64,000 nucleotides of DNA, taken from positions 1 through 64,000 of the forward strand of contig CANJCO010000022.1 in NCBI GenBank assembly GCA_947473045.1. The letters run 5' to 3'. A program made the translations under genes and the position numbers. The notes below the pieces were generated by a model. The model had not been told where the DNA came from. It saw nothing but the letters and a program-made list of their open reading frames with translations, and searched no databases. Shown here in pieces: positions 1-64,000 of the stretch; the stretch's first letter is position 1; every line of letters begins with the position of its first letter. This stretch comes from Myxococcales bacterium (GTDB taxonomy: Bacteria > Myxococcota_A > Polyangia > Polyangiales > Polyangiaceae).

Positions 1-136
1 GAAAAACACCCTGATAGTAATTGGCGAAGCCAATTGCGTGGGGTGGGGACCCCGAAAAACCGCGTTTTTCGGGGCGGGGAGGTGCATACCTCCCCGAGAT
101 GAAAGGCTAGCAGGCCGTTCTTCAACGGCCTGCTAA
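1..136 (+). repeat. hairpin-rich 152-bp dispersed repeat, copy 1 (5' end cut by window edge)
   Basis: First of three copies of the same element (others at 33138-33289 inverted and 63137-63288). About 14 bases of the left end lie outside the window. It is a chain of potential hairpins: AATTGGC-GAA-GCCAATT (29-45 region), a 10-bp stem CCCCGAAAAA/TTTTTCGGGG (about 51-75), GGGGAGGT-GCAT-ACCTCCCC (about 77-96) and a terminal stem AGCAGGCCGTT/AACGGCCTGCT. The right end supplies the TAG stop of purU (133-135 read on the minus strand). Small indels against copy 3 shift every reading frame, so the element is not coding. No transposase is nearby. Confidence 0.9.
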
Positions 137-1020
137 AGCACGATCGTTCGGCGGCCCTCTACGATGACCCTTCGCTCGAGGTGGGCGCGCACGGCCCTCG
201 CGAGCACCACGCGCTCGACGTCGCGGCCAATGCGCGCGAGCTCCTCGGGGCCCATCCCGTGGTGCACACGCTCGACGTCCTGTTCGAGGATCGGGCCCTC
301 GTCGAGGTCTTTCGTGGCGTAGTGCGCAGTCGCTCCGATGAGCTTCACGCCGCGCTCGAAGGCCTGATGGTAGGGGCGCGCGCCCTGAAATGCCGGGAGA
401 AAGCCGTGGTGAATGTTGATCACGGGCGGCGCCTTCTGCAGAAAGTCGTCGGAGAGCACCTGCATGTAGCGCGCGAGCACGACCAGCGTAACGTGATGCT
501 GCTTGAGCAACGACAGCACCCGCGCTTCTTGCTCGGGCTTGCTGGCCTTGTCGACCGGGAGCGCGAAGAACGGCAGGCGAAAGCTCTCGGCCACCGGTTC
601 GAGCGTCGCGTGATTCGAGATCACCATCGCGATCTCGCAAGGCAGCTCGCCCTGTCGCTCGCGAAGCACCAAATCGTACAGGCACGCGCTCTCTTTGGTG
701 ACGAGCAGCGCGACCTTCTCGGGCTTGTCATCGTAGCCCACCGACCAACTCGCCGACAGCTCTCCCGCCAGCGCGCCGAACGCGGCTTCGAGCGATCGGC
801 GCGAAGCCGATTCACCCAGTCTTGCGAGCGCCTGCGGCCGGGCGAGGCCGTCGAGATCGATCGACAGCCGCATGTAAAATCGACGCCCGTCGGCCTCGGC
901 GCGCGAGGCGTGGTTCGACGAGTCGAGGATGTTCAGGCCCAGGTCGAAGAAGAAGCCCGCGAACCGTGCGACGAGGCCGGGTTGATCGGGGGCGGCGAGC
1001 AAAAAGATGGCGCGGGACAC
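133..1020 (-). CDS. purU: formyltetrahydrofolate deformylase
   Basis: Hydrolyses 10-formyl-THF to formate and THF, which balances the folate one-carbon pool and can feed formate to purine synthesis. At 295 residues it matches the family (about 280-295). The N-terminal ~85 residues (from SRAIFLLAAPDQPGLVARF) are an ACT domain. The rest is a formyltransferase fold with the hallmark segment NIHHGFLPAFQGARPYHQAF, including the conserved Asn-His, and a later DLDEGPI containing the catalytic Asp. It is divergent from thrS across 89 bp. Its TAG stop lies in the terminal CTAG-like end of repeat copy 1, so its 3' end abuts that element directly. fhs at 52.5 kb catalyses the formate-to-10-formyl-THF direction, so the two form opposing steps, though not one operon. 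Confidence 0.95.
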   Translation of the reverse strand: MSRAIFLLAAPDQPGLVARFAGFFFDLGLNILDSSNHASRAEADGRRFYMRLSIDLDGLARPQALARLGESASRRSLEAAFGALAGELSASWSVGYDDKPEKVALLVTKESACLYDLVLRERQGELPCEIAMVISNHATLEPVAESFRLPFFALPVDKASKPEQEARVLSLLKQHHVTLVVLARYMQVLSDDFLQKAPPVINIHHGFLPAFQGARPYHQAFERGVKLIGATAHYATKDLDEGPILEQDVERVHHGMGPEELARIGRDVERVVLARAVRAHLERRVIVEGRRTIVL

Positions 1021-1109
1021 GCGCGCAAGTTCACAAGCCTCGCGGCCGACGTCAACGCCTCTCGCGCCCCTCGCGCGGCGAGCGCTTGCCCTGCTATGAG
1101 ATTTTCACC

Positions 1110-3050
1110 ATGTCCGATCGCAAGACCATCCGCGAAATCCTTCAGGCTCAGGGCCAGCTCGACGCCGACGTCATCGCCGCGCGCGTCGGTGATCGCACCG
1201 TCGATTTCTTCACGCGGGTCGACGCAGGCGCCGCGGTCACCCCGGTCCGCGCTGCCGAAGCTTTCGGCCTCGCGGTCATTCGTCACTCGACGGCGCATGT
1301 CATGGCCGACGTGGTTCAGCGCTTGTTTCCGGGCACGAAGGTCACCATCGGTCCGTCGATCGACGACGGCTTCTTCTACGACTTCGACAAGCCGGGCAGC
1401 ACGTTCAGCGACGACGACCTCGCCAAAATCGAGGCCGCGATGCTCGAAGTGGTGGCGAGCGACTCGCCGTTCCGCCGCGAGGTCACCACACGCGAAGCGG
1501 CGCTCGATCAGTTTGCAAAGATGGGCGAGACGTTCAAGGTCGAGATCATCGCCGGCATCCCCGAGGGGGAGGAAATCAGCATCTACCGGCACGGCGCTGC
1601 CGGGCGCGAGTGGTTCGACGTCTGCGAAGGCCCGCATGTGCCCTCCACCGGCTGGCTCAAGGCCGTGAAGCTCACGAGCGTCGCCGGCGCGTACTGGCGG
1701 GGCGACGAGCGCAACCCGATGCTTCAGCGCATCTACGGCACGGCGTTCGCGTCGAAGGCCGCGCTCGACGAGCACCTCAAGCTGCTCGAAGAGGCGCGCG
1801 CGCGCGATCACCGCAAGCTCGGCAAAGAGCTCGAGCTGTTTATGTTTGACGAGCACGCTCCGGCGATGCCGTTTTTCCTGCCGCGCGGCGCGTTCGTCTA
1901 CAACCGCCTCGTGTCGTTCGTGCGCGGACTCTACGAGCGCGAGGGCTACGACGAGGTCATTACTCCGCTGGCTTATTCGCCGAGGCTCTTCGCTACGTCC
2001 GGGCATCTCGACAACTACGCCGACAACATGTTCCGGCTCTGGACCGAAGACGCCCTGCACGATCACATGCAGGATGCAAACATCGAGGCGAAGAAGCTCC
2101 ACGCGCTGCTGTCGAAAGACTCGTTCGCGCTCAAGCCGATGAACTGCCCGTCGCACTGCGTGATCTTCGGCGCCAAAAAGCGCAGCTACCGCGACCTCCC
2201 CTGGCGGGTCGCAGACTTCGCGCGCCTTCATCGTTACGAGCGCGGCGGCGTGGTCCACGGCCTCGCGCGGGTGCGCAGCTTCGCGCAGGACGACGCGCAC
2301 ATCTTCTGCGCCGAGGCCGACGTCGCGACTGAGATCGAGCGCTTCATCAAGCTGCTCTACCGCGTCTACCAGACCTTCAAGTTCGAGAAGATCGACATCA
2401 AGCTCGCCACGCGCCCCGAAAAGCGGCTCGGCAGCGATGCCGACTGGGACGTGAGCGAGGCCGCGCTGCAACGAGGGCTCGAGGCCGCCGGATTGCCCTT
2501 CGAAATTACCCCGGGAGAAGGCGCGTTCTACGGCCCGAAGGTCGAGTTTCACGTGCACGACGCGCTCAAGCGCAGCTGGCAGCTCGGCACCATTCAGTAC
2601 GACAACAACCTCCCGAGCCGCTTCGACCTCGCCTTTGTCGGGTCTGACGGCAAAGACCATCGGCCGGTCATGCTCCACCGCGTCATTCTCGGATCGCTCG
2701 AGCGATTCTTTGCGGTCTACATCGAACACTGCGGCGGCAACTTCCCCACGTGGGTCGCGCCCAAGCAGGCCATCGTGCTCACGGTCAGTGAGAAGGTAGA
2801 CGCCTACGCCGAGCGCGTGCTCGCAGCGCTGCGGGAGGCGGGCGTGCGCGCCGACATCGACACCAGCAGCGACAAACTGGGCGCGAAGATCCGCGCTGCG
2901 CGAACCTTCCGGTACCCGTACATGTGCGTCGTGGGTCAGAAAGAGGCGGAGGCCGGCGCGGTCGGCGTTCGGTCGCGCGATCGCGGCGAGCTCGGCGCGA
3001 TCCCGGTCGCCGATTTCATCGCGATGGTTCGGAGCGAGAGCGAGCCCTGA
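1110..3050 (+). CDS. thrS: threonyl-tRNA synthetase
   Basis: Charges tRNA-Thr in the cytoplasm. 646 residues from the ATG at 1110; the frame is open further upstream, but that extension runs antisense through the purU start and is low-complexity. Order: a divergent TGS-like N-terminus (1-65), an editing domain with HSTAHVM and CEGPHVPS giving the two His plus Cys/His zinc/editing residues, then a class II catalytic core with MNCPSHC, the motif-2 region RYERGGVVHGLARVRSFAQ and motif 3 RPVMLHRVILGSLERFF, then an anticodon-binding domain ending at MVRSESEP. The editing residues look intact. It is not followed by infC-rpmI-rplT, the common neighbours in many bacteria, but by an MFS transporter. 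Confidence 0.97.
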   Translation: MSDRKTIREILQAQGQLDADVIAARVGDRTVDFFTRVDAGAAVTPVRAAEAFGLAVIRHSTAHVMADVVQRLFPGTKVTIGPSIDDGFFYDFDKPGSTFSDDDLAKIEAAMLEVVASDSPFRREVTTREAALDQFAKMGETFKVEIIAGIPEGEEISIYRHGAAGREWFDVCEGPHVPSTGWLKAVKLTSVAGAYWRGDERNPMLQRIYGTAFASKAALDEHLKLLEEARARDHRKLGKELELFMFDEHAPAMPFFLPRGAFVYNRLVSFVRGLYEREGYDEVITPLAYSPRLFATSGHLDNYADNMFRLWTEDALHDHMQDANIEAKKLHALLSKDSFALKPMNCPSHCVIFGAKKRSYRDLPWRVADFARLHRYERGGVVHGLARVRSFAQDDAHIFCAEADVATEIERFIKLLYRVYQTFKFEKIDIKLATRPEKRLGSDADWDVSEAALQRGLEAAGLPFEITPGEGAFYGPKVEFHVHDALKRSWQLGTIQYDNNLPSRFDLAFVGSDGKDHRPVMLHRVILGSLERFFAVYIEHCGGNFPTWVAPKQAIVLTVSEKVDAYAERVLAALREAGVRADIDTSSDKLGAKIRAARTFRYPYMCVVGQKEAEAGAVGVRSRDRGELGAIPVADFIAMVRSESEP

Positions 3051-3076
3051 CCGGTTTGCCTCGCGTCGCGCGGCGG

Positions 3077-3108
3077 CCCCGCACCTTCTTTGCAAAGGGG
3101 TGACGGGG
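3077..3108 (+). terminator. stem-loop downstream of thrS
   Basis: CCCCGCACC (3077-3085) can pair with GGTGACGGGG (3099-3108, one bulged A), giving a 9-bp GC-rich stem between the thrS stop and the MFS start. No T-tract follows, so intrinsic termination is uncertain; it may only attenuate or stabilise the transcript end. Confidence 0.4.
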
Positions 3109-3151
3109 CGCCTTCCGCGATGCGCCCGCACGAAGTAGCCTCCCGGGCCAC

Positions 3152-4366
3152 GTGCTCGGCATTCGCGATAAAAATATCTGGCTCGTCTACCTGACGATCT
3201 TCCTGCTCGGCACGGCCTACGGCGCCTCGCTTTCCGTGACGCCGTTGCAGCTGGCCGCCGCGCATTTCTCCACCGACCAGATCGGTACGCTCGCGGTGTG
3301 GTTCGCGGGGGGCATCGTGTCGATGAGCCTGCCCGCCGGCGTTTTTGTTCGAAGGCTCTCGGCGAAGGCGACCCTTGTGACCTGCCTCGCGGTCTACGCG
3401 CTCGCGGCCTCCCTCTTTCCGCTGCAGTCGAGCTACGTCGGCGCGGGTGTGGTGCGCGCGCTCGACGGCGCGGCGAGCGTGGGGGTCTGGGTGGCGTGCG
3501 AGACCATCCTGCTTTCGCGGAGCGAAAAGTCGAAAAAAGGGCTCGTGATGAGCCTCAACGCGATGGCGATCGCGCTTGGATACGTGGCCGGCTCGGGATT
3601 CGCGCGCCTGATCACGATCGTGGCTGCGTATCGCGAAGTGTTCTTCTGCGCGAGCGCGCTTGCGCTCGTCGCGGCGGCGGTCGTGATGGTCGCGCTCGAC
3701 GGCGACGCCCTCGGCGCGAAAGCGAAGCCTGCGGAGCACGCCACGGCGGAGCCTGCCGGGCTGGCTTTCTCCGCGCTGGCGTGGCGCATCAAGACGTCGT
3801 GCCTCGGCACCTTCTCCTACGGGTACTTTCAAGCGTCCGTGGTGCTCTTTTTGCCGCTGTATCTGGTGGAATCGAAGGGAATCGCCAAAGCCGACACCAT
3901 GCTCATCACTGCGTTTTTCGCAGCCGGCATGCTCATCTTTTCGAGCGTGGCCGCGCGCGCCGGCGACCGCCTCGGACACTTGCGCGTGATGCGATTGCTG
4001 GCCGCGATCGGCCTCGTGATGACCCTCGGCTTTGCGTGGCTGACCTCGTGGCCGCTGATGTGCGCAGCCATTTTCGTAGCCGGCGCCACGCTCGCGTCGA
4101 TCTCGCCGGTGAGCCTCGCCCTGCAAGGACATCTCGTGCCGCCCGGCGACTACAGCCGCGCGAACGCAGTCTACAACGCGTGGTACGCCGTCGGCATGCT
4201 CCTGGGCCCCCCCATTTCGAGCAGGCTCATGACGCGCTACGGCGGCGCCGTGATGCTCGTTCACCTCGCGGCGCTGTGGGGCGGGTTCGTGCTGTTTACC
4301 GTCGTGTTTCGCCGCGACGAACCGTCACGCGCTCAGTCGCTCGTGAGCGCGCGCTCCACGAGCTGA
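3152..4366 (+). CDS. major facilitator superfamily transporter
   Basis: 404 residues, GTG start at 3152. Twelve hydrophobic segments in two halves are apparent (first half from NIWLVYLTIFLLGTAYG; second from TSCLGTFSYGYFQASVVLFLPLYLV), with a short charged loop (about residues 185-215) between the halves as in MFS carriers. This inner-membrane secondary transporter has no substrate I can assign. The N-terminal part resembles the YfkF/UMF-type drug or sugar efflux carriers, but no diagnostic motif is clear. It follows thrS by 101 bp with a stem-loop between, and its last 34 bp overlap the convergent isomerase gene. Confidence 0.85.
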   Translation: MLGIRDKNIWLVYLTIFLLGTAYGASLSVTPLQLAAAHFSTDQIGTLAVWFAGGIVSMSLPAGVFVRRLSAKATLVTCLAVYALAASLFPLQSSYVGAGVVRALDGAASVGVWVACETILLSRSEKSKKGLVMSLNAMAIALGYVAGSGFARLITIVAAYREVFFCASALALVAAAVVMVALDGDALGAKAKPAEHATAEPAGLAFSALAWRIKTSCLGTFSYGYFQASVVLFLPLYLVESKGIAKADTMLITAFFAAGMLIFSSVAARAGDRLGHLRVMRLLAAIGLVMTLGFAWLTSWPLMCAAIFVAGATLASISPVSLALQGHLVPPGDYSRANAVYNAWYAVGMLLGPPISSRLMTRYGGAVMLVHLAALWGGFVLFTVVFRRDEPSRAQSLVSARSTS

Positions 4367-4944
4367 ACGCGATCCTGCCCCCAGAACAGCTCGAAGCCCT
4401 CTTTGCCGGACTCCCGCACGATCCACGTTGGCGCGCCGAAGATTCCGAGCTGCTGGGCCTCCTGGGTGCTCGCGATGAGCGCCTGCTTCACCGCTGGCTC
4501 CTGCGTCTTCGCGAGCACGCCGGCGGCGCCGTCACCGATGAGCCCGGTGAGCACCGCGTCGTCTGCGATGTCACGGTCTTCGCTCCAGTAGGCGCGGAAG
4601 ATCGCCTCACGGAATGCGCGCTGCTTCGCAGGGTCGCCTTCGAGCGCGATGTGGCATCGCAGCGCCTTGATGCTGCTCATCGGAAAGCGGGTGGGAAAGC
4701 GAAACGGAACGCCCAAAAACTCGGCCCACCGCGCGAGATCCTTGAAGTAGTAGTCACGCTTCTGCTCGCTCCAGGTGAGCACCGGCGCGTCGACCTGTCC
4801 GATGGCGCGAAAGAGGCCGCCCAGCAACATGGGGCGCCATACGAGCGTTGCGCCTGTTCGCGCGGCGAGCGCCTCGGCCTGCGCGGCCCCGAGGTAGGCG
4901 AACGGCGAAGAGAAGTCCCACCAGAGCTCGAGTGTCTTCGGCAT
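4333..4944 (-). CDS. DsbA-family 2-hydroxychromene-2-carboxylate isomerase-like protein
   Basis: 203 residues, the usual size for HCCA isomerase / kappa-class GST relatives. The N-terminus LELWWDFSSPFAYLG matches the family signature D-F-x-S-P-(F/Y)-x-Y-L, whose Ser takes the place of the thioredoxin-type cysteine. The C-terminal GIFGAPTWIVRE carries the cis-Pro of the thioredoxin fold. Family members are glutathione-dependent isomerases or transferases acting on aromatic substrates. No naphthalene-type pathway surrounds it, so the substrate is open. It is convergent with the MFS gene and follows the glycosyltransferase on the same strand by about 20 bp, probably co-transcribed. Confidence 0.85.
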   Translation of the reverse strand: MPKTLELWWDFSSPFAYLGAAQAEALAARTGATLVWRPMLLGGLFRAIGQVDAPVLTWSEQKRDYYFKDLARWAEFLGVPFRFPTRFPMSSIKALRCHIALEGDPAKQRAFREAIFRAYWSEDRDIADDAVLTGLIGDGAAGVLAKTQEPAVKQALIASTQEAQQLGIFGAPTWIVRESGKEGFELFWGQDRVQLVERALTSD

Positions 4945-4963
4945 GGTCGATCCTTTGTGTGTC

Positions 4964-5683
4964 TTACAGTTTTCCGCGGATTGCGTCGGCGCGAAGGCGC
5001 CACACGACGGCGATGGCCTCGGCGAAGATTTTCCGGCTCATCTTCGAATGCCCTACGCGCCGGTCGACGAACACGATCGGGACCTCGACGATCTTCATGC
5101 CCCGCTGCGCCGCGCGGTAGGTCATCTCGATTTGGAACGAGTAGCCGTTGGAGCGCACGGTGCGCAGGTCGATCTCCAGCAGCGCGCGTCGCGAGAAGGC
5201 TTTGTAGCCGCTCGTGAGGTCGCGGATGGGCACGCCGAGAATCGTGCGCGAATACAGGGAGCCGCCCTTCGACAGCGCGTGGCGTCCGACGCCCCAGCCC
5301 TCGACGCCGCCGCCCGGAATGTTGCGCGATCCAATGACGACGTCGGCGCCCGCGTCGAGCGCCCTCACGAAATCCGGCAGGAAGCGCTCGTCGTGCGAAA
5401 GGTCTGCGTCCATTTCGAAGAAGCGATCGAAGCCGTTTTTCAGGCCCCAGGCGAATGCTTCGAGATACGCCGTGCCCAGGCCGAGCTTGCCGGCGCGGTG
5501 CATCACGCGGACCTTCGGATCGCGCGCGGCGAGCTGGTCGGCCAGGTCGCCGGTGCCGTCGGGCGACGCGTCATCGACGATCATGATGTCGGCGTTGGGC
5601 ATCGCACCGCGCACCTGCTCGACGAAGCGCGGCAGGTTGTCGCGCTCGTTGTAGGTCGGCGTGACGATGAGCGTCGACGGCAT
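4964..5683 (-). CDS. GT2 polyprenol-monophosphomannose synthase-like glycosyltransferase
   Basis: Likely transfers a hexose from a nucleotide sugar to a polyprenyl phosphate at the inner face of the membrane (DPM1-like family). 239 residues from the ATG at 5683, which gives the family N-terminus MPSTLIVTPTYNERDNLP; an in-frame ATG at 5698 adds five residues. Features: nucleotide-binding IMIVDDASPDGTGD, metal-binding EMDADLSHD, VIGSRNIPGG and the acceptor-side segment LTSGYKAFSR. No C-terminal GtrA-like membrane domain, so this is the short soluble type. It is divergent from a histidine kinase across a 72-86 bp region holding a nested palindrome. Confidence 0.88.
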   Translation of the reverse strand: MPSTLIVTPTYNERDNLPRFVEQVRGAMPNADIMIVDDASPDGTGDLADQLAARDPKVRVMHRAGKLGLGTAYLEAFAWGLKNGFDRFFEMDADLSHDERFLPDFVRALDAGADVVIGSRNIPGGGVEGWGVGRHALSKGGSLYSRTILGVPIRDLTSGYKAFSRRALLEIDLRTVRSNGYSFQIEMTYRAAQRGMKIVEVPIVFVDRRVGHSKMSRKIFAEAIAVVWRLRADAIRGKL

Positions 5684-5709
5684 TGTGCATGTGGGCATAG
5701 CCCAATTCA

Positions 5710-5749
5710 CGCAACGCGGGAACACGAGTTGGCGCGCCAACGCGTTGCG
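5710..5749. promoter_or_regulatory. nested palindrome in divergent promoter region (candidate operator)
   Basis: A perfect 14-bp palindrome GTTGGCGCGCCAAC (5728-5741) sits between outer 9-bp inverted repeats CGCAACGCG (5710-5718) and CGCGTTGCG (5741-5749). CAACGCG also recurs as a direct repeat (5712-5718, 5738-5744). The site lies between the starts of the glycosyltransferase (-) and the GAF histidine kinase (+), where an operator controlling both would be expected. Function is inferred from position and symmetry only. Confidence 0.45.
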
Positions 5750-5769
5750 AATGGCGATAGGATGGAGCG

Positions 5770-7689
5770 GTGTCCATTTCGCGCGCGCGCAGAACGCCAG
5801 CGGGCCGCTCAAGCGGTGGCGGCGTAGCGTTGGCGGCGCCGGCGAGCAAAACGCCGCGCGAGATCGAGCTCGAGGCCGCGCTCGAAAAGGAGCGTCGCAT
5901 CGGCGCGGTCCTTCGCGAAGTGGGCGTCGCCCTCGGCACCACGCTCGACCTCGACAAAGTGCTCGAGCTCGTGCTCGGCAAAATCACGGAGGCGCTCGAG
6001 GCCGACCGGGCGACGCTCTACCTGCTCGACGAGACGCGAGGCGAGCTCGTCAGCCGCATCGTTCACGGGGAGGAGGTGCGCTCGATTCAGTTGAGGGTCG
6101 GCGAGGGGATCGCCGGCGCGGTCGCGAAGAGCGGAAAGCCGCTGCACGTGAAAGACGCCTACAAAGACCCTCGTTTTTCGCGCGAGTGGGACGAGCTGTC
6201 AGGCTACCGAACGCGGGGAATTCTCGCCGCGCCGCTCAAAAACCACATCGGCACCACGATCGGCGTGATTCAGGTGCTCAACAAGCGCCACGGCGATTTC
6301 GACGCAGACGACGCCGAGCTGCTCGCGGCCCTGTCGACCCACGCAGCCGTGTCGATCGACAAGACCCGGCTGTTTGTCGCGACGCTTCAGAAGAACCACC
6401 AGCTGCTCGAGACGAAGGGCGCACTTGAGCGGCGCGTGCGCGACCTGCGGCTGCTGTTTTCGCTCGAGAGCGCGATGGCCCGTGCCGCGACGATCGAGGA
6501 GCTCTTCATCGCGGTGCTCGGCGAGGCGATGCGCGCGGGCGAGGCGCGCGCTGCCGCGGTCGCGCTACGCGATCGCGCCACGCGTTTGATCTCGGTCTTC
6601 ATCGTCGACGACAAGCACAAGCGCATGCGGCGCTTCCCCCTGGCCGAAGGGCAGGGGCTCATCGGCGCCTCCATGCGCGACAAGGTCGTCGTACAGACCT
6701 CCGAGGCCCCGCGCGACCCGCGCACCGACGCTGCGCTCGACCGCCAGACCGGTTTCGAGTGCCTCAACGCGCTGGCCGTACCGCTCGAGGGTGAAGAGGG
6801 CGAGAGCATCGGGGCCATTGCGCTCTACAACAAGCGCAGCCGCAGCGGATTCGGCAGCGACGACCTCGAGCTCGTACAGCTCATCGCGGCCAACGCGTCG
6901 ACGGCGATTCGCCTTCAGGAGGCGCGTATCGCGCGCGAGCACGAAGATCGACTGACGACGATCGGGCGCCTGCTCTCCGGGGTGATCCACGACTTCAAGA
7001 CGCCGCTCACGGTCATCAGCGGCTACGTGCAGCTGATGCAGTCGGAGAGCTCGCCGGCGCGTCGCGAGGCCTATGCGCGTTCGGTCCTCAAGCAGTTCGA
7101 TCACATCAGCGCGATGCAGCGCGAGGTCCTCGAGTTCGCGCGCGGGGAGCGAAGCATTTTGCTCAGCCGCGTGCTGCTGCCGACGTTCTTTGAAGACGTG
7201 CGCGCCCAGCTCGAACCGCAGCTGTCGCGCCTCGGAATCTCGTTCGTCATCAACTTGCGCGATCACGGGGCAGCGCGCTTCGACGCCGACAAAATGCTCC
7301 GCGTCGTCAACAACCTCGCGCGCAACGCGCAGGAGGCCATGGCGGCCCGCGGCGGCGTGTTCACGATTGACGTCGGTCGCGTGAAGGGGCGCGCGGGCGA
7401 TGAGCTGGCGCTTTGTTTTTCCGACACCGGCCCGGGGATCCCTCGCGAGATCGAGCACCGCCTCTTTCAGTCGTTCGTCACGAGCGGCAAGCAGGGCGGC
7501 ACGGGCCTGGGGCTGGCGATCGTCAAAAAAATCGTCGACGATCACGGTGGTCAGGTCTCGGTGCGCTCCACGAAGGCCGGCGCGACCTTCGAGATCCGCT
7601 TGCCGCAACCCGAGCTTGGCGGCACGCGAAGCTCCGTCCCGAGGCGCAAGGCGGCGCGGCCTGCAACGCCCGACCGACGCGGTCGCTGA
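5770..7689 (+). CDS. cytoplasmic double-GAF sensor histidine kinase
   Basis: 639 residues, GTG start, no membrane segment. Two GAF domains (about residues 40-205 and 225-385) separated by a helical linker, then a HisKA segment with the phospho-acceptor motif HDFKTPLTVISGY (about 409-421) and an HATPase_c domain with NNLARNAQEAM (N box), DTGPGIP (G1) and GGTGLGLAIVKK (G2). It would autophosphorylate in response to a small ligand or redox cue sensed by the GAFs. No response regulator is adjacent, so it is an orphan kinase. The downstream L,D-transpeptidase overlaps its TGA (TGATG), implying translational coupling and perhaps a cell-envelope-related operon. Confidence 0.92.
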   Translation: MSISRARRTPAGRSSGGGVALAAPASKTPREIELEAALEKERRIGAVLREVGVALGTTLDLDKVLELVLGKITEALEADRATLYLLDETRGELVSRIVHGEEVRSIQLRVGEGIAGAVAKSGKPLHVKDAYKDPRFSREWDELSGYRTRGILAAPLKNHIGTTIGVIQVLNKRHGDFDADDAELLAALSTHAAVSIDKTRLFVATLQKNHQLLETKGALERRVRDLRLLFSLESAMARAATIEELFIAVLGEAMRAGEARAAAVALRDRATRLISVFIVDDKHKRMRRFPLAEGQGLIGASMRDKVVVQTSEAPRDPRTDAALDRQTGFECLNALAVPLEGEEGESIGAIALYNKRSRSGFGSDDLELVQLIAANASTAIRLQEARIAREHEDRLTTIGRLLSGVIHDFKTPLTVISGYVQLMQSESSPARREAYARSVLKQFDHISAMQREVLEFARGERSILLSRVLLPTFFEDVRAQLEPQLSRLGISFVINLRDHGAARFDADKMLRVVNNLARNAQEAMAARGGVFTIDVGRVKGRAGDELALCFSDTGPGIPREIEHRLFQSFVTSGKQGGTGLGLAIVKKIVDDHGGQVSVRSTKAGATFEIRLPQPELGGTRSSVPRRKAARPATPDRRGR

Positions 7690-8981
7690 TGCTGCCGAGG
7701 CGGCTCCTTTCAGCGCTGGTTGTGCTGTTTGCGACGGCGGCGCGCGCGGACTCGCTGCTGCCTCCCTGGAGCGAGGCGACCGACTTGCCGGTTCCGTCGT
7801 GGGCGCGGAGCGTCGCGCTGCGGCACGGAGAGGCAGCGCTCTACGCGGGCGCGGATGCCGCGGCTGGCCGTCGCGGCTCGTCGCTCCCGGGCGCGAGGCT
7901 GCCGCTCTACGCCATGAAGCGGGGCCCGAGCTGCGCAGGGCGATTTCTGCTCGTGGGCCCTGACGCGTGGCTGTGTTCCGACGTCGCTGAACTCAGCGCG
8001 GAGGCGCCTCTGCTTCCTGCGATCTCGGCCCACGTCGACGGGCTCCCGTTTCGCTACTTTTTTGTCGGTAAGGCGGGGGCGGAAGGCTACCTCGACCTGT
8101 CGCGCGTCGACGACGCCGCGCCCGATGAGACGCTCGACCCTGGCTTCGCAGTGGCGGTCGCGGAAGAGCGCAGCGCGAACGGCGAGCGCTGGGGACGCAC
8201 CCACCACGGCCCGTGGGTGGCCCTTCGCGAGCTCGGGGCAGCGCGTCCATCCGGTTTTCACGGCGAAGCGCTCTCGACCCACGACCTGGCGCTGGCGTGG
8301 GTGTTGCCGGAACACGCGAAAGTGTACTCTGCACCGAATTCGCGCGCCCAATCGGCGGGGCAGCGCGTGCGCTACGAGCGCGTGGCGTACCGCGAAGAAA
8401 AGCGCGCGGCCGATGGCGTTTTTGTGCGCATTACGGACGATGGTCAGGCGCCTGCCCAGTGGATGTTGCGGCGTGATTTGGCGCATCCCACGCTCTCGGC
8501 GCCTCCCGCTGAGGTCTCGTCGCCGGGTGAGCGCTGGATCGACGTAGAGCTCGAAACTCAGACGCTCGTCGCATACGAGGGACCGACGCCTGTGTTCGCG
8601 ACCCTCGTGTCGACCGGCCGCGGCGCGCGCGGCACCGACACGGCGACGCCGCCCGGCGTGCATCGCATCTGGGTCAAGTTGCTCTCGAGCACGATGGACA
8701 ACCTGCCTCCTGCCGGAGCGGAAGAAGCCGAGCACGAGGGGCCCGGAGAGCGCTTTTCGATGGAAGACGTGCCCTACGTGCAATTTTTCGATCACGCCGT
8801 CGGTCTGCACGGCGCCTTTTGGCACGACGGGTTCGGGCGGGTAAAAAGCCATGGTTGCGTCAACCTCGCTCCCCTCGACGCAGCCCGTCTTTTCGCCTTC
8901 ACGAGCCCGCACCTCCCCGCCGGTTGGTCGGCGGTCCTACCCACCGCAGCAGAGCCCGGTACGCTCGTTCGCGTGCGCTGA
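7689..8981 (+). CDS. exported L,D-transpeptidase (YkuD domain)
   Basis: Forms L,D-crosslinks or anchors in peptidoglycan in the periplasm. 430 residues from the ATG at 7689, overlapping the kinase stop by one base; the longer open frame upstream is antisense shadow. The N-terminus MLPRRLLSALVVLFATAARA is a signal peptide. The C-terminal third has the YkuD signature: HGAFWHDGFGRVKSHGCVNL at about residues 374-393, with the catalytic His and Cys in SHGC-N. The middle ~250 residues are a divergent region with no recognised peptidoglycan-binding repeat. Translational coupling to a sensor kinase is unusual enough to note. Confidence 0.9.
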   Translation: MLPRRLLSALVVLFATAARADSLLPPWSEATDLPVPSWARSVALRHGEAALYAGADAAAGRRGSSLPGARLPLYAMKRGPSCAGRFLLVGPDAWLCSDVAELSAEAPLLPAISAHVDGLPFRYFFVGKAGAEGYLDLSRVDDAAPDETLDPGFAVAVAEERSANGERWGRTHHGPWVALRELGAARPSGFHGEALSTHDLALAWVLPEHAKVYSAPNSRAQSAGQRVRYERVAYREEKRAADGVFVRITDDGQAPAQWMLRRDLAHPTLSAPPAEVSSPGERWIDVELETQTLVAYEGPTPVFATLVSTGRGARGTDTATPPGVHRIWVKLLSSTMDNLPPAGAEEAEHEGPGERFSMEDVPYVQFFDHAVGLHGAFWHDGFGRVKSHGCVNLAPLDAARLFAFTSPHLPAGWSAVLPTAAEPGTLVRVR

Positions 8982-9073
8982 CGGGGCCAGAGTTTGCGAC
9001 GGGCGCGCGATTTGGTTGAGTCCGGCGGCGGTAAACGATAAAGACCCCAGACGCTACAGAGAGGATGCTTCCC

Positions 9074-9616
9074 ATGGTCACGTCTCGCTTCATTGCTCTT
9101 GGTTTGGGTCTCGCCATCGCCGCGACCGCGTGCAGCTCGGCTACGAGCGACACGACTCCGGCTGCGACGGAGCCCAAGCCCGTATGTCCGAACTTCGTGT
9201 CGGCTGCCCTCGCGGCGGGGACGACGTGCACCTCGGAAGGGTACGTGTGCGGTATTGGCTTCCAATGCGGCCCGTTCTTCCAGCAGGCTGCCTGCACCTG
9301 CACCGGCGGCAAGTTCGTTTGCACGAGCCCGAAGGGCGACATCCCCGCCGGCACGAGCGAAGCTGACGTCAGCGCCAACTTCTGCACGGCGCAGCCGCCG
9401 TCGACAGAGGCGTGTCCGTCGAGCGTCACCGCCCAGGCCAACAAGAAGTGCCTTACGCCCGGTAAGGCTTGTTTCTACACGGGCCTGACGTGTCAGGGCG
9501 AGACCGACCCGCTCACGGATCGCTGCGCATGCACCAACATCCCGAGCGGTGATGGTGGCCTGCCGGTGCTCAGCTGGGTTTGCCAGAGCCCCACGTGCAC
9601 GCCCACGGCCAGGTAA
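9074..9616 (+). CDS. Cys-rich putative lipoprotein
   Basis: 180 residues from the ATG at 9074, chosen because GAGG at 9061-9064 gives ideal spacing; an ATG at 9065 would overlap that Shine-Dalgarno. Signal peptide with lipobox-like AATAC followed by a Ser/Thr linker (SSATSDTTPA). The mature part has many cysteines (for example CTCTGGKFVC, CFYTGLTC, CACTN), suggesting a disulphide-stabilised outer-membrane or surface lipoprotein. No known domain recognised. Monocistronic between the transpeptidase and the UbiB kinase. Confidence 0.75.
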   Translation: MVTSRFIALGLGLAIAATACSSATSDTTPAATEPKPVCPNFVSAALAAGTTCTSEGYVCGIGFQCGPFFQQAACTCTGGKFVCTSPKGDIPAGTSEADVSANFCTAQPPSTEACPSSVTAQANKKCLTPGKACFYTGLTCQGETDPLTDRCACTNIPSGDGGLPVLSWVCQSPTCTPTAR

Positions 9617-9675
9617 CCCGGTAGGCCGTTCGTCGCTGGTGGGCACTTGTCGCCCGTCGGTGTAAACAGCCACCC

Positions 9676-11397
9676 ATGGTCTCTGTCTTTTCGGCCGTTC
9701 GCGATCTCGTGCGTTTGCGCGAGATCACGAGCGTTCTTGTTCGTCACGGTTTCGGCGAGATCGTCACGCGTGCGGGCCTTGGCCGTCGTCGCAAGGAGCG
9801 AAGCTCGGGCGTCAGCGACGCCCCTCCTGCCGCGCTCGAAGCGCCTGAAATCCGCGTCGAAGACCTCGACAAGGGAGAAGACGCGCGCCGGCGAATCTCG
9901 ACGGGCGAGCGCATTCGGCTCGTGGCGCAAGACCTTGGGCCATCGTTCATCAAGCTCGGTCAAATCGCGTCGACCCGGTCCGACGTTCTGCCCGCGGACA
10001 TCATCGCGGAACTGAAGAAGCTTCAGGACGACGTTCCCGCGGTCGACTACGCTGCGATAGCCACCGCGGTTGAAACGAGCCTTGGCAGGTCGCTGGGCGA
10101 GGTCTACGAGTCGTTCGAGGAGCGCCCCCTCGCTACTGCCTCCATCGGGCAGGTGCACCGCGCCGTGCTGCGAACCCCCGAGGGGCCGGTCGACGTGGTG
10201 GTCAAGGTGCAGCGGCCGGGCGTCGCCGACCTGGTCGCCCGCGACCTCGAGCTTTTGCACGTGATGGCCGCGACCCTCGAGCGCGCGGTCCCGGAGACGA
10301 AGCTCTATTCACCGATCGGCCTCGTTCAGCAGTTCGACCGTTCGATCACGAGCGAGCTGAACTTCTTGGTCGAAGCCGAGAACTGCGAGCGATTCAGCAA
10401 GAATTTTTCGGGGCACGAGGGCGTTCGCTTTCCGCGCATTTATCGGCAGGCCTCGAGCAAGCTCGTGCTGACCCAGGAGTTCTTTCCTGGAAAGAAGGTC
10501 ACGGTCGCCGCGCGCTCCGGCGCCGATGGCAAAAAGATCGCGAAAAAGTCGGTCGGTTTCGTCATCAAGATGATTTTTGAGGACGGATTTTTTCACGCCG
10601 ATCCGCACCCCGGAAACATCATCATCATGGGGCCCGACGACGATCCCGTTGTGGGCGTCATCGACACGGGAATGGTCGGACGCCTCAGCCCCGAGCTGCG
10701 CGACCGCACGATCGACCTCATGGTGGCCGCGGTGCGCAACGACGCGGTCGGCGTAGCCGATGCGCTTTACGCGATCGGGCGCCCGACGCGGAAAATCGAG
10801 ATGCGTCAGTATCGCGCCGAGGTCGCCGTGCTCGCCGAGAAGTACATCGGTCGGCCGATGAAGGAGATCGATATCAGCGCGATGATCCGCGATCTCATTC
10901 AGGGCGCGATGAAATACGGCCTCGAAATTCCGCCCGATTTCATGCTCGTCGGAAAAGCGCTGATGACCATCGAGGGCATTGGCAAAGAGCTCGATCCCGA
11001 CCTCGACGTGCTCGGCGAAGCCAGCCCCTATTTCATCAATCTGCTGAAGGCGCGTTACTCGCCGGAGCGCATCGGCAACGAGCTGCTCCAAGGGGCCATG
11101 CAGCTGTCGCGGGCCAGCTACGACATGCCGATGCAGATTCGCGAGGTGCTCGACGATCTGCGCCTCGGGCGACTCACCTTGCAGGTGGCCGATCCGGCGC
11201 TGCCCGCGCTGCTCGACCGCGCGGGCCGGCGTGTGTTCATGGGGCTCGTGGTGGTCGGGCTGCTTGTCTCGGGCGCGATCATGGCGAGCAGCGCGAGGCA
11301 TGACACGTTCGGGGTCGTTCTCGTGGTGCTCGGCTGTCTCGGCTGGGCAGCCCATGCTGCGCGCGACGCCGTCTCGCGTGGACGAAAAAAGCCCTGA
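9676..11397 (+). CDS. ubiB: ABC1/AarF/UbiB-family atypical kinase
   Basis: 573 residues. UbiB-family ATPases/kinases support ubiquinone or other isoprenoid-lipid handling at the inner membrane. Seen here: KxGQ-type motif FIKLGQIASTRSD, Ala-rich loop ATASIGQVHRA in place of a normal P-loop, the invariant lysine VVVKVQRPG, the catalytic segment FHADPHPGNI and a metal-binding VIDTGMVG. Two C-terminal hydrophobic helices (about 520-540 and 547-565) are typical of UbiB membrane anchors. The coding frame is clear from the ATG at 9676. Ubiquinone genes are not nearby, so the partner quinone or lipid is not shown. Confidence 0.9.
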   Translation: MVSVFSAVRDLVRLREITSVLVRHGFGEIVTRAGLGRRRKERSSGVSDAPPAALEAPEIRVEDLDKGEDARRRISTGERIRLVAQDLGPSFIKLGQIASTRSDVLPADIIAELKKLQDDVPAVDYAAIATAVETSLGRSLGEVYESFEERPLATASIGQVHRAVLRTPEGPVDVVVKVQRPGVADLVARDLELLHVMAATLERAVPETKLYSPIGLVQQFDRSITSELNFLVEAENCERFSKNFSGHEGVRFPRIYRQASSKLVLTQEFFPGKKVTVAARSGADGKKIAKKSVGFVIKMIFEDGFFHADPHPGNIIIMGPDDDPVVGVIDTGMVGRLSPELRDRTIDLMVAAVRNDAVGVADALYAIGRPTRKIEMRQYRAEVAVLAEKYIGRPMKEIDISAMIRDLIQGAMKYGLEIPPDFMLVGKALMTIEGIGKELDPDLDVLGEASPYFINLLKARYSPERIGNELLQGAMQLSRASYDMPMQIREVLDDLRLGRLTLQVADPALPALLDRAGRRVFMGLVVVGLLVSGAIMASSARHDTFGVVLVVLGCLGWAAHAARDAVSRGRKKP

Positions 11398-11406
11398 AAT
11401 GCGAAA

Positions 11407-11435
11407 CGCCCCTCGGCTCCGAAGAGCGAGGGGCG
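11407..11435. terminator. bidirectional stem-loop between ubiB and atpE
   Basis: CGCCCCTCG (11407-11415) pairs perfectly with CGAGGGGCG (11427-11435). Inside it CTC (11417-11419) pairs with GAG (11424-11426) around a CGAA tetraloop, leaving one bulged G. A second small hairpin GGGCC-TTTTC-GGCCC (11456-11470) sits just past the atpE stop. Placement between convergent genes fits a two-way terminator, although T-tracts are weak. Confidence 0.65.
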
Positions 11436-11475
11436 CAGCGCGAAAGCGTCGCGGTGGGCCTTTTCGGCCCTGCGA

Positions 11476-11802
11476 TCACTTGCCGGTGAGGGTGTACGCG
11501 ATGACGAGCGACAGGAGCACGAGGGACTCGATGAGCGCGAGGCCGAGAATCATCGGCGTCTGAATCTTCGCAGCTGCGCCGGGGTTACGGGCGATGCCCT
11601 CGAGGGCCGACGCCGCTGCGCGACCCTGAGCGAGCGTGCCGCCGAGAGCGCCGAAACCGATCGCGAGGCCAGCGCCGATGTAAGCCGCCATCTTGGCGTC
11701 GAAGTCGTTGGACTGCGCGCCGCCGTCGGCCATCGCGATGGCAGGAACGATGAACGTGGCGAGAGCAGCGGTGGCGGTGGCGAGCTTCTTCGAAAGCGAC
11801 AT
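11476..11802 (-). CDS. atpE: ATP synthase F0 subunit c
   Basis: Proteolipid of the F0 rotor ring. 108 residues from the ATG at 11802, preceded by AAGGAG at good spacing. Two transmembrane helices follow: [19 protein letters not shown] and [19 protein letters not shown], with the carboxylate Glu in the second. Oddities: an N-terminal extension of about 30 residues ([17 protein letters not shown]...AMADGG) that looks like a signal peptide, and an ion-site pattern with the helix-1 Gln (AQG) and Glu-Ser (IES) as in Na+-type rings but Leu where the next polar ligands would be. Last gene of a minus-strand F0 cluster. Confidence 0.95.
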
Positions 11803-11909
11803 GTCCGGAGACTCCTTGTAGACGGTGTTATGGCGCTGAGCGAAGCCAGCGCAGAAGTTTTGTGAGGCGCTAGATAGTGGTTCTTGCAGCTGGTGACCAG
11901 CCAAAAGTT

Positions 11910-12710
11910 TCAGTGGGCGTGCGCGCCCTCGGCGTGTGCCTCGCCGTGATCGTTATCGGTCGCAAGCGCGATGTAGATCGACGAAAGCAAGCAGAAAACG
12001 AGCGTTTGAATGAGCGCAACGAGCGTCCCGAGCAGCATGACGGGGATCGGCACGAACAGCGGCACGAGGCCCATGAACACGGCGAGCAGCAGGTGGTCGA
12101 CGGCCATGTTGATCATCAGGCGCACCGCGAGCGTTACCGGCCGCAGGCACGTCGAGAAAATCTCGAGCGGGAAGATCAGGGGCGCGAGCCACCACACCGG
12201 GCCGGCGAAGTGCTTTACGTAGTTGAGGCCGTTTTCTTTGAGGCCGTAGTAGTTGAACGCCACGAACACGACCGCGGAGCAGCCGAGCGTGATGCTTAGC
12301 GTCGAGGTCGGCGGGTTGAAGCCGGGCACGAGACCGAGCACGTTCGAGAAGAAAATGAACATCGCGCAAGTGCCGATGATGGGGAAGTAACGCTTCGCGC
12401 GCTTCGCTCCCATCATGCCCTTCATGAGGTCGTAGAAATAGCCGACGAAAACCTCAAGAAACGTGCGCAGCGACGGCTTCGCGTCGGGCAGCACGCTCTT
12501 GTCGTAGTCGACGATTTGCGCTCGGCCCCGCCACGCAAGGAAGGCGATGAGCAGCATCACGAAGAAGCTCATCGCGAGCGGCTCGGCTGCGCGCCAGCCG
12601 ACGGGATGCCCCATCAGCGACTTGCCGAAATTATGCATATTGTGCTCGAGCGCGGAGTGACCCACGAGCCAGTCGAGCAGGTAGTGAAACCAAGACGTGT
12701 GGTGAGGCAT
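11910..12710 (-). CDS. atpB: ATP synthase F0 subunit a
   Basis: Stator channel subunit that passes ions to the c-ring. 266 residues with five to six membrane helices. The conserved helix [19 protein letters not shown] carries the essential Arg (AVRL) facing the c-ring carboxylate, and the family segment [17 protein letters not shown] is clear. A His-rich C-terminal tail ([13 protein letters not shown]) is unusual. It lies 107 bp upstream of atpE and 77 bp downstream of atpI on the same strand. Subunit b and all F1 genes are absent from the window, so the ATP synthase genes are split in this genome. Confidence 0.95.
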
Positions 12711-12787
12711 CGGGCGCCGCCGCTTCTAGGCCCAAGGCGGGCGCTTGCCAAGGCAAAACCTACGAAAGGCCGGGCCGTTTGTGCGGC

Positions 12788-13177
12788 TCAGGGCGCCGCT
12801 TCCGGCGGCTCGGTCCGGTCGCTCACCACGCTGCCGAGCGCCACGCCGATCGGGACGGTCATATAGCCGACGACGAGGGGGATGACCGTCACCGAGTGCC
12901 AGGCGAGCAGCAGCCAGATGCCGCCGAAGAGCAGGATCATCTTGAGCAGCAATGCGAAGGTCCAGCTCGCGACGCTGCGGGACGCGCCCGGCGTGGCGAG
13001 GGCGCGCACGACTCGCGCGAGCGCATAGAGGTTGCTCGCCCCGATCGTCGCGCCGACGGCGATCGACGCGCCCGCGCGCAGGCCGAAGACTGTGCCGCCG
13101 ACGGCGGTGAACATCGCGCCGAAGGCTGCAACGGCGAAAATGGCTGTTTTTAGCCTCGGATCGAGCTGCCTAGACAT
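12788..13177 (-). CDS. atpI: ATP synthase subunit I-like membrane protein
   Basis: 129 residues with four hydrophobic segments (AIFAVAAFGAMFTAVGGTVF, ASIAVGATIGASNLYALA, LLLKMILLFGGIWLLL, VIPLVVGYMTVPIGVALG). Size, topology and position immediately upstream of atpB identify it as an AtpI-family protein, which assists c-ring assembly and Mg2+ supply in some species. Its start overlaps the end of atpZ by 8 bp. Sequence identity to characterised AtpI proteins is normally low, so the call rests mainly on context. Confidence 0.8.
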   Translation of the reverse strand: MSRQLDPRLKTAIFAVAAFGAMFTAVGGTVFGLRAGASIAVGATIGASNLYALARVVRALATPGASRSVASWTFALLLKMILLFGGIWLLLAWHSVTVIPLVVGYMTVPIGVALGSVVSDRTEPPEAAP

Positions 13178-13433
13178 CGTCGTCCTCGCCGCGGAGCTTG
13201 CGTGCGCGCGCTTCGTCTTCGCGTTCGGCCTCGCGCTCCATCAGCTTCGCGGCCTTCCACAGCGCGCGGAATCCGGCGTAGAGGCCGAGCAGTGTGCCTG
13301 CGGCGGTGGCGTAGCCGTGACCGCCCACGAATTTGTCGACCCAGCGGCCCGCCGCCCAGCCGAGCACCATCGAGAGCACCAGCTCGAGGCCTACGGTCGA
13401 ATAGCGTCCGTACGATTTCCAGGCAGGCTCCAC
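13170..13433 (-). CDS. atpZ: AtpZ/AtpI-type small F0 accessory protein
   Basis: 87 residues: two membrane hairpin helices (STVGLELVLSMVLGWAAGRW and GYATAAGTLLGLYAGFRALW) with the G-x-x-x-G/D-K pattern of AtpZ-type proteins, then a highly charged tail (EREAEREDEARARKLRGEDDD). The family precedes atpI or atpB in ATP synthase clusters and may form Mg2+/Ca2+ channels with AtpI. It starts 32 bp after the rdgB stop and overlaps atpI, consistent with an rdgB-atpZ-atpI-atpB-atpE transcript. Confidence 0.82.
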   Translation of the reverse strand: MEPAWKSYGRYSTVGLELVLSMVLGWAAGRWVDKFVGGHGYATAAGTLLGLYAGFRALWKAAKLMEREAEREDEARARKLRGEDDDV

Positions 13434-13465
13434 GCGGCCGTCTCTACCACCTCGCGCAGATGCGG

Positions 13466-14149
13466 TCAGGTGCGGCGTATCTTGCGGGCCGCTTCGTCGC
13501 GCGCGAAGAGCACTCTTTCGAGCACGGGTAGCAGCGTGGAAAACGCGCGCCCCCGGTGGCTGAGCGCGTTCTTCTGCGCAGCAGGCAGCTCCGCCATCGT
13601 TTCGCCCTGCGCGGACGCGGCGACCACGAACAGCGGGTCGTAGCCGAAGCCGCCTGAGCCTCGGGGAGAGAGCGTGATGCGTCCCTCGCAGCGGCCTTCG
13701 ACGACGAATGGCGCGCCTTCGTTGACGAAGGGGTCGACGAGCGCGAGAACGCAGCGAAAGCGGGCCGGGTATCCGGCGTTTGGCGTGTCGTCGATGTTCG
13801 CGAGCGCAGAGAGAAGTGCGCTGTTGTTCTCGGCGTCGGTCGCGCGGTCGTGGGCAAACCGGGCCGATCGCACGCCTGGCTTGCCGCCGAGGGCGTCGAC
13901 CTCGAGCCCGGAGTCGTCGGCGAGCGTCAGCATCGTCGTCGCGTCCGCGAAGGCGCGCGCTTTTTTGACGGCGTTGGCCTCGAAAGTCGCGCCGTCTTCG
14001 ATCACCGCGATCGCGTCGGCGCCGACGTCGGCGATCGAGAGCACTTCGACCGGCAGATGCGCCAGCAGGGCGCGCAGCTCTTCGAGCTTGCCCCTGTTGC
14101 TCGTGGCGACCACAAGCGCGTGCGCGCGTGACAAAGAGGGGCGGGGCAT
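13466..14149 (-). CDS. rdgB: non-canonical purine NTP pyrophosphatase (RdgB/HAM1)
   Basis: Hydrolyses dITP, XTP and ITP to the monophosphate plus pyrophosphate, keeping damaged purines out of DNA and RNA. 227 residues from the ATG at 14149. Family motifs: substrate-binding VVATSNRGKLEELRALL near the N-terminus, TLADDSGLEVDALGGKPGVRSAR with catalytic acidic residues, and SGGFGYDPLF plus LSHRGRAF near the C-terminus. Usually 195-205 residues; the ~20 extra lie around residues 95-130. rph, its frequent operon partner, is on the same strand but separated by a ~2.9-kb island. Confidence 0.94.
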   Translation of the reverse strand: MPRPSLSRAHALVVATSNRGKLEELRALLAHLPVEVLSIADVGADAIAVIEDGATFEANAVKKARAFADATTMLTLADDSGLEVDALGGKPGVRSARFAHDRATDAENNSALLSALANIDDTPNAGYPARFRCVLALVDPFVNEGAPFVVEGRCEGRITLSPRGSGGFGYDPLFVVAASAQGETMAELPAAQKNALSHRGRAFSTLLPVLERVLFARDEAARKIRRT

Positions 14150-14201
14150 CGACCGATACTGTATCGCGCGAGCGGGGGCCTGGTCGATGCCTTGCGGGTT
14201 G

Positions 14202-14972
14202 TCAGAATCCCGGCGTGGTCGCGACGGGTTTGGGCTTCGCCGGGGCACGCTGAGTTTCCGCGGCGGCCCGCGGCGCGGAAGCAGCCCGCTCCGGCGCTCG
14301 CACCGAGGCGATTTGCGCTTGCGCAGGGGCCGCAGGCGCAGGGGCGCCGGCCGCGTCGGGAGGGGCGATCGCGACAGCAATGGTCGCGGACCGGGTCGAC
14401 CCGAAAGACGGTTGTGCTGCGCTGGCCAAGGGCGATCGCTCGGCTGGTCGCGTAAGCCATGCGCCTGCGGCCGCAGACGTGACGAGCCCGCTGCCGATCG
14501 CGAGGGCCAGCCATCGCCGTCGTGCGCGCGCCGTGCCCTTGGACGGGCGGAACGGTTCCCCCCCGCCGACACGGAGCGGCTGGTCGACGCGCTCGCGGAC
14601 CCGCACGCTGGCGCGCAGGCTTGCCTCGCGGAAGCCTGGCGTAGCGTCGCTCGCGGCCTCGAGCGCTGCGCGAAATTCGCCCGCGTTTGCTGGTCGCTCG
14701 TTGGCGCGCTTCGCCAGCGCCCTGGCCAGCACGACCCATACGCGAGGGGGGATCCGCGGATCCGGATCGACGTGCGCCTCCAGAACGGCGCCGATTCTCG
14801 CTGCGGCGCTCGGTACGCGAAACGGGTTCACGCCCGTCATGGCTTCGTACAAAACGATGGCGAGCGAGAAAAGGTCGCTTCGGCCGTCGATGTCGTGAGC
14901 GTCACGAATCTGCTCGGGAGACATGTATTCGGGCGTCCCCAAGGCCGCGCCGTCGAGGGTGTGGACGGCCAG
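14202..14972 (-). pseudogene. Ser/Thr protein kinase fragment lacking the N-lobe and catalytic loop
   Basis: From the activation-segment end (TLDGAALGTPEYMSPEQIRD) to the C-terminus this is a clear Hanks-type kinase: the SPE motif, DGRSDLFSLAIVLYEAMTG, and helices up to ANAGEFRAALEAA, then a linker, a membrane helix (WLALAIGSGLVTSAAAGAWL) and an Ala/Pro-rich tail. Everything N-terminal (glycine loop, VAIK Lys, HRD, DFG) is missing. The reading frame continues upstream as an open frame to 15950, but that stretch is the antisense of a Cys-rich coding region and has no kinase features. Therefore it cannot be an active kinase. The break lies at about 14957-14972. Confidence 0.75.
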
Positions 14973-15905
14973 GTCGGCAACGACGGAGGCTGGAACGGCG
15001 GCACCGTTGTCGACGGCGGGTTGTCGTGCCTGAACCTCGGCTTCGCCTGCAAGCAGAACAGCGATTGCTGCTCGGGCGACTGTCTGGGGGGCTCCTGTCA
15101 GCCTCCCAAGTGCATCGGCGACAACAAGGCGTGCGCAAAGTCGACCGACTGTTGCGGCGGCAGCTGCGTCGCCGGCGCCTGCGTTGCGCTGAACAACATG
15201 TGCAAGACTTTGGGCAATTCGTGCAGCACAGGCGGCGAATGCTGTTCGCAATTTTGCCTCTCCGGCATCTGCGCCCAGTCTTCGTACTGCGGCCAGAACG
15301 GTGACATTTGCAGCAAGTCCGCCGACTGTTGTGGTGGGCTCTGCAATATCGGTCAGGGCAAGCAGTTTGGCGTTTGCGGGCAGCCCCAGGGCATCGGCGC
15401 TCAATGCTCGCAAATCGATGGCGTCGTCTGTCAAGGGCAAGCGGCCGACGGTGGGGTCGCGCTGACCGACGGAGGCGTTCCAGCGTGCGGGGGGGGCTGC
15501 TGTAGCCGCTCCTGCGCGCCATGGGGCCCGACCGGAATGCTCGTGTGCCAGCCTGCGAGCGGATGCCATCCTGTGGGCGACGTATGCGCAAACGACGTCG
15601 ACTGCTGCGGCGGCTGGGGAAATAACGCCTCGGTGCAATGCAAGAAGGCGAACGTGAGCGACCCGCTCGGCGTGTGCAGCAATCCGCAGGGTTGTAAGCC
15701 AAACGGAGACATTTGCCGACTGAAGACGAATCAGTGCAACGCCACCGACAACTGCTGCTCCGGAAATGTTCAGAAGTACGACACCTGCCACCAGGACCTT
15801 CTGGGCGTTCCGCGCTGCAGCTTTCCGCAAGCGCCGGACGCCGGAGGCGCATGCGCTCGCCGCGCAGGACAGCGGCCAAACGGAGGTAGCGCTCGCGAAG
15901 TATGA
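14961..15905 (+). pseudogene. Cys-rich CC-repeat protein fragment, no signal peptide
   Basis: The frame reads as a Gly/Asp-rich linker (VDGQVGNDGGWNGG) followed by at least seven CC modules of the type C-x-x-x-(S)D-CC-(S/G)G-x-C (DCCSGDC, DCCGGSC, ECCSQFC, DCCGGLC, GCCSRSC, DCCGGWG, NCCSGN). Such arrays resemble Dickkopf- or knottin-like disulphide domains found in myxobacterial lipoproteins. The expected signal peptide and lipobox are absent: upstream the frame runs antisense through the kinase fragment. Only a GTG at 14961 offers a nearby start, and it would give a cytoplasmic protein. The last ~20 residues (ACARRAGQRPNGG...) look like out-of-frame TPR gene sequence, so the 3' end is also fused. 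Confidence 0.65.
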
Positions 15906-16716
15906 GCGCGTCGCTGCCGTGAAAGCGACCGCCCAGGTCGAGTACCGCATCGCCTCCTGTTACGAGACCCTTGGCCAATTTCGACTCGCTGCGCGGGCCT
16001 ACGAAACTTCGGCGCGACTCGGTCTCGGCGAAGCAGGCGCTGCAGACGTCGTGACCGCCGCCAACGACCGCATGGCTGCCCTCGCGCTGAAGCTGACTCG
16101 CCTCTCGGTAACGCTTCGCGGCATGCCGGCGCAAGGCGTCGACATTACGCTCGACGGGGGCGAAACTATCGCGCGAGGTGAGCTGCGCGCGGCGACTTTG
16201 ATCGACCCGGGACCACACGTCGTCGCTGCGGTCGGCGCTTCTTCTTCCACGGCGCCGTACGCAGTCTTCGCGGTCGCGGGCGGCCGCCTCGACGTCGAAA
16301 TTGAGCTGCAGCCGGCCGTCGCCCCAGCGCCGCCGGCCCCGCTGCCGCGTGATGTGGGCATCGCCCCGCTGCCGCCTGTCGGAAGCGGTCCGATGCCGCT
16401 CGTGCTCGCTGCCGTAGGAGCGTCGCTCGGCGTGGCCGCGGGGGTGTTGCTGCTCGTGCGCGGTGCGGACATCGAGCATATTCGCGAGAGCTGTCCCGGC
16501 TCGATTTGTCCGCTTTCGCGCGAGGCGGACGTTTCCTCGACGCGCGACCGCGCGCTCTGGCTCGGACCGGTGGCAGCAGTGTCGGCGGTCGCCGCTGGCG
16601 GCGCGCTCGCTGCGAGCGTGGTGCTCTTCGTGACCGCTCGAAAAGCGCCGGGCGCAGCCGTGATCGCGGCAGCCGTGCCGACGGGCGTTGGTCTCGCGTG
16701 CGTCGGGAGATTCTAG
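15766..16716 (+). pseudogene. TPR/PEGA-like exported protein missing its N-terminus
   Basis: The open frame starts inside the Cys-rich region. Recognisable sequence begins at about 15840 (ALAAQDSGQTEVALAKYERV...YRIASCYETLGQFRLAARAYE), a TPR-like unit. Next come a PEGA-like beta segment (about GVDITLDGGETIARGELRAA), a Pro-rich linker, and hydrophobic helices (MPLVLAAVGASLGVAAGVLLLV; WLGPVAAVSAVAAGGALAASVV). It ends in VGRF, as does the intact relative at 21735-22709. Compared with that relative it lacks the signal peptide and the first ~40 residues. No start codon with a signal sequence is available, so it is probably not functional unless expressed as a fusion. Confidence 0.65.
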
Positions 16717-16717
16717 C

Positions 16718-17044
16718 GTGCGGACGTACAGCGCGTTGCTCGCGGCCACTCTGGCGGCCTGCGCCGCCGTCCCCGACGTGCGGTTCGTAGACGACTCTGC
16801 GAGTGACGGGGGCGACGCGTCCGCCGACGGACCGGTCACAGACGGACCGACGCTCGATGGCGCCGCGAACACGTGTCCGGCTCAAGTGCCAGCCTACGCC
16901 TCCGCGTGCTGCGGAGCGATCGCCTGCAGCGGAGCCAACTGTGCGACAGCCTGCGCCGACTGCGCCAAGTGCAGCCCCCAGGACTTGTGCTGCCCCAACT
17001 CTCAGGGCAAGGCGGCGTGCAAGCCCAATGGTCGCTGCAACTAA
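16718..17044 (+). CDS. small Cys-rich lipoprotein
   Basis: 108 residues, GTG start at 16718, one base after the preceding TAG, with GGGAG about 9 bases upstream. Signal peptide RTYSALLAATLAACAAVP with lipobox-like LAAC, then an Asp/Gly-rich linker (DSASDGGDASADGPVTDG) and a C-terminal Cys cluster (ACCGAIACSGANCATACADC, CSPQDLCCPN). The layout is the same type as the linker plus CC modules of the fragment just upstream, so it may belong to the same secreted family. Function unknown. Downstream is the convergent rph gene. Confidence 0.72.
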   Translation: MRTYSALLAATLAACAAVPDVRFVDDSASDGGDASADGPVTDGPTLDGAANTCPAQVPAYASACCGAIACSGANCATACADCAKCSPQDLCCPNSQGKAACKPNGRCN

Positions 17045-17055
17045 ACCGGCGTGCC

Positions 17056-17811
17056 TCAGCCGATCAGGAGCGAAGAAAGATCGACGCCGACGCCGGCGAG
17101 CGCTGCGTGCTGCAGTCCCGCAAGCTCAACGATTCCCTTCAGGCCCAGGTCGACCATGGCGTCGATCATCGGCCTCGGTACAGCCTCGCCCTCGGCTGTG
17201 CCTTGAATCTCGACGATCGCGCTCTTGCTCGTCGCGACGACGTTGAGGTCCACGCGCGCTTTCGAGTCCTCGATGTAGTTCAGGTCGAGCGCGAGCTCAT
17301 CGCCGGCGATGCAGCCGACGCTGATCGCGGCGACGGCGTCCCGAAGCACTTTGGTGGTCAACTTTCCCTGCCGCGTGAGCTTGTCGATCGCGATCGCGAG
17401 GGCCACGAACCCGCCGGTGATTGAAGCCGTGCGCGTTCCGCCGTCGGCTTCGAGAACGTCGCAATCGATCGTCACCTGACGTTCGCCCAGCTTGTCGAGA
17501 TCGATGGCTGCGCGCAACGCTCTGCCGATCAGCCTCTGAATCTCCTGCGTGCGGCCTCCCGGAGCCTTGCCGCGCCCGTCGCGGGATTCACGGCGCACGG
17601 GGTTCGACCGCGGGTGCATTTGATACTCCGCCGTAATCCAGCCCTTGCCTTTCCCCTCCAGAAACGCGGGCACTTTGTCGTCGATCGAAGCGGTGCACAG
17701 CACGAGCGTCGAGCCTGCGCGGTAGAGCACCGAACCCTCCGCGTACTTGTGAAAGCCGAGGTTCATTTCGACGGGGCGGAGGGTGTCGAGCGGGCGTTGG
17801 TCGGGTCGCAT
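17056..17811 (-). CDS. rph: ribonuclease PH
   Basis: Phosphorolytic 3'-5' exoribonuclease that trims tRNA 3' ends. 251 residues. Family motifs: N-terminal RPDQRPLDTLRPVEMNLGF, SVLYRAGSTLVLCTASID, GWITAEYQMHPRS and RTQEIQRLIGRALRAAIDL (with the phosphate-site Arg), then CDVLEADGGTRTASITGGFVAL. Full-length with no breaks. It lies downstream of a sensor kinase by 48 bp and upstream of rdgB, from which it is separated by the island with the kinase, Cys-rich and TPR fragments. Confidence 0.95.
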   Translation of the reverse strand: MRPDQRPLDTLRPVEMNLGFHKYAEGSVLYRAGSTLVLCTASIDDKVPAFLEGKGKGWITAEYQMHPRSNPVRRESRDGRGKAPGGRTQEIQRLIGRALRAAIDLDKLGERQVTIDCDVLEADGGTRTASITGGFVALAIAIDKLTRQGKLTTKVLRDAVAAISVGCIAGDELALDLNYIEDSKARVDLNVVATSKSAIVEIQGTAEGEAVPRPMIDAMVDLGLKGIVELAGLQHAALAGVGVDLSSLLIG

Positions 17812-17859
17812 GCCGCGGCGAATATCACGTCGCGTCGTGCGAAGTCGACACCGGCCCCG

Positions 17860-19416
17860 CTATACGCTGCCAGTCTCGCGGGGCGGCGCGATGGGCAGCG
17901 CGATTGAAAAGGTGGTGCCTCCTCCTTCGCGCGGCGCTGCTGCGATCGAGCCTCCGTGCGCCACAGCGATGCGCCGGGTGATCGCGAGACCGAGGCCCGT
18001 GCCCTCGCCCTTGGTCGAAAAAAACGGATCGAATACACGCGCTCGGATTTCGTCCGGGATCCCGCTGCCGCGGTCTTCGACGCGCAGCACCACGCTCATT
18101 CCGATGGCGAGCACAGAGACTTGAATCTCTCCGCCTTCCTGCATCGCCTCCCGCGCGTTGCGCAGCAGGTTAAGCAGGGCCTGACGAATTTGCGCTTCAT
18201 CGTACATCGCGGACGGCACGCGTCCCGCCACGCTGACCTGAACGACGCAGTGCGCGCGCTCCATTTCTTTCTTCGTGAACTGCGCCACGTCTCGCACGAG
18301 CGCTGCGAGGTCGCCCTCTTCCATTCGTGGAGATGGCAGGCGCGCGAGGCGCAGGTACTCCTCGCTCAAATTCTCGAGCCGCCCCACCTCCCGGGCCACG
18401 GCCCCAAGCAGCGTCTTGGCTTCGGCGTGCCCGCCCTCCTGCGCGAGCTCTTCTTCCAGCAGCTCGATGTTGAGACCGATCGCCGAGAGCGGATTTCGTA
18501 TCTCGTGCGTGACGTGCGCGGCCATTTTTCCGATCGCCGCCAGCCGCTCGTTGGCGACGGCCTGACTCTGGGCCTGTGCGACCGCGCGCACCATCTGTTC
18601 GAACGCTGCCGCCAGTTCGCCGAGCTCGTCGTGCGCGGGGGCGACGTCCCTCGGGGAGAGATCCCCGCGGGCAACGGCGCGCGCACGCTGGGTGACTTGC
18701 GACAGCGGCGCCAAGAGCCTTCTTGCCTGCAGAGAGACCACCACGCCCACGCCGAGGGTCAGGATCGCGAGCAGCACGAGGGCGTAGATCGACTGCCGCT
18801 CGCGTTCGCGTGCCTCCGCCGAGAGGGCTTCCATCGATGCTGCGAGGCCGTCGGCGATGACGTGGAGGCGCCTGTCGCCATCGTGTTCGACGGTTCCGAG
18901 GGGGATGAGCACGCCGTTGATGGCGTCCTTGTCCCCCGCCTCGATGGCCGAAAAAAGTCGATCGAGATCGACCTTGTCGGCGGCCAGCAGCGCTTCGATC
19001 GACGACAGCTCCTCTGCAAGATCGCGCGAAAGTTGCAGCGTGGGCGCGCTGCCTACCGCGTCGAGCTGCGTAAGGGCGGCTCGTGCGTCGAGAAATTTCG
19101 CGCGGCGCGCCGACGCGAGGGTGCCGAGCAGCATCCGCGCGCTGACCGGATCGCGCTCGTCGGGAATTCCGTCGACGAGCGTTGAGAGGGTGGCCTGCGT
19201 CGCTCGCAGCTGGCCGAGCTTGAGGGCGACCGGCAAGTAGCCCTTCGACAGCTCGTCGGAGTCGCGCGAAGCCCTGCGCTGCGCGATCAAGCTCCAGCCC
19301 ACCGTCACGGCAAAAGCAACGAGCGTAACCGCGAACGAAGCGAGCACCCGCGAGGCGATGGTTCGGCGCCGCGTCGGTTCGCCTCCGAAGGGCACGAGCG
19401 GCTGCAGCTTGCTCAC
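17860..19416 (-). CDS. membrane sensor histidine kinase with HAMP domain
   Basis: 518 residues. A transmembrane helix (about 20-42), a periplasmic helical region of ~165 residues of four-helix-bundle character, a second helix (SIYALVLLAILTLGVGVVVSL, about 208-228), HAMP, then HisKA with HVTHEIRNPLSAIGLN and HATPase_c with NLLRNAREAM, DRGSGIP and GEGTGLGLAITR. All catalytic boxes are intact. No cognate response regulator is adjacent. Divergent from the intact Ser/Thr kinase across 81 bp, and followed by rph. Confidence 0.92.
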   Translation of the reverse strand: MSKLQPLVPFGGEPTRRRTIASRVLASFAVTLVAFAVTVGWSLIAQRRASRDSDELSKGYLPVALKLGQLRATQATLSTLVDGIPDERDPVSARMLLGTLASARRAKFLDARAALTQLDAVGSAPTLQLSRDLAEELSSIEALLAADKVDLDRLFSAIEAGDKDAINGVLIPLGTVEHDGDRRLHVIADGLAASMEALSAEARERERQSIYALVLLAILTLGVGVVVSLQARRLLAPLSQVTQRARAVARGDLSPRDVAPAHDELGELAAAFEQMVRAVAQAQSQAVANERLAAIGKMAAHVTHEIRNPLSAIGLNIELLEEELAQEGGHAEAKTLLGAVAREVGRLENLSEEYLRLARLPSPRMEEGDLAALVRDVAQFTKKEMERAHCVVQVSVAGRVPSAMYDEAQIRQALLNLLRNAREAMQEGGEIQVSVLAIGMSVVLRVEDRGSGIPDEIRARVFDPFFSTKGEGTGLGLAITRRIAVAHGGSIAAAPREGGGTTFSIALPIAPPRETGSV

Positions 19417-19497
19417 GTCAGTTCACACCATCGTACACCACGTCCCTGGCGCTGCCCAATTCTGGCGCGCGCCGGAGGTGGTGAGGGCGCGGGTTTC

Positions 19498-21738
19498 GTG
19501 TTCTACTCCAGCCCATCTGCAACGTTTCATGCGCTGCGTGACGGAGCCATCTCGTTGACCAAGCTGCTTGCTATGCCCGGCGAGGGAGAACGCCTCGACC
19601 GCTTTGAACTCGTCGCCGAAATCGCCGCTGGCGGAATGGCGACGGTTTATCTCGCGCGCCTCGGCGGCGTGGCGGGCTTCAAGCGCTTTGTCGCGATCAA
19701 ACGTCTCCATCCACACCTCGCTGCCGAGCCCGAGTTCATCGAGATGTTCCTCGATGAGGCGCGCCTCGCGGCTCGCCTGCACCATCCCAACGTCGTGCCG
19801 ATCCTCGAAATCGGCCAGAGCGGCGGTCAGTTCTACCTGGTGATGGAGTACATCGAGGGCGACACCGCGGGCCGCCTCGTCGCGCGGGCGGCGTCGATGG
19901 GGCAGCGCGTGCCGCCGCCGATCGTCGCGCGCATCATGCTCGACTCTCTCACGGGTTTGCACGTCGCCCACGAGCTGCGCGGAGACGACGGTGAGCTTCT
20001 CAATCTCGTTCACCGCGATGTGTCTCCGCAAAACATTCTCGTGGGCGTGGACGGAATTTCGCGTCTGACCGATTTCGGCGTCGCGCGGGCGTCGGCGAGG
20101 CTCACGAGCACGCGGGCGGGGCAGGTCAAAGGCAAACTCGCCTACCTGTCGCCCGAGCAGGTTCGCGGCGCGGAGGTCGACCGTCGAGCCGACATCTTCG
20201 CAGCCGGCATCGTGATGTGGGAGCTCATGACGAGCGAACGGCTCTTCAAGGGCGAGGCCGACGCCGACACCTTGTTTCGCATCGTCGCGGCAGAAGTTCC
20301 GAACATGCGCGCCATTCAGCCGATGGTGCATCCGTCGGTCGAAGCCGTGTGCCTCCACGCACTGGCCCGCGACGCCCGCGACCGTTTTCAAACCGCGCAA
20401 GATTTCGCGGAGGCGCTCGAACACGCGGCTCGCTCAACGGGCCAGCTCGCGAGCGTTCGTGAGTCGAGCGCGTACGTCAATCAGCTGATCGGCCAGGATA
20501 TTTCTCAGCAGCGCGAGAGCGTTCGCGAGTGGCTCGCGCAGAGCGACAGCAGGAGCGGGGTCGCCGGGCTCCCTCAGCATGCCAATCAGTCGGGTGCCTA
20601 TGTTCCGCGCCCGCCGGCGGCGAGCCAGCCCGTGGTCAGCCCAGCGGCTCCTCGACCTGCGTCGGCGCGCTCGGTGGCGCCCCCGCCCATCCCCCCGCGC
20701 CCGCTTGCGCCAAGCGAAGGGTCCTCCTCGCGCGAACGGCAGATCGCAGCGATGCGGCCGCCCCAGCCGTCGCTCCCGGCCTACGCTCCTCCGCCTGCTC
20801 CGCCTGCTCCTGCTCAGGCCGCGCCCGAGCTCACCTCGCTCGGCGACGACGACGAAGACATGGCAACCCGCGTCGACGCGCCGCTCCACGACGACGACGG
20901 CGCCGACGCCGACGAGGAGGCCACGCGTGCGGGGTTGAAAGCGCCCGACTTGGCGCCCGCTCCGCGTGTCGTGCCCGCTGCGGGGGTTCGGGCGTTCAAC
21001 AGCACGATGCCGCTGCAAGCTGCGCCGCTGGCGCGTCCCCCAGCGCCGAGCGCGCCCCTGCTCAATCTCGCGGGAGCAGGTCAGGCGGCGCAGTCGCCAC
21101 CGGCCAATCTTGGTTCGCCGCAGTTTGGCGGCGTGCCTTCGTTCGGCGGCGTGCCTTCGTTCGGCGGCGTGCCTTCGTTCGGCGGAGCTTCACCTTCGCA
21201 GCCGCTCGTTTTCCCGCCGCCGGTGGCTGCCGCACTGCCGCAGCCGTCGCCGATGGCGCCGCCGGAAGCAACCGCAAAGCGCAAGCTGCCGCTGTGGACG
21301 TTGGCGATTCCGGCCGCCATCATCGCTGTCGCGGCGTTGATGTTGGCGGTGCGCTTCGTGAGCCAGTCGGCCAACGGGCGCCCGGTCGCGCCTCCCCCTA
21401 GCGCCAAGGCCTCGGCTGCAGCTTCGGCGCCGACGCCGCCCGTTAGCGCAACGGCGACGGTTCAGACGCTGCCTCCCCCGAGCGCCGCCGTGAGCGTATC
21501 TCCGCCTCCGCCGGCGCCCCCCGCGGTGACCGCGGTGCCATCTGCTCCCGCCACGGCAAAGTTGCCTCCGCCGCCGGTGCCTGCACCACACGTGGTCAAA
21601 CCGGTGGCCACCGCCACCGCCACCGCCACCGCCACCGCGACCGCCACCGCTGCTCCGCGACCTGCACCCGTGCCGCTGCCGAAGCCGGCGCCGAAGAAGC
21701 CGCCTGTCGACAATTCCGAGTTTGGCGGACGCAAGTGA
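19498..21738 (+). CDS. transmembrane Ser/Thr protein kinase with Pro/Ala-rich tail
   Basis: 746 residues from the GTG at 19498 (GAGGG ten bases upstream); an ATG at 19573 giving MPGEGERLDRF is an alternative. Kinase domain at about residues 33-305 with glycine loop EIAAGGMATVYLAR, VAIK Lys, catalytic HRDVSPQNIL (Ser where Lys is usual in HRDxKxxN), LTDFGVA and YLSPEQ. A long low-complexity Pro/Ala linker follows, then one transmembrane helix (WTLAIPAAIIAVAALMLAV, about 600-620) and an extracytoplasmic Pro-rich tail. It contains two in-frame tandem repeats. The GTG of the TPR/PEGA gene overlaps its TGA, so the two are translationally coupled. Confidence 0.9.
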   Translation: MFYSSPSATFHALRDGAISLTKLLAMPGEGERLDRFELVAEIAAGGMATVYLARLGGVAGFKRFVAIKRLHPHLAAEPEFIEMFLDEARLAARLHHPNVVPILEIGQSGGQFYLVMEYIEGDTAGRLVARAASMGQRVPPPIVARIMLDSLTGLHVAHELRGDDGELLNLVHRDVSPQNILVGVDGISRLTDFGVARASARLTSTRAGQVKGKLAYLSPEQVRGAEVDRRADIFAAGIVMWELMTSERLFKGEADADTLFRIVAAEVPNMRAIQPMVHPSVEAVCLHALARDARDRFQTAQDFAEALEHAARSTGQLASVRESSAYVNQLIGQDISQQRESVREWLAQSDSRSGVAGLPQHANQSGAYVPRPPAASQPVVSPAAPRPASARSVAPPPIPPRPLAPSEGSSSRERQIAAMRPPQPSLPAYAPPPAPPAPAQAAPELTSLGDDDEDMATRVDAPLHDDDGADADEEATRAGLKAPDLAPAPRVVPAAGVRAFNSTMPLQAAPLARPPAPSAPLLNLAGAGQAAQSPPANLGSPQFGGVPSFGGVPSFGGVPSFGGASPSQPLVFPPPVAAALPQPSPMAPPEATAKRKLPLWTLAIPAAIIAVAALMLAVRFVSQSANGRPVAPPPSAKASAAASAPTPPVSATATVQTLPPPSAAVSVSPPPPAPPAVTAVPSAPATAKLPPPPVPAPHVVKPVATATATATATATATAAPRPAPVPLPKPAPKKPPVDNSEFGGRK
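21124..21186 (+). repeat. 18-bp in-frame tandem repeat, 3.5 units
   Basis: Units start at 21124, 21142 and 21160, plus a partial unit at 21178: TTYGGCGGCGTGCCTTCG, encoding FGGVPS. The second and third units are identical and the first differs by one base, which implies recent slippage or conversion. Copy-number change would alter linker length of the kinase without frameshift. Confidence 0.9.
21607..21648 (+). repeat. 6-bp GCCACC tandem repeat, 7 units
   Basis: Seven hexamers (the sixth is GCGACC) encode an (Ala-Thr) run in the extracytoplasmic tail of the kinase. The in-frame hexamer can expand or contract by two residues at a time. Confidence 0.9.
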
Positions 21739-22709
21739 GCTCACGGCGCTCAGCGTTCGCAGCTGCTCTTATCGTTTTCGGAATCGCGCTGTGGCGCACG
21801 CCCGACGCGCGGGCCGACGGCAGCAAAGAGGCCGAGAAGCTCTTCGATCAGGGAACCGCGCTCCTGAAGGACGGCCGCTTTCCTGAGGCCTGCGCGAAGC
21901 TGGAAGCGAGCAATCGCATCGAGCCTGGCGTCGGTGTGCAGCTGTGGCTGGCCAACTGCTACGAGCGCGCGGGCAAGACGGCGAGCGCGTTCAAGCAGTA
22001 TGTCGCCGCGGCGCAGCTTGCCGCAGCGACCAAGGACGGGCGCGACAAGGTCGCACACAAACACGCCGCGGATCTCGAGCCGCAGCTTTCGAAGCTCGTC
22101 ATCGCGGTGCCGTCGTCGCGGCGCGTTCCGGGTATCGAGGTGAAGCGCGATGGCGAGCCCGTGAAAAATTTCGGCGAAGCCGTCATCGTCGATCCGGGCA
22201 CCTATGCGGTGACGGCCACGGCGCCCGGCTATCTGCCGTGGGAGATGAAGGTCGACGTCGGATCGAACGGAGCCGTCTCGAACATGACCGTGGGGCCACT
22301 TGAGACTGACGTTGCCGGGGTGCCCGTTGCGGCATCAAGCGTTGGGCGCGGCGTTCCTTTCTGGACTCCCATGCGCGTCGCCGGCGCCTTCACGGGCGGC
22401 GTTGGGCTTGTCGGCATTGGCGTAGGCACCGGGTTCGGTCTCATCGCTCAGAGCAGCCTCGACGACTCCAACGGGAACAACCACTGCGACTCCAGGAACA
22501 CGTGCGACGCGATGGGCCTCCAGCTTCGGAGTGACGCGCAGTCTGCCGCGCTCTTTTCGACGGTTGCCTTTGTTGCGGGCGGCGCCCTCGTCGCGGGAGG
22601 CGCGGCCATGTTCTTCTTGTCGCCGCGAACGAAATCCGACAGCGCCGCCTACGTTCTTCCAGCGGTCGGCCCTGGGTTTTCGGGACTCTCCGCCGTCGGC
22701 CGATTTTAG
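21735..22709 (+). CDS. exported TPR/PEGA-like protein coupled to the kinase
   Basis: 324 residues, GTG start overlapping the kinase TGA. Signal peptide (AFAAALIVFGIALWRTPDARA), TPR-like helices (AEKLFDQGTALLKDGRFPEA...LWLANCYERAGKTASAFKQY), a beta-rich PEGA-like segment (VPGIEVKRDGEPVKNFGEAV ... VDPGTYAVTATAPGY), then two hydrophobic segments (GAFTGGVGLVGIGVGTGFGL; AALFSTVAFVAGGALVAGGA) and a C-terminal ...SAVGRF. It probably sits in the periplasm or envelope and works with the transmembrane kinase. It is a structural relative of the broken gene at 15766-16716 and a full-length reference for it. Confidence 0.78.
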   Translation: MSSRRSAFAAALIVFGIALWRTPDARADGSKEAEKLFDQGTALLKDGRFPEACAKLEASNRIEPGVGVQLWLANCYERAGKTASAFKQYVAAAQLAAATKDGRDKVAHKHAADLEPQLSKLVIAVPSSRRVPGIEVKRDGEPVKNFGEAVIVDPGTYAVTATAPGYLPWEMKVDVGSNGAVSNMTVGPLETDVAGVPVAASSVGRGVPFWTPMRVAGAFTGGVGLVGIGVGTGFGLIAQSSLDDSNGNNHCDSRNTCDAMGLQLRSDAQSAALFSTVAFVAGGALVAGGAAMFFLSPRTKSDSAAYVLPAVGPGFSGLSAVGRF

Positions 22710-22715
22710 CGGCGG

Positions 22716-23819
22716 CTAGCGTCTGAGCGCGCGAGCGATCCACGTCGCAAGATCGCTGACCACGAACTGTCCGCGGGCTGCGCGCCGCAGCGACACGAGG
22801 CTCGAGGCGCAGGCGGTCACAAGCTCGCCGCCGCCCGCCGCGTCATGTTCGGCGACTCGCGCGACCGCGATCGCCTGCGATACAGCGGGCATCGTGACGG
22901 GAAGCAGTCCGCCTCCGCCTGAGCAGCCGCCGCGCACCGTAACCTCCGCGGGCGGACGTCCGGTGATCGTTGTCAGCACCGCGCGCGCTTCTGCGCCGCG
23001 TCCGAGGATGCGCCCCAATGAGCATGGCTCGTGGTAGCGGACGTCTGTGCGAGCGTCGCTCGCCACAAGTGCGCCGAGCTGCGCGGCAGCCTCGTCGACC
23101 AGGAGAGACACGCGCGGGGCGAGGCGCACGCCGGCCTCGCGGTAGTCCGTCGCGAACGTGACCGCGCAGCCTGGATCGGCCACCACGAGGCGATCGAAGC
23201 CTCGCGTGCGAGCCGCGAACTGCGCGGCGTGGGAGTCGAAGCGCGCGCGTGCCCCGGCCATTTTCAGGGGCTTTCCGCAGCACATGTCGATGACTTCGAC
23301 TTGGCCAACGAGCTGCCGGACGGCGGCCACGGCGTCGCGCGCGACGTCGGAGGCCCGGAGCGAATAGGTGCATCCTACAAGTAAAGCGATGGCGCTTCGT
23401 CCGGCCGATATGTGCTTCGCGACCGCGCTCCGGGTGGCCGTTGCGTGGGCTTCCCAATCGTGAACCATGCGCTGAGCCGCCTCGGGCGCGAGATCGCGCG
23501 ACGAGAAGGCTTCGCGCGCGCTCGTGAGGGAGGACGCCACATCGTTGCGGTGGTCGCAGGCGTTCGTGCACGCGCCGCAGCCCGTGCACGCCCACGCAGG
23601 CCGGGCAAACGAGGCTTCGAGCGGAACGTCGCCCTGCGCAGCGAGGTAAGCGGTCGTCATCTTGCCCCACGGCGTGAGCGTCTCGCGCGGTTCCGCGTTC
23701 GACACGGGGCAGGCCGACCGACAAAGCTTGGGGCAGTAAGCGCAGGTCTCGAGCTCCGTGCGACGTGCTTCGAGCATCGGCAGCGAAACCATGGGGCGGC
23801 GATCCGGCCGCGTGGTCAT
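22716..23819 (-). CDS. (Fe-S)-binding CCG-domain protein (GlpC/HdrB-like)
   Basis: 367 residues from the ATG at 23819, which overlaps the upstream stop (ATGA). The N-terminus has ferredoxin-like clusters CAYCPKLCRSACPVS and CTGCGACTNACDHRND (two 4Fe-4S sites). The C-terminal part carries CCG-type motifs (MCCGKPLKMAG; GGCSGGGG replaces a second canonical CCG) and HEPCSLGR. Such proteins are electron-transfer subunits of glycerol-3-phosphate or lactate/glycolate oxidases and heterodisulphide reductases. No flavin subunit is adjacent apart from the ketopantoate-reductase-like gene, so the partner is unknown. Confidence 0.82.
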   Translation of the reverse strand: MTTRPDRRPMVSLPMLEARRTELETCAYCPKLCRSACPVSNAEPRETLTPWGKMTTAYLAAQGDVPLEASFARPAWACTGCGACTNACDHRNDVASSLTSAREAFSSRDLAPEAAQRMVHDWEAHATATRSAVAKHISAGRSAIALLVGCTYSLRASDVARDAVAAVRQLVGQVEVIDMCCGKPLKMAGARARFDSHAAQFAARTRGFDRLVVADPGCAVTFATDYREAGVRLAPRVSLLVDEAAAQLGALVASDARTDVRYHEPCSLGRILGRGAEARAVLTTITGRPPAEVTVRGGCSGGGGLLPVTMPAVSQAIAVARVAEHDAAGGGELVTACASSLVSLRRAARGQFVVSDLATWIARALRR

Positions 23820-24712
23820 CCGATGAGCCTCGCGTGCAGGGTCCGCATCGCGGCGGCATCGAACCCGCGGGCCTCGGCCACGCGAATGAGCTCTGCCCCG
23901 AGCCACCGCGCGGTACCGCGCCGGGCGCGCGCGAACTGCGCATCGGCGTAGTCGATGGTCTCCGGCGAGACGCGCTCTGCGAGTCCGAGCCCGAGCTTGA
24001 GCATGCGTGGTCCGACGAATTTGGTGAGCAGCGACACCCATCCTGGCGGGTGTCCGAGCTCGGCCGCGAGCCGCTGGGCTTCGCCGGTGGCGTCGGTCGC
24101 CTCGCCGAGGAGCATGGGGTTCGCGAGCGCCGCGTGCGTCGAGCCCGATGCTGCCAGCGCCATGACAAGGGGCAGAAAAGTCGCGGTCACCGCTTGATTC
24201 GCCGCGGACACTTCGCGCTGCAGTCGCGTGTGCACGCCGCTCGCGTCCAGCAACTTCGCCAGCTCGCCGAGACCGGCATCAGCGTCAATCACGGTCGGCG
24301 CGGACCGGGGGAGCCAGTACCGCACGACACCGTCGCTTCTCACGTAGCCCGTCACTCCAGGGAGTGCCGCCACGGCGCGCGCGCCCAGCCGCTCCCGTAT
24401 CCGATGCCAGCTCTCGGGCAACAGCGGCATCATGAAAACGATCGGAGCGCGCAGCTCGTCGAGGCCCGCGAGCAGGTCGTCGGAGACCGCTTCGGCGGGA
24501 ACGCACGCGAGCGCCGCGTCACTTCCCGCGGCGAAGCCCGCGTGGGCGTGCACGGCGTCTGCGAGGATGCGACCGCTCCCGTCGGCGCGTTCGACGCCAT
24601 TCGCGGCACGTGGAGCGTGACGCGATAGAACCGACACGTCAGCGCCCACGCTGCTCAAGTGCGCGGCGAACACGCGTCCGGTCGCTCCTGCGCCGACGAC
24701 GGTGATCTTCAC
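23816..24712 (-). CDS. ketopantoate reductase-like NAD(P)-dependent dehydrogenase
   Basis: 298 residues, GTG start. The N-terminal Rossmann motif MKITVVGAGATGRVFAAHL is the ApbA/PanE type, and an all-helical C-terminal domain follows. The family size (~300) matches. Specificity for ketopantoate is not shown: the conserved mid-protein Lys and C-terminal Glu/Ser of PanE are hard to place, and pan genes are not nearby. Its stop overlaps the start of the Fe-S protein, so the two are translationally coupled and may act in one redox pathway. Confidence 0.75.
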   Translation of the reverse strand: MKITVVGAGATGRVFAAHLSSVGADVSVLSRHAPRAANGVERADGSGRILADAVHAHAGFAAGSDAALACVPAEAVSDDLLAGLDELRAPIVFMMPLLPESWHRIRERLGARAVAALPGVTGYVRSDGVVRYWLPRSAPTVIDADAGLGELAKLLDASGVHTRLQREVSAANQAVTATFLPLVMALAASGSTHAALANPMLLGEATDATGEAQRLAAELGHPPGWVSLLTKFVGPRMLKLGLGLAERVSPETIDYADAQFARARRGTARWLGAELIRVAEARGFDAAAMRTLHARLIG

Positions 24713-24731
24713 GCGCGCTTACCGGCCGTTT

Positions 24732-25556
24732 TCAGCGGTAGGTGAACCGAAGGTCGTGGTCACAAATGCGATAGACGTCGCCTTCGGCGATTTGCTTTCG
24801 GGCGATCCGCTGGCCATTGTACTCGACGCCGTTGGTTGAGCCCATGTCGACCATGAAGTACACGCCGTTCTGAAACTCGACCATCGCGTGTTGACGCGAC
24901 ACGTTCGGGTCCTTCAGCGTGAGGTCGCTCGACTGCTTTCCGCGGCCGATCACGAAGCGCTCCTTGGTCACGGGAACCTTGTCACCCTGATAGAACACAG
25001 AGAGCATCGCGCTGGCGGGCTGCGGCTGCGGCGCGTAGGCGGGGGGTGGCTGGGGCATGCCACGCGGAATGGGAGGCGGAGCGCTGCGCTGGGCCGGCGG
25101 CGGAGGGGCGGGCGGCGGACGCGAGGGCATCTGCGCTGGGCGACTCGGCAGGCCGACGCCGGAGGGCGGCTGCGGCAGCGACATCGTACGCTGCGGCGGC
25201 GCGGGCAAGGCGCTGGGAGGGCGCGGCGGCGGGGCGGGAAGCGCGCTGCTGGCGCGCGACGGCGGAGCGGGGAGGGGGCCCGGCCCGCGCATCGGGGGCG
25301 GCGCAGGCGCAGCAGGAGTCGGGATCGCCGTCGACGCCGGCATCGGCTCGCGGCCGCCCTGCTGCCCGCCCGGGAACGGCGTCCTCGCGGAGCCTGCGCC
25401 GTACGAGCGCTGCCGCGCGTACTGCTTCATCGACTCGTTGATGAGGTATCCGACGCTGCACTCGAGCTCGCGAGCCATTTGCTCGAACGTCTCCCACAGG
25501 ACGTCCCGGCACTCGAATGAGCGCGTGCTCTTCTTGTTCGGATCAGGCGATGTCAA
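24732..25556 (-). CDS. RHH-like N-terminus fused to C-terminal FHA domain
   Basis: 274 residues. The start is a TTG at 25556, decided by a near-perfect TAAGGAGG with a 5-base spacer. Residues 13-50 (SFECRDVLWETFEQMARELE...LINESMKQYARQR) resemble a ribbon-helix-helix (CopG/Arc-like) unit. Residues ~55-180 are a Pro-rich linker. The C-terminal ~90 residues form an FHA domain with RFVIGRGKQSSDL, VSRQHAMV and STNGVEYNG, the phosphothreonine-binding signature. It could bring a DNA- or protein-binding module to phosphorylated targets of the local Ser/Thr kinases. The RHH assignment is the weaker part. Confidence 0.8.
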   Translation of the reverse strand: MTSPDPNKKSTRSFECRDVLWETFEQMARELECSVGYLINESMKQYARQRSYGAGSARTPFPGGQQGGREPMPASTAIPTPAAPAPPPMRGPGPLPAPPSRASSALPAPPPRPPSALPAPPQRTMSLPQPPSGVGLPSRPAQMPSRPPPAPPPPAQRSAPPPIPRGMPQPPPAYAPQPQPASAMLSVFYQGDKVPVTKERFVIGRGKQSSDLTLKDPNVSRQHAMVEFQNGVYFMVDMGSTNGVEYNGQRIARKQIAEGDVYRICDHDLRFTYR

Positions 25557-25675
25557 ACCGGCCTCCTTAGGAACTCCCGGCGCTTGACCGGGAGCACACG
25601 CTCGATCTGGGAAGATAACACTTTTGTCGATTTCATCGGGGATTCAGTCGCGCTGGCGGGACCGGCGCGAGGCGG

Positions 25676-27256
25676 TCAGTTCGTCATCGAAGGGGCGACG
25701 CAGTACTTCGCGAAATCGCCCACGGTCTTTACTTCTTTGTCCTCGGTCTCCTGGGAGCCGGGCGCTTTCGGAATGCCACACGTCCAACCGCATGTGTCTT
25801 CGGGCGCGCACTTCGGCACCGGCGTGAGGTCGCCCTCATGCGCCTTGACCGTCGCGACGTCGGCTTTCTTGCCGTTGTAGTAGTAACCCAGCGCGACCAG
25901 CCTGGGGCCGACCTCGCTCGATGCGAGGAACGGCGCGACCGCGTCTTTTGCGGCCGGCTCGCCCTTCGGCGCGTCCATCTTCTGAATCAGTCCGCCGAAG
26001 TTGATCGGCTCGCTCATGCCCATCTTCGCGCCCGAGCCCGGGGGCAGGTGCTTCATGAACTCCGGGATACCCTTGGTGGTCATGGTCTTGAGCACCAGGG
26101 TTCCGGCCACCCAACGGATCTTCCAGTTCTTCGGGTTCTCGAACAGCGTGTAGAGCTTCGGAACAACCTGCTCTTTGGGCAGTTCGCCGAGCCGATCGAA
26201 CGCCAGTTGGCGGATGGAGTCGGGCGTTGCGTCGTCTTTTGCGACAGCGAAAATCTTGTCGATGTCGCTCGCGTTGTTCTTGTCGATGCGTCCCTCGAGG
26301 GCGGCGATCGAGGCCTTGCGGCGATCTTCGGAGTTCTTCGGGTTGGCGACGTAGGCGGTGCAGAACTCGATGACGGGCCTGCCTCCCAGCCGCTTCATCG
26401 CAGCGAAAATCTTGGTGAGCTCCTGGTCCTGAAACGCGGCGATTTGCTTGCTCAGCTGCTCGGGAGTGACGTTGTTGCCGGCCTTTTTGTTGGCCTCGAT
26501 CACGAGCGGTTTCTGCCTGTCGACCCACGACTGCGCGTCGATTTGCTTCGCGAGCGCGACGAGCTGGGCTGAGCCCCTGGTCTTGGTGTCGGCGTCGCCG
26601 AGATCGGCGATGAGCGTGGCGATGCGATCGACCCTGCTCGACTGCTCGTTAATGAGCTGCGGCAGCCCCTTTACCGCGGGCGCGCCCAGAAAGCGCATCA
26701 TCTGCTCGACGCCGTACGCCTGCGCGTTGTTCTCGATGCGCTCCTCAAACGACGTTTGCGACCACTGAACCAGGGCGGCCTGCACGTCCGCCTTGCTCTT
26801 GTCGTCCTTGATGAGGGGCGGCTCGTGCGACAGCATCGCGAACGCCGCGTCTTTCGAAGAAACCGAAGGGTCGACCGGAATCGTGCCGTCGGCATTTTTC
26901 GGCGGCGGCGGCGCGCTGATCTCTTTGACGAGCTCGGGCATCATGCCGACGACGATTTTCGTCAGCGAAGCCTCGTCGAGCGCGGCGAGCGCGGCGACGA
27001 GGTTGTCGAGGCCGATGCGCTTGCCCGCGCGCGGCTTCATGTGAATGAGCGACAGCGCCGCGTCGGTACGCAGTTGGGTCGAATACTTGTCGTGGGTCAT
27101 GACCGCCACGAGCTTTTCGGGGCCGCGCTCGGTGGTTTCCCACCGGCGGACGTCAGCTTCGCTTACCGCGCAGCCGCTGGAGGACCCGAAAGCTGCTCCG
27201 GCGACCAGCGTGAACGCCGCCGCGCGCAGTGCTCTCAACCGCATCTTCTCGCCCAT
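25676..27256 (-). CDS. HEAT-like repeat lipoprotein
   Basis: 526 residues from the ATG at 27256 (AGAGGG upstream); an ATG at 27244 is possible. The N-terminus MRLRALRAAAFTLVAGAAFG ends in the lipobox-like SSGC. The rest is mostly alpha-helical with repeated ~40-residue helical pairs (for example VEQMMRFLGAPAVKGLPQLI, DATPDSIRQLAFDRLGELP, VVPKLYTLFENPKNWKIRW), suggestive of HEAT/armadillo-like repeats. Probable envelope scaffold lipoprotein of unknown function. Divergent from ftsK across 239 bp. Confidence 0.78.
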   Translation of the reverse strand: MGEKMRLRALRAAAFTLVAGAAFGSSSGCAVSEADVRRWETTERGPEKLVAVMTHDKYSTQLRTDAALSLIHMKPRAGKRIGLDNLVAALAALDEASLTKIVVGMMPELVKEISAPPPPKNADGTIPVDPSVSSKDAAFAMLSHEPPLIKDDKSKADVQAALVQWSQTSFEERIENNAQAYGVEQMMRFLGAPAVKGLPQLINEQSSRVDRIATLIADLGDADTKTRGSAQLVALAKQIDAQSWVDRQKPLVIEANKKAGNNVTPEQLSKQIAAFQDQELTKIFAAMKRLGGRPVIEFCTAYVANPKNSEDRRKASIAALEGRIDKNNASDIDKIFAVAKDDATPDSIRQLAFDRLGELPKEQVVPKLYTLFENPKNWKIRWVAGTLVLKTMTTKGIPEFMKHLPPGSGAKMGMSEPINFGGLIQKMDAPKGEPAAKDAVAPFLASSEVGPRLVALGYYYNGKKADVATVKAHEGDLTPVPKCAPEDTCGWTCGIPKAPGSQETEDKEVKTVGDFAKYCVAPSMTN

Positions 27257-27495
27257 GCCTGTCGCCCTCTTTGCGTGCCGAAAACTACTGGTAGTCTGCT
27301 GTCGTCGCCGCGCTGCCAACTCAAGCGCTGCGCCGCCTTGAGTCGCCGCGCTGGACCTCAGAGCCGCGACCCGGAGGGCGATGCTACGCCGCTCTTCGCG
27401 CAATCCCAAGCGTGTTGTCGGGGCATTTTTTCGATGCGCGAACTTGGCCCCGTTCAAGGGAGCCTGATAGGTCTTCAATGTAGGATAAAGTAGGT
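27257..27495. other. divergent intergenic region, HEAT-lipoprotein / ftsK
   Basis: 239 bp between two outward-reading genes, so promoters for both should lie here. A short inverted repeat ACTAC-TG-GTAGT (27284-27295) sits 28 bp from the lipoprotein start. No convincing -35/-10 pair or other coding sequence was found. Confidence 0.4.
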
Positions 27496-30150
27496 ATGGC
27501 AATCCCGCTCTTCGCACCACGCCGCGCTACGCTCGAGCCCAGGCCCGCCAACGCGCGCGGTCCTGCCATCGTCGGAGCCCGGGCTGCTGTACACGCTCGC
27601 GGAAGGGAGGTGGCCGCGCTGGGGCTGTGGTCGCTGGCGCTCTTCGCCACGCTGGCGCTCCTTTCGTACCGTACCGACGTGCACGGAGCCGCGATCGGCG
27701 GCAACTGGGTCGGGCCCGTCGGCGCGGCGCTCGCGCAGGCGATCGTGTCGACGCTCGGCGTCGTGGGCTGGTGCATCCCGGTCGAGGCCGCGTTGCTCGG
27801 CGTGCCGTTCGTGCGGGGCAAAGACAGCCTGATCACCCCGCAGCGCGTGGCCGGCGATCTGCTGATTGCGCTCATTGCTACGGCGCTCGTTCAAGTCGCC
27901 TGGCCCGGGGCGACGGCGTTCGGCGCGAGCGCTGCGAGCGGCGCCGTTGGAGAGCTGTTCGGCGAGCTGATGCGCTCGCTGTTTTCGACCATTGGCTCGT
28001 TCCTCGTCGGCTTTTCGCTGCTCGGGCTGATCTTGATCGCGCGGGCTACGTTTTCGTTCATCGCGCTCATGCACGCAGTTGGCCGACTGAGCCAGCGCAG
28101 CGCTGAGGGAACGGCCAAAGGGGCCAGGACCGCGTTCGACGCGTGGAAGACGGCGCGCACGATCGAGCACGACAAGCGGGAGCTCGAGCGCGTTCAGAGT
28201 CTGCCTCCGATTGTTCGCGCCGACGACATGGCGTCGATCGCGCTCGCGTGCGGCGACGACGAGGGCGCGCGCACTTCGGACAACCCGGAGCCGGCGCTGC
28301 TGACCGCGCCCGACACGATCGACATCGACGAGGCCTGTACCGCAGCGCTCACCCGCGAAGCTCCGGAAGAGAAGCCGCTGAAGCGCCGCCGTCCGAAGCG
28401 GGCGACCGTTGACGCCGATCTCGCGCCGCCGCCGCCGCCGGAGTCCGAGCAGGACGCGGAGCCCGAGCCCGACGCCACGGAGGCAGACCTCGCCCCTGAA
28501 GCGGAGGAGTCTGCGCCCGAGCCAAAGGCCAAGCGCGTCCGCCCCGCCAAAGAGAAGTTGCCGGTCGTGGAAATCGTCGATACGAGCGCGGCGCTCGAGA
28601 AGGAGCTCCCGGTCGCGCGTCCCACCCGCATGCGCAGCGGTTTCGTGCTCCCGAGCCTCGACTTCCTCGTGCCCGCCGGCCCCGAAGCCACGGTCGCGAT
28701 CGATGAAGAGCTGCTGCGAAAAAACGCCGAATTGCTGGTAAAGACGCTCGCCGACTACGGCGTGACCGGCAAGGTCGAGGCCGTGCTGCCCGGGCCGACG
28801 GTCACCACGTACGAGGTGTCCACTGCGTCGGGTACGAAGGTGAGCAAGGTCGCGGGACTCGCCGACGATCTCGCGCTCGCCATGGCTCGAAAGGTGCGCA
28901 TCGTCGCGCCAATCCCGGGCAAAAACCGCATCGGTTTCGAGCTCCCGAACGAAAAGCGAATCCCGGTCAATCTGCGCGACCTGGTCGAAGACGGCCGATT
29001 TCAAGCGCTCACCGTGCCGCTGCCGGTGGTGCTCGGGCGCGATATTCAGGGACACCCCGTCTACGCCGACCTCGCCGCGATGCCGCACGTCATCGTCGCG
29101 GGAGCGACCGGCGCGGGCAAGAGCGTTGGCCTGAACGTGATGCTCACGTCGCTGCTCTACCGCCGCTCGCCTCAAGAGCTGCGCTTGCTGATGATCGATC
29201 CAAAGGTGGTCGAGCTTGCGCCGTTCGACCGCATTCCGCACATGCTGCTGCCGGTTGTCACCGATATGAAGCAGGCCGCCACCGCGCTCAAGTGGGCCGT
29301 CGATGAAATGGAGCGCCGCTACCAGTTGTTCGCCGACGCTGGCACCAAAAACGTTGGCACCTACAACAACTGGGTCGAACGCGTCTGCCGCGGCGAAGTA
29401 AAAAATCCGTTTCCGAAGCGCGTGATCGGCAAGGACCACAACGGCTTTTCGGATGACGTCAAGCCGGGCGAGGGAGAAGAGGGGGAGGCGCCGCTTCCCG
29501 AGAAAATGCCCTTCATCGTCATTGTGGTCGACGAGTTTGCCGACCTGATGATGCAGCAGGGCAAAGAGGTCGAGACCGCCGTGGCACGCCTGGCGCAGAA
29601 GGCCAGAGCCGCCGGCATGCATGTCATCCTCGCGACGCAGAGGCCGAGCGTCGACGTGATCACCGGCATGATCAAGGCGAATTTCCCGACCCGAATTGCG
29701 TTCCGAGTCGCGCAGAAAGTCGACAGCCGCACCATCCTCGACGAGCAGGGCGCCGAGCACCTTCTCGGGCGCGGAGACATGCTCATCAAGCTTAACGGCA
29801 CCAACGACACCAAGCGTGTGCAGTGCCCGATGGTGAGCGAGGAAGAAGTGCAGGCCGTGACTGACCACCTGCGCGCTCAGGGCGAGCCCGTTTACGACGA
29901 AAACATCCTGAAGCCGCGCGACGAAGATGGCGGGGATGACGACGACGCCGAGATGGACAAAGACTCCATGTACGACGAGGCCGTTCGTATCGTCGCCGAG
30001 ACGCGCCGCTGCTCGACCTCGTGGCTGCAGCGAAAGCTTGGGCTCGGCTACAATCGCGCCGCGCGCATCGTCGAGATGATGGAGCGCCAGGGCGTGGTCG
30101 GGCCTGCAAACGGGTCGAAGGACCGAGAGGTGCTCGTCAGCACTTTTTGA
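27496..30150 (+). CDS. ftsK: DNA translocase FtsK/SpoIIIE
   Basis: ATP-driven double-strand DNA pump at the division septum that clears the chromosome terminus. 884 residues, ATG at 27496. About four N-terminal membrane helices (residues ~40-205), an acidic/Pro-rich linker (~240-380), then the alpha/beta motor with Walker A GATGAGKS (~535), Walker B IVIVVDEFADLMM (~675) and the QRPSVDVITG segment, and a C-terminal winged-helix gamma domain (~820-884, EAVRIVAETRRCSTSWLQRK) for recognising KOPS-like sequences. All key motifs are intact, with a short acidic insertion (~650) in the motor. Confidence 0.95.
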   Translation: MAIPLFAPRRATLEPRPANARGPAIVGARAAVHARGREVAALGLWSLALFATLALLSYRTDVHGAAIGGNWVGPVGAALAQAIVSTLGVVGWCIPVEAALLGVPFVRGKDSLITPQRVAGDLLIALIATALVQVAWPGATAFGASAASGAVGELFGELMRSLFSTIGSFLVGFSLLGLILIARATFSFIALMHAVGRLSQRSAEGTAKGARTAFDAWKTARTIEHDKRELERVQSLPPIVRADDMASIALACGDDEGARTSDNPEPALLTAPDTIDIDEACTAALTREAPEEKPLKRRRPKRATVDADLAPPPPPESEQDAEPEPDATEADLAPEAEESAPEPKAKRVRPAKEKLPVVEIVDTSAALEKELPVARPTRMRSGFVLPSLDFLVPAGPEATVAIDEELLRKNAELLVKTLADYGVTGKVEAVLPGPTVTTYEVSTASGTKVSKVAGLADDLALAMARKVRIVAPIPGKNRIGFELPNEKRIPVNLRDLVEDGRFQALTVPLPVVLGRDIQGHPVYADLAAMPHVIVAGATGAGKSVGLNVMLTSLLYRRSPQELRLLMIDPKVVELAPFDRIPHMLLPVVTDMKQAATALKWAVDEMERRYQLFADAGTKNVGTYNNWVERVCRGEVKNPFPKRVIGKDHNGFSDDVKPGEGEEGEAPLPEKMPFIVIVVDEFADLMMQQGKEVETAVARLAQKARAAGMHVILATQRPSVDVITGMIKANFPTRIAFRVAQKVDSRTILDEQGAEHLLGRGDMLIKLNGTNDTKRVQCPMVSEEEVQAVTDHLRAQGEPVYDENILKPRDEDGGDDDDAEMDKDSMYDEAVRIVAETRRCSTSWLQRKLGLGYNRAARIVEMMERQGVVGPANGSKDREVLVSTF

Positions 30151-30279
30151 GCGCAGATCCGGCGCCTGTGGAAAAAGTGTGGCGAGGCCACGCAACCTGA
30201 GCGCAACTTGGCCGTTCTCGGGACTCGACGACGAATGAAAAGGGGGTACTATGCCGAATTCGATGTGCGAGGCATCGTG

Positions 30280-30594
30280 ATGACCGTTCGTTCGCGCAGA
30301 TCAGTCGCCGCAGTGGCGAGCGATACCAACCCGCCGAAGTCGAGCGTACGTCGCTCGCCGTCGGCGTCGGGGCCGCTCGAGCTCGAGCCAAACGTTTGTG
30401 ACCGCGTGCGCCTGATCGGCGAGCTGTCCCGACTGATTCACGACTGTGAAGTCCCTGAGGCCATGCGCTCTGCATCGCTCGAGCTGATCGGCTACCTCGC
30501 CCGGCGCTTCCCCGGTGAGGCCGCGCATCATGTCGGCGTGCCGACGCTGCCCAGCTGCGGGGAGTCCGCCCCGGCGCGTCGTCGTCGCAGCTGA
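30280..30594 (+). CDS. small hypothetical protein
   Basis: 104 residues from the ATG at 30280 (AGG seven bases upstream); ATG 30235 would add 15 residues. A Ser/Arg-rich N-terminus and a predicted helical core (DRVRLIGELSRLIHDCEVPE...SASLELIGYLARRFPG). No domain recognised. It starts 129 bp after ftsK and ends 13 bp before the propeller gene, so it could be the first gene of that unit. Coding status is moderate, based on spacing and lack of a better frame. Confidence 0.5.
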   Translation: MTVRSRRSVAAVASDTNPPKSSVRRSPSASGPLELEPNVCDRVRLIGELSRLIHDCEVPEAMRSASLELIGYLARRFPGEAAHHVGVPTLPSCGESAPARRRRS

Positions 30595-30607
30595 GCGGGT
30601 CGCGCCG

Positions 30608-31870
30608 GTGGTGACCTCTCGGCGCGGCTGGCAACACGCACGGTTCGCTCCCCTCGCGGCGCTCGCGGCCCTGGCGGCCGCCGTTGCCTTTCGGAGCCCG
30701 CGCCACACCGACAAGCCGGATGCGCAGCCCCCAGCGGCGGTCATCGGAGGCGCCCCCCGCGCTGCGGCCGCGGGCTCCATTGCGTCGTCGGGGGGCTCCG
30801 ACCTCGCGGCGGGTGAGGGCGCGGCCCGCATGTTTCACGGAGACTCCGCACACGTTCACCGCGCGCGTGCTCGCGGCCCCGTCGCGGCAACGCTCGCCTG
30901 GTCGCGGAGCGTGGGCGGTCCGGTCGCTGCGCAAGTCGTCGCCTCGCCCGATGAGCAGACGCTCTACGTCGCGTCGCTCGCGGGTGAACTGCTGGCGCTC
31001 GCTCGCAACGGTGACGTTCGCTGGCGGGTCGCCCTGGGCGATCGCGCCTACGGAACGCCGCTCGTCGGGGGGGATGGCACCGTGTTCGTTGGGAGCGACG
31101 CGAAGCGGCTGTTCGCGATTTCGCCCGCGGGCGCCGTGAAGTGGCGGCTCGAGGTCGACGGCGAGTGCGACACGAGCCCCACCTTCGACGCCGCCGGGCG
31201 CGTTGTGTTCGCGGCTGGCCGAAGCGTCTACGCAGTCGACGTCTCAGGTCGCGTCGCGTGGCGGTACCGAGCGGGCGGAAAGGTGTTCTCATCGCCCGCT
31301 ATTTTGCCCTCGGGTGCGGCGGTGTTCGGCGCGCAGGATGGCCGCGTTTGCGCGATCGACTCCGCGGGAAAACCTGTATTTTGCACCGAGTTGGGCGCGG
31401 ACGTCGACGCCTCGCCCGTGGTGGCTTCCGACGCGATTTATGTCGGAACCGACCGCGGCGACGTGGTGCGCCTCGACCCCGCCGGCGCCGTGGCGTGGCG
31501 CACGGCTGTAGGAGGTTTCGTGCGCGGAGGCTTGTCGCTCGCCCGCAGCGGCGACGTGCTTGCGGGCGTCTACGGTCCGGCTCCGCGGGTCGTGCGCGTC
31601 TCCCCCGCTGGCCTCGTCGTCGGATCGTTTTCCGTGAGCGGGACCGGCGCCCCGGAGTTCGGCGTTCACGGCGCTCCGCTCGAGGACGCCGCGCACACCC
31701 TTTATTTCGGAGCGCAGGACGATACGCTCTACGCGGTAGGTGCAGGGGGAGCACTGCTCTTTCGCTTTGCCACGGGAGGCGACATCGACGCTCCCGCAAC
31801 CTTGCTCTCCGACGGCTCGCTCGTGTTCGCGTCCGAAGACGGAAGCGTGTACAATCTCGCCATTCGATGA
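30608..31870 (+). CDS. PQQ-like beta-propeller repeat protein, membrane-anchored or exported
   Basis: 420 residues, GTG start (30608 or 30611). One N-terminal hydrophobic segment (FAPLAALAALAAAVAF) acts as anchor or signal. The remainder is a series of PQQ-like blades, each with a G-x-(V/L)-x-W-R type strand: GDVRWRVALG, GAVKWRLEVDG, GRVAWRYRAGG, GAVAWRTAVGG. This gives a seven- to eight-bladed propeller. Such folds are either PQQ dehydrogenases or BamB-like scaffolds; the Ca/PQQ ligands are not evident, so a scaffold or sensor role is more likely. The stop overlaps the next start (ATGA). Confidence 0.8.
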   Translation: MVTSRRGWQHARFAPLAALAALAAAVAFRSPRHTDKPDAQPPAAVIGGAPRAAAAGSIASSGGSDLAAGEGAARMFHGDSAHVHRARARGPVAATLAWSRSVGGPVAAQVVASPDEQTLYVASLAGELLALARNGDVRWRVALGDRAYGTPLVGGDGTVFVGSDAKRLFAISPAGAVKWRLEVDGECDTSPTFDAAGRVVFAAGRSVYAVDVSGRVAWRYRAGGKVFSSPAILPSGAAVFGAQDGRVCAIDSAGKPVFCTELGADVDASPVVASDAIYVGTDRGDVVRLDPAGAVAWRTAVGGFVRGGLSLARSGDVLAGVYGPAPRVVRVSPAGLVVGSFSVSGTGAPEFGVHGAPLEDAAHTLYFGAQDDTLYAVGAGGALLFRFATGGDIDAPATLLSDGSLVFASEDGSVYNLAIR

Positions 31871-33141
31871 TCGACGTGCCCGGACCTCGTCCTTCCGACT
31901 CGGAAGAAATTGCCGCCGCGCTTCGGGCTGCGCGAACGCTGTGGGCGTGCGATGAGCGGGCCGCTGCGATCGGTTGGGTTCGTCGCGCATCGAAGGCTGC
32001 GACCGACGCGAGCGACGCCGACCGTGCGCTTGAGCTCGAGGCGATCGCCGATGATCTCGCGCGCGCTCTGGCCGAGTGGTTGCAAAACGCCCCCGCCGAC
32101 GATCCGTCGGGCGCGAGCCTCGATGAATCGAGCGCGTCGCTGATCAGCATCGACATCGAAGCATTGATTGAACACTCCGCTGCCGGCATCGACGCCGGTT
32201 CGTTCGACGACGTTCCGACCGCTGTGCGGTCGGGCGGAGCCGCAAAGCCGCTGCGACGCGCGGCAGGCGCGAGGGCGCCGCTCGTCGTTCGGCGCGAGCC
32301 GGTCCGTGTTGTCGACAAGGAAATCGTCGACCCGCACGGCGTCGATCCCGAAGATGAGACCGTCACGCTGGTTCGCGCCCGAGGCGCAGGGGCCGCGAGC
32401 GGGCTCGTGGTCGCCGATCTCGATGGCATCGAAGCGCTCGCCGACTTGCCTGACGACGCCCGTGAACGGCTCGCGCGCGAAGCAACAGTGACGCTGCTGT
32501 CGCCGGGAGAGCAGGCGCCCGCGTTTTCGCTGGCGGTCGTGCTACGCGGCGAAGTCGAGCTGCTGGGAGCCGAGTGCAACGTGCCGGCGGATCGCGTTGG
32601 CGCCGGTCAGGTCGTCAAGGTGGCGGGATCGCTGGCCGAGGTCGTGGGGCTCCGATTGGTCGCCACCGCTGAGTCCGCGCGCGTAGCGACCTGGGCAAGC
32701 GCCGCAGTCGACCCGGTCCTTGCGTCGTGCCCGTGGGTCGACGATGAGCTTCGCGCTCACGCTGACCGAAACGCGTCGCTCATCGCCTTGACGCTCGGGC
32801 CGCTGGGGGCGGGCCTCGAGCCGGAGGTCAGGGCGGAGCTCGTCGTGCATCTCGGCGTGCGTTTGCTCGTCGCTGGGGAGGCCGTCTTCGAGCGCGCTGC
32901 GCCAGTCACCCAGCTCGTGATTGTGGGGCAGGGCGTCATCGAGCTTCTTGACGCTGACGGCGTCGTCGCGACGAGCGCTCGCGCGGGCGCGCTCGTCTTC
33001 TCCCCTGAGCTCATGTCGGCCGACGATGCGCCGGCGACGGCGCGTGCAGGCGCCGGCGGTGCGCTCGTGCTCGTCGGCGACCGCGCTGAAATCCGCGGCC
33101 TGGTCATCCGCCATCCGTCGCTCGGCACGCTGCTCGTCTAG
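31867..33141 (+). CDS. cytoplasmic protein with degenerate cyclic-nucleotide-binding-like domains
   Basis: 424 residues from the ATG at 31867, which overlaps the propeller stop. The N-terminal ~85 residues are helical. The second half (about 190-424) shows two beta-roll-like repeats (TVTLLSPGEQAPAFSLAVVLRGEVELLG...; VRLLVAGEAVFERAAPVTQLVIVGQGVIELLD...) matching the cNMP-BD pattern G-x-x-(A/V)-F-x-x-G...V-x-x-G-x-(V/I)-E-L. The phosphate-binding cassette (FGE...RAA) is not recognisable, so nucleotide binding is doubtful. Its TAG stop lies in the CTAG end of repeat copy 2. Confidence 0.68.
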   Translation: MIDVPGPRPSDSEEIAAALRAARTLWACDERAAAIGWVRRASKAATDASDADRALELEAIADDLARALAEWLQNAPADDPSGASLDESSASLISIDIEALIEHSAAGIDAGSFDDVPTAVRSGGAAKPLRRAAGARAPLVVRREPVRVVDKEIVDPHGVDPEDETVTLVRARGAGAASGLVVADLDGIEALADLPDDARERLAREATVTLLSPGEQAPAFSLAVVLRGEVELLGAECNVPADRVGAGQVVKVAGSLAEVVGLRLVATAESARVATWASAAVDPVLASCPWVDDELRAHADRNASLIALTLGPLGAGLEPEVRAELVVHLGVRLLVAGEAVFERAAPVTQLVIVGQGVIELLDADGVVATSARAGALVFSPELMSADDAPATARAGAGGALVLVGDRAEIRGLVIRHPSLGTLLV

Positions 33142-33289
33142 CAGGCCGTTGAAGCCGCGGCCTGCTAGCCGTTCATCTCGGGGAGGCATGCACCTCCCCG
33201 CCCCGAAGAACGCGGTTTCTCGCGGGTCCCCACCCCACGCGATTGGCTTCGCCAATCCCTGGCAGGGTGTTTTTCGACCGCCCTGCTGG
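33138..33289 (-). repeat. hairpin-rich 152-bp dispersed repeat, copy 2 (inverted)
   Basis: Inverted relative to copies 1 and 3 and the same 152-bp length as copy 3. The terminal hairpin end (TAGCAGGCCG...CGGCCTGCTA, 33139-33167) faces the upstream gene and its TAG is that gene's stop codon. The internal hairpins GGGGAGG/CCTCCCC and ATTGGCGAAGCCAAT are kept, the first with a wobble change (T-A to T-G). The distal end reads CTGG instead of CTAG. The 87 bp up to the next gene stop hold nothing else I recognise. Confidence 0.9.
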
Positions 33290-33376
33290 CGGGTGCCGAA
33301 AAGCACGCCGCGCGGCGATGCGGACCGCAGGCCATGTCGCCGCGGTCCGTGACCCACGAGCAGGTACCCCCGCACG

Positions 33377-34060
33377 TCAGGGGGCGGCGGTCTCCGCCGG
33401 CGCGGTCTTTTCGACCTCGTCGGGTCGTACCTCCCAGCGCAGCTCTTCGTTGCCCTGCGGCCCTGCAAAGCGCAGCCCAAACCAGCGGGATTGCGCTGCG
33501 ATCGTCGGGCGGCCGTCCGCGCTCGTCGCGGGGAACGCCACGCGAAACGCCTGGCGCCACACGGTCGTGTAGGGAAAATATCGCGTCTCGAGCGGGCCGG
33601 GCTTGATGCGCGCGAGCTGCGTCGGGGCGGTTTCGTTACCCTTGTCGTCGATAAGACGCACCACCCAGGAGCTTTCCGGCTTGGTTAGGTCGCTCCATCG
33701 CCATTTCGTTCCGTAGAGCGCGACGTAAAATTCATGCACGTTTTCGCTCTCGGCCAGCGTTCGGCTGAGCAACTCGCGGCGCTGGGTCGTCGTGAGCCGG
33801 TAGTCATGCGCGTAGCGAACGACGTAGGCCCAGCGAAAGTCCCACGATTCGTAAGTCGCGGTGACGTTGAGGAGCTGGTCGAGCTCGGCCGCCTGCACGA
33901 GCCCCTGCTCGCGCGTCCACCGCTGAAGCACTTGCGGATAGTCGTCGGCTACGTACTCGCGGGCGCCCCTCGCGATCGAGACCGTCGCAGGAGCGCACGC
34001 GGAAGCCGCGAGCAGAATCAGCAACAGCGAGGGCAGGCGCACCGCGGCACTGTGCCACAT
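33377..34060 (-). CDS. putative lipoprotein
   Basis: 227 residues from the ATG at 34060. Signal peptide MWHSAAVRLPSLLLILLAASAC with the lipobox-like region ending in SAC. The mature part is hydrophilic with an even mix of helix and strand, conserved-looking aromatic patches (ATYESWDFRWAYVVRYAHDY; FYVALYGTKWRW) and a short acidic C-terminus. No known domain. The gene starts 32 bp after moxR on the same strand, suggesting one transcript. Confidence 0.75.
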   Translation of the reverse strand: MWHSAAVRLPSLLLILLAASACAPATVSIARGAREYVADDYPQVLQRWTREQGLVQAAELDQLLNVTATYESWDFRWAYVVRYAHDYRLTTTQRRELLSRTLAESENVHEFYVALYGTKWRWSDLTKPESSWVVRLIDDKGNETAPTQLARIKPGPLETRYFPYTTVWRQAFRVAFPATSADGRPTIAAQSRWFGLRFAGPQGNEELRWEVRPDEVEKTAPAETAAP

Positions 34061-34092
34061 CGCTCTGCGCCGGCGTAGCGCGCCGCTTGCGG

Positions 34093-35079
34093 TCAAGGAA
34101 CCTCGACCACCTCGAAGATGCGGCGCACCACCTGCTCCGCGGTCACTTCTTCGGCGTCGGCTTCGTAGGTGAGCACGAGCCGATGGCGAAGCACGTCGGG
34201 GCCGATGGCCTTCACGTCTTCGGGCGTCACGTAGCCGCGGTGCCTCAAAAACGCGTGCGCCCGCGCCGCGAGATTGAGCGCGATCGAGGCGCGCGGCGAG
34301 GCGCCGTAGTCGATCAGCGGCGCCAAATCTTTCAGATTGTAACGCGTTGGCTCGCGCGTCGCGAAGACGACATCGACGATGTAGTCCTTCACCTTGTCGT
34401 CGACGTAAATCTGGCTGATCGTCCCCTTGGCGCGCTCGAGCTCTTCGGGAGTGACGACGTGCTCCGCCCGCTGCGGCTCCATCGCGGTCATGCGATCCAT
34501 GATCTTGCGCTCTTCTTCGCGCGTCGGATACCCGACCTTGATCATGAGCATGAAGCGGTCGATCTGCGCTTCGGGCAGCGGATACGTGCCCTCCTGTTCG
34601 ATCGGGTTCTGCGTCGCCATCACGATGAACGGGCGGGGCAGGGGGTAGCTGCGATCGCCGATGGTGACCTGACGCTCGGCCATGGCTTCGAGCAGCGCGC
34701 TCTGCACCTTTGCGGGGGCGCGGTTGATCTCGTCTGCCAGCACGAGGTTCGCGAACACCGGGCCGAGCTTGCTCGAAAACTCGCCCTTCTGCTGGTTGTA
34801 GATAACGGTTCCGATGACGTCGGCGGGGAGCAGATCAGGCGTGAACTGAATGCGCGCGAACTTCGCGCTGATCGCGTCGCAGAGGGTGCGGACGGTCAAG
34901 GTCTTCGCGAGCCCGGGCACGCCTTCGACCAGCACGTGGCCGCCGGTGAGCAGGCCGATCAGGATTCGCTCGACCATGTACGTCTGGCCGACGATGACCT
35001 TGCCCACTTCGTTCATGATTTTGTCGACGAAGGCGCTTTCCTTCGCGACGAGCTCGTTCAATGCGCGAACGTCATACAT
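34093..35079 (-). CDS. MoxR-family AAA+ ATPase
   Basis: 328 residues from the ATG at 35079. Walker A is VEGVPGLAKT rather than the usual GxxGxGK(T/S), typical of MoxR; Walker B LVLADEINRAP; sensor-1 VMATQNPIEQEGTYPLPEAQ; Arg finger/sensor-2 GASPRASIAL. MoxR proteins act as chaperones that activate VWA-domain partners. The usual DUF58 and VWA genes are not next to it: only a lipoprotein follows and a nucleotidyltransferase-like gene precedes. Confidence 0.93.
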   Translation of the reverse strand: MYDVRALNELVAKESAFVDKIMNEVGKVIVGQTYMVERILIGLLTGGHVLVEGVPGLAKTLTVRTLCDAISAKFARIQFTPDLLPADVIGTVIYNQQKGEFSSKLGPVFANLVLADEINRAPAKVQSALLEAMAERQVTIGDRSYPLPRPFIVMATQNPIEQEGTYPLPEAQIDRFMLMIKVGYPTREEERKIMDRMTAMEPQRAEHVVTPEELERAKGTISQIYVDDKVKDYIVDVVFATREPTRYNLKDLAPLIDYGASPRASIALNLAARAHAFLRHRGYVTPEDVKAIGPDVLRHRLVLTYEADAEEVTAEQVVRRIFEVVEVP

Positions 35080-35119
35080 GGTGCACGAGCGCTTAGCACG
35101 GCCTTGCCCTGCGCCGTAA

Positions 35120-35821
35120 CTACCCGATTGAGCGCGGGGGCCAGCAGCCCGCGGCCCGGGCGATGCGCTCGTACGCCGCGACCTCCAGCGGCCGCAGTCG
35201 CGTGATCCGATGCACTCCCGATGGTGGCCCCGAGTCGTCGTCGGAGTCGTCGCCGTCTTCGCGCGGCGCGCGGCGCGCCAGGCCGCTCGCGGAAAGCCTT
35301 CCACGCCGCAGCGCGCTGCCGAGCGCGAGAGCGTCTGCCGCGGTCTGAATGCGCGCGGCCCAGCCGGCCCCGTTGGCGAGCGCCGGCGGTCCGCCGAGCT
35401 CACCGTAGATATGCACGCTGCCGTACGCGAGCGCGACGCCTCGCGGTGCGTCGTACATCACGAGCGCGCCGCTTCGGGCGTGGGTTAAGAAGGTCTCGAG
35501 CAAGTCATCGACGCCGAGGACGTTGTCGGCGATCGCCACGAACGCCGATCGCGGCGGCACGCCGGCGCGGGTCGCGAGCGCGCGTGGGCCGATCGCCTCG
35601 CTTGTTGGCACCGTGACAACAGGCGCGGACGTCTTCGTTCGCAGCGCTCGCACCTGCGCGTGTTCGGAAGGCGAAACCTCGACAACCACGGCCGATGCAC
35701 CCGAAGCGCGGAGCCAGTCGATCTGGCGTGCGAGCAGCGTCTTTCCGTCGATGTCGAGGGCGCCGATGCCGCGGCCGGCGCTGTCCGCGTGGTCGCGGCG
35801 ACTGTGGATGACTGCGAACAT
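35120..35821 (-). CDS. nucleotidyltransferase-like protein
   Basis: 233 residues. N-terminal ~130 residues look like a Rossmann-type NTP-transferase (IGALDIDGKTLLARQIDWLRASGASAVVVEV; FVAIADNVLGVDDLLETFL), but the diagnostic GGxGTR and the catalytic Lys are absent. The C-terminal half contains an acidic stretch (EDGDDSDDDSGPP). It may be a degenerate sugar-nucleotidyltransferase. Starts 63 bp from the divergent CoA enzyme. Confidence 0.6.
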   Translation of the reverse strand: MFAVIHSRRDHADSAGRGIGALDIDGKTLLARQIDWLRASGASAVVVEVSPSEHAQVRALRTKTSAPVVTVPTSEAIGPRALATRAGVPPRSAFVAIADNVLGVDDLLETFLTHARSGALVMYDAPRGVALAYGSVHIYGELGGPPALANGAGWAARIQTAADALALGSALRRGRLSASGLARRAPREDGDDSDDDSGPPSGVHRITRLRPLEVAAYERIARAAGCWPPRSIG

Positions 35822-35884
35822 CTTCGGTCTTTACGAACGGCCCGAGGAGCGCGACCTCAAGTCGGTTGTGATATTTCGCGAGAC

Positions 35885-37045
35885 ATGTCGCCTGCACTCC
35901 GTCACGTTCGCGTGCTCGATCTCAGCCGCCTGCTCCCCGGGCCGTTCGCCACCCTCGTGCTCGCTGACCTCGGAGCGCGGGTCGACAAAGTGGAAGACGT
36001 TGGCGGCGGCGACTACTTGCGCCACATGCCGCCGCTCGTCGACGGAACCAGCGCTTTTTTTCTCTCGCTCAACCGAAACAAGCGATCGATCTGCCTCGAT
36101 CTCAAGCAGCCCGAGGGCAAGGCGGCGCTGGCCGCGCTGCTGCCCTTCTACGACGTGGTGATCGACCAGTTTCGGCCGGGCGTGATGGATCGACTTGGGC
36201 TGTCGCACGCGCAGATGCTCGCCATCCATCCCGCGCTCATCGTTTGTGCGCTCACGGGCTACGGTCAGGGTGGGCCGCTCGCGAGTCGGGCGGGCCACGA
36301 CTTGAACTATCTCGCGCGCTCGGGTGTTCTCGGCACGCAAGGTCCGGCCGGATCAGCGCCGCAGCCTCCGGGGTTTCAGTTGGCCGACGTGAGCGGAGGG
36401 CTCTACGCGGTCATCGCGATTCAGGCCGCGCTCGCGGAGCGGGAGCGGACCAAACGTGGCGCGATTGTCGACATCTCGATGGTCGAGTCGTCGATGGGCT
36501 TCGCCCTGCTGCAGCTGGCGCCGGCGCTCTTCGGGGTCGGGGTTGCGCGCGGCGATGAGCCCCTGAGCGGGGGTCTCGCTGCGTATGGCGTCTACGCGAC
36601 GCGAGACGGAAAATTCGTCGCGCTGGGAGCGCTCGAGCCCAAATTCTGGATGGCGTTCGCGCTGGGCGCGGGGCTCGAGGCGGACATGAGCGGCATCGTT
36701 CCTGGCCCGCATCAGCCTGCGCTCAAGGCCCGCCTGGCGGACATTTTTGCCGGCCGTACGCGCGACGAGTGGGCGGCGTTCGGTCGCGAGCGCGATTGCT
36801 GCCTCGAGCCGGTGCTCGAACCGCACGAGCTGCGCGCCGACCCCCACTTGACCGCTCGCGGCGCGTTCTTCGACATCGCCACAGCCCGCGGCCCGCTCCC
36901 GCAGTTCGCGCTGCCCGTCACCGACCGCGACGCCGCGCATTCGCCCCCGCCCGATCAGGGCGAGCACACCGATGCCATCCTGCGCGAAGCAGGCTTCGAC
37001 GATGCGCGCATCGCGGCGCTTCGGGCGACGGGCGCGGTTCGGTAG
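35885..37045 (+). CDS. CaiB/BaiF family CoA enzyme, alpha-methylacyl-CoA racemase-like
   Basis: 386 residues from the ATG at 35885. The N-terminus VRVLDLSRLLPGPFATLVLADLGARVDKVED and segment GHDLNYLARSG match the racemase branch, in which the His-Asp of GHD and a later Asp (FQLADVSGG) are the two catalytic bases. Length also fits (360-390). It would epimerise 2-methylacyl-CoAs for beta-oxidation or branched-chain lipid handling. No CoA ligase or dehydrogenase is nearby. Its stop and that of the MshEN gene are 1 bp apart (convergent). Confidence 0.88.
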   Translation: MSPALRHVRVLDLSRLLPGPFATLVLADLGARVDKVEDVGGGDYLRHMPPLVDGTSAFFLSLNRNKRSICLDLKQPEGKAALAALLPFYDVVIDQFRPGVMDRLGLSHAQMLAIHPALIVCALTGYGQGGPLASRAGHDLNYLARSGVLGTQGPAGSAPQPPGFQLADVSGGLYAVIAIQAALAERERTKRGAIVDISMVESSMGFALLQLAPALFGVGVARGDEPLSGGLAAYGVYATRDGKFVALGALEPKFWMAFALGAGLEADMSGIVPGPHQPALKARLADIFAGRTRDEWAAFGRERDCCLEPVLEPHELRADPHLTARGAFFDIATARGPLPQFALPVTDRDAAHSPPPDQGEHTDAILREAGFDDARIAALRATGAVR

Positions 37046-37046
37046 C

Positions 37047-37994
37047 TCAGATCTTGCGGTACTCCTCGACGAACTCCCAGTCCGCGATGAGGCCTTTGCG
37101 CAGCATGAGCGAAAGAAGCGCCGCGAACATCGACTGCCATTTGGCGTCCTCGCCGAGAATCTCGCTCGCGTCTGCGCCGTGGGAGACTGCCCGCAACGCG
37201 CTGATCAAATCGCGCGCGGTCAGGCCCTCGCCGTGCGCGGGTGAGCTTCCCGCGCTCGACTTGCGCGACGGCAAATTAATCGTGGTGCCGTCGAGCAGGG
37301 TGAGCGCGACCATGGGGCGATTGCGCGCCTGTCCCGGGGCAGACGGCGGCGGCGGTTGTGGGTCGATCACTGGCGACTGGGCCGGGATGGAAGGCGGGGG
37401 GCGGGGCGACGGTTGTGACGGCGGCGAGCTCGACGGAGGCTCGGAGGCGAACGTCGGCAGCGGTGCCGGCGCGATGCGGGCAGCAGCGTTCGCGGACAGC
37501 GACGGCGGGGCGGGCGGCCGCGCCATGGGCTTCGGTGGTTGTGACGCCGACCCTGTTGCATAATACACGCGGATCGCGTTCTGAATGTCGCTGCGACACG
37601 CGATCATCGGGCGCGCCGGCATCTCGGCGAAGCGGCTCACCGAGCTGAGCGCAAGCTCGTGAGTTGGGTCGTCCATCGCGACATAGAGCGTGTCGCCCTT
37701 CTGCTTCGACTTTCGGATCATGACCGGAATCAGGCAGTATTCGTCGGCCAGCCGCCTCGGCACGAGGTCGAGCAGCTGACGTGAAAAATCGATGTGATAC
37801 AGCGACACCCAGGGCACGCTGAGCTGCTGCGAGAGCGCTTGCGTCAGCACCGTCTCGTCGACGTAGCCCAGGTGCACGAGCACGTCCCCGAGCCGCTCGC
37901 CTGACCCCCTCGGATGAGCCAGCGCCGCCGCGAGCTGCTCCTCCGAAATGACGTTGGCCGTGACGAGCAGCTCCCCGATTCTTACGCGTGCCAC
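37047..37994 (-). CDS. MshEN (GspE N-terminal) domain protein with Pro-rich linker
   Basis: 315 residues, GTG at 37994 chosen because it starts the conserved VRIGELLVTANVISEEQL; the longer frame upstream would run into the divergent gene. The N-terminal ~150 residues are the MshEN/T2SSE-N module (two copies of the RxGELLV / RLGDVLVHLG helix pattern), which binds c-di-GMP in some members. A Pro-rich linker (~175-235) follows, then a C-terminal alpha/beta region ending LRKGLIADWEFVEEYRK. No GspE ATPase domain. It may be a c-di-GMP or polarity effector. Divergent from the multi-domain kinase. Confidence 0.78.
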   Translation of the reverse strand: MARVRIGELLVTANVISEEQLAAALAHPRGSGERLGDVLVHLGYVDETVLTQALSQQLSVPWVSLYHIDFSRQLLDLVPRRLADEYCLIPVMIRKSKQKGDTLYVAMDDPTHELALSSVSRFAEMPARPMIACRSDIQNAIRVYYATGSASQPPKPMARPPAPPSLSANAAARIAPAPLPTFASEPPSSSPPSQPSPRPPPSIPAQSPVIDPQPPPPSAPGQARNRPMVALTLLDGTTINLPSRKSSAGSSPAHGEGLTARDLISALRAVSHGADASEILGEDAKWQSMFAALLSLMLRKGLIADWEFVEEYRKI

Positions 37995-38091
37995 AGTGTT
38001 ACCGTAGCAACTTGCGGACGCTTTCGTGCGCCGAATGCAGTCGCGCAGTGTCCGCACCGCTCGCAGACGTACGTGATAGCCTGTCGTGGTC

Positions 38092-40815
38092 ATGCGTCCG
38101 TGTCCCCAATGCGCTCAGTCGTGCGACGCCGCGCACCAGTTCTGCCCGGGGTGCGGTTTCCCGATCGGAAAGGTCGCGATCAACCCGGATGATCCGCTGC
38201 TCGGAACCACCCTTCCGGGAGGCTTCGTCATCCTCGAGCTGATCGGTGTTGGCGGCATGGGGCGCGTATACCGCGCGGAGCAGACGACGCTCGGCCGCAC
38301 CGTCGCCGTAAAGATCGTGCACCCGCATCTCGTCGGTGAAGAGAACGCGGTCGCGCGTTTCATCACCGAAGCGCGCGCAGCGAGCCGTCTCAATCACCCG
38401 AACTCGGTCGCCGTGATCGACTTCGGCAAGACGGCCGACGGCCAGCTTTATCTGGTCATGGAGTACCTGCGCGGCAAAGACCTCGCGCGCGTTGCCTACG
38501 AAGATGGCCCCCTGCCGTTCAAGCGCATCGCCGACGTGCTCCGGCAGACGCTCGCGGCCCTCGGCGAGGCCCATCACCTCGGGATCATCCATCGTGATCT
38601 GAAACCCGAGAACGTCATCCTCGAGCCTGTGCGCGGCGGCGGTGACTTCGTGAAGGTCGTCGATTTCGGACTCGCGAAAATGCGCGAGGGGACGCAGCCT
38701 TCGATCACGAGCCCGGGCATTGTCTGCGGCACGCCTGAGTACATGAGCCCCGAGCAGGGTAGAGGCGATCCGCTCGACGCCCGAAGCGACGTCTACGCCG
38801 TGGGCGTCATCCTCTACCAGATGCTGGCAGGCAGGCTGCCGTTCGAGGCTGACTCGCCGACGCAGGTCGTGCTCATGCACCTGTCGAAGCCGCCGCCAGC
38901 GCTCGAGCTGGTGGCCCCCGAGCGACGTATCCCGTCCGCGTTGATCGACATCGCGATGAAGGCGCTCGCGAAGGATACGGACGACCGCTTCGCATCCGCC
39001 AACGACTTCGCCGATGCGCTCGGAGTGGTGATCGAGGGGCTCGATGCAGCGCGCAGGGCGCTCAGCAAGCCCAGCTTCGTCGCTTGCGAACGCTGTGCGA
39101 CCGCCAACGCCTCGGGGCAGAAATTCTGTGGCGAATGCGGGGCAGCGCTGCCGTCGGTAGGCGTAGGCATCGTGACCGCGAGGACGACCGCTGCGGCGGG
39201 ACCTGGCGCGTTGGCGGCCGTGTCGGCGCGGCCCAGCGATCCGCCGCCTTCGAACAAGGGCCCCTCGGTGGCCGTTCAGGTCGCGTTGCCGCTGCCGCTC
39301 GTCGGGCGCGATGACGATCTCGCGTGGCTCGAAGCGCGGCGAAGTGAAGTGACCCATTCGCTGATGTCGGCGCGCATCGTGGGCGACCACGGCATGGGCA
39401 AAACGCGGCTGCTCCGCGAGTTTCTGCAAGCCTGTAGCGACTCGGGTGATGTCGTAGTGACGTCCGGGCCCGATCCCGCGTCTGCCGAGGTTGGCTACTA
39501 CGCGCTTCGAAAGGCGATTTCGGCGCTGGCGATACTGCCGCACGACGGCGGCGCGCTCTCGGACTGGGGCAACGCGAGCGGGGAGGCGAAGAGCGGTCTA
39601 GGCGCCGTGTTCGACAAGCTCGAGCCGCGCCAGGCTTCGCTCTCCCCCGACGAGCGGCGCTTTTCGGCCGCAGAGGCGCTTCGCTGGGCGATCATCCGCG
39701 CGAGCGCGCGATCGGACGGCAGGCGGGTCGTGCTGGCGGTCGATGACCTTTCCTTCATTGACGGGGCCAGCCGCAACGCGCTCCTCGATCTCGTGAGCGA
39801 GCCACCGCTCGTGGCTGTGCTCGTGGTCGTGGCGCACCTCCCGGGTTTCGATTCGCAGTGGCCGGAGGGGCACAACCACACGCGCGTGCTTGCAGGCCTG
39901 CCCGGCCCCGTCGTGACCAAGCTGCTGTCCACCGCGGGCGCCCCGGGGGGCTCGCTTTCGTCGGCGGGTCGCGGAATCGCGCCGCTGTACGTCGAGCAGC
40001 TCGTTCGACTCGTGCGCGAGCAGGGCGGTTCGCCGCCTTCGCGACTCGCGGACCTCATCGCTCAGCGCGTCGAACGCCTTCCCGCCGACGCGCGCCGCGT
40101 ACTGCAGGCGATCGCCGTCGTTGGCGACGAGTCGACCCAGAACAGCCTCACGCCGATGCTGCCGTCGGGCACCAAGTTCGAAGGCGCCGTCACGACGCTC
40201 GAGCTTGCGGGCATGGTCGAGCGAAGCGAGCTCCTGCTGCGCACGTCCCATCCGCTGTTGCGAGAGGTGGTCCTCGCCACGATTCCAGCGTCGGTGCGCC
40301 GCGAGCTGCACGCCGCCGCGGCCCGCGTCGCCGAGACCGTGGGTGCGCCGCTCGAGGTTCACGCGCTGCACGAGCTCTACGCACAGAACGCGTTCGACGC
40401 GCTGCTGCTGCTCGAGCGCGTCGCCGCCCGCTGCGCTTCCCGCGGTGACGTCATGGGCAACACGCTCGCGCTGCGCCGCGGCCTCGAGCTGGCGCGCCGT
40501 GAGCTGTTTCGCGGCGAGCTCGACGACCCGATGCGCGCCGTGCTCATTTTCAGCCGAAAGCTGGGCGAGGCGCTCTCTGCGGCGGGCAACCTCACCGACG
40601 CCGACGGTGTGCTGCGCGAGGCGCTCGACGTGGCGGGCCCCAGCGGTCAGGACCGCGCTCGCGTCTTGGCCGCGCTCGCCCACGTGGCCCATGGCCGCGC
40701 GCGCCCGAACGACGCCCGCGCCTACCTCCGCGAAGCCGTCGAGCTGGCGACCCGCAGCGGCGCGCACGAGACGCTCGTACAACTTCAAGAGTTGAGCCGC
40801 GCCCTGACCGCTTAG
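38092..40815 (+). CDS. zinc-ribbon / Ser-Thr kinase / zinc-ribbon / AAA-type ATPase multidomain protein
   Basis: 907 residues from the ATG at 38092 (GTG 38086 possible). Order: zinc ribbon CPQCAQSCDAAHQFCPGCG (3-21), kinase domain (~45-305) with GVGGMGRVYRA, VAVK, IIHRDLKPENV and VVDFGLA, GTPEYMSPEQ, all intact; a second zinc ribbon CERCATANASGQKFCGECG (~330-350); an ATPase region with LVGRDDDLAWLE and Walker A GDHGMGKT (~405-445), and a TPR-like helical tail. The architecture is like large multidomain sensor kinases of myxobacteria. No transmembrane helix; a cytoplasmic kinase coupled to a signalling ATPase. Confidence 0.9.
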   Translation: MRPCPQCAQSCDAAHQFCPGCGFPIGKVAINPDDPLLGTTLPGGFVILELIGVGGMGRVYRAEQTTLGRTVAVKIVHPHLVGEENAVARFITEARAASRLNHPNSVAVIDFGKTADGQLYLVMEYLRGKDLARVAYEDGPLPFKRIADVLRQTLAALGEAHHLGIIHRDLKPENVILEPVRGGGDFVKVVDFGLAKMREGTQPSITSPGIVCGTPEYMSPEQGRGDPLDARSDVYAVGVILYQMLAGRLPFEADSPTQVVLMHLSKPPPALELVAPERRIPSALIDIAMKALAKDTDDRFASANDFADALGVVIEGLDAARRALSKPSFVACERCATANASGQKFCGECGAALPSVGVGIVTARTTAAAGPGALAAVSARPSDPPPSNKGPSVAVQVALPLPLVGRDDDLAWLEARRSEVTHSLMSARIVGDHGMGKTRLLREFLQACSDSGDVVVTSGPDPASAEVGYYALRKAISALAILPHDGGALSDWGNASGEAKSGLGAVFDKLEPRQASLSPDERRFSAAEALRWAIIRASARSDGRRVVLAVDDLSFIDGASRNALLDLVSEPPLVAVLVVVAHLPGFDSQWPEGHNHTRVLAGLPGPVVTKLLSTAGAPGGSLSSAGRGIAPLYVEQLVRLVREQGGSPPSRLADLIAQRVERLPADARRVLQAIAVVGDESTQNSLTPMLPSGTKFEGAVTTLELAGMVERSELLLRTSHPLLREVVLATIPASVRRELHAAAARVAETVGAPLEVHALHELYAQNAFDALLLLERVAARCASRGDVMGNTLALRRGLELARRELFRGELDDPMRAVLIFSRKLGEALSAAGNLTDADGVLREALDVAGPSGQDRARVLAALAHVAHGRARPNDARAYLREAVELATRSGAHETLVQLQELSRALTA

Positions 40816-40854
40816 GCTCGGTCATGGCCGGTGCGCGCGCGACGCGATCGGATT

Positions 40855-41526
40855 ATGATGAAGCGCGTCATGACTGCTGGTGACCCGCAAGCCGTACCCG
40901 CTCCGCCGCCTTCCAAGTCGAAGGAGCTCGGGCTAAAAATCCGCGTCCGGCGCATCCATCGGCGCGACCTGAACCGCGTCTGGGAATTTCTCAAGCACGT
41001 CTTTCGCGACGTGAACCGCGACACGGTCGAGTATCAGCGACCTCGCTCGAAGAAGCGCTTCCTCGAGGTCTACGAGGAAGAAGGCGTCGAGCAGCTCTTG
41101 TTCGAAATCGAGAAGGGTGACATCGACGGCACCCCCAAGAAAGACTCGACCATTGTCGGCTACGCCGAGTGCGCGTTCGAGATCGTCGGCTCCGACAGCT
41201 GGATGAACCAGCGCTACTTTGACAACCGCGAAATGCGACCGCTCTTCGTCGAGGAGCTCGCCGTGCATCCGCACGCGCAGGGGCTCGGCGTTGGCACTTT
41301 CATCCTGGAGCAGCTCGAGCACATCGCCCGACTCCGGGGCTCGACCCACTTGGTGCTCGAAGTCGCCGAGAACAACGCGCACGCGCTCAAATTCTACCGC
41401 ATTCGCAACTTCTACAAGCTCGACGCAGCCATTTTCATGGCGAAGAAGATTCAAAATGAGGGCGAGCTGTTGCCGCCGCGCCAGCTGAAAAAGAAGAAGC
41501 CGCCGACCGGCGTCAAGGGCGAGTAA
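40855..41526 (+). CDS. GNAT-family N-acetyltransferase
   Basis: 223 residues from the ATG at 40855; ATG 40870 and an upstream start are alternatives. The GNAT core is clear: motif A VEELAVHPHAQGLGVGTFIL (acetyl-CoA pyrophosphate loop Q-x-x-G-x-G/A) followed by LVLEVAENNAHALKFYRIRNFYKL. Lys-rich C-terminus (LKKKKPPTGVKG). Substrate unknown. It ends 6 bp before the phosphatase-like gene, so the two are co-transcribed. Confidence 0.85.
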   Translation: MMKRVMTAGDPQAVPAPPPSKSKELGLKIRVRRIHRRDLNRVWEFLKHVFRDVNRDTVEYQRPRSKKRFLEVYEEEGVEQLLFEIEKGDIDGTPKKDSTIVGYAECAFEIVGSDSWMNQRYFDNREMRPLFVEELAVHPHAQGLGVGTFILEQLEHIARLRGSTHLVLEVAENNAHALKFYRIRNFYKLDAAIFMAKKIQNEGELLPPRQLKKKKPPTGVKGE

Positions 41527-41532
41527 GCGCGC

Positions 41533-42555
41533 GTGCCCCGACATATCGCTCGCTGGGATCTCGACAAGACGTATCTGCGCACCGAGTTCGACTCGCTGCG
41601 CGACCTGCTGCGAACCGCGTTCGAACGCCCCGACCAGAAGCGCACCAATCCCGGCGCGGCAACGCTGCTGCGCGAGATGGTGCGTGCGAACGTGAGCGTG
41701 CACATCCTGAGCGGATCGCCCGAGCAGATGCGCCGGCGGCTCGAGGACAAGCTCCGGCTCGACGGCGTGAAATGGGACAGCTTCACGTTGAAGCCGAATC
41801 TCGAAAATATGCTTCGCTTTCGCTTTCGCGCGCTTCGCGATCAGCTTGGCTACAAGCTCCCTGCGCTGCTTCGCGCCCGCGCGATGGCGACCGAGCCGAC
41901 GCATGACGACCCGGGTCTGCGCAAAGAGACGCTCTTCGGCGACGACGCCGAAGCCGACGCGTACGTTTACTCGCTCTACAGCGATGTCGTGGCCGGGCGC
42001 GTCGACGAAAGCGCGCTCGCCGAGATTTGCGTTCGCGGTCGCATGTATCCCGACGTTCAGGACGTGGTGATGTCGCACGCCCGCGCCATCCAGCGGGGCG
42101 AGATCGTCGAGCGCATCTTCATTCACCTCGAAAAGCAGTCGCCTCCCGACGATTTTCTCATCTACGGCCCGCGTCTCATCCCATTTTACAACTACCTTCA
42201 GGCGGCGTTCGTGCTCCTCGAAGACGGGCGCGTGCCTCCCGAGGCCGTGCTGCGCGTGGCTGTGGAGCTCGTTGTGATGCACCGCTTCGACGGCGAAGCC
42301 CTCGCGCGCAGCTATCTCGACCTCGCCAAGCGCGGACACTTGCGCGGAGAGCGCACAGGCGACCTCGCGAGCTGCTTCGAGCTATGGGCGCGCGACGAAA
42401 AAGTGCCGGGGGCGGACGAGCTGTCGCGCATGCTCGAGCGCCTCCCGAAGCACGCTGAAGTCGCCCGCGCGAGCTGGCGCGCTGAGGAGCCGCCCAGCCC
42501 GCCCGATTACCTGGCGCTGGTCGACCGTCACAACCCGAGGCACCGCCGTCGCTAG
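41533..42555 (+). CDS. App1/DUF2183-like HAD phosphatase domain protein
   Basis: 340 residues, GTG start. HAD-type motif DLDKTYLRTEF at residues 9-19 and VSVHILSGSPEQM (motif II Ser) resemble the phosphatidate-phosphatase App1 catalytic domain; a C-terminal helical domain (~200-320) has no recognised match. The nucleophile Asp and the next Asp of D-x-D are present. A lipid-phosphate or protein-phosphate phosphatase is possible, but the substrate is unproven. Coupled to the GNAT gene. Confidence 0.7.
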   Translation: MPRHIARWDLDKTYLRTEFDSLRDLLRTAFERPDQKRTNPGAATLLREMVRANVSVHILSGSPEQMRRRLEDKLRLDGVKWDSFTLKPNLENMLRFRFRALRDQLGYKLPALLRARAMATEPTHDDPGLRKETLFGDDAEADAYVYSLYSDVVAGRVDESALAEICVRGRMYPDVQDVVMSHARAIQRGEIVERIFIHLEKQSPPDDFLIYGPRLIPFYNYLQAAFVLLEDGRVPPEAVLRVAVELVVMHRFDGEALARSYLDLAKRGHLRGERTGDLASCFELWARDEKVPGADELSRMLERLPKHAEVARASWRAEEPPSPPDYLALVDRHNPRHRRR

Positions 42556-42578
42556 CTAGCGGAGCTGCGCGGGTCGGG

Positions 42579-43178
42579 TCACGTCCAGTGACCGGCTCGA
42601 AGGGCGGCGGTGTCGATGACTTTGATGCGAGGACCGAGCGCCTCGCGGAAGCTGTCCTCGTCTTCGTCGTCCATGATGGCGTCGCCGAACCCCGCAGCCA
42701 CTTCCATCGCCGTCGACAGGATGCGAAGAAACTGGGCGAAGCTCGAGGCGACCAGCGTTGGCTGCCATCGCTCCTGCCCGATCATTGCAGTATACACGGG
42801 ACAGTCACCCTCGGCGTCGGGCTTCGACACGTCGAGGAAGTATGGATCGCCGAGCAGCGAGCTCTCGCCGATGACCACCCACGATGACTTCCAGTCGAGC
42901 GGCACCGTGCCTCCGCCCTCGGGCGGAGTCGTGCCCACGGCCTGCGCCTGCGCGAGCTCGTCGGCGGGAAACAGCCGAATGCGCTCAACGGGGGTGACCG
43001 TCTCGAGCTGAACCGGGTTCGCGCCGGCGAGAAAACCTCGAAAGCGGGGGGGTATCTTCAGCTGCTTTTTGAGCGCCTCGACGGTTTCGGGCTTCGCCTT
43101 CCCAAAGGTGAGGCCGAGTTTTCGCCGCTCGAATATCTGCTTGAGGCTGTCTACTGCGTCCGCCAGATCGGTGTCCAC
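42579..43178 (-). CDS. SMI1/KNR4 (SUKH-like) domain protein
   Basis: 199 residues. KLGLTFGKAKPETVEALKKQLKIPPRFRGFLAGANPV and later VVIGESSLLGDPYFLDV match the SUKH pattern (I/L-P-x-x-(Y/F)-x-x-F-L, with the GDPYFLD turn). The family includes immunity proteins that bind toxin nucleases or deaminases, and also housekeeping regulators. No toxin gene is adjacent, so an immunity role is only a possibility. Convergent with the phosphatase gene. Confidence 0.72.
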   Translation of the reverse strand: MDTDLADAVDSLKQIFERRKLGLTFGKAKPETVEALKKQLKIPPRFRGFLAGANPVQLETVTPVERIRLFPADELAQAQAVGTTPPEGGGTVPLDWKSSWVVIGESSLLGDPYFLDVSKPDAEGDCPVYTAMIGQERWQPTLVASSFAQFLRILSTAMEVAAGFGDAIMDDEDEDSFREALGPRIKVIDTAALRAGHWT

Positions 43179-43272
43179 GTGGCCCTCGCTGCGGCCGTCC
43201 CGTCAGGGCGGCGATCTTCCCCCGCGCCACTGAAATACCGCGGGGCCAGCAGTCTACACGGCCTGACGTAGC

Positions 43273-44229
43273 CTACAAGCCCGCTGCGCCGCCGCCGTCC
43301 GGAAGCTGCGCGCCTGCGGCTTCTGCGCTCGCGATCGACGGCAAATCGCAGGCGAAATGCAGTGACACGGCGGTCGCCTCGGCCGACCCGCCGATGGATC
43401 GCAACGGCTCGACAAGCCGCGCGACCGCACCCCGCACGCGGGTCACGGCGAGTCCGCGCGGATTGTTACCGAAGGTCGGCGTAACGGAGACGGCCGCGCT
43501 CGCGACGTCGTTGTCGGGCATCACGAGCTCGACGGCGACCTCCACCCGAGCTGCGTAGGCGGCGTCTCCGCCCGCAAGTTGCAGCGCGTTGCAGAGCCTT
43601 TGCGAGCCGCGGCCACCGTCGGTTCCGAGGACGACGCGGGCCCAGTTCGCGACGTCGACGCGGTAGCTCGTGCGGTCCGGTCGCACGATGCGAACGCAGC
43701 GACCGTCGATTTCATCGAGAACCTCTCCGGCGGCGCAGCGCATTTCGGCACCCAGCGCCTGCGCGAGCCCGGGGACGCAATACGCGGAACCTGACACCGC
43801 GAGCGTCGCGGCGGGGTCATGGCAGCGAGCGTGCTCGCCGGGCTCGAGGTGCACGCGGCTCGCGGCGTCGACGCTGGCCTGTGGCAGGCACGCGCCGGTT
43901 TCGAGGTCGATCGCCTGCTCAGCGGCACACGCGCGCACGTCGCACGCGCCGGCGCGAAAGCGGGCCGCCGGCGCACACACTCCCGCGCCCACGTCCTGGG
44001 AGACGCAGCCGCCGAGCAGCGGGAAAAGGCCGGAGTCGCACGCGCAGCGACCGGTGGCAGAGGGGCGCGATCCGAGCGGGCAGGCGAGGGCTGCGCACGT
44101 CAGCGGGGCAACGGCGGAGCGGGCAGGTTCTACGTACGCGCACGGTGCTTTTGCCGAGCACGCGCCCGCCAGAGCGAGACCGAAGGTCTGAATCGCGCGG
44201 ACGAATCGCACGGCCGGAAACGCTACCAC
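43273..44229 (-). CDS. exported Cys-rich protein, possible lipoprotein
   Basis: 318 residues; a GTG six codons inside is an alternative start. Hydrophobic N-terminus FVRAIQTFGLALAGACSAK resembles a lipoprotein signal but AGAC is a weak lipobox. Next comes a Cys-rich segment (CAALACPLGSRP, CACDSGLFPLLGGC) with EGF-like spacing, then a C-terminal beta-rich domain (~200-300). Only 22 bp separate it from the divergent hisD, so the two share very little promoter space. Function unknown. Confidence 0.7.
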   Translation of the reverse strand: MVAFPAVRFVRAIQTFGLALAGACSAKAPCAYVEPARSAVAPLTCAALACPLGSRPSATGRCACDSGLFPLLGGCVSQDVGAGVCAPAARFRAGACDVRACAAEQAIDLETGACLPQASVDAASRVHLEPGEHARCHDPAATLAVSGSAYCVPGLAQALGAEMRCAAGEVLDEIDGRCVRIVRPDRTSYRVDVANWARVVLGTDGGRGSQRLCNALQLAGGDAAYAARVEVAVELVMPDNDVASAAVSVTPTFGNNPRGLAVTRVRGAVARLVEPLRSIGGSAEATAVSLHFACDLPSIASAEAAGAQLPDGGGAAGL

Positions 44230-44251
44230 GCCGTGCTACAGCTTCGCGGCC

Positions 44252-45553
44252 ATGCTGCGCATTTTCGATGACGGAACCGCCGACTTCTCCCGAGCGCTCG
44301 AGCGCGTGGCGTCTCGCGGAGAGGCCGACCACGCGAAGGTTGAACCCGTCGTGCGCGAGATTCTCGCGGCGGTCGCTCGCGAAGGCGACGAGGCTGTCCT
44401 TCGCTATACCGAGGCGTTCGACAAAAGGCGCCCCGCGCGCCTGCTTCTGCGCGATTTCGAGGGCGAGGCTGCACTGGCCCGCCTCCCGTCCGCCGCGCGC
44501 GAGGCCCTCGAGCTCGCCGCGGCGCGCATTCGTGCCTTTCACGAACGACAGCGCGACGTTGGCTTCCGGTACACCCACGAGGGCATCACCCTCGGGACGC
44601 GCGTGCGTCCCGTCCTGCGGGCCGGCGTCTACGCGCCCGGGGGCAAGGCGCGCTACCCGTCGAGTGTCCTGATGAGCGCGATTCCGGCGCAAGTTGCGGG
44701 CGTTCGCGAGATTCTTCTCGCCACGCCACTCGCCGGCGATGCCTCCGACGATGTGCTGTTCGCCGCGGCGCATCTGTCCGGCGTCACCGCTGTTGTCGAC
44801 TCGGGGGGCGCTCAGGTCATCGCTGCGCTGGCGTACGGCACCCAGTCGATTCCGCGCGTCGCGAAGATCGTGGGTCCGGGCAACGCTTACGTCGCCTGCG
44901 CGAAGCGTCTCGTCTTCGGAGCCGTCGACATCGACGGGATCGCCGGTCCCAGCGAAATACTGGTCGTGGCCGACGACGAGGCTGATCCCAGGGTCATCGC
45001 GGCCGACCTGCTCTCCCAGGCCGAGCACGACGAAGCTGCGTACGCACTGCTCGTCTGCGCGTCGCAGTCGATGGCGAGCGCCGTCGCTACGGAGGTCGAA
45101 GCGCAGCTGGCCGTTTTGCCGCGAGAAGCGATCGCTCGCGCGTCGATCGAAGCCAACGGCGCGATCTTCGTGGCGGGCACCCGCCTGCGCATGGTTGAGC
45201 TGGCAAACGTGGTGGCGGCTGAGCACCTCAGCCTGCAGGTCCGCGACCCGGACGCGATGCTCGATGCGATCGATCACGCCGGCGCCGCATTCCTCGGTCC
45301 CTTGACGCCGGAGGCTGTCGGTGACTATCTGGCCGGCCCGTCGCACGTATTGCCAACAGGCGGCACCGTCCGCTTTGGTTCTCCGCTCGGCGTTTACGAT
45401 TTCTACTCGCGGACCTCGATCATCGCCTACTCGGCCGACGCCCTTGCCCGACAGGCCGGAGCGGTCACCGAGCTCGCGCGGCTCGAGGGCCTCGAAGGTC
45501 ACGCCAGGGCTGTCGAAGTCCGTTTTCCGAAGGACTCCGGCGGGCACCGCTAG
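44252..45553 (+). CDS. hisD: histidinol dehydrogenase
   Basis: Last two steps of histidine biosynthesis: NAD-dependent oxidation of L-histidinol to L-histidine. 433 residues, full length. Motifs: IVGPGNAYVACAKRLVFG, VDIDGIAGPSEILVVADD, LLSQAEHDEAAYALLVC (zinc ligands Gln and His), AAEHLSL, GPLTPEAVGDYLAGPSHVLP and the C-terminal EGLEGHARAVEVR with the final zinc His. No other his gene is adjacent, so the pathway is dispersed here. Confidence 0.96.
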   Translation: MLRIFDDGTADFSRALERVASRGEADHAKVEPVVREILAAVAREGDEAVLRYTEAFDKRRPARLLLRDFEGEAALARLPSAAREALELAAARIRAFHERQRDVGFRYTHEGITLGTRVRPVLRAGVYAPGGKARYPSSVLMSAIPAQVAGVREILLATPLAGDASDDVLFAAAHLSGVTAVVDSGGAQVIAALAYGTQSIPRVAKIVGPGNAYVACAKRLVFGAVDIDGIAGPSEILVVADDEADPRVIAADLLSQAEHDEAAYALLVCASQSMASAVATEVEAQLAVLPREAIARASIEANGAIFVAGTRLRMVELANVVAAEHLSLQVRDPDAMLDAIDHAGAAFLGPLTPEAVGDYLAGPSHVLPTGGTVRFGSPLGVYDFYSRTSIIAYSADALARQAGAVTELARLEGLEGHARAVEVRFPKDSGGHR

Positions 45554-45764
45554 TCACTCTTCTAACGGGCGCGCAAACAAATGTCGTGCATCAAGCTACG
45601 CGCATTTTTCTAACGCTCTGAATACATAGTCATTTATACGATGGTGCGCCGCTTGCTTACAAGCGACGCAAGGGACCGATGGCGCAATGCGCGCTGCCGG
45701 CCTCGAAAAACTAGAGTTCTTGGCCGCCGCGTGGCGGTCTGGTTGGGTCTCGAAGGAGGTTGGG
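45554..45764. other. hisD / metalloprotease intergenic region
   Basis: 211 bp, locally AT-rich at 45595-45645, the most AT-rich stretch noticed here and a plausible promoter for the metalloprotease gene. No clean -35/-10 pair; the small frames in it have no features of genes. A strong AAGGAGG (45753-45759) ends the region. Confidence 0.4.
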
Positions 45765-48700
45765 ATGCATCCGAAGTGGACAAGACGGCTCGGAATGGGA
45801 GCCATCGTTGGTGCGGTCGTATGGGGCTCCGTGGGCTGTGCCCAGGAGCGGGATCCCATCAACAGGGTTCAGCCGAACGCGCTCGATAAGTCGTTCTTCC
45901 TGGGCGCAAATCTCCAGGATCCGAAGGACGATCCCGAGTTCTACATGCGCAACACGGTCATCGACGTGCCGTACGGCGCCGGACAGGACGGCCTGTTCAC
46001 AGCCACGTACGCGCAGCCGGTCAGCCGCGTGCGCTGGGAAGTTCTCGAAAATGCGATCGTCGCACGGCAAGTGCACGAGCACGTCGAGAACAGCGATCAC
46101 AACGGCACCCGCCGCACCCAGACCGGACAGGTCGTCGCGATGTTCGCGATTCAGGGGCACTTCGACGTTCGCCGAGCCTACAACCCGCAAACGGGTGAAG
46201 AGCTCAACGTCGTCGAGGAGAACTCGAGCGACCGCCCGTGGTACCAGCGCCAGTACATCCGCGTTGACTGGTCCCGCAACATGGTCACCGACGGCTACGA
46301 AGTCGACACGCTCTCACAGATCGGCCTCTTCGGCGGCGTTCAGTGGGCGCCGATGTCCTACTACGAGTCCGACCCGAACAGCCCCAACGCGCCGGTGGTT
46401 GTCCCCGAAGAGGGCTACTTCGACGTGACGACGAAGGCGTTCGCGACGCCCCAGATCATCGACACGCCGTTCGGTCCCTTCCCCGCGTGCTTCCTGCCCA
46501 TCTCGTACGGCGGTAACAACCCCTACGGCAACTGCAACCCGACCGAGGTGACCCTCCGATTGTCGTTCCGCAAGGTAGGCGACACGGATTTCGAAGCGAG
46601 CGACTGGAGCGGCAACAAAATGGAGGCCTTCGGTTGGTTCCTCCAGGAGCGCTACGGCTACGAGCGCAACTACGGCATTCTCGACGAGCGCTGGCACCGG
46701 TTCGCATCCAAGTACAACCTCTGGGCGAAGAGCCACGTGCCGGATACGCAGTGCGCCATTGACTACTGGCGCGACGCCGACGGAAACGTCGGCAAATACC
46801 GCGTCGACGGCAACGGCGACTTCGTCGTCGATGGCAACGGCCTCCCGATCCCCGACCCGAGCGGCAAGCCCCATCCGGGAACGAAGCCCGGCGCCGACGT
46901 TCATGCGAAGTCCGACGACGGCTACACGGAAGCCGAGTGCGCCTTCGCCAAGGGCGACGGAACGCTCGCCCACCCCGGTTCGCGCTGCGACGAGTTCGCG
47001 CACAAGTGCACGCTTCCGCTGCACGAGCGCGCCCTGAAGACCATCCCGTGGTTCTTCGGCCCCGACTCGCCCCCCGACCTCTTCCCGTCCACCCGCTTTG
47101 CCCTCAACTCGTGGAACGTCGCCATCAAGCGCGCGGCGCTCATCGGTCAGAAGGCAGACGCAGCCCGCGTAGGCGCCGACGCAACGCAGATCGGCGTCAA
47201 GCTCGCCGACGGCAGCTATTCGACGACCGAAGCCGACATCCTCGCGGATTCGAACTCGGCGAACCCCGGTACGCCCGTCTTCACGCTCTGCCACAACCCC
47301 GTCATCGCACAGGACGACGCGGCCTGCGGCAAGGTCGGCTCCGTCGCGCGAATCGGTGACCTCCGCTACAACAGCGTCAACATCATCGACACCCCGCAGA
47401 CGCCGTCGCCCTGGGGCATCATGGTCGACGCTGACGACCCGCTCACCGGCGAAAAAGTCGTCACGAGCGTCAACGAGTGGGGTCATGTCCTCGACATCGC
47501 GTCGCAGGGCACCGAAGACCTCCTTCGCTGGCTCAACGGGGAAATCAGCGACACCCAAATCGCGAGCGGCGCGTACCTCAAAGACTGGGTTGCCGCGAGC
47601 CAGCTCGGCACTGCGGGCTACCAGAGCAAGACGCTCTCAACCGACGAGATCAACAGCCGACTGGCCTCCCTCGACACCTCCCTCTCGAAGCTCAACGGGC
47701 TCAAGCCCGCGGACGCTCAGCTGCCCAAGCCGGTGCGCGAGCAGATGGCGTCGAAGAACCTCGCAGGCGCTCTCGGACCTTCGGTCGACAACGTCATCGA
47801 AGCGAAGCGTCAGGCACTGATCGGCACGCCGTTCGAGGCTCGCCTCGCGACGCCGGGCAACCTGGCGCTCGCCGGATTCAACCCTGCGACGCCGTACGCC
47901 GGTGACGACAAGGTGCTCGCCAAGGCCTCGCTCTTGCGCGGCCAAAATCTTGGCCTCCAGAAGTGGTTGCGCCACCAGCGCGAGGTCACGATGGCCAAGC
48001 GCGCTTCCTGTCAGGTCGAGGCTCCCGAGCCCGACGCCCTCGTGGGTATGGCCCGTCAGGCGCAGCGCCTCTATCCTCTTCCCGACAAGAACGACCCTGA
48101 ATACGTCGCCAAGAAAGTCGCGCGCGACCAGGCCCTTCACCAGTGGATCCGCGAGCAGTTCCACATCTCGGTCATTGAACACGAGATGGGGCACTCCATG
48201 GGTCTCCGTCACAACTTCACCGGATCGCTCGACGCGCTCAACTACGACAAGCAGTACTGGCAGCTTCGCACGCGCAACGGCGCCGAGAAGGCCTGCAAGA
48301 ACGCGACGACGCCGCACGCCAATGGCGAGGACTGCGTCGGACCCAGGTGGATCGATCCCGTGACCGACACCGAGGTCAACAACCTGATCTGGAAGTGGGG
48401 TTCCACGACCGTGATGGATTACCCCGGCGACCAGACCCAGGACATGAACGACCTCGGGGCCTACGACAAAGCCGCGATGCGCTTCTGCTACGGCGAAGTC
48501 GCGGACGTCGACAACGACGCCATCTACGACTCGACCTACCAGAATGCTCAGGGACGGCGCCCCGCGACGAAGGGTGATGCCTGGCTGCAGTCGCTCGACG
48601 GCTTCGGCGGAATCGGCGGCCGGACAGTCGGCGGCTACCACTACAGCTCGTACAACGACAAGTTCAACGTGCTCGGCACGTGCACCGGCGGTAGCGCCAC

Positions 48701-50192
48701 CGACCCGCTCAGCGCGAGCTGCTCCGGTTTCGACCTCGACTTCGTGCCGCTCCGCGACATGGCGACGGTGCCGAAATACGGCGCCATCTACCTCTCCGTC
48801 CGCCCCGACCTCGTCAGTGAGTTCTCGGTCGTTTCGACCGACACCAAGGGCAAGCAGCGCGTACGTCACCCGTACATGTTCGGCTCAGACGAATACGCCG
48901 ACACTGGCAACGTCCCGGTCTTCCGCTTCGACGCGGGAGCCGACGCCTACGAGCAGGTGCAGTTCATCATCAGCACGTATGAGAACCGCTACATCTTCGA
49001 CAACTTCCGTCGTAACCGTGTCACTTTCTCGACGGCCGGCTCGGTCGCTCGCGCGATGGACCGCTACTTCGACAAGATGCAGGGCATGGTCAAGAGCCTC
49101 GCGCTCCTGACGGGCCTGTCCAACAACGCGAACATCGCGACCTCCGATCCGGGCGACCTCATGCCGCTCGCCCTCGGCGGCAGCGACGTCCTCGCCCTCT
49201 TCGCCCGCGTCCTCACGCGTCCGGAGCCCGGGCCCTACAGCATCCGCACCCTGAACGGCCAGAACTACGCTGCTGCCGAGGACTTCGGCGGGCAGCTCAA
49301 CACGCCGAACGGTGACTTCAAGGTCGCCCTCGGTTCCGGTGAAGGCCGCTTCCTGCACGACGACTACGATTACAGCAAGGGCTACTGGTGGTCTTCCTAC
49401 CAGACCCAGGCGGGTACCTTCGCCGAGAAGGAGCACGCGGTGTTCTTCATGCTCGAGGCGTACAACCACTTCGTGGCCAACTCGAAGGAAGACTACCTCG
49501 ACGGTCGCTACAAGAACCTCAACTTCTATAGCGTCTATCCGAACCAGGTGCGTCGTCTGCTCACCCAGTCGATGCAGCTCGACCCGCTTCGCCTCGGCTC
49601 CTATGTCGTCGGGCCGAACAACACCCCGGTCGGGGCTGGCACGGCCCACGTCATTTATCCCGCCTGGGAGAAATGGGATGGCTCGGGCGTCCTCGATTAC
49701 CCGTCGAACGCGACGATTCTCGAGCCGCTCGTCGGTTGGGAACAGCAGTACCCGGGCCTCATCAACGCCTGGATCTACGGCTCCACGACCCTCACCAACG
49801 ACTGGGCCAACCAGATCCGCGTCTTCACGCCCAACGGCGTCGAGGCTGTGGGGATTTTGCCGAACGAGCAGGTTCGCTTCCGCGATCCGCAGACCGGCAT
49901 GATCTACGCGGCTCGCACCTTCGGGCTCGAGACGGTCAACTCCAAGCTGCCGAAGTCGGAACGCACCATCGGTGCGCGCATGATTCAGTACGCGAACGAG
50001 CTCGCCGCGGCTGCCTATACGCAGACCGGCTCGACCGCCCCCGACAAGGACGGGTTCGTCTACCCGACCTACGACACGGCGACGCCCGTGGATGCCGCCC
50101 TTGCGGCGAAGCTGACCGGTTACGTCTCGAACCTCGATGTGTCTCGCGAGCTCGCGAAGTACCTCGGCACGTTCGAACAATCGGGCAACTGA
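45765..50192 (+). CDS. large zinc-dependent metzincin lipoprotein
   Basis: 1475 residues; start ATG 45765 set by AAGGAGG with a five-base spacer and by the signal peptide WTRRLGMGAIVGAVVWG with lipobox SVGC. The catalytic motif HEMGHSMGLRHN at residues 806-817 is a metzincin HExxHxxGxxH with an extra Asn. A Met-turn candidate TVMDYPGDQTQ follows at ~883, as in the DUF4953/DUF5117 type zinc metalloproteases of myxobacteria and Bacteroidetes. The N-terminal ~600 residues and C-terminal ~450 have no recognised domain. Presumably an outer-membrane or surface protease. A terminator follows. Confidence 0.88.
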   Translation: MHPKWTRRLGMGAIVGAVVWGSVGCAQERDPINRVQPNALDKSFFLGANLQDPKDDPEFYMRNTVIDVPYGAGQDGLFTATYAQPVSRVRWEVLENAIVARQVHEHVENSDHNGTRRTQTGQVVAMFAIQGHFDVRRAYNPQTGEELNVVEENSSDRPWYQRQYIRVDWSRNMVTDGYEVDTLSQIGLFGGVQWAPMSYYESDPNSPNAPVVVPEEGYFDVTTKAFATPQIIDTPFGPFPACFLPISYGGNNPYGNCNPTEVTLRLSFRKVGDTDFEASDWSGNKMEAFGWFLQERYGYERNYGILDERWHRFASKYNLWAKSHVPDTQCAIDYWRDADGNVGKYRVDGNGDFVVDGNGLPIPDPSGKPHPGTKPGADVHAKSDDGYTEAECAFAKGDGTLAHPGSRCDEFAHKCTLPLHERALKTIPWFFGPDSPPDLFPSTRFALNSWNVAIKRAALIGQKADAARVGADATQIGVKLADGSYSTTEADILADSNSANPGTPVFTLCHNPVIAQDDAACGKVGSVARIGDLRYNSVNIIDTPQTPSPWGIMVDADDPLTGEKVVTSVNEWGHVLDIASQGTEDLLRWLNGEISDTQIASGAYLKDWVAASQLGTAGYQSKTLSTDEINSRLASLDTSLSKLNGLKPADAQLPKPVREQMASKNLAGALGPSVDNVIEAKRQALIGTPFEARLATPGNLALAGFNPATPYAGDDKVLAKASLLRGQNLGLQKWLRHQREVTMAKRASCQVEAPEPDALVGMARQAQRLYPLPDKNDPEYVAKKVARDQALHQWIREQFHISVIEHEMGHSMGLRHNFTGSLDALNYDKQYWQLRTRNGAEKACKNATTPHANGEDCVGPRWIDPVTDTEVNNLIWKWGSTTVMDYPGDQTQDMNDLGAYDKAAMRFCYGEVADVDNDAIYDSTYQNAQGRRPATKGDAWLQSLDGFGGIGGRTVGGYHYSSYNDKFNVLGTCTGGSATDPLSASCSGFDLDFVPLRDMATVPKYGAIYLSVRPDLVSEFSVVSTDTKGKQRVRHPYMFGSDEYADTGNVPVFRFDAGADAYEQVQFIISTYENRYIFDNFRRNRVTFSTAGSVARAMDRYFDKMQGMVKSLALLTGLSNNANIATSDPGDLMPLALGGSDVLALFARVLTRPEPGPYSIRTLNGQNYAAAEDFGGQLNTPNGDFKVALGSGEGRFLHDDYDYSKGYWWSSYQTQAGTFAEKEHAVFFMLEAYNHFVANSKEDYLDGRYKNLNFYSVYPNQVRRLLTQSMQLDPLRLGSYVVGPNNTPVGAGTAHVIYPAWEKWDGSGVLDYPSNATILEPLVGWEQQYPGLINAWIYGSTTLTNDWANQIRVFTPNGVEAVGILPNEQVRFRDPQTGMIYAARTFGLETVNSKLPKSERTIGARMIQYANELAAAAYTQTGSTAPDKDGFVYPTYDTATPVDAALAAKLTGYVSNLDVSRELAKYLGTFEQSGN

Positions 50193-50214
50193 TCTAGCCC
50201 GCCCCCCGCGCGCG

Positions 50215-50250
50215 CCCTGGCTCCTCACGGAGCCGGGGCGTTCGTGTTTT
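50215..50250 (+). terminator. Rho-independent-like terminator after the metalloprotease
   Basis: CCCTGGCTCC (50215-50224) pairs with GGAGCCGGGG (50229-50238) around a TCAC loop (10 pairs, one G-T), followed by CGTTCGTGTTTT. A GC stem with a T-rich end in the region between convergent genes supports intrinsic termination. Confidence 0.7.
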
Positions 50251-50300
50251 GTGGCCTTGAGCGCGCGAGCGTCGAGCGGTGGCGACCGCCGCGACGAGGC

Positions 50301-51260
50301 TTAGAGCGTGCGGAGGTACGAGGTCTTGAGCAGCTTGAGCAGCGTCTGCGCGGTCTCGAGGTCGGTCGAGGGGCTCTTGTTGAGCACCGCTGCGACGCTC
50401 CCGTAATTCATCGCGAGCTGCACGATGTCGAGCTCATCGGCGGCCAGGTCCCGAAGGAGCGCAGTGAGCGGCGAGGCGATCGCAAGTCGGGCGTCGAGGC
50501 TCGGAAGGCTGGGGCGCAGCTGCTCGAATTCGTCGAGCTGGCGCAGGCCCTCCATGAGCACTTCTTGAACGGTGACGTCGATCTCGTTGCCGAACGTGCG
50601 CTCGTCGGGGGGGTCGAGGTCGAAGAGCCCCTTTTGCCAGGTGAGCATGCGGAACATGCATTTCATCGGCGCCAGGTCGTCGACGTCGTTGATCTGCGCG
50701 AAGTAGATGTTTCCGCGGCGCATAAAAATGCGACCGACGTCGTCTTCGGTGCGAACGACGAGCACGCCGTTTTTCTTTGAAGTGCCGAAGAGCTGCAGGA
50801 GGTCCGGCAGCGGCACCTCCTCGATCGCGCCGCTCATCGTACGCGTCTGATTGGTGCGACGTTGCGCTGCTACGCTTTCGAGTTCGACCCGCCCGCTCGT
50901 GGTGATGCTCTCGGCCGGAGGGCTGTCGCTGGCGACGACCTTTAGAATGCTTGTGCCGATGAGCACCCTGTCGCCCTCTTTGAGGCGCGAGCGCTTGATC
51001 TTTTCGCCGTTGACGAACGTCCCGTTCGTCGACCCGAGGTCTTCGATCCAGATGCCGTCCGACTGCAACACGATGCGCGCGTGCTTGCGGCTCACCATGT
51101 CTTCTACCAGCACCATGTCGAGGTCGCTCGACCGACCGACGATGATTTGCTTGTCGGCTACGACCGGGAATTCACCGCCTTGATACTTGCCGCTGATGAA
51201 GCGCAGTAAGAAGCTGTGATTCCGCGGCGGCGGTTGGCCCCTGGCTGAAGAGTCTTGCAT
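50301..51260 (-). CDS. FHA and DUF4388 (PATAN) domain protein
   Basis: 319 residues. N-terminal FHA domain with IIVGRSSDLDMVL, VSRKHARIV and STNGTFVNGEKI (phosphothreonine recognition), then a linker with an acidic-Ser patch and a DUF4388 domain (~140-250; MSGAIEEVPLPDLLQLF, GVLVVRTEDDVGRIFMRRGNIYFAQ). The combination occurs in deltaproteobacterial signalling proteins that bridge Ser/Thr phosphorylation to other partners. The C-terminal helix-rich region ends at LRTL. Divergent from kdd across 144 bp. Confidence 0.9.
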   Translation of the reverse strand: MQDSSARGQPPPRNHSFLLRFISGKYQGGEFPVVADKQIIVGRSSDLDMVLVEDMVSRKHARIVLQSDGIWIEDLGSTNGTFVNGEKIKRSRLKEGDRVLIGTSILKVVASDSPPAESITTSGRVELESVAAQRRTNQTRTMSGAIEEVPLPDLLQLFGTSKKNGVLVVRTEDDVGRIFMRRGNIYFAQINDVDDLAPMKCMFRMLTWQKGLFDLDPPDERTFGNEIDVTVQEVLMEGLRQLDEFEQLRPSLPSLDARLAIASPLTALLRDLAADELDIVQLAMNYGSVAAVLNKSPSTDLETAQTLLKLLKTSYLRTL

Positions 51261-51404
51261 TTCGGCGGGGCGCAGCGGTGCCGAGCGGTGCTGCGGCCGG
51301 TGAGCGTCCTTCTAAAATAGTAGCGAGCGAGGCGCGCCGCGGTCAAGCGTGCGAGGGGCAATAATGGGGCGGCCCGTCAGGAGCTTCTGCTACATTCCGC
51401 CCTC

Positions 51405-52487
51405 GTGATGACCTTGCCGCCGCGTGCGCTGCTTGAGCAGCAGGGAGACTCTTTCGGATCGCATCGTGCGGCTGAGCCGGCGGGGGCCCTTCCGCAGCCG
51501 GCGCAGCGCCTCGATAACGACTTTTCGAGGCTTTTCGCCGGCGAAATGCTTGTGGCGGTCGAGACCCTGAACATCGACGCGGCGAGCTTTCGGCAGATGG
51601 AAGAAGACGCGGCCGCTCACGGCGAGGACGCCTTCGCCGGCGTCGCTCGGCGCGTGGTGGCCACGGTTGCGGCGCGTGGAAAGCAGCACAACCCCGTCAC
51701 GGGATCGGGAGGCATGCTCCTCGGGCGCGTGTTGCAGCTGGCTCCGGGCAGGGACGACGCCAGCAGCGTCGCGGTCGGCGATCGCGTCGCGTCGCTCATC
51801 TCGCTGTCGCTCACGCCCCTTCGCGTCGACCGCATTACGGCGGTGCGTTCGGCGAGCGCCCAGCTTGATATTCAGGGCGAGGCGGTGCTGTTCGCGTCAT
51901 CGCCGTTCGCGAAGCTTCCGCCTGACATGCCCGAACGGCTCGCGCTCGCCGTGCTCGATGTCGCCGGCGCTGCGCCTCAGGTCGCGCGCCTCGTCAAGCC
52001 CGGTGGGGTTGTCGTCGTACTGGGCGCGGGCGGAAAGAGCGGCGTGCTGTGCGTAGCTGAGGCCCGTCGTCGCGGCGGCCCGCAGGCGTGCATCGTCGGC
52101 GTCGAGTCGTTCGGAGCGTACGCAGCCGACCTCGAGGCGCTCGGCTTGTGCGACGCGGTTGTGCAGGGTGACGCGCGCGATCCGCTCGCGGTCTACGCCG
52201 CGATTTCGCAGGCGACGGGTGGACGCCTCGCCGATGTGACGTTTTCGTGCGTGAACGTCGAGGGGGCCGAGATGAGCGCCATCCTGTGTACGCGTGACCG
52301 CGGCACCGCCTATTTCTTTGCCATGTCGACCAGTTTTACGCGCGCCGCCCTGGGCGCCGAGGGCGTCGGCAAGGACGTCGATCTCATGATTGGCAACGGC
52401 TACGCGCACCATCACGCGGAGCACTCGCTGGCGATGATGCGCGAGCTGCCGGCGGTACGCGCCTTGTTCGAGCGTCGATACGGCTGA
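51405..52487 (+). CDS. kdd: L-erythro-3,5-diaminohexanoate dehydrogenase
   Basis: NAD-dependent oxidative deamination of 3,5-diaminohexanoate in the lysine 2,3-aminomutase (lysine fermentation) pathway. 360 residues; GTG at 51405 or ATG at 51408. Family-specific stretches: GSHRAAEPAGALPQPAQRL, VETLNIDAASF, HNPVTGSGGMLLGRV, VASLISLSLTPLRVDRI, LAVLDVAGAAPQVARLVKPG and the Rossmann GAGGKSGVL. The other lysine-fermentation genes (kamA, kamDE, kce, kal) are not in the window. It precedes fhs by 16 bp, probably one operon. Confidence 0.85.
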   Translation: MMTLPPRALLEQQGDSFGSHRAAEPAGALPQPAQRLDNDFSRLFAGEMLVAVETLNIDAASFRQMEEDAAAHGEDAFAGVARRVVATVAARGKQHNPVTGSGGMLLGRVLQLAPGRDDASSVAVGDRVASLISLSLTPLRVDRITAVRSASAQLDIQGEAVLFASSPFAKLPPDMPERLALAVLDVAGAAPQVARLVKPGGVVVVLGAGGKSGVLCVAEARRRGGPQACIVGVESFGAYAADLEALGLCDAVVQGDARDPLAVYAAISQATGGRLADVTFSCVNVEGAEMSAILCTRDRGTAYFFAMSTSFTRAALGAEGVGKDVDLMIGNGYAHHHAEHSLAMMRELPAVRALFERRYG

Positions 52488-52503
52488 ATTCCGGAGGCAA
52501 CAC

Positions 52504-54171
52504 ATGAGCATTCGTCCGATTGCGGAGGTCGCGCGCGAGCTGGGAATCGAGGACGACTCGGTTGAGGCGTACGGCCGGCTCAAGGCGAAGATCGCCCTCA
52601 GCGAGGTCGGCGGAGCCGCGCGCGGGAAGGGCCGACTCGTACTCGTTACTGCCATCAATCCGACGCCCGCTGGCGAGGGCAAGACGACCACCTCGATCGC
52701 GCTCGCAATGGGGCTGCGGCGACTCGGAAAAAACGCGGTGCTGGCGCTTCGCGAGCCTTCGCTCGGCCCGGTGTTCGGTGTGAAAGGCGGAGGGACCGGG
52801 GGCGGTCGCGCGTCGCTCGTGCCCGCAGACGATATCAACCTGCATTTTACCGGCGATATTCACGCGATCACCACGGCTCACAACCTGCTTTCGGCGCTCG
52901 TCGACAACGCCTGCCATTTTCGCGATGGCAACCGCGGAAGGGGCGAGCTCGACGCGCGTCGCGTGACGTGGGGGCGCGCGCTCGACATGAACGACCGCGC
53001 CCTTCGCAGAGCTGTCGTCGGCCTCGGCGGCAAGGCGCATGGCGTGCCCCGCGAGGACCGGTTCGACATCACGGCCGCGAGCGAAGTGATGGCGATCGTT
53101 GCGCTTGCCGAGGGCTACGAAGACCTCGAGGCGCGCCTGTCGCGCATTGTGGTTGGCGCGAGTCACGAAGGCGCAGCGATTACGGCGGGAGACGTGGGCG
53201 CAGCCGGGGCGATGACGGCGCTGCTTCGCGATGCGCTCAAGCCGAACCTCGTGCAAACCGAAGAAGGGGGCGCGGCGTTCGTTCACGCCGGGCCGTTCGC
53301 GAACATCGCCCACGGCTGCAACAGTGTCCTTGCGACGCGGCTCGCCCTGCGCTTTGGCGACTATGCCGTCACCGAAGCCGGGTTCGGGTTCGATCTGGGC
53401 GGCGAGAAGTTCTTGAACGTAAAGTGCCGGCAAATGGGCGTCTGGCCGCGCGCTGTGGTGATCGTGGCGACGCTGCGCGCGCTGAAGATGCATGGCGGCG
53501 CTCCTGTGAAGCTCGCCCACCAGCCCGATCCGGAGGCGCTGCGCAGCGGACTCGCTCACCTCGAAAAGCACATCGAGAACGCGCGCAGCTTTGGGCTCAC
53601 CCCAGTGGTCGCGATCAACGTGTTTCCGAACGACGCCGACGACGAGCTTGGAGTCGTCGAGTCGAGCGCGACGCGCTTCGGAGCCCGCGTGGCGCGATGT
53701 CTCGGATTCAGCGCGGGCGGAGAGGGCGCGATCGATCTCGCGACCGCTGTCGCTGACGTCGTCGACGCCACCGACGCGTCCCCGCCAACGGCGAAGTATA
53801 CTTACGAGATCGCAGACACAGCCGAAGACAAGATGCGAAAAGTCGCGACGGCCGTCTACGGCGCATCGGGAGTCGTTGTCGCGCCGCGGGCCGCGGCCGA
53901 TCTGGCGCGCGCGACGGAGCTCGGCTGGGGCTCGCTTCCGATTTGCATGGCGAAAACGCAGCTGTCGCTCAGCGACGATCCAGCGAGGCCCGGGCGCCCT
54001 GAGGGGTTCATGATCAACGTGCGCGAGGTGCGACTCAGCGCCGGCGCGGGCTTTCTCGTGCCGCTCACCGGCGAGATGATGACCATGCCCGGTCTGCCCA
54101 AATCGCCCGCTGCTTGGAATGTGCGGCTGATGCCTGATGGCAGGATCAAGGGCTTGATGCAGAACGACTAG
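52504..54171 (+). CDS. fhs: formate--tetrahydrofolate ligase
   Basis: ATP-dependent synthesis of 10-formyl-THF from formate. 555 residues, ATG preceded by GGAGG. P-loop-like NPTPAGEGKTTTSIALAM, FGVKGGGTGGGRASL, NLHFTGDIHAIT, FANIAHGCNSVLAT, and the C-terminal LTGEMMTMPGLPKSPAAW are all diagnostic. Together with purU at the window start this gives both directions of formate/formyl-THF exchange. Its 3' end overlaps the convergent histidine kinase by 26 bp. Coupling with kdd may connect lysine-derived or formate-derived carbon, but this is inference. Confidence 0.96.
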   Translation: MSIRPIAEVARELGIEDDSVEAYGRLKAKIALSEVGGAARGKGRLVLVTAINPTPAGEGKTTTSIALAMGLRRLGKNAVLALREPSLGPVFGVKGGGTGGGRASLVPADDINLHFTGDIHAITTAHNLLSALVDNACHFRDGNRGRGELDARRVTWGRALDMNDRALRRAVVGLGGKAHGVPREDRFDITAASEVMAIVALAEGYEDLEARLSRIVVGASHEGAAITAGDVGAAGAMTALLRDALKPNLVQTEEGGAAFVHAGPFANIAHGCNSVLATRLALRFGDYAVTEAGFGFDLGGEKFLNVKCRQMGVWPRAVVIVATLRALKMHGGAPVKLAHQPDPEALRSGLAHLEKHIENARSFGLTPVVAINVFPNDADDELGVVESSATRFGARVARCLGFSAGGEGAIDLATAVADVVDATDASPPTAKYTYEIADTAEDKMRKVATAVYGASGVVVAPRAAADLARATELGWGSLPICMAKTQLSLSDDPARPGRPEGFMINVREVRLSAGAGFLVPLTGEMMTMPGLPKSPAAWNVRLMPDGRIKGLMQND

Positions 54172-56341
54172 CGATCGCGTCGATGGCGCTCGGCGCCACG
54201 TCTACGGGCCTTGGTGTGCCCAGCGTTTCGACCGCGACCGGGAGCGAGATGGTGAAGGTCGTGCCCGCCCCTGGGTGGGTGTGTACGTCGATCGAGCCGC
54301 CGGCCGTCTGCGCGATGCTCTGACTAATCGCCAGGCCGAGTCCCGTGCCCTGATCTTTGGTCGTAAAGAAAGGCACAAACAGATTTTTGAGGACTTTTTG
54401 CGAGATGCCCGGGCCGGTGTCGCGCACAGAGACTTCGACAAATTCGGGCTCCTGGGATGGCGCGTTCTTGTCCGTGAACGCGATCTGGGAGGTCCAGGTG
54501 CTGGAGCGGGGCGTCCGCTTCGGTTGCGTGCTCACGAAGACGCGCCCGTGCCCGTCCATGGCCTGAACGGCGTTCTGCACGAGGTTGATGAGCACCTGAC
54601 GAAACTGCTCGGCGTCGATGCGCGCGCGAGGCAGGTCCTCGGCGAGATCGAGCGCGACGTCGACGCCCTCGACTTGTTGGCTGTTGAGAATTTGAACTGT
54701 GCGTCGGACGGCGCCGTTAACGTCGAGCGGCACGGGGTTGCCCGCGTGGGGACGCGCGTAGTCGAGGAAGCTGCCCACCACGCGATCGAGCCGGTTGACC
54801 TCCTCGATGATGATGCCGATCCACTCTGCGGCGCCGCCGTCGACAGGGGCGCCTGCCGCGATCTCGTCGAGCAGCTGCGCTGCGCCCTTGATTGCGCCGA
54901 GGGGGTTCTTCACTTCGTGCGCCAGCCCCGCCGCCATGGCTCCCAGCGCGGCGAGTCGGTCGCGCTCTTTCATTCGCGAATAGATGCGGCTGTTGGCGAT
55001 GGCGACGCCGATCTGTGCCGCGACGCTCTCGAGGATCTTCACCTCTTCCGGAGTGAACGCATCTCTGACGCGGTCGTCCGCTACGCAGATGATGCCGACG
55101 AGATCGTCGTCGTCGCCGCGCACCGCGAGAACGACTGCGCCGCTGAGCGCTCCGAGCGTTGACGCAGCCGTCAGAACGGGAACGTCGGTGGCGCGCCCTT
55201 CGCGCGAGAGCTCTTCGAGAGACAGCGACGCGTGCTGCAGCAGGCGATCGAGAAGCGGTCTCGCGGCGAGGGATTCAATGCGCTCGGGGACGCGCGCGAG
55301 GAGCGGCGAGGAGCCGTCGTCCGGGCCCGCGCGAACGCGGCCGATGCTCCCGGCGAGATCGAAGCCGTTTCCCTCCTGATCGCGCAGGTAGATGGCGCAG
55401 CTCGTCGCGCGCCGCGATCGCTCGAGCCCGTCGAGGAGCACGTCGACCATTTCCTGGCGCTCGAGCACGTGAGACAGGCGCCGTCGAACGTCGGCGATGC
55501 TCGTCTCGAGATCGCGGCGCTCGCGGAAAAAGAACTGGTGGATGCGGCGATCGACTTCAGTCTGCAGCGGCTCGAAGAGCACGAGGAAGACCATCGCAGC
55601 CAGCACGCCGTTCAGGTACATCGTGTTGAATCGGCCGACGTAGGTGACGAAGACGTAGAAGATGCCGGCGAACGAGAACGCGAGCGCCGTCGACACCAGC
55701 GAGCGCCCCGCCATCTCGTAGAGATCGGCCAGTCGCGGGCGCGTGAGCGATTCGGCGAGCACGAAGAGAAACACGATCGCGAGCACGGCGCCGATCGGTG
55801 GCAGCACAACGCCGAGGAACGAGAGGAAGTCGGCGAGCGTGAAGGTCGTGGCGAGGGCGCCCACCACGACGAGGAAGCGGACGCGGTCACGAACTGCACG
55901 CGAAGCGCTTCGACGGCCGCGGACCGCCAGCGAGATGAGCGCCGCGGCGAGCAGGCCGATCACGTAGAAATAGACGACGCCAAGCGCGAGCGGCGCATCG
56001 TGGTAGGGCGACAACTCGAGCGCGAGCATCGGTATCGCGAGCAGCGCGGCGAGGCGGGGCAGCCGCGCGGGAGGCGCGCCGTGTTCGAGCGGCACGATCG
56101 CCTGAAACAGGTGTACGGCGACTTGCGGGAGCAGCACCGTGAGCACTGCTGTGACCCGCACCCAGATCGAAGTCTTGAACAGGCCGAAGAGGGACTGGCT
56201 CGCGTACCAGAGGGCGACCTCAGCGGCGAAGGCCGCGAACAGCCAGTGCACAGGCTTGCGGCCGCGCAAAAGCATGGAGAGCGCGATCGCGAACGCGAGC
56301 ACCGCGCAGAAGAGAATTGTCTTCGGCCGAAGTTCGCTCAA
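54146..56341 (-). CDS. membrane 7TM-GAF sensor histidine kinase
   Basis: 731 residues. About seven or eight N-terminal membrane helices (residues ~8-265) in a HisKA_7TM-like arrangement, then a GAF domain (~315-460), HisKA with GLAHEVKNPLGAIKGAA and HATPase_c with NLVQNAVQAM, DTGPGIS and DQGTGLGLAISQ. All boxes intact, no receiver domain and no adjacent response regulator. The C-terminus overlaps fhs. Likely senses a membrane or intracellular signal. Confidence 0.92.
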   Translation of the reverse strand: MSELRPKTILFCAVLAFAIALSMLLRGRKPVHWLFAAFAAEVALWYASQSLFGLFKTSIWVRVTAVLTVLLPQVAVHLFQAIVPLEHGAPPARLPRLAALLAIPMLALELSPYHDAPLALGVVYFYVIGLLAAALISLAVRGRRSASRAVRDRVRFLVVVGALATTFTLADFLSFLGVVLPPIGAVLAIVFLFVLAESLTRPRLADLYEMAGRSLVSTALAFSFAGIFYVFVTYVGRFNTMYLNGVLAAMVFLVLFEPLQTEVDRRIHQFFFRERRDLETSIADVRRRLSHVLERQEMVDVLLDGLERSRRATSCAIYLRDQEGNGFDLAGSIGRVRAGPDDGSSPLLARVPERIESLAARPLLDRLLQHASLSLEELSREGRATDVPVLTAASTLGALSGAVVLAVRGDDDDLVGIICVADDRVRDAFTPEEVKILESVAAQIGVAIANSRIYSRMKERDRLAALGAMAAGLAHEVKNPLGAIKGAAQLLDEIAAGAPVDGGAAEWIGIIIEEVNRLDRVVGSFLDYARPHAGNPVPLDVNGAVRRTVQILNSQQVEGVDVALDLAEDLPRARIDAEQFRQVLINLVQNAVQAMDGHGRVFVSTQPKRTPRSSTWTSQIAFTDKNAPSQEPEFVEVSVRDTGPGISQKVLKNLFVPFFTTKDQGTGLGLAISQSIAQTAGGSIDVHTHPGAGTTFTISLPVAVETLGTPRPVDVAPSAIDAIASRSASSP

Positions 56342-56369
56342 CGCAGCGCCTGGCGCACCCGCTGGGCCG

Positions 56370-56756
56370 TCACTTCGGCGCGGGGAGCGCGGAATCGCCG
56401 GTGGCGATGCGTGTCGTCGACGGAGCGGGATGCGGATCTGCGTTGTCGTCGCCGGGAACGAACCACGGGCCGGGGTGCGGTTCTGCGTTGTCGTCGTTGG
56501 CAGCGAACCACGGGATGGGGCGCGGCTCGCCGTTGTCGTCGCCGGGCGCGGGCGGCTCGGGCGGCGCGCTGACGGAGCCCTTCTTGCCTACGCTCGAACC
56601 TTCGCTCGCGTTCGGGGGAGCGGCGCTGAGCGGCGCGATGAGCTGCGCGCTTCCGTCAACGTCAACTTCGGCGGCGCATCCGAGCGTCAACAGCGCCGCG
56701 GCGGCTGCGGCCAGAGCGATGCGGGCGCATGCGTGAGCGAGAGGTGCGAGGGTCAT
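56370..56756 (-). CDS. small lipoprotein with 15-residue tandem repeats
   Basis: 128 residues, ATG at 56756 overlapping the stop of the sigma-54 activator gene (ATGA). Signal peptide [17 protein letters not shown] with lipobox LTLGC. The C-terminal half holds repeats of the type DDNxEPxPxPWF ([38 protein letters not shown]), matching a 45-bp DNA period (units aligned at 56442, 56487 and 56532 on the plus strand). No known family. Its translational coupling to a regulator suggests a regulated envelope protein. Confidence 0.7.
56424..56552 (-). repeat. 45-bp coding tandem repeat, about 2.8 units
   Basis: The decamer GTTGTCGTCG recurs at 56442, 56487 and 56532 with exact 45-bp spacing, and flanking bases are similar in each unit. 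It encodes the 15-residue DDN...PWF repeat of the lipoprotein, so gain or loss of units stays in frame. Confidence 0.85.
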
Positions 56757-59700
56757 TGGGGCTCCGAGGATACTGCTGCGAGTCCGTATTGCTTGACGAG
56801 CTGGGAGAGTCTGGGGCGCTTCATGCCGAGAAGCGAAGCGGCGCGGGTGATGTTGCCGCGCGTATCGGCGAGCGCGCGCGCGATGCAGTCGCGTTCGATT
56901 TGCCGTTTCAAGTCTGCGAGCGAGACGGTGCCCTGGCGAACGCACGCATAGGCGGCGGCCGTCGGTCCGGCTTCGGCCGTTGGAAGTGGCGCGTCCGCGC
57001 CGTCGTCGAGGTCGTCGGACTCGCTCTCGGACGGGAGCTCACCCGACTGCGGCATTACCGAGCCCGCGCGCGCCCGCGCGCCACCCGCGACGTCGAGCAG
57101 CCTAAGTTCATCGATGTTCGTCGCAAAGTCACCCGCGCACAGCCGCTGCCCTTCGGCAAAGAGCGACACTGCGCGCAGGACGTTGTCGAGCTCGCGCACG
57201 TTGCCGGGCCACCCGTGGCGCTGCAGCAGGTCGAGTGCACCTTCCGTGAGCGACTTGGAGGGCTCTCCGCGCTCCTCGGCGATGCGCGCGAGCAGGTCGT
57301 CGGCGATGCGCGCGAGGTCTCCGAGCCGGTTGCGCAGCGGCGGAACCTCGAGCGTGATGCCTTTCAACCGGTAGTAGAGGTCCTCTCGAAACTCCCCGCG
57401 ATCGACCATCGCCTTGAGATCACGGTGCGTGGCACACACGATGCGCACGTCTGCGCGCAGGCTCGCCGTGCCCCCCACGCGCTCGAAGGTGCGCTCCTGG
57501 AGCACCCTGAGCAGGGCGACCTGCGTGCGCGCCGAGATGTCGCCGATTTCGTCGAGAAACAGCGTTCCTCCCTCGGCGAGCTCGAACCGGCCTCGTCGCC
57601 TCGCGACGGCTCCCGTGAACGCGCCCTTTTCGTGGCCGAACAGCTCGGAGAGCAGGAGCGTTTCGACCAGCGCCGCGCAATTGACGGTGACGAGCGGACC
57701 GGCCGCGCGATCGCTGGCGCGGTGGAGCGCGCATGCCACGAGCTCTTTGCCGGTGCCGCTCTCTCCGCGGATGAGCACGGTGCTTCGCGTTCGTGCGACG
57801 CGCTTGACGGCGAGCAGCAGCCCGCGGATGGCCGGATCGTCACCGACGAGCTCGCGCGTGCGTCCGGGCGGCAGGGTTCGCGATGATCGGGCGGGCGCGC
57901 CGCCATCGTCTGCGACTGCGACCGCAGGCTGTGCCGCGACGAGGGGGACCACCTTGTCGAGGGCAGCAATTTCGGGCCGCCGGAGATACGCGGCCTTTAC
58001 GTCTCCCGACACAGATGCGGCGACGGCGTCGCGCACGGCGATGGCCTGCGCGAGCGTGCTCGCCGCGGCGGCTTCTGAGCCTGTGGCGATCTGATATTCG
58101 TAGGCGAGCATCAGCGCCTCGCGGAGCAGCTCTTCTTCGTCTGCGGCGCGCGCCAGGGCGACCGCATGGCTAAACAACGCTGCGGTTGGGCGGCCCGAAG
58201 CGCGCGCGAGCAAAGCGTCGAGTACGGCGACTTCGGCGCGCCCTTCGAGCGTTGTGGAAAATCCGCGCGCGCGTTCGAGGAGGTCTTCGACGCGGGCCAG
58301 ATCCCCCTCTTCGAGCGCGACGCGCGCGCCGACGCGGTGGTCTCCTCCGAGATATTGGGCGAGATATTGGGCCTGATTGGCGTCCGATCCGTCGGCGATC
58401 GCGCGGGCGACCTCGCGCTGCGCCAGCGCGGTGTTGCCGCGCGCCAGGGCGAGCCTCGCCGCTACGGCGCTGAAGTGCGCGCTCACCTCGCTGGGCATTC
58501 CAGCGGTGAGCTGCCTGCGGCCGAACGCGACCGCGTGCTCGGCGTGGTCGATGAGTCCGAGCTTGCGCCGAAGCTCGGCGAGGTTGGCCAGAACGCGCGC
58601 CGTAGTGAGGCGGTCGCCGAGGCGCAGCCGCATGCCGAGCGACCGTTCGAGGTGGGCGAGGGCGACCCCGTACTCGTGCCGCCACATGGCCAAGACGGCG
58701 AGGTTGTCGAGAGCGAAGGCGCACGCGCGGGCGTCGCCGACGGCGTCGCCCTCGCATAGAACAGCGTCGAACATCGATCGGGCTTCGTCGTGGAAGCCGC
58801 GCGACAGCAGCGCGATGCCGCGGTTGACGCGTGCGCGGAGCTCTCCGGCGCGGTCGCCGGCTCGTGACGCCGTCAAGGCGTCTTCGGCGAAGTGCGCTTC
58901 GGCGGCGGCCCACGATGACGTCGCGAGCAAGAGCTTGCCGAGCGTGTTGCGGGCACTCTGGCGCGTGCCATGGGCCTTCGCGGTCGCAAGCGCAAGCTCA
59001 GACTCGCGAGCTGCCCGCGCGTGGTCGCCGCGCGCGTAGGCGAGCTCGGCGAGTTCGACAGCAAACAGCGCTCGCTGTTCGGGCGCGATCGCGCGGCTTG
59101 CTCCCTCTTCGAGCGCGGCCGTCGCGCTCACGAGGTCGCCGGTGGCCACGGCCGCACGCCCGACCAGAAGCGTGAGCGCGAGATCGTCGGGTCGGTGCGC
59201 CGCCGCTGCCCGTGCCCAACGAAACGCGCGGTCGGCTTCGCCTGCCTCGAGGGCTCGCTCGGCCGCGGACGCCTGCAGCTTCGTGCGCGTGTCGGGCTGC
59301 GCAGATTCGAGGGCCGATCCCCAGCGGGCGGTCAATTCCTGACGAATGACGACGTCGCGACCGTGAGCCAGCGCGTCGCCGTAGGCGGCGTCGGCCTGTT
59401 CGGGGGCCTCGCCGGCAAGTAAAAGTTCAGCGGCGCGGATCGAGGCGTGAGCGTCGAGCGGAAAACATGCTTGAAGCGCGACGGCGACTGCGCAGCGCGT
59501 TTGCGCGGAGCTGGCCAGCGCGAGCTGTTCGGCGCGAACAACCCACCTCGGGGCCACGTACACCCACCCGGCGTCGGTTTGCGCGGCTCCGTGCGTGATG
59601 GCCTCGCCTAGCGTTACGGGCAACGCACCAAGCCGATCGAGGGGCCATGCGCGACCTGCGAGCGAAAGCGCTGCAACCCCGGCGCCCGCTGCGCTGCCGA

Positions 59701-60478
59701 TATCGCTGTCGCGCTCCGAGGTGTCGTCGGCACGAGGCACGCTTCGCGCCTCCCACCATGCATCGAGCTTCGCGAGGTCGTCGTGGGCAACGCTGCGGTG
59801 GGCGCTCTTCGTTACGGCTTCGAAAAAGCGGCCTTTGCTGGCCTCATCGAGAGCGGCGGTCAAGTCGAAGGTGGCCGCTTCGAAGCCGTCGATCGCAGCT
59901 CCAGCGAGCGCAACGAGGACCAACGCGGGGCCCACGCCGATCTCGGAAATTTCGTGCGCGACCGCGCGATCCCATGTGCCCGACGGTGGCAGCGGGGCCG
60001 TCGCGATGAGCGCGTGCGCCCGAAGCGCGGCGGCCAGGCGAGCAGCGAATCCGGCTGGATCGCGCTCGGCGATGTCGACATGCAGCCGCGCGGCGAGCTC
60101 GGCCCAGACCGAACCTCCGCTGCCTGCGGCGATGTGCAGGGTGCGAAGGCCCGCGCCAGCCGCTCGGCGGGCCGTGTGCGCGAGGACGGCGCTGCGGGCG
60201 GCCTCGGAGGCCACGCGCGCCACGAGCAGGCCCACGTTTGCCGCGAGCGCGTCGTCGAATTCAGCGAAGGCGCGTACGCCTTGCGGGGTGCGCCCGTTGC
60301 CGACCAGAGCTGGAGCAGAGAGCGGGCCTAGCAAGTGTTTGACGGTAGCTCGCGGCAGAGCTTGCGGCAAGGCAGAGCGCCAGCGTCTCTTGGCGATACC
60401 GCCTACGACAGAAACTAACGCCGGGCCCGTAATGGGCCAGAGCCGTGCGCTGCCGCCCACTGCGCGAGCGCAGCCCAC
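56753..60478 (-). CDS. sigma-54-dependent activator with large TPR-rich sensor region
   Basis: 1241 residues; ATG 60478 (GTG 60460 possible), overlapping the preceding gene by 64 bp, so the true start may be further in. The N-terminal ~850 residues are mostly TPR-like helices (for example [57 protein letters not shown]). Then an AAA+ domain with Walker [11 protein letters not shown] (~900), GAFTGA (~952, sigma-54 contact), [10 protein letters not shown] and [15 protein letters not shown], and a Fis-type HTH ([20 protein letters not shown], ~1209-1229). No receiver domain, so regulation is probably through the TPR region. Overlaps the lipoprotein gene. Confidence 0.88.
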
Positions 60479-61266
60479 GATTGCGCGGGCGCCTCGCCGA
60501 GGGCCTTGGCCAACGGCAGCTGCGCGGAGACCGCAGCGGCGAACAACGGCGCAGCGTGAGGGACGCGCCTTGCGAGCAGCTGGTAGGCCCGGTCGACCGC
60601 CGCCGCGTCACCGCGTCGCACCGGGCCGGTAAGCGCGTCGGGGAAGCCGAGCCGCTCAATGTTGTCGGCGACGCTGCGCAGGAGCGGTCCGAGCAATTTG
60701 GGTGCGTCGGCGCGATCGATGCCCGCGGCGACGAGGACATCGGCGCCAACGGCAGCGAGCGCGGCTGCGCCGTTGGCCACGAGGCCAGCGGCGGCGTGGT
60801 AGGCGACCGGATCGAGCCCGGCCACCGATCTCGGGGTCATCCCGAGCGCTCGTGCGACGCGTCGCGCACGCGCTACCGCGGCGGCGTCTCCTTCAATGTG
60901 CATGTTGCCGCGCGCAAGCTGAGGAAATACGCGTGTGGACGCAAACGAGATCATCGGGTGCATTTGCGCCACACCGGCGCAGTGCGGCCGGATCGCGGCC
61001 AGCGCGTCGGAATACAACGCGCCGGCGACATGGACGACGACGCACGCGCGTTGCAGCGAATCGCTTTCGATCAGAGCCGAGAGCGTTGCCTGCAGGTCCC
61101 GGTCGCGCACCGCGAGCACGAGCAGGTCGCATTGCAGCGGCCTGCGCGAAAATCCCTTTCGCGCCGCGCGCAGGGTCACGTGCGCGCCTGCCGATTTCAG
61201 CGCAGCGGCGAGGGCGCGGCCTACTTTTCCGGCCCCGTGGATATGAACGCGATCACGCAGCGGCAT
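60415..61266 (-). CDS. Rossmann-like DUF2520 oxidoreductase
   Basis: 283 residues. N-terminal Rossmann segment [29 protein letters not shown] and a C-terminal helical domain with [24 protein letters not shown] and [18 protein letters not shown], the pattern of the DUF2520 family (short-chain or F420-like dehydrogenase relatives). The substrate is unknown. It overlaps nadD (start at 61266 vs nadD stop at 61253) and the sigma-54 gene start, so the three genes are tightly packed on one strand. Confidence 0.82.
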
Positions 61267-61810
61267 ACAGGCCTCGCGCTTGAATGTAGGTCAGCACGGC
61301 CTTCGGGACGACATCCGAAAGCGAAGCCCAGGCCCCTGTCGCGATCCTTGCGCGCACGTCTGTGCTCGAAATATCGGGCAGCAGCGCGGGCGGGGCCGCT
61401 GGCGAGTGGACGCCGGCCCGTCCGAGCACGATGGGCGGAGCCAGCTTGATCACCTCGTCGAAGCGGTGCCACTTCGGCGCGTCGACGAGCACGTCGGCCC
61501 CGAGTACCAGACGCAGTTCCCAGTCAGGATGCTGCCGCGCGAGGTGCTCGAGCGTGCGCAGGGTCAGGCTCTCGCCGCCGAGTTCCTCTTCGACGCGTGA
61601 CACGTGCACCTTCGGGAGCCACCCCATGGCGAGCTCGCACATGCGTACGCGATCGTTGTAGGGCGCGAGGTGCTTTGAAAAAGGGTGCTGAAACGCCGGA
61701 ACGACGAGCAGTTGATCGACGTCGTGCGTCGCAAGCACGACGGCCGCCGCCAGGACGTGCGCCAAATGGGGAGGGTTGAAGCTCCCGCCGAAGACCGCGA
61801 TGGTCGCCAC
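61253..61810 (-). CDS. nadD: nicotinate-nucleotide adenylyltransferase
   Basis: Adenylates nicotinate mononucleotide in NAD biosynthesis. 185 residues. Nucleotidyltransferase motif VFGGSFNPPHLAHVLAA (GxFxPxHxxH), KHLAPYNDRVRMCELAM, and the C-terminal ISSTDVRARIATG (ISST-type ATP site) are intact. Overlaps the DUF2520 gene and is divergent from the FAD oxidoreductase by 70 bp. Typical neighbours rsfS or obg are not here. Confidence 0.9.
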   Translation of the reverse strand: MATIAVFGGSFNPPHLAHVLAAAVVLATHDVDQLLVVPAFQHPFSKHLAPYNDRVRMCELAMGWLPKVHVSRVEEELGGESLTLRTLEHLARQHPDWELRLVLGADVLVDAPKWHRFDEVIKLAPPIVLGRAGVHSPAAPPALLPDISSTDVRARIATGAWASLSDVVPKAVLTYIQARGLYAAA

Positions 61811-61880
61811 AGGTGCTGTGTAGACGCAATCGCGTGGCGTTGACCAGAGGCACCGCTGCGGCGTGTGCTAACACGGCCGC

Positions 61881-63140
61881 ATGCCGCGGACAGGCGACAC
61901 GTGCACGGTGCGATTTTCGTTTGACGGTGAAGTCATCGAGGCCGCGCCCGGCGAGCCGATCGCGTCGGCCATTGCGGCGCGCGGGTTGTCGATCGCGCGG
62001 AGTCCGAAATTTCACAGACCGCGCGGCCCCGCGTGTTTTCGCTCGGCGTGCGACGGATGCCTCGCGCGCGTGAGCGGACAGCCCAACATCATGACGTGCA
62101 TGGTCGCCGCAAAAGAAGGCGATGTGGTCGAGTCGCAGAACACGCTCGGGTCGCGAAAGCTCGATCTGCTTCGCATCACCGACTGGTTTTTTCCTGACGG
62201 CATGAACCACCACGAGCTGTTCGCCGGCGTCGTCGGCGTGCAAAAGGTGATGCAGATTTTCGCGCGGCGTGTCGCGGGGTTGGGGCGCCTGCCAGCCGAA
62301 ATTGTGCCCGCGCGCGCAGCGCGAAGGCGCGACGTCGACGTGCTCGTTATCGGCGGCGGCCCGTCGGGCATGGCAGTGGCGAGCCGACTTGCCGATGCCG
62401 GTCGCGGAGTCGTCATCGTCGACGACGGGCTTGAAATTGGCGGCAACGCGCTGTCGTTGCCGGGCGCAGGTTTCCGGGGGCTCCGCGATCGATTCGCGGC
62501 GACGACCGCGATCGAAGTGCTCGCGCAGTCGACCGCGGTCGGAACGTTCGGCGACGACGTCGTGGTGGTCACTCCCGCGGAGACGCTCGTGTTTTCGGCG
62601 GGCGAGCGGGTGCTTGCCACCGGCGCCCACGACGGCGTGCTTGCGTTCGCGGGCAACGACCTACCCGGCGTGATGAGCGCGCGCGCCGCCGGGGTGATGC
62701 TGCGCTTCGGCGCGATTCCTGGCGCCCGTGTTGTCGTCGTCGTCTCGCCGCTGGGCGGGCCTTTCGGCGAGGCCTACGCGTCGGCGATCGGGAAGGTGGC
62801 TGGCGTGACCGTTGAGGTCGTGCGCGGCGATCCCGTGGCTGCGAAGGGCGTCGATCGCGTGAGGGCGATCACCGTGCGTGTGGACGGCGCGAACCGTGAA
62901 ATCGAGGCCGACGCCGTGCTCATCGACGCGCCGCGTGCGCCGAGCTACGAGCTCGCTGAGCAGCTTGGGGCGAGACTCGTTCACGAGCCGCGAGGCTATG
63001 TGGCGCAGGCTCCCGAGGGGCGCGTTCGCGAGGGCGTGTGGGCCTGCGGCGAACTCACCGGCTGCCCTCTCGACCTCGCAGCCATCGAAGCTGACGCGGA
63101 CGCGCTCGTGGCTGCCATGCTCGGTCGCGTGACGGGCTAG
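61881..63140 (+). CDS. 2Fe-2S / FAD oxidoreductase, sarcosine-oxidase-alpha-like
   Basis: 419 residues. The N-terminus is a Fer2_4-type 2Fe-2S segment (FSFDGEVIEAAPGEPIASAI, then FHRPRGPACFRSACDGCLAR, with the later Cys in IMTCM). It continues into DWFFPDGMNHHELFAGV and VMQIFARRVAGLGRLP, which fits the SoxA N-terminal half. The FAD Rossmann motif VIGGGPSGMAVASRLADAG follows, and the C-terminus contains WACGELTGCPLDLAAIEADA. The long C-terminal aminomethyl-transferase-like domain of full SoxA (~970 residues) is absent, as in HcnB/OoxA-type subunits. No SoxB-like partner is in the window. Its TAG stop is the left CTAG end of repeat copy 3. Confidence 0.8.
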   Translation: MPRTGDTCTVRFSFDGEVIEAAPGEPIASAIAARGLSIARSPKFHRPRGPACFRSACDGCLARVSGQPNIMTCMVAAKEGDVVESQNTLGSRKLDLLRITDWFFPDGMNHHELFAGVVGVQKVMQIFARRVAGLGRLPAEIVPARAARRRDVDVLVIGGGPSGMAVASRLADAGRGVVIVDDGLEIGGNALSLPGAGFRGLRDRFAATTAIEVLAQSTAVGTFGDDVVVVTPAETLVFSAGERVLATGAHDGVLAFAGNDLPGVMSARAAGVMLRFGAIPGARVVVVVSPLGGPFGEAYASAIGKVAGVTVEVVRGDPVAAKGVDRVRAITVRVDGANREIEADAVLIDAPRAPSYELAEQLGARLVHEPRGYVAQAPEGRVREGVWACGELTGCPLDLAAIEADADALVAAMLGRVTG

Positions 63141-63288
63141 CAGGGCGCTCGAAAAACACCCCGACAGGAATTGGCGAAGCCAATTGCGTGGGGTGGGGAC
63201 CGGCGAAAGACCGCGTTTTTCGGGGCGGGGAGGTGCATACCTCCGCGAGATGAAAGGCTGGCAGGCCGCAGCTTCAACGGCCTGCTAG
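63137..63288 (+). repeat. hairpin-rich 152-bp dispersed repeat, copy 3 (between convergent genes)
   Basis: Complete copy in the same orientation as copy 1. Both ends are CTAG (63137-63140 and 63285-63288), next to the inverted motifs CAGGGCG and CGGCCTG. The left TAG is the stop of the FAD oxidoreductase and the right CTA is the stop of ccmB on the other strand. The hairpins AATTGGC-GAA-GCCAATT and GGAGGTGCATACCTCC are intact, and the long CCCCG...CGGGG stem is partly degenerate. Confidence 0.92.
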
Positions 63289-63974
63289 TCGTCGACCAGC
63301 GCGCCGAACATCGCGAGCCCTCCGGCGATCGCGATCGCGTCGAACGCGAGCAGCAGCACCGCGTAGTCGCGCAGCTCGGAAAGCGGCGCGCCGGCGAGCA
63401 CCTCGCGGGTGGCGGCGACGCCTGAAATCAGCGTCGGCGACAGCAGCGGAAACAGCACGCTCGCGAGCACGAGATCGCGCGCGCGCGTGCGCACGGTCAT
63501 CGCGCCGAACAGCGTGCCTGCTGCAGCAACGCCGACGGTTCCGAGCAGCAGCAGCAGCGCGATCGCCGGCCCGAACTGGGTGAGGTCGACATGGAACACG
63601 AGGGCGACCACGGGCACGATCACGCACTCGATCGTCAGCACGAACGCCAGCACGCCAAGAGCCTTGCCGAGGAAGAGCGCTGGCCGCGAGACGGGTGCGG
63701 TGAGCATGCCGACGAACGCGGCGTCCTCGCGTTCGCGCTGCCATGTGCGGCCCAGCGCGAGGACGCTCGCAAACGCTACGGCCAACCAGATGGTACCGGG
63801 CGCCACGCGCGAGGTCGTCGACGTGCCGGTGGCGTAGGCCACCGAAGCCATGAGCGAGACGAGCACGCCGAAAAAGCCGGACGTAGTGACGATCTCGCGC
63901 GTGCGAACCTCGATCGTCAGGTCTTTCGCGAGCACAGCCACCACCTGCGCCGCGAAGCCGGGTGGCCGCGGCAC
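63285..63974 (-). CDS. ccmB: heme exporter subunit CcmB (5' end possibly incomplete)
   Basis: 229 residues visible. Inner-membrane component of the CcmABC heme-handling complex for cytochrome c maturation. Six or so helices (IVTTSGFFGVLVSLMASVAY, IWLAVAFASVLALGRTW, PALFLGKALGVLAFVLTIEC, GPAIALLLLLGTVGVAAAGTL, LVLASVLFPLLSPTLISG, LLAFDAIAIAGGLAMFGAL) and the family segment REREDAAFVGMLTAPVSRPA. The GTG at 63974 is the only start seen, but the frame stays open to the window edge (upstream residues NHDEHEP), so the real start may lie outside; ccmA would be expected there. Confidence 0.88.
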   Translation of the reverse strand: MPRPPGFAAQVVAVLAKDLTIEVRTREIVTTSGFFGVLVSLMASVAYATGTSTTSRVAPGTIWLAVAFASVLALGRTWQREREDAAFVGMLTAPVSRPALFLGKALGVLAFVLTIECVIVPVVALVFHVDLTQFGPAIALLLLLGTVGVAAAGTLFGAMTVRTRARDLVLASVLFPLLSPTLISGVAATREVLAGAPLSELRDYAVLLLAFDAIAIAGGLAMFGALVDD

Positions 63975-64000
63975 GGGCTCGTGTTCGTCGTGGTTCGCCG

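Follow-up and report, generated by a model that had tools for sequence, protein, structure and literature searches.

A probable IS5-type miniature element that duplicates YTAR targets and often meets stop codons in a Polyangiaceae genome

In the 64,000-nt stretch of a Myxococcales genome analyzed here (the window), a 152-bp repeat occurs in three copies, and the genes next to it end exactly in its terminal tetranucleotides. Why should a dispersed repeat meet stop codons so regularly? An initial annotation had proposed that the element inserts at CTAG, which reads TAG on both strands, and that its ends supply the stops. The coincidence itself holds at all four gene ends, and the open reading frames are consistent with all four stop positions. 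Copy 1 (1..136, + strand) lacks its left part at the contig start and has CTAA (133-136) as its right-end 4-mer; this is TTAG on the strand of purU, the gene for formyltetrahydrofolate deformylase (133..1020, - strand), whose TAG stop (135-133) lies inside it. Copy 2 (33138..33289, - strand) is bounded by CTAG (33138-33141) and CTGG (33286-33289), and its CTAG contains the TAG (33139-33141) of a cNMP-binding-like gene (31867..33141, + strand). Copy 3 (63137..63288, + strand) carries a perfect 4-bp direct repeat, CTAG (63137-63140) and CTAG (63285-63288); the left one holds the TAG (63138-63140) of a FAD/2Fe-2S oxidoreductase gene (61908..63140, + strand) and the right one the TAG (63287-63285) of ccmB (63285..63974, - strand). 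CTAG is rare in the window, as had been expected of GC-rich DNA, with 20 occurrences vs 71.6 expected from dinucleotide shuffles. The window starts inside a copy because many contigs of its genome (G000; 5.15 Mb, 138 contigs) end in the repeat. A further copy, 0.7 kb downstream of copy 3 and just past the window (G000:C22:64022-64172; L001:2386-2536), is older and 84% identical. Elsewhere in the window, a 45-nt unit is repeated three times in tandem at 56420-56554, inside a predicted coding region.

The left terminal inverted repeat of copy 3 (63141..63166, + strand) reads CAGGGCGCTCGAAAAACACCCC (CAGGGTGTTGAAAAACACCCTG in young copies) and is itself a hairpin. It is followed by a two-hairpin core that is kept across genera (63186..63254, + strand), in the order GCGTGGGGTGGGG, stem 1, stem 2, GAGATGAA, and by a right-end hairpin (63257..63288, + strand) that holds the inverted repeat together with the target 4-mer (CTGGCAGGCCGC...AACGGCCTGCTAG). 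A genome search with the core pattern, allowing up to 3 mismatches, found at least 149 copies in G000, and the reversed pattern gave zero matches in the same search. End analysis was performed on 53 G000 copies with both ends. Their left 4-mers were mainly CTAG (14), TTAG (11), CTAT (8), and CTGG (6), and their right 4-mers mainly CTAG (23), TTAG (11), CCAG (6), CTGG (5), and CTAA (4). Compared in direct register, the letters of the two ends agreed 166 times vs a permutation mean of 147.2 (20,000 permutations, p = 5e-5), while the inverted register gave no signal in the same 53 copies (p = 0.82). Because the end 4-mers match in direct register only, the 4-mer is a duplicated target site: it originates from the target and is duplicated at insertion. 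Identical 4-mers at both ends were found in only 17/53 copies, and the remaining ones need mutation to fit the duplication. In one nested case (L056), a copy was inserted at an internal CTGG of another copy and has CTGG on either side.

Insertion at CTAG with duplication, as originally suggested, is thus upheld by the direct register, by the nested CTGG, and by an empty site described below (L003). Tabulation of the flanking tetranucleotides did not sustain CTAG as the sole target; the true target is YTAR, mostly CTAG, as for IS5, which duplicates Py-T-A-Pu, CTAG most often, with CTGG also seen (PMC5493358). The CTAA of copy 1 and the CTGG of copy 2 had been taken as decayed CTAG duplications, which they are not necessarily: CTAA may be a native YTAR target, the left end of copy 1 being cut off by the contig start.

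Several peculiarities of the ends deserve mention. A left CTAT (also TTAT) is frequent while the right end remains CTAG (L004, L006, L013, L029, L034, L062, and L066). In some copies, CTAT corresponds to CTGATAG, the inner arm of the left hairpin, a hint that the change may be hairpin-templated; this origin was set aside, the association being a weak trend only. Tandem copies with one common CTAG occur at L041 (G000:C75:1-209), L061, L066, L004:824, and L020:2414, and the same set of loci has coreless solo hairpins of 22-31 nt between YTAR sites, in which two end repeats face each other, as if the end hairpin could move or persist by itself. In another genus, a 5-kb contig begins with a copy that is almost the same as the young G000 consensus (G006:C52:1-118; L042/L203), through either recent transfer or contamination.

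The sole IS5_4-type transposase gene in G000, on contig C83, encodes 366 aa and scores 273 bits with NF033581 (cut-off 140). An IS1182 label was rejected for it, the 199 bits with NF033551 lying below the cut-off of 270 while the IS5_4 score lies above its own. The gene is flanked by CTAA-CAGGACGTTGAGAAA and TTTCAACACCCTG-CTAA, a 4-bp direct repeat. CAGGGTGTTGAAA is common to an end of the C83 IS and the left end of the element, and the right end differs more; the inverted repeat in common is about 13 nt long and concerns one element end only. Among about 74 transposase relatives from other bacteria, ends of the C83 type (CAGGNNGNTGAAAAA) were found in 44 by a search blind to the 4-mer, and all 44 carried YTAR (CTAG 34, TTAG 6, CTAA 3, TTAA 1). 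The element has the size (152 bp), the copy number (at least 149), and the lack of a transposase gene that characterize MITEs; it has inverted repeats in common with the resident IS and a duplication that agrees with that of the IS in length and sequence class, YTAR in both. With regard to the IS5 family, both the transposase and the duplicated YTAR target agree. From the YTAR duplication and the IS5-type ends, as seen in the genome's own IS, in its relatives, in IS5, and in MITEPsy1, the repeat is therefore classified as an IS5-type MITE. Since the element ends are hairpins and the C83 IS ends are not, the element is not simply that IS with its interior deleted. The C83 transposase gene is single-copy, which was counted against its role as the mover.

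Taking these results together, we consider it highly probable that the repeat is a miniature transposable element moved in trans by the resident IS5-family transposase, and that its stop hits in G000 arise without special targeting. The IS5_4-type transposase, probably that of C83, would recognize ends of the form YTAR-CAGGGTGTTGAA... and make cuts staggered by 4 bases at a target YTAR, leaving YTAR on both sides; by analogy with IS5, the chemistry is presumably cut-and-paste. Of the YTAR sites usable in GC-rich DNA without breaking a gene, a large share are stop codons, and at CTAG, which is TAG on both strands, both of two convergent genes survive.

Two other accounts of the terminal 4-mer were weighed. 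Each end hairpin includes CTAG, CTAG is palindromic, and REP families have a conserved terminal tetranucleotide, all of which would suit a CTAG that is part of the element, as an inverted-repeat end or REP-like tag, and a single-strand RAYT or IS200/IS605 style of movement with no target duplication. This account is very improbable, because the end 4-mers co-vary in direct and not inverted register, the nested insertion has a duplicated CTGG, YTAR duplications flank IS relatives that have the same ends, and an empty site with exactly one YTAR was seen once (L003). An inverted-repeat end was rejected for the lack of signal in inverted register, and the direct-register duplication departs from the REP/RAYT and IS200/IS605 pattern. 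The Y1 (HUH) transposase PF01797 is absent from G000, G001, G005, and G006, and a Y1/RAYT mover was discarded on its absence from G000. An IS630/Tc1-type element duplicating only TA inside a preferred CTAG is suggested by IS630 of Shigella, which prefers CTAG, and by the TA duplication in many bacterial MITEs, and is a shade less probable still. A TA-only duplication would not account for the outer 4-mer positions: positions 1 and 4 also agree between ends, position 1 (C/T) alone being associated (Fisher p = 6e-5), and the CTGG duplications contain no TA. Moreover, the register is 4 bp, the ends match the IS5_4 element, and the IS630-type DDE_3 domain (PF13358) is absent from G000 and three relatives, so that it was rejected as mover in G000.

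Were the stops there before the element? We compared the insertion sites with G001, a same-genus relative at about 70-80% DNA identity from which all empty sites come. At L003, the G001 orthologue ends ...GACAAGCGCTACTTGAACTAGG and has a single CTAG at its stop, which is what the initial annotation predicted for an empty site; G000 has the same stop in ...TACCTCAA-CTAG-[element]-TTAG (also given as ...TACCTCAACTAG-[element]-TTAG). At L028, the proteins of both genomes end PGLR(L/V)-stop, and at copy 3 the G001 ccmB orthologue has its stop, a TGA, at the identical codon position. At L002 (G000:C15:69751-69902), the G001 orthologue reads GCG CAG TAG and G000 reads GCG CAC TGG, running 8 codons into the element; the TAG in the duplicated site was lost to TGG after insertion. 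The stops of L011 and L018 are displaced by a few codons between the two genomes. At copy 2, the alignment with the G001 orthologue holds until close to the C-terminus, and the intergenic region of G001 is too different to define an empty site. None of the orthologues examined shows a clearly longer C-terminus that the repeat would have truncated, a finding that the initial annotation had named as refuting its reading. These alignments indicate that the stop codons mostly predate insertion, and the idea that the repeat supplied TAG did not survive the comparison. An end of the element does give TAG to every in-phase frame reading toward it, and the coincidence could be a mere selection effect, in which the repeat truncated genes and supplied new stops without any target specificity. 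This is scarcely credible: the position of the stop codon is the same in orthologues (L003, L028, L002, ccmB, and, for a sister element described below, L238 and L223), and PurU is full length, TIGR00655 being matched up to the last model position. In the flanks of the 53 copies that read toward the element, moreover, 32 stop in the 4-mer, at +2, and 7 continue into the element, although a ratio of 1:2 would be expected from random phase.

The two-hairpin core extends well beyond G000. A covariance model of the ~90-nt core (R1) found it in 25/108 genomes of the same family, belonging to 15/48 genera; G022 alone has at least 39 copies. In 60 further copies from the wider family, the architecture of complete copies is constant: left-end hairpin, GCGTGGGG[T/A]GGGG, stem 1, stem 2, a short spacer, and right-end hairpin. 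In a MAFFT alignment, which was not fitted to structure, both-side changes occur at 10/18 pairs of the core, and 39 double-change cells were counted vs 10.3 in shuffled alignments; 0/500 shuffles were as high, and all slid versions were lower. The core base pairs are thus kept by base-pairing selection across the family. The ends differ between genomes: YTAR-CAGG in G000, G001, G005, and G065, YTAR-A[TC]..GCGAGCG in G076 and G081, CTAG-AGCGAC in G094 and G023, and C-TGA-AGGTCTGTC...CGACAGCTCT-TGA-G in G022 and G053. The right end folds as a long hairpin in G000, G001, G005, G022, G065, G081, and G094, and also in G108. The core is older than the element's present ends. Four core loci had no Rfam match at E up to 1, and no earlier description of the element, or of MITEs targeting stop codons, was found in the open-access literature. 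As to a putative role of the core, we think that the element's own mobility is most likely, and mRNA 3' ends second. GGGG[T/A]GGGG before stem 1 and GGGG[C/A]GGGG around its 3' side make up four G-tracts conserved in all genera (e.g. 63186-63254), which could form a quadruplex in place of the hairpins.

Stop codons might themselves be the target: on top of its short sequence preference, the element or its machinery would be attracted by gene 3' ends, where the core would serve as an RNA module. G000 argues against this. A flanking gene stops exactly in the 4-mer at 29/53 copies; among the 22 YTAR sites of the window that lie outside the element and outside genes, 10 are gene stops, and the difference is not significant (p = 0.11). 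Both orientations occur. Because many gene-sparing YTAR sites are stops, the stop hits in G000 need no special targeting, and the YTAR preference plus the loss of gene-breaking insertions suffices. The coincidence first noticed is real, and in G000 it does not exceed what YTAR sites and the sparing of genes provide. The sister element of G022 behaves differently. At loci L220-L239, the TGA stop of the upstream gene is the left-end TGA in 18/20 copies, always in one orientation. At L238 and L223, the G048 and G053 orthologues have the stop codon at an identical position, and these stops are therefore native. In 800 kb of G022, sense stops make up 37% of the CTGA and 51% of the CTGAG sites outside genes, and 18/20 exceeds both (p = 1e-6 and 3e-4, respectively); any additional preference for sequence or structure is left out of this baseline. 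An asymmetric reading of TGA would produce the fixed orientation, which a symmetric duplication would not be expected to give. A search of the same 800 kb for a transposase with ends of the G022 type gave one TIR pair, 2.9 kb apart. The conserved base pairs of the core also speak for stop targeting; a canonical U-tract terminator was not seen at the element ends. On balance, we regard stop targeting as unlikely, and the IS5-type element with its YTAR preference remains our reading for G000.

A broader hypothesis, possible though doubtful, is that these repeats form a lineage of structured miniature elements in at least 15 genera of one family, in which one covarying two-hairpin core persisted while ends, transposase partner, and target changed between genera. 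All targets seen (YTAR and TGA) would then read as stops, the G022 type would favor a sense TGA stop beyond sequence preference, and the core would work either within the 3' end of the mRNA or in transposition, as a guide or handle. In the G000 element, nature provides a clean case of a mobile element that, owing to a short palindromic target, can spread in a gene-dense genome and leave the genes unbroken, a target readable as a stop codon being a safe harbor. The conserved core with its exchanged ends suggests a passenger structure outliving its transposases, and the G022 copies, which land on TGA in one orientation only, open stop-codon targeting to direct test.

The closest known counterpart is MITEPsy1/ISPsy2 of Pseudomonas syringae. 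MITEPsy1 is likewise about 100-150 bp long and gene-free, inserts at CTAG or YTAA with a 4-bp duplication of the target, and has ends resembling a resident IS; it differs in its unrelated sequence and its 18-nt inverted repeats, and its description, as far as consulted, reports no cross-genus conserved multi-hairpin core (PMC3189936). E. coli IS5 and the IS5 family have the 4-bp Py-T-A-Pu duplication, with CTAG commonest (PMC5493358), in common with the element, and the C83 transposase belongs to NCBIfam IS5_4; unlike IS5, the element lacks a transposase and its ends are hairpins. REP/REPIN sequences with RAYT are also high-copy extragenic hairpins with a terminal tetranucleotide, whereas G000 has no Y1 transposase, the element makes a 4-bp duplication, and its tag is the target YTAR rather than a fixed GTAG. 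Finally, the IS630-type MITEs Correia/NEMIS and RUP resemble the element as structured repeats of 100-150 bp, present in about 100 or more copies and moved in trans, but their targets are described as TA (PMC2229807), whereas that of the element is the 4-bp YTAR.
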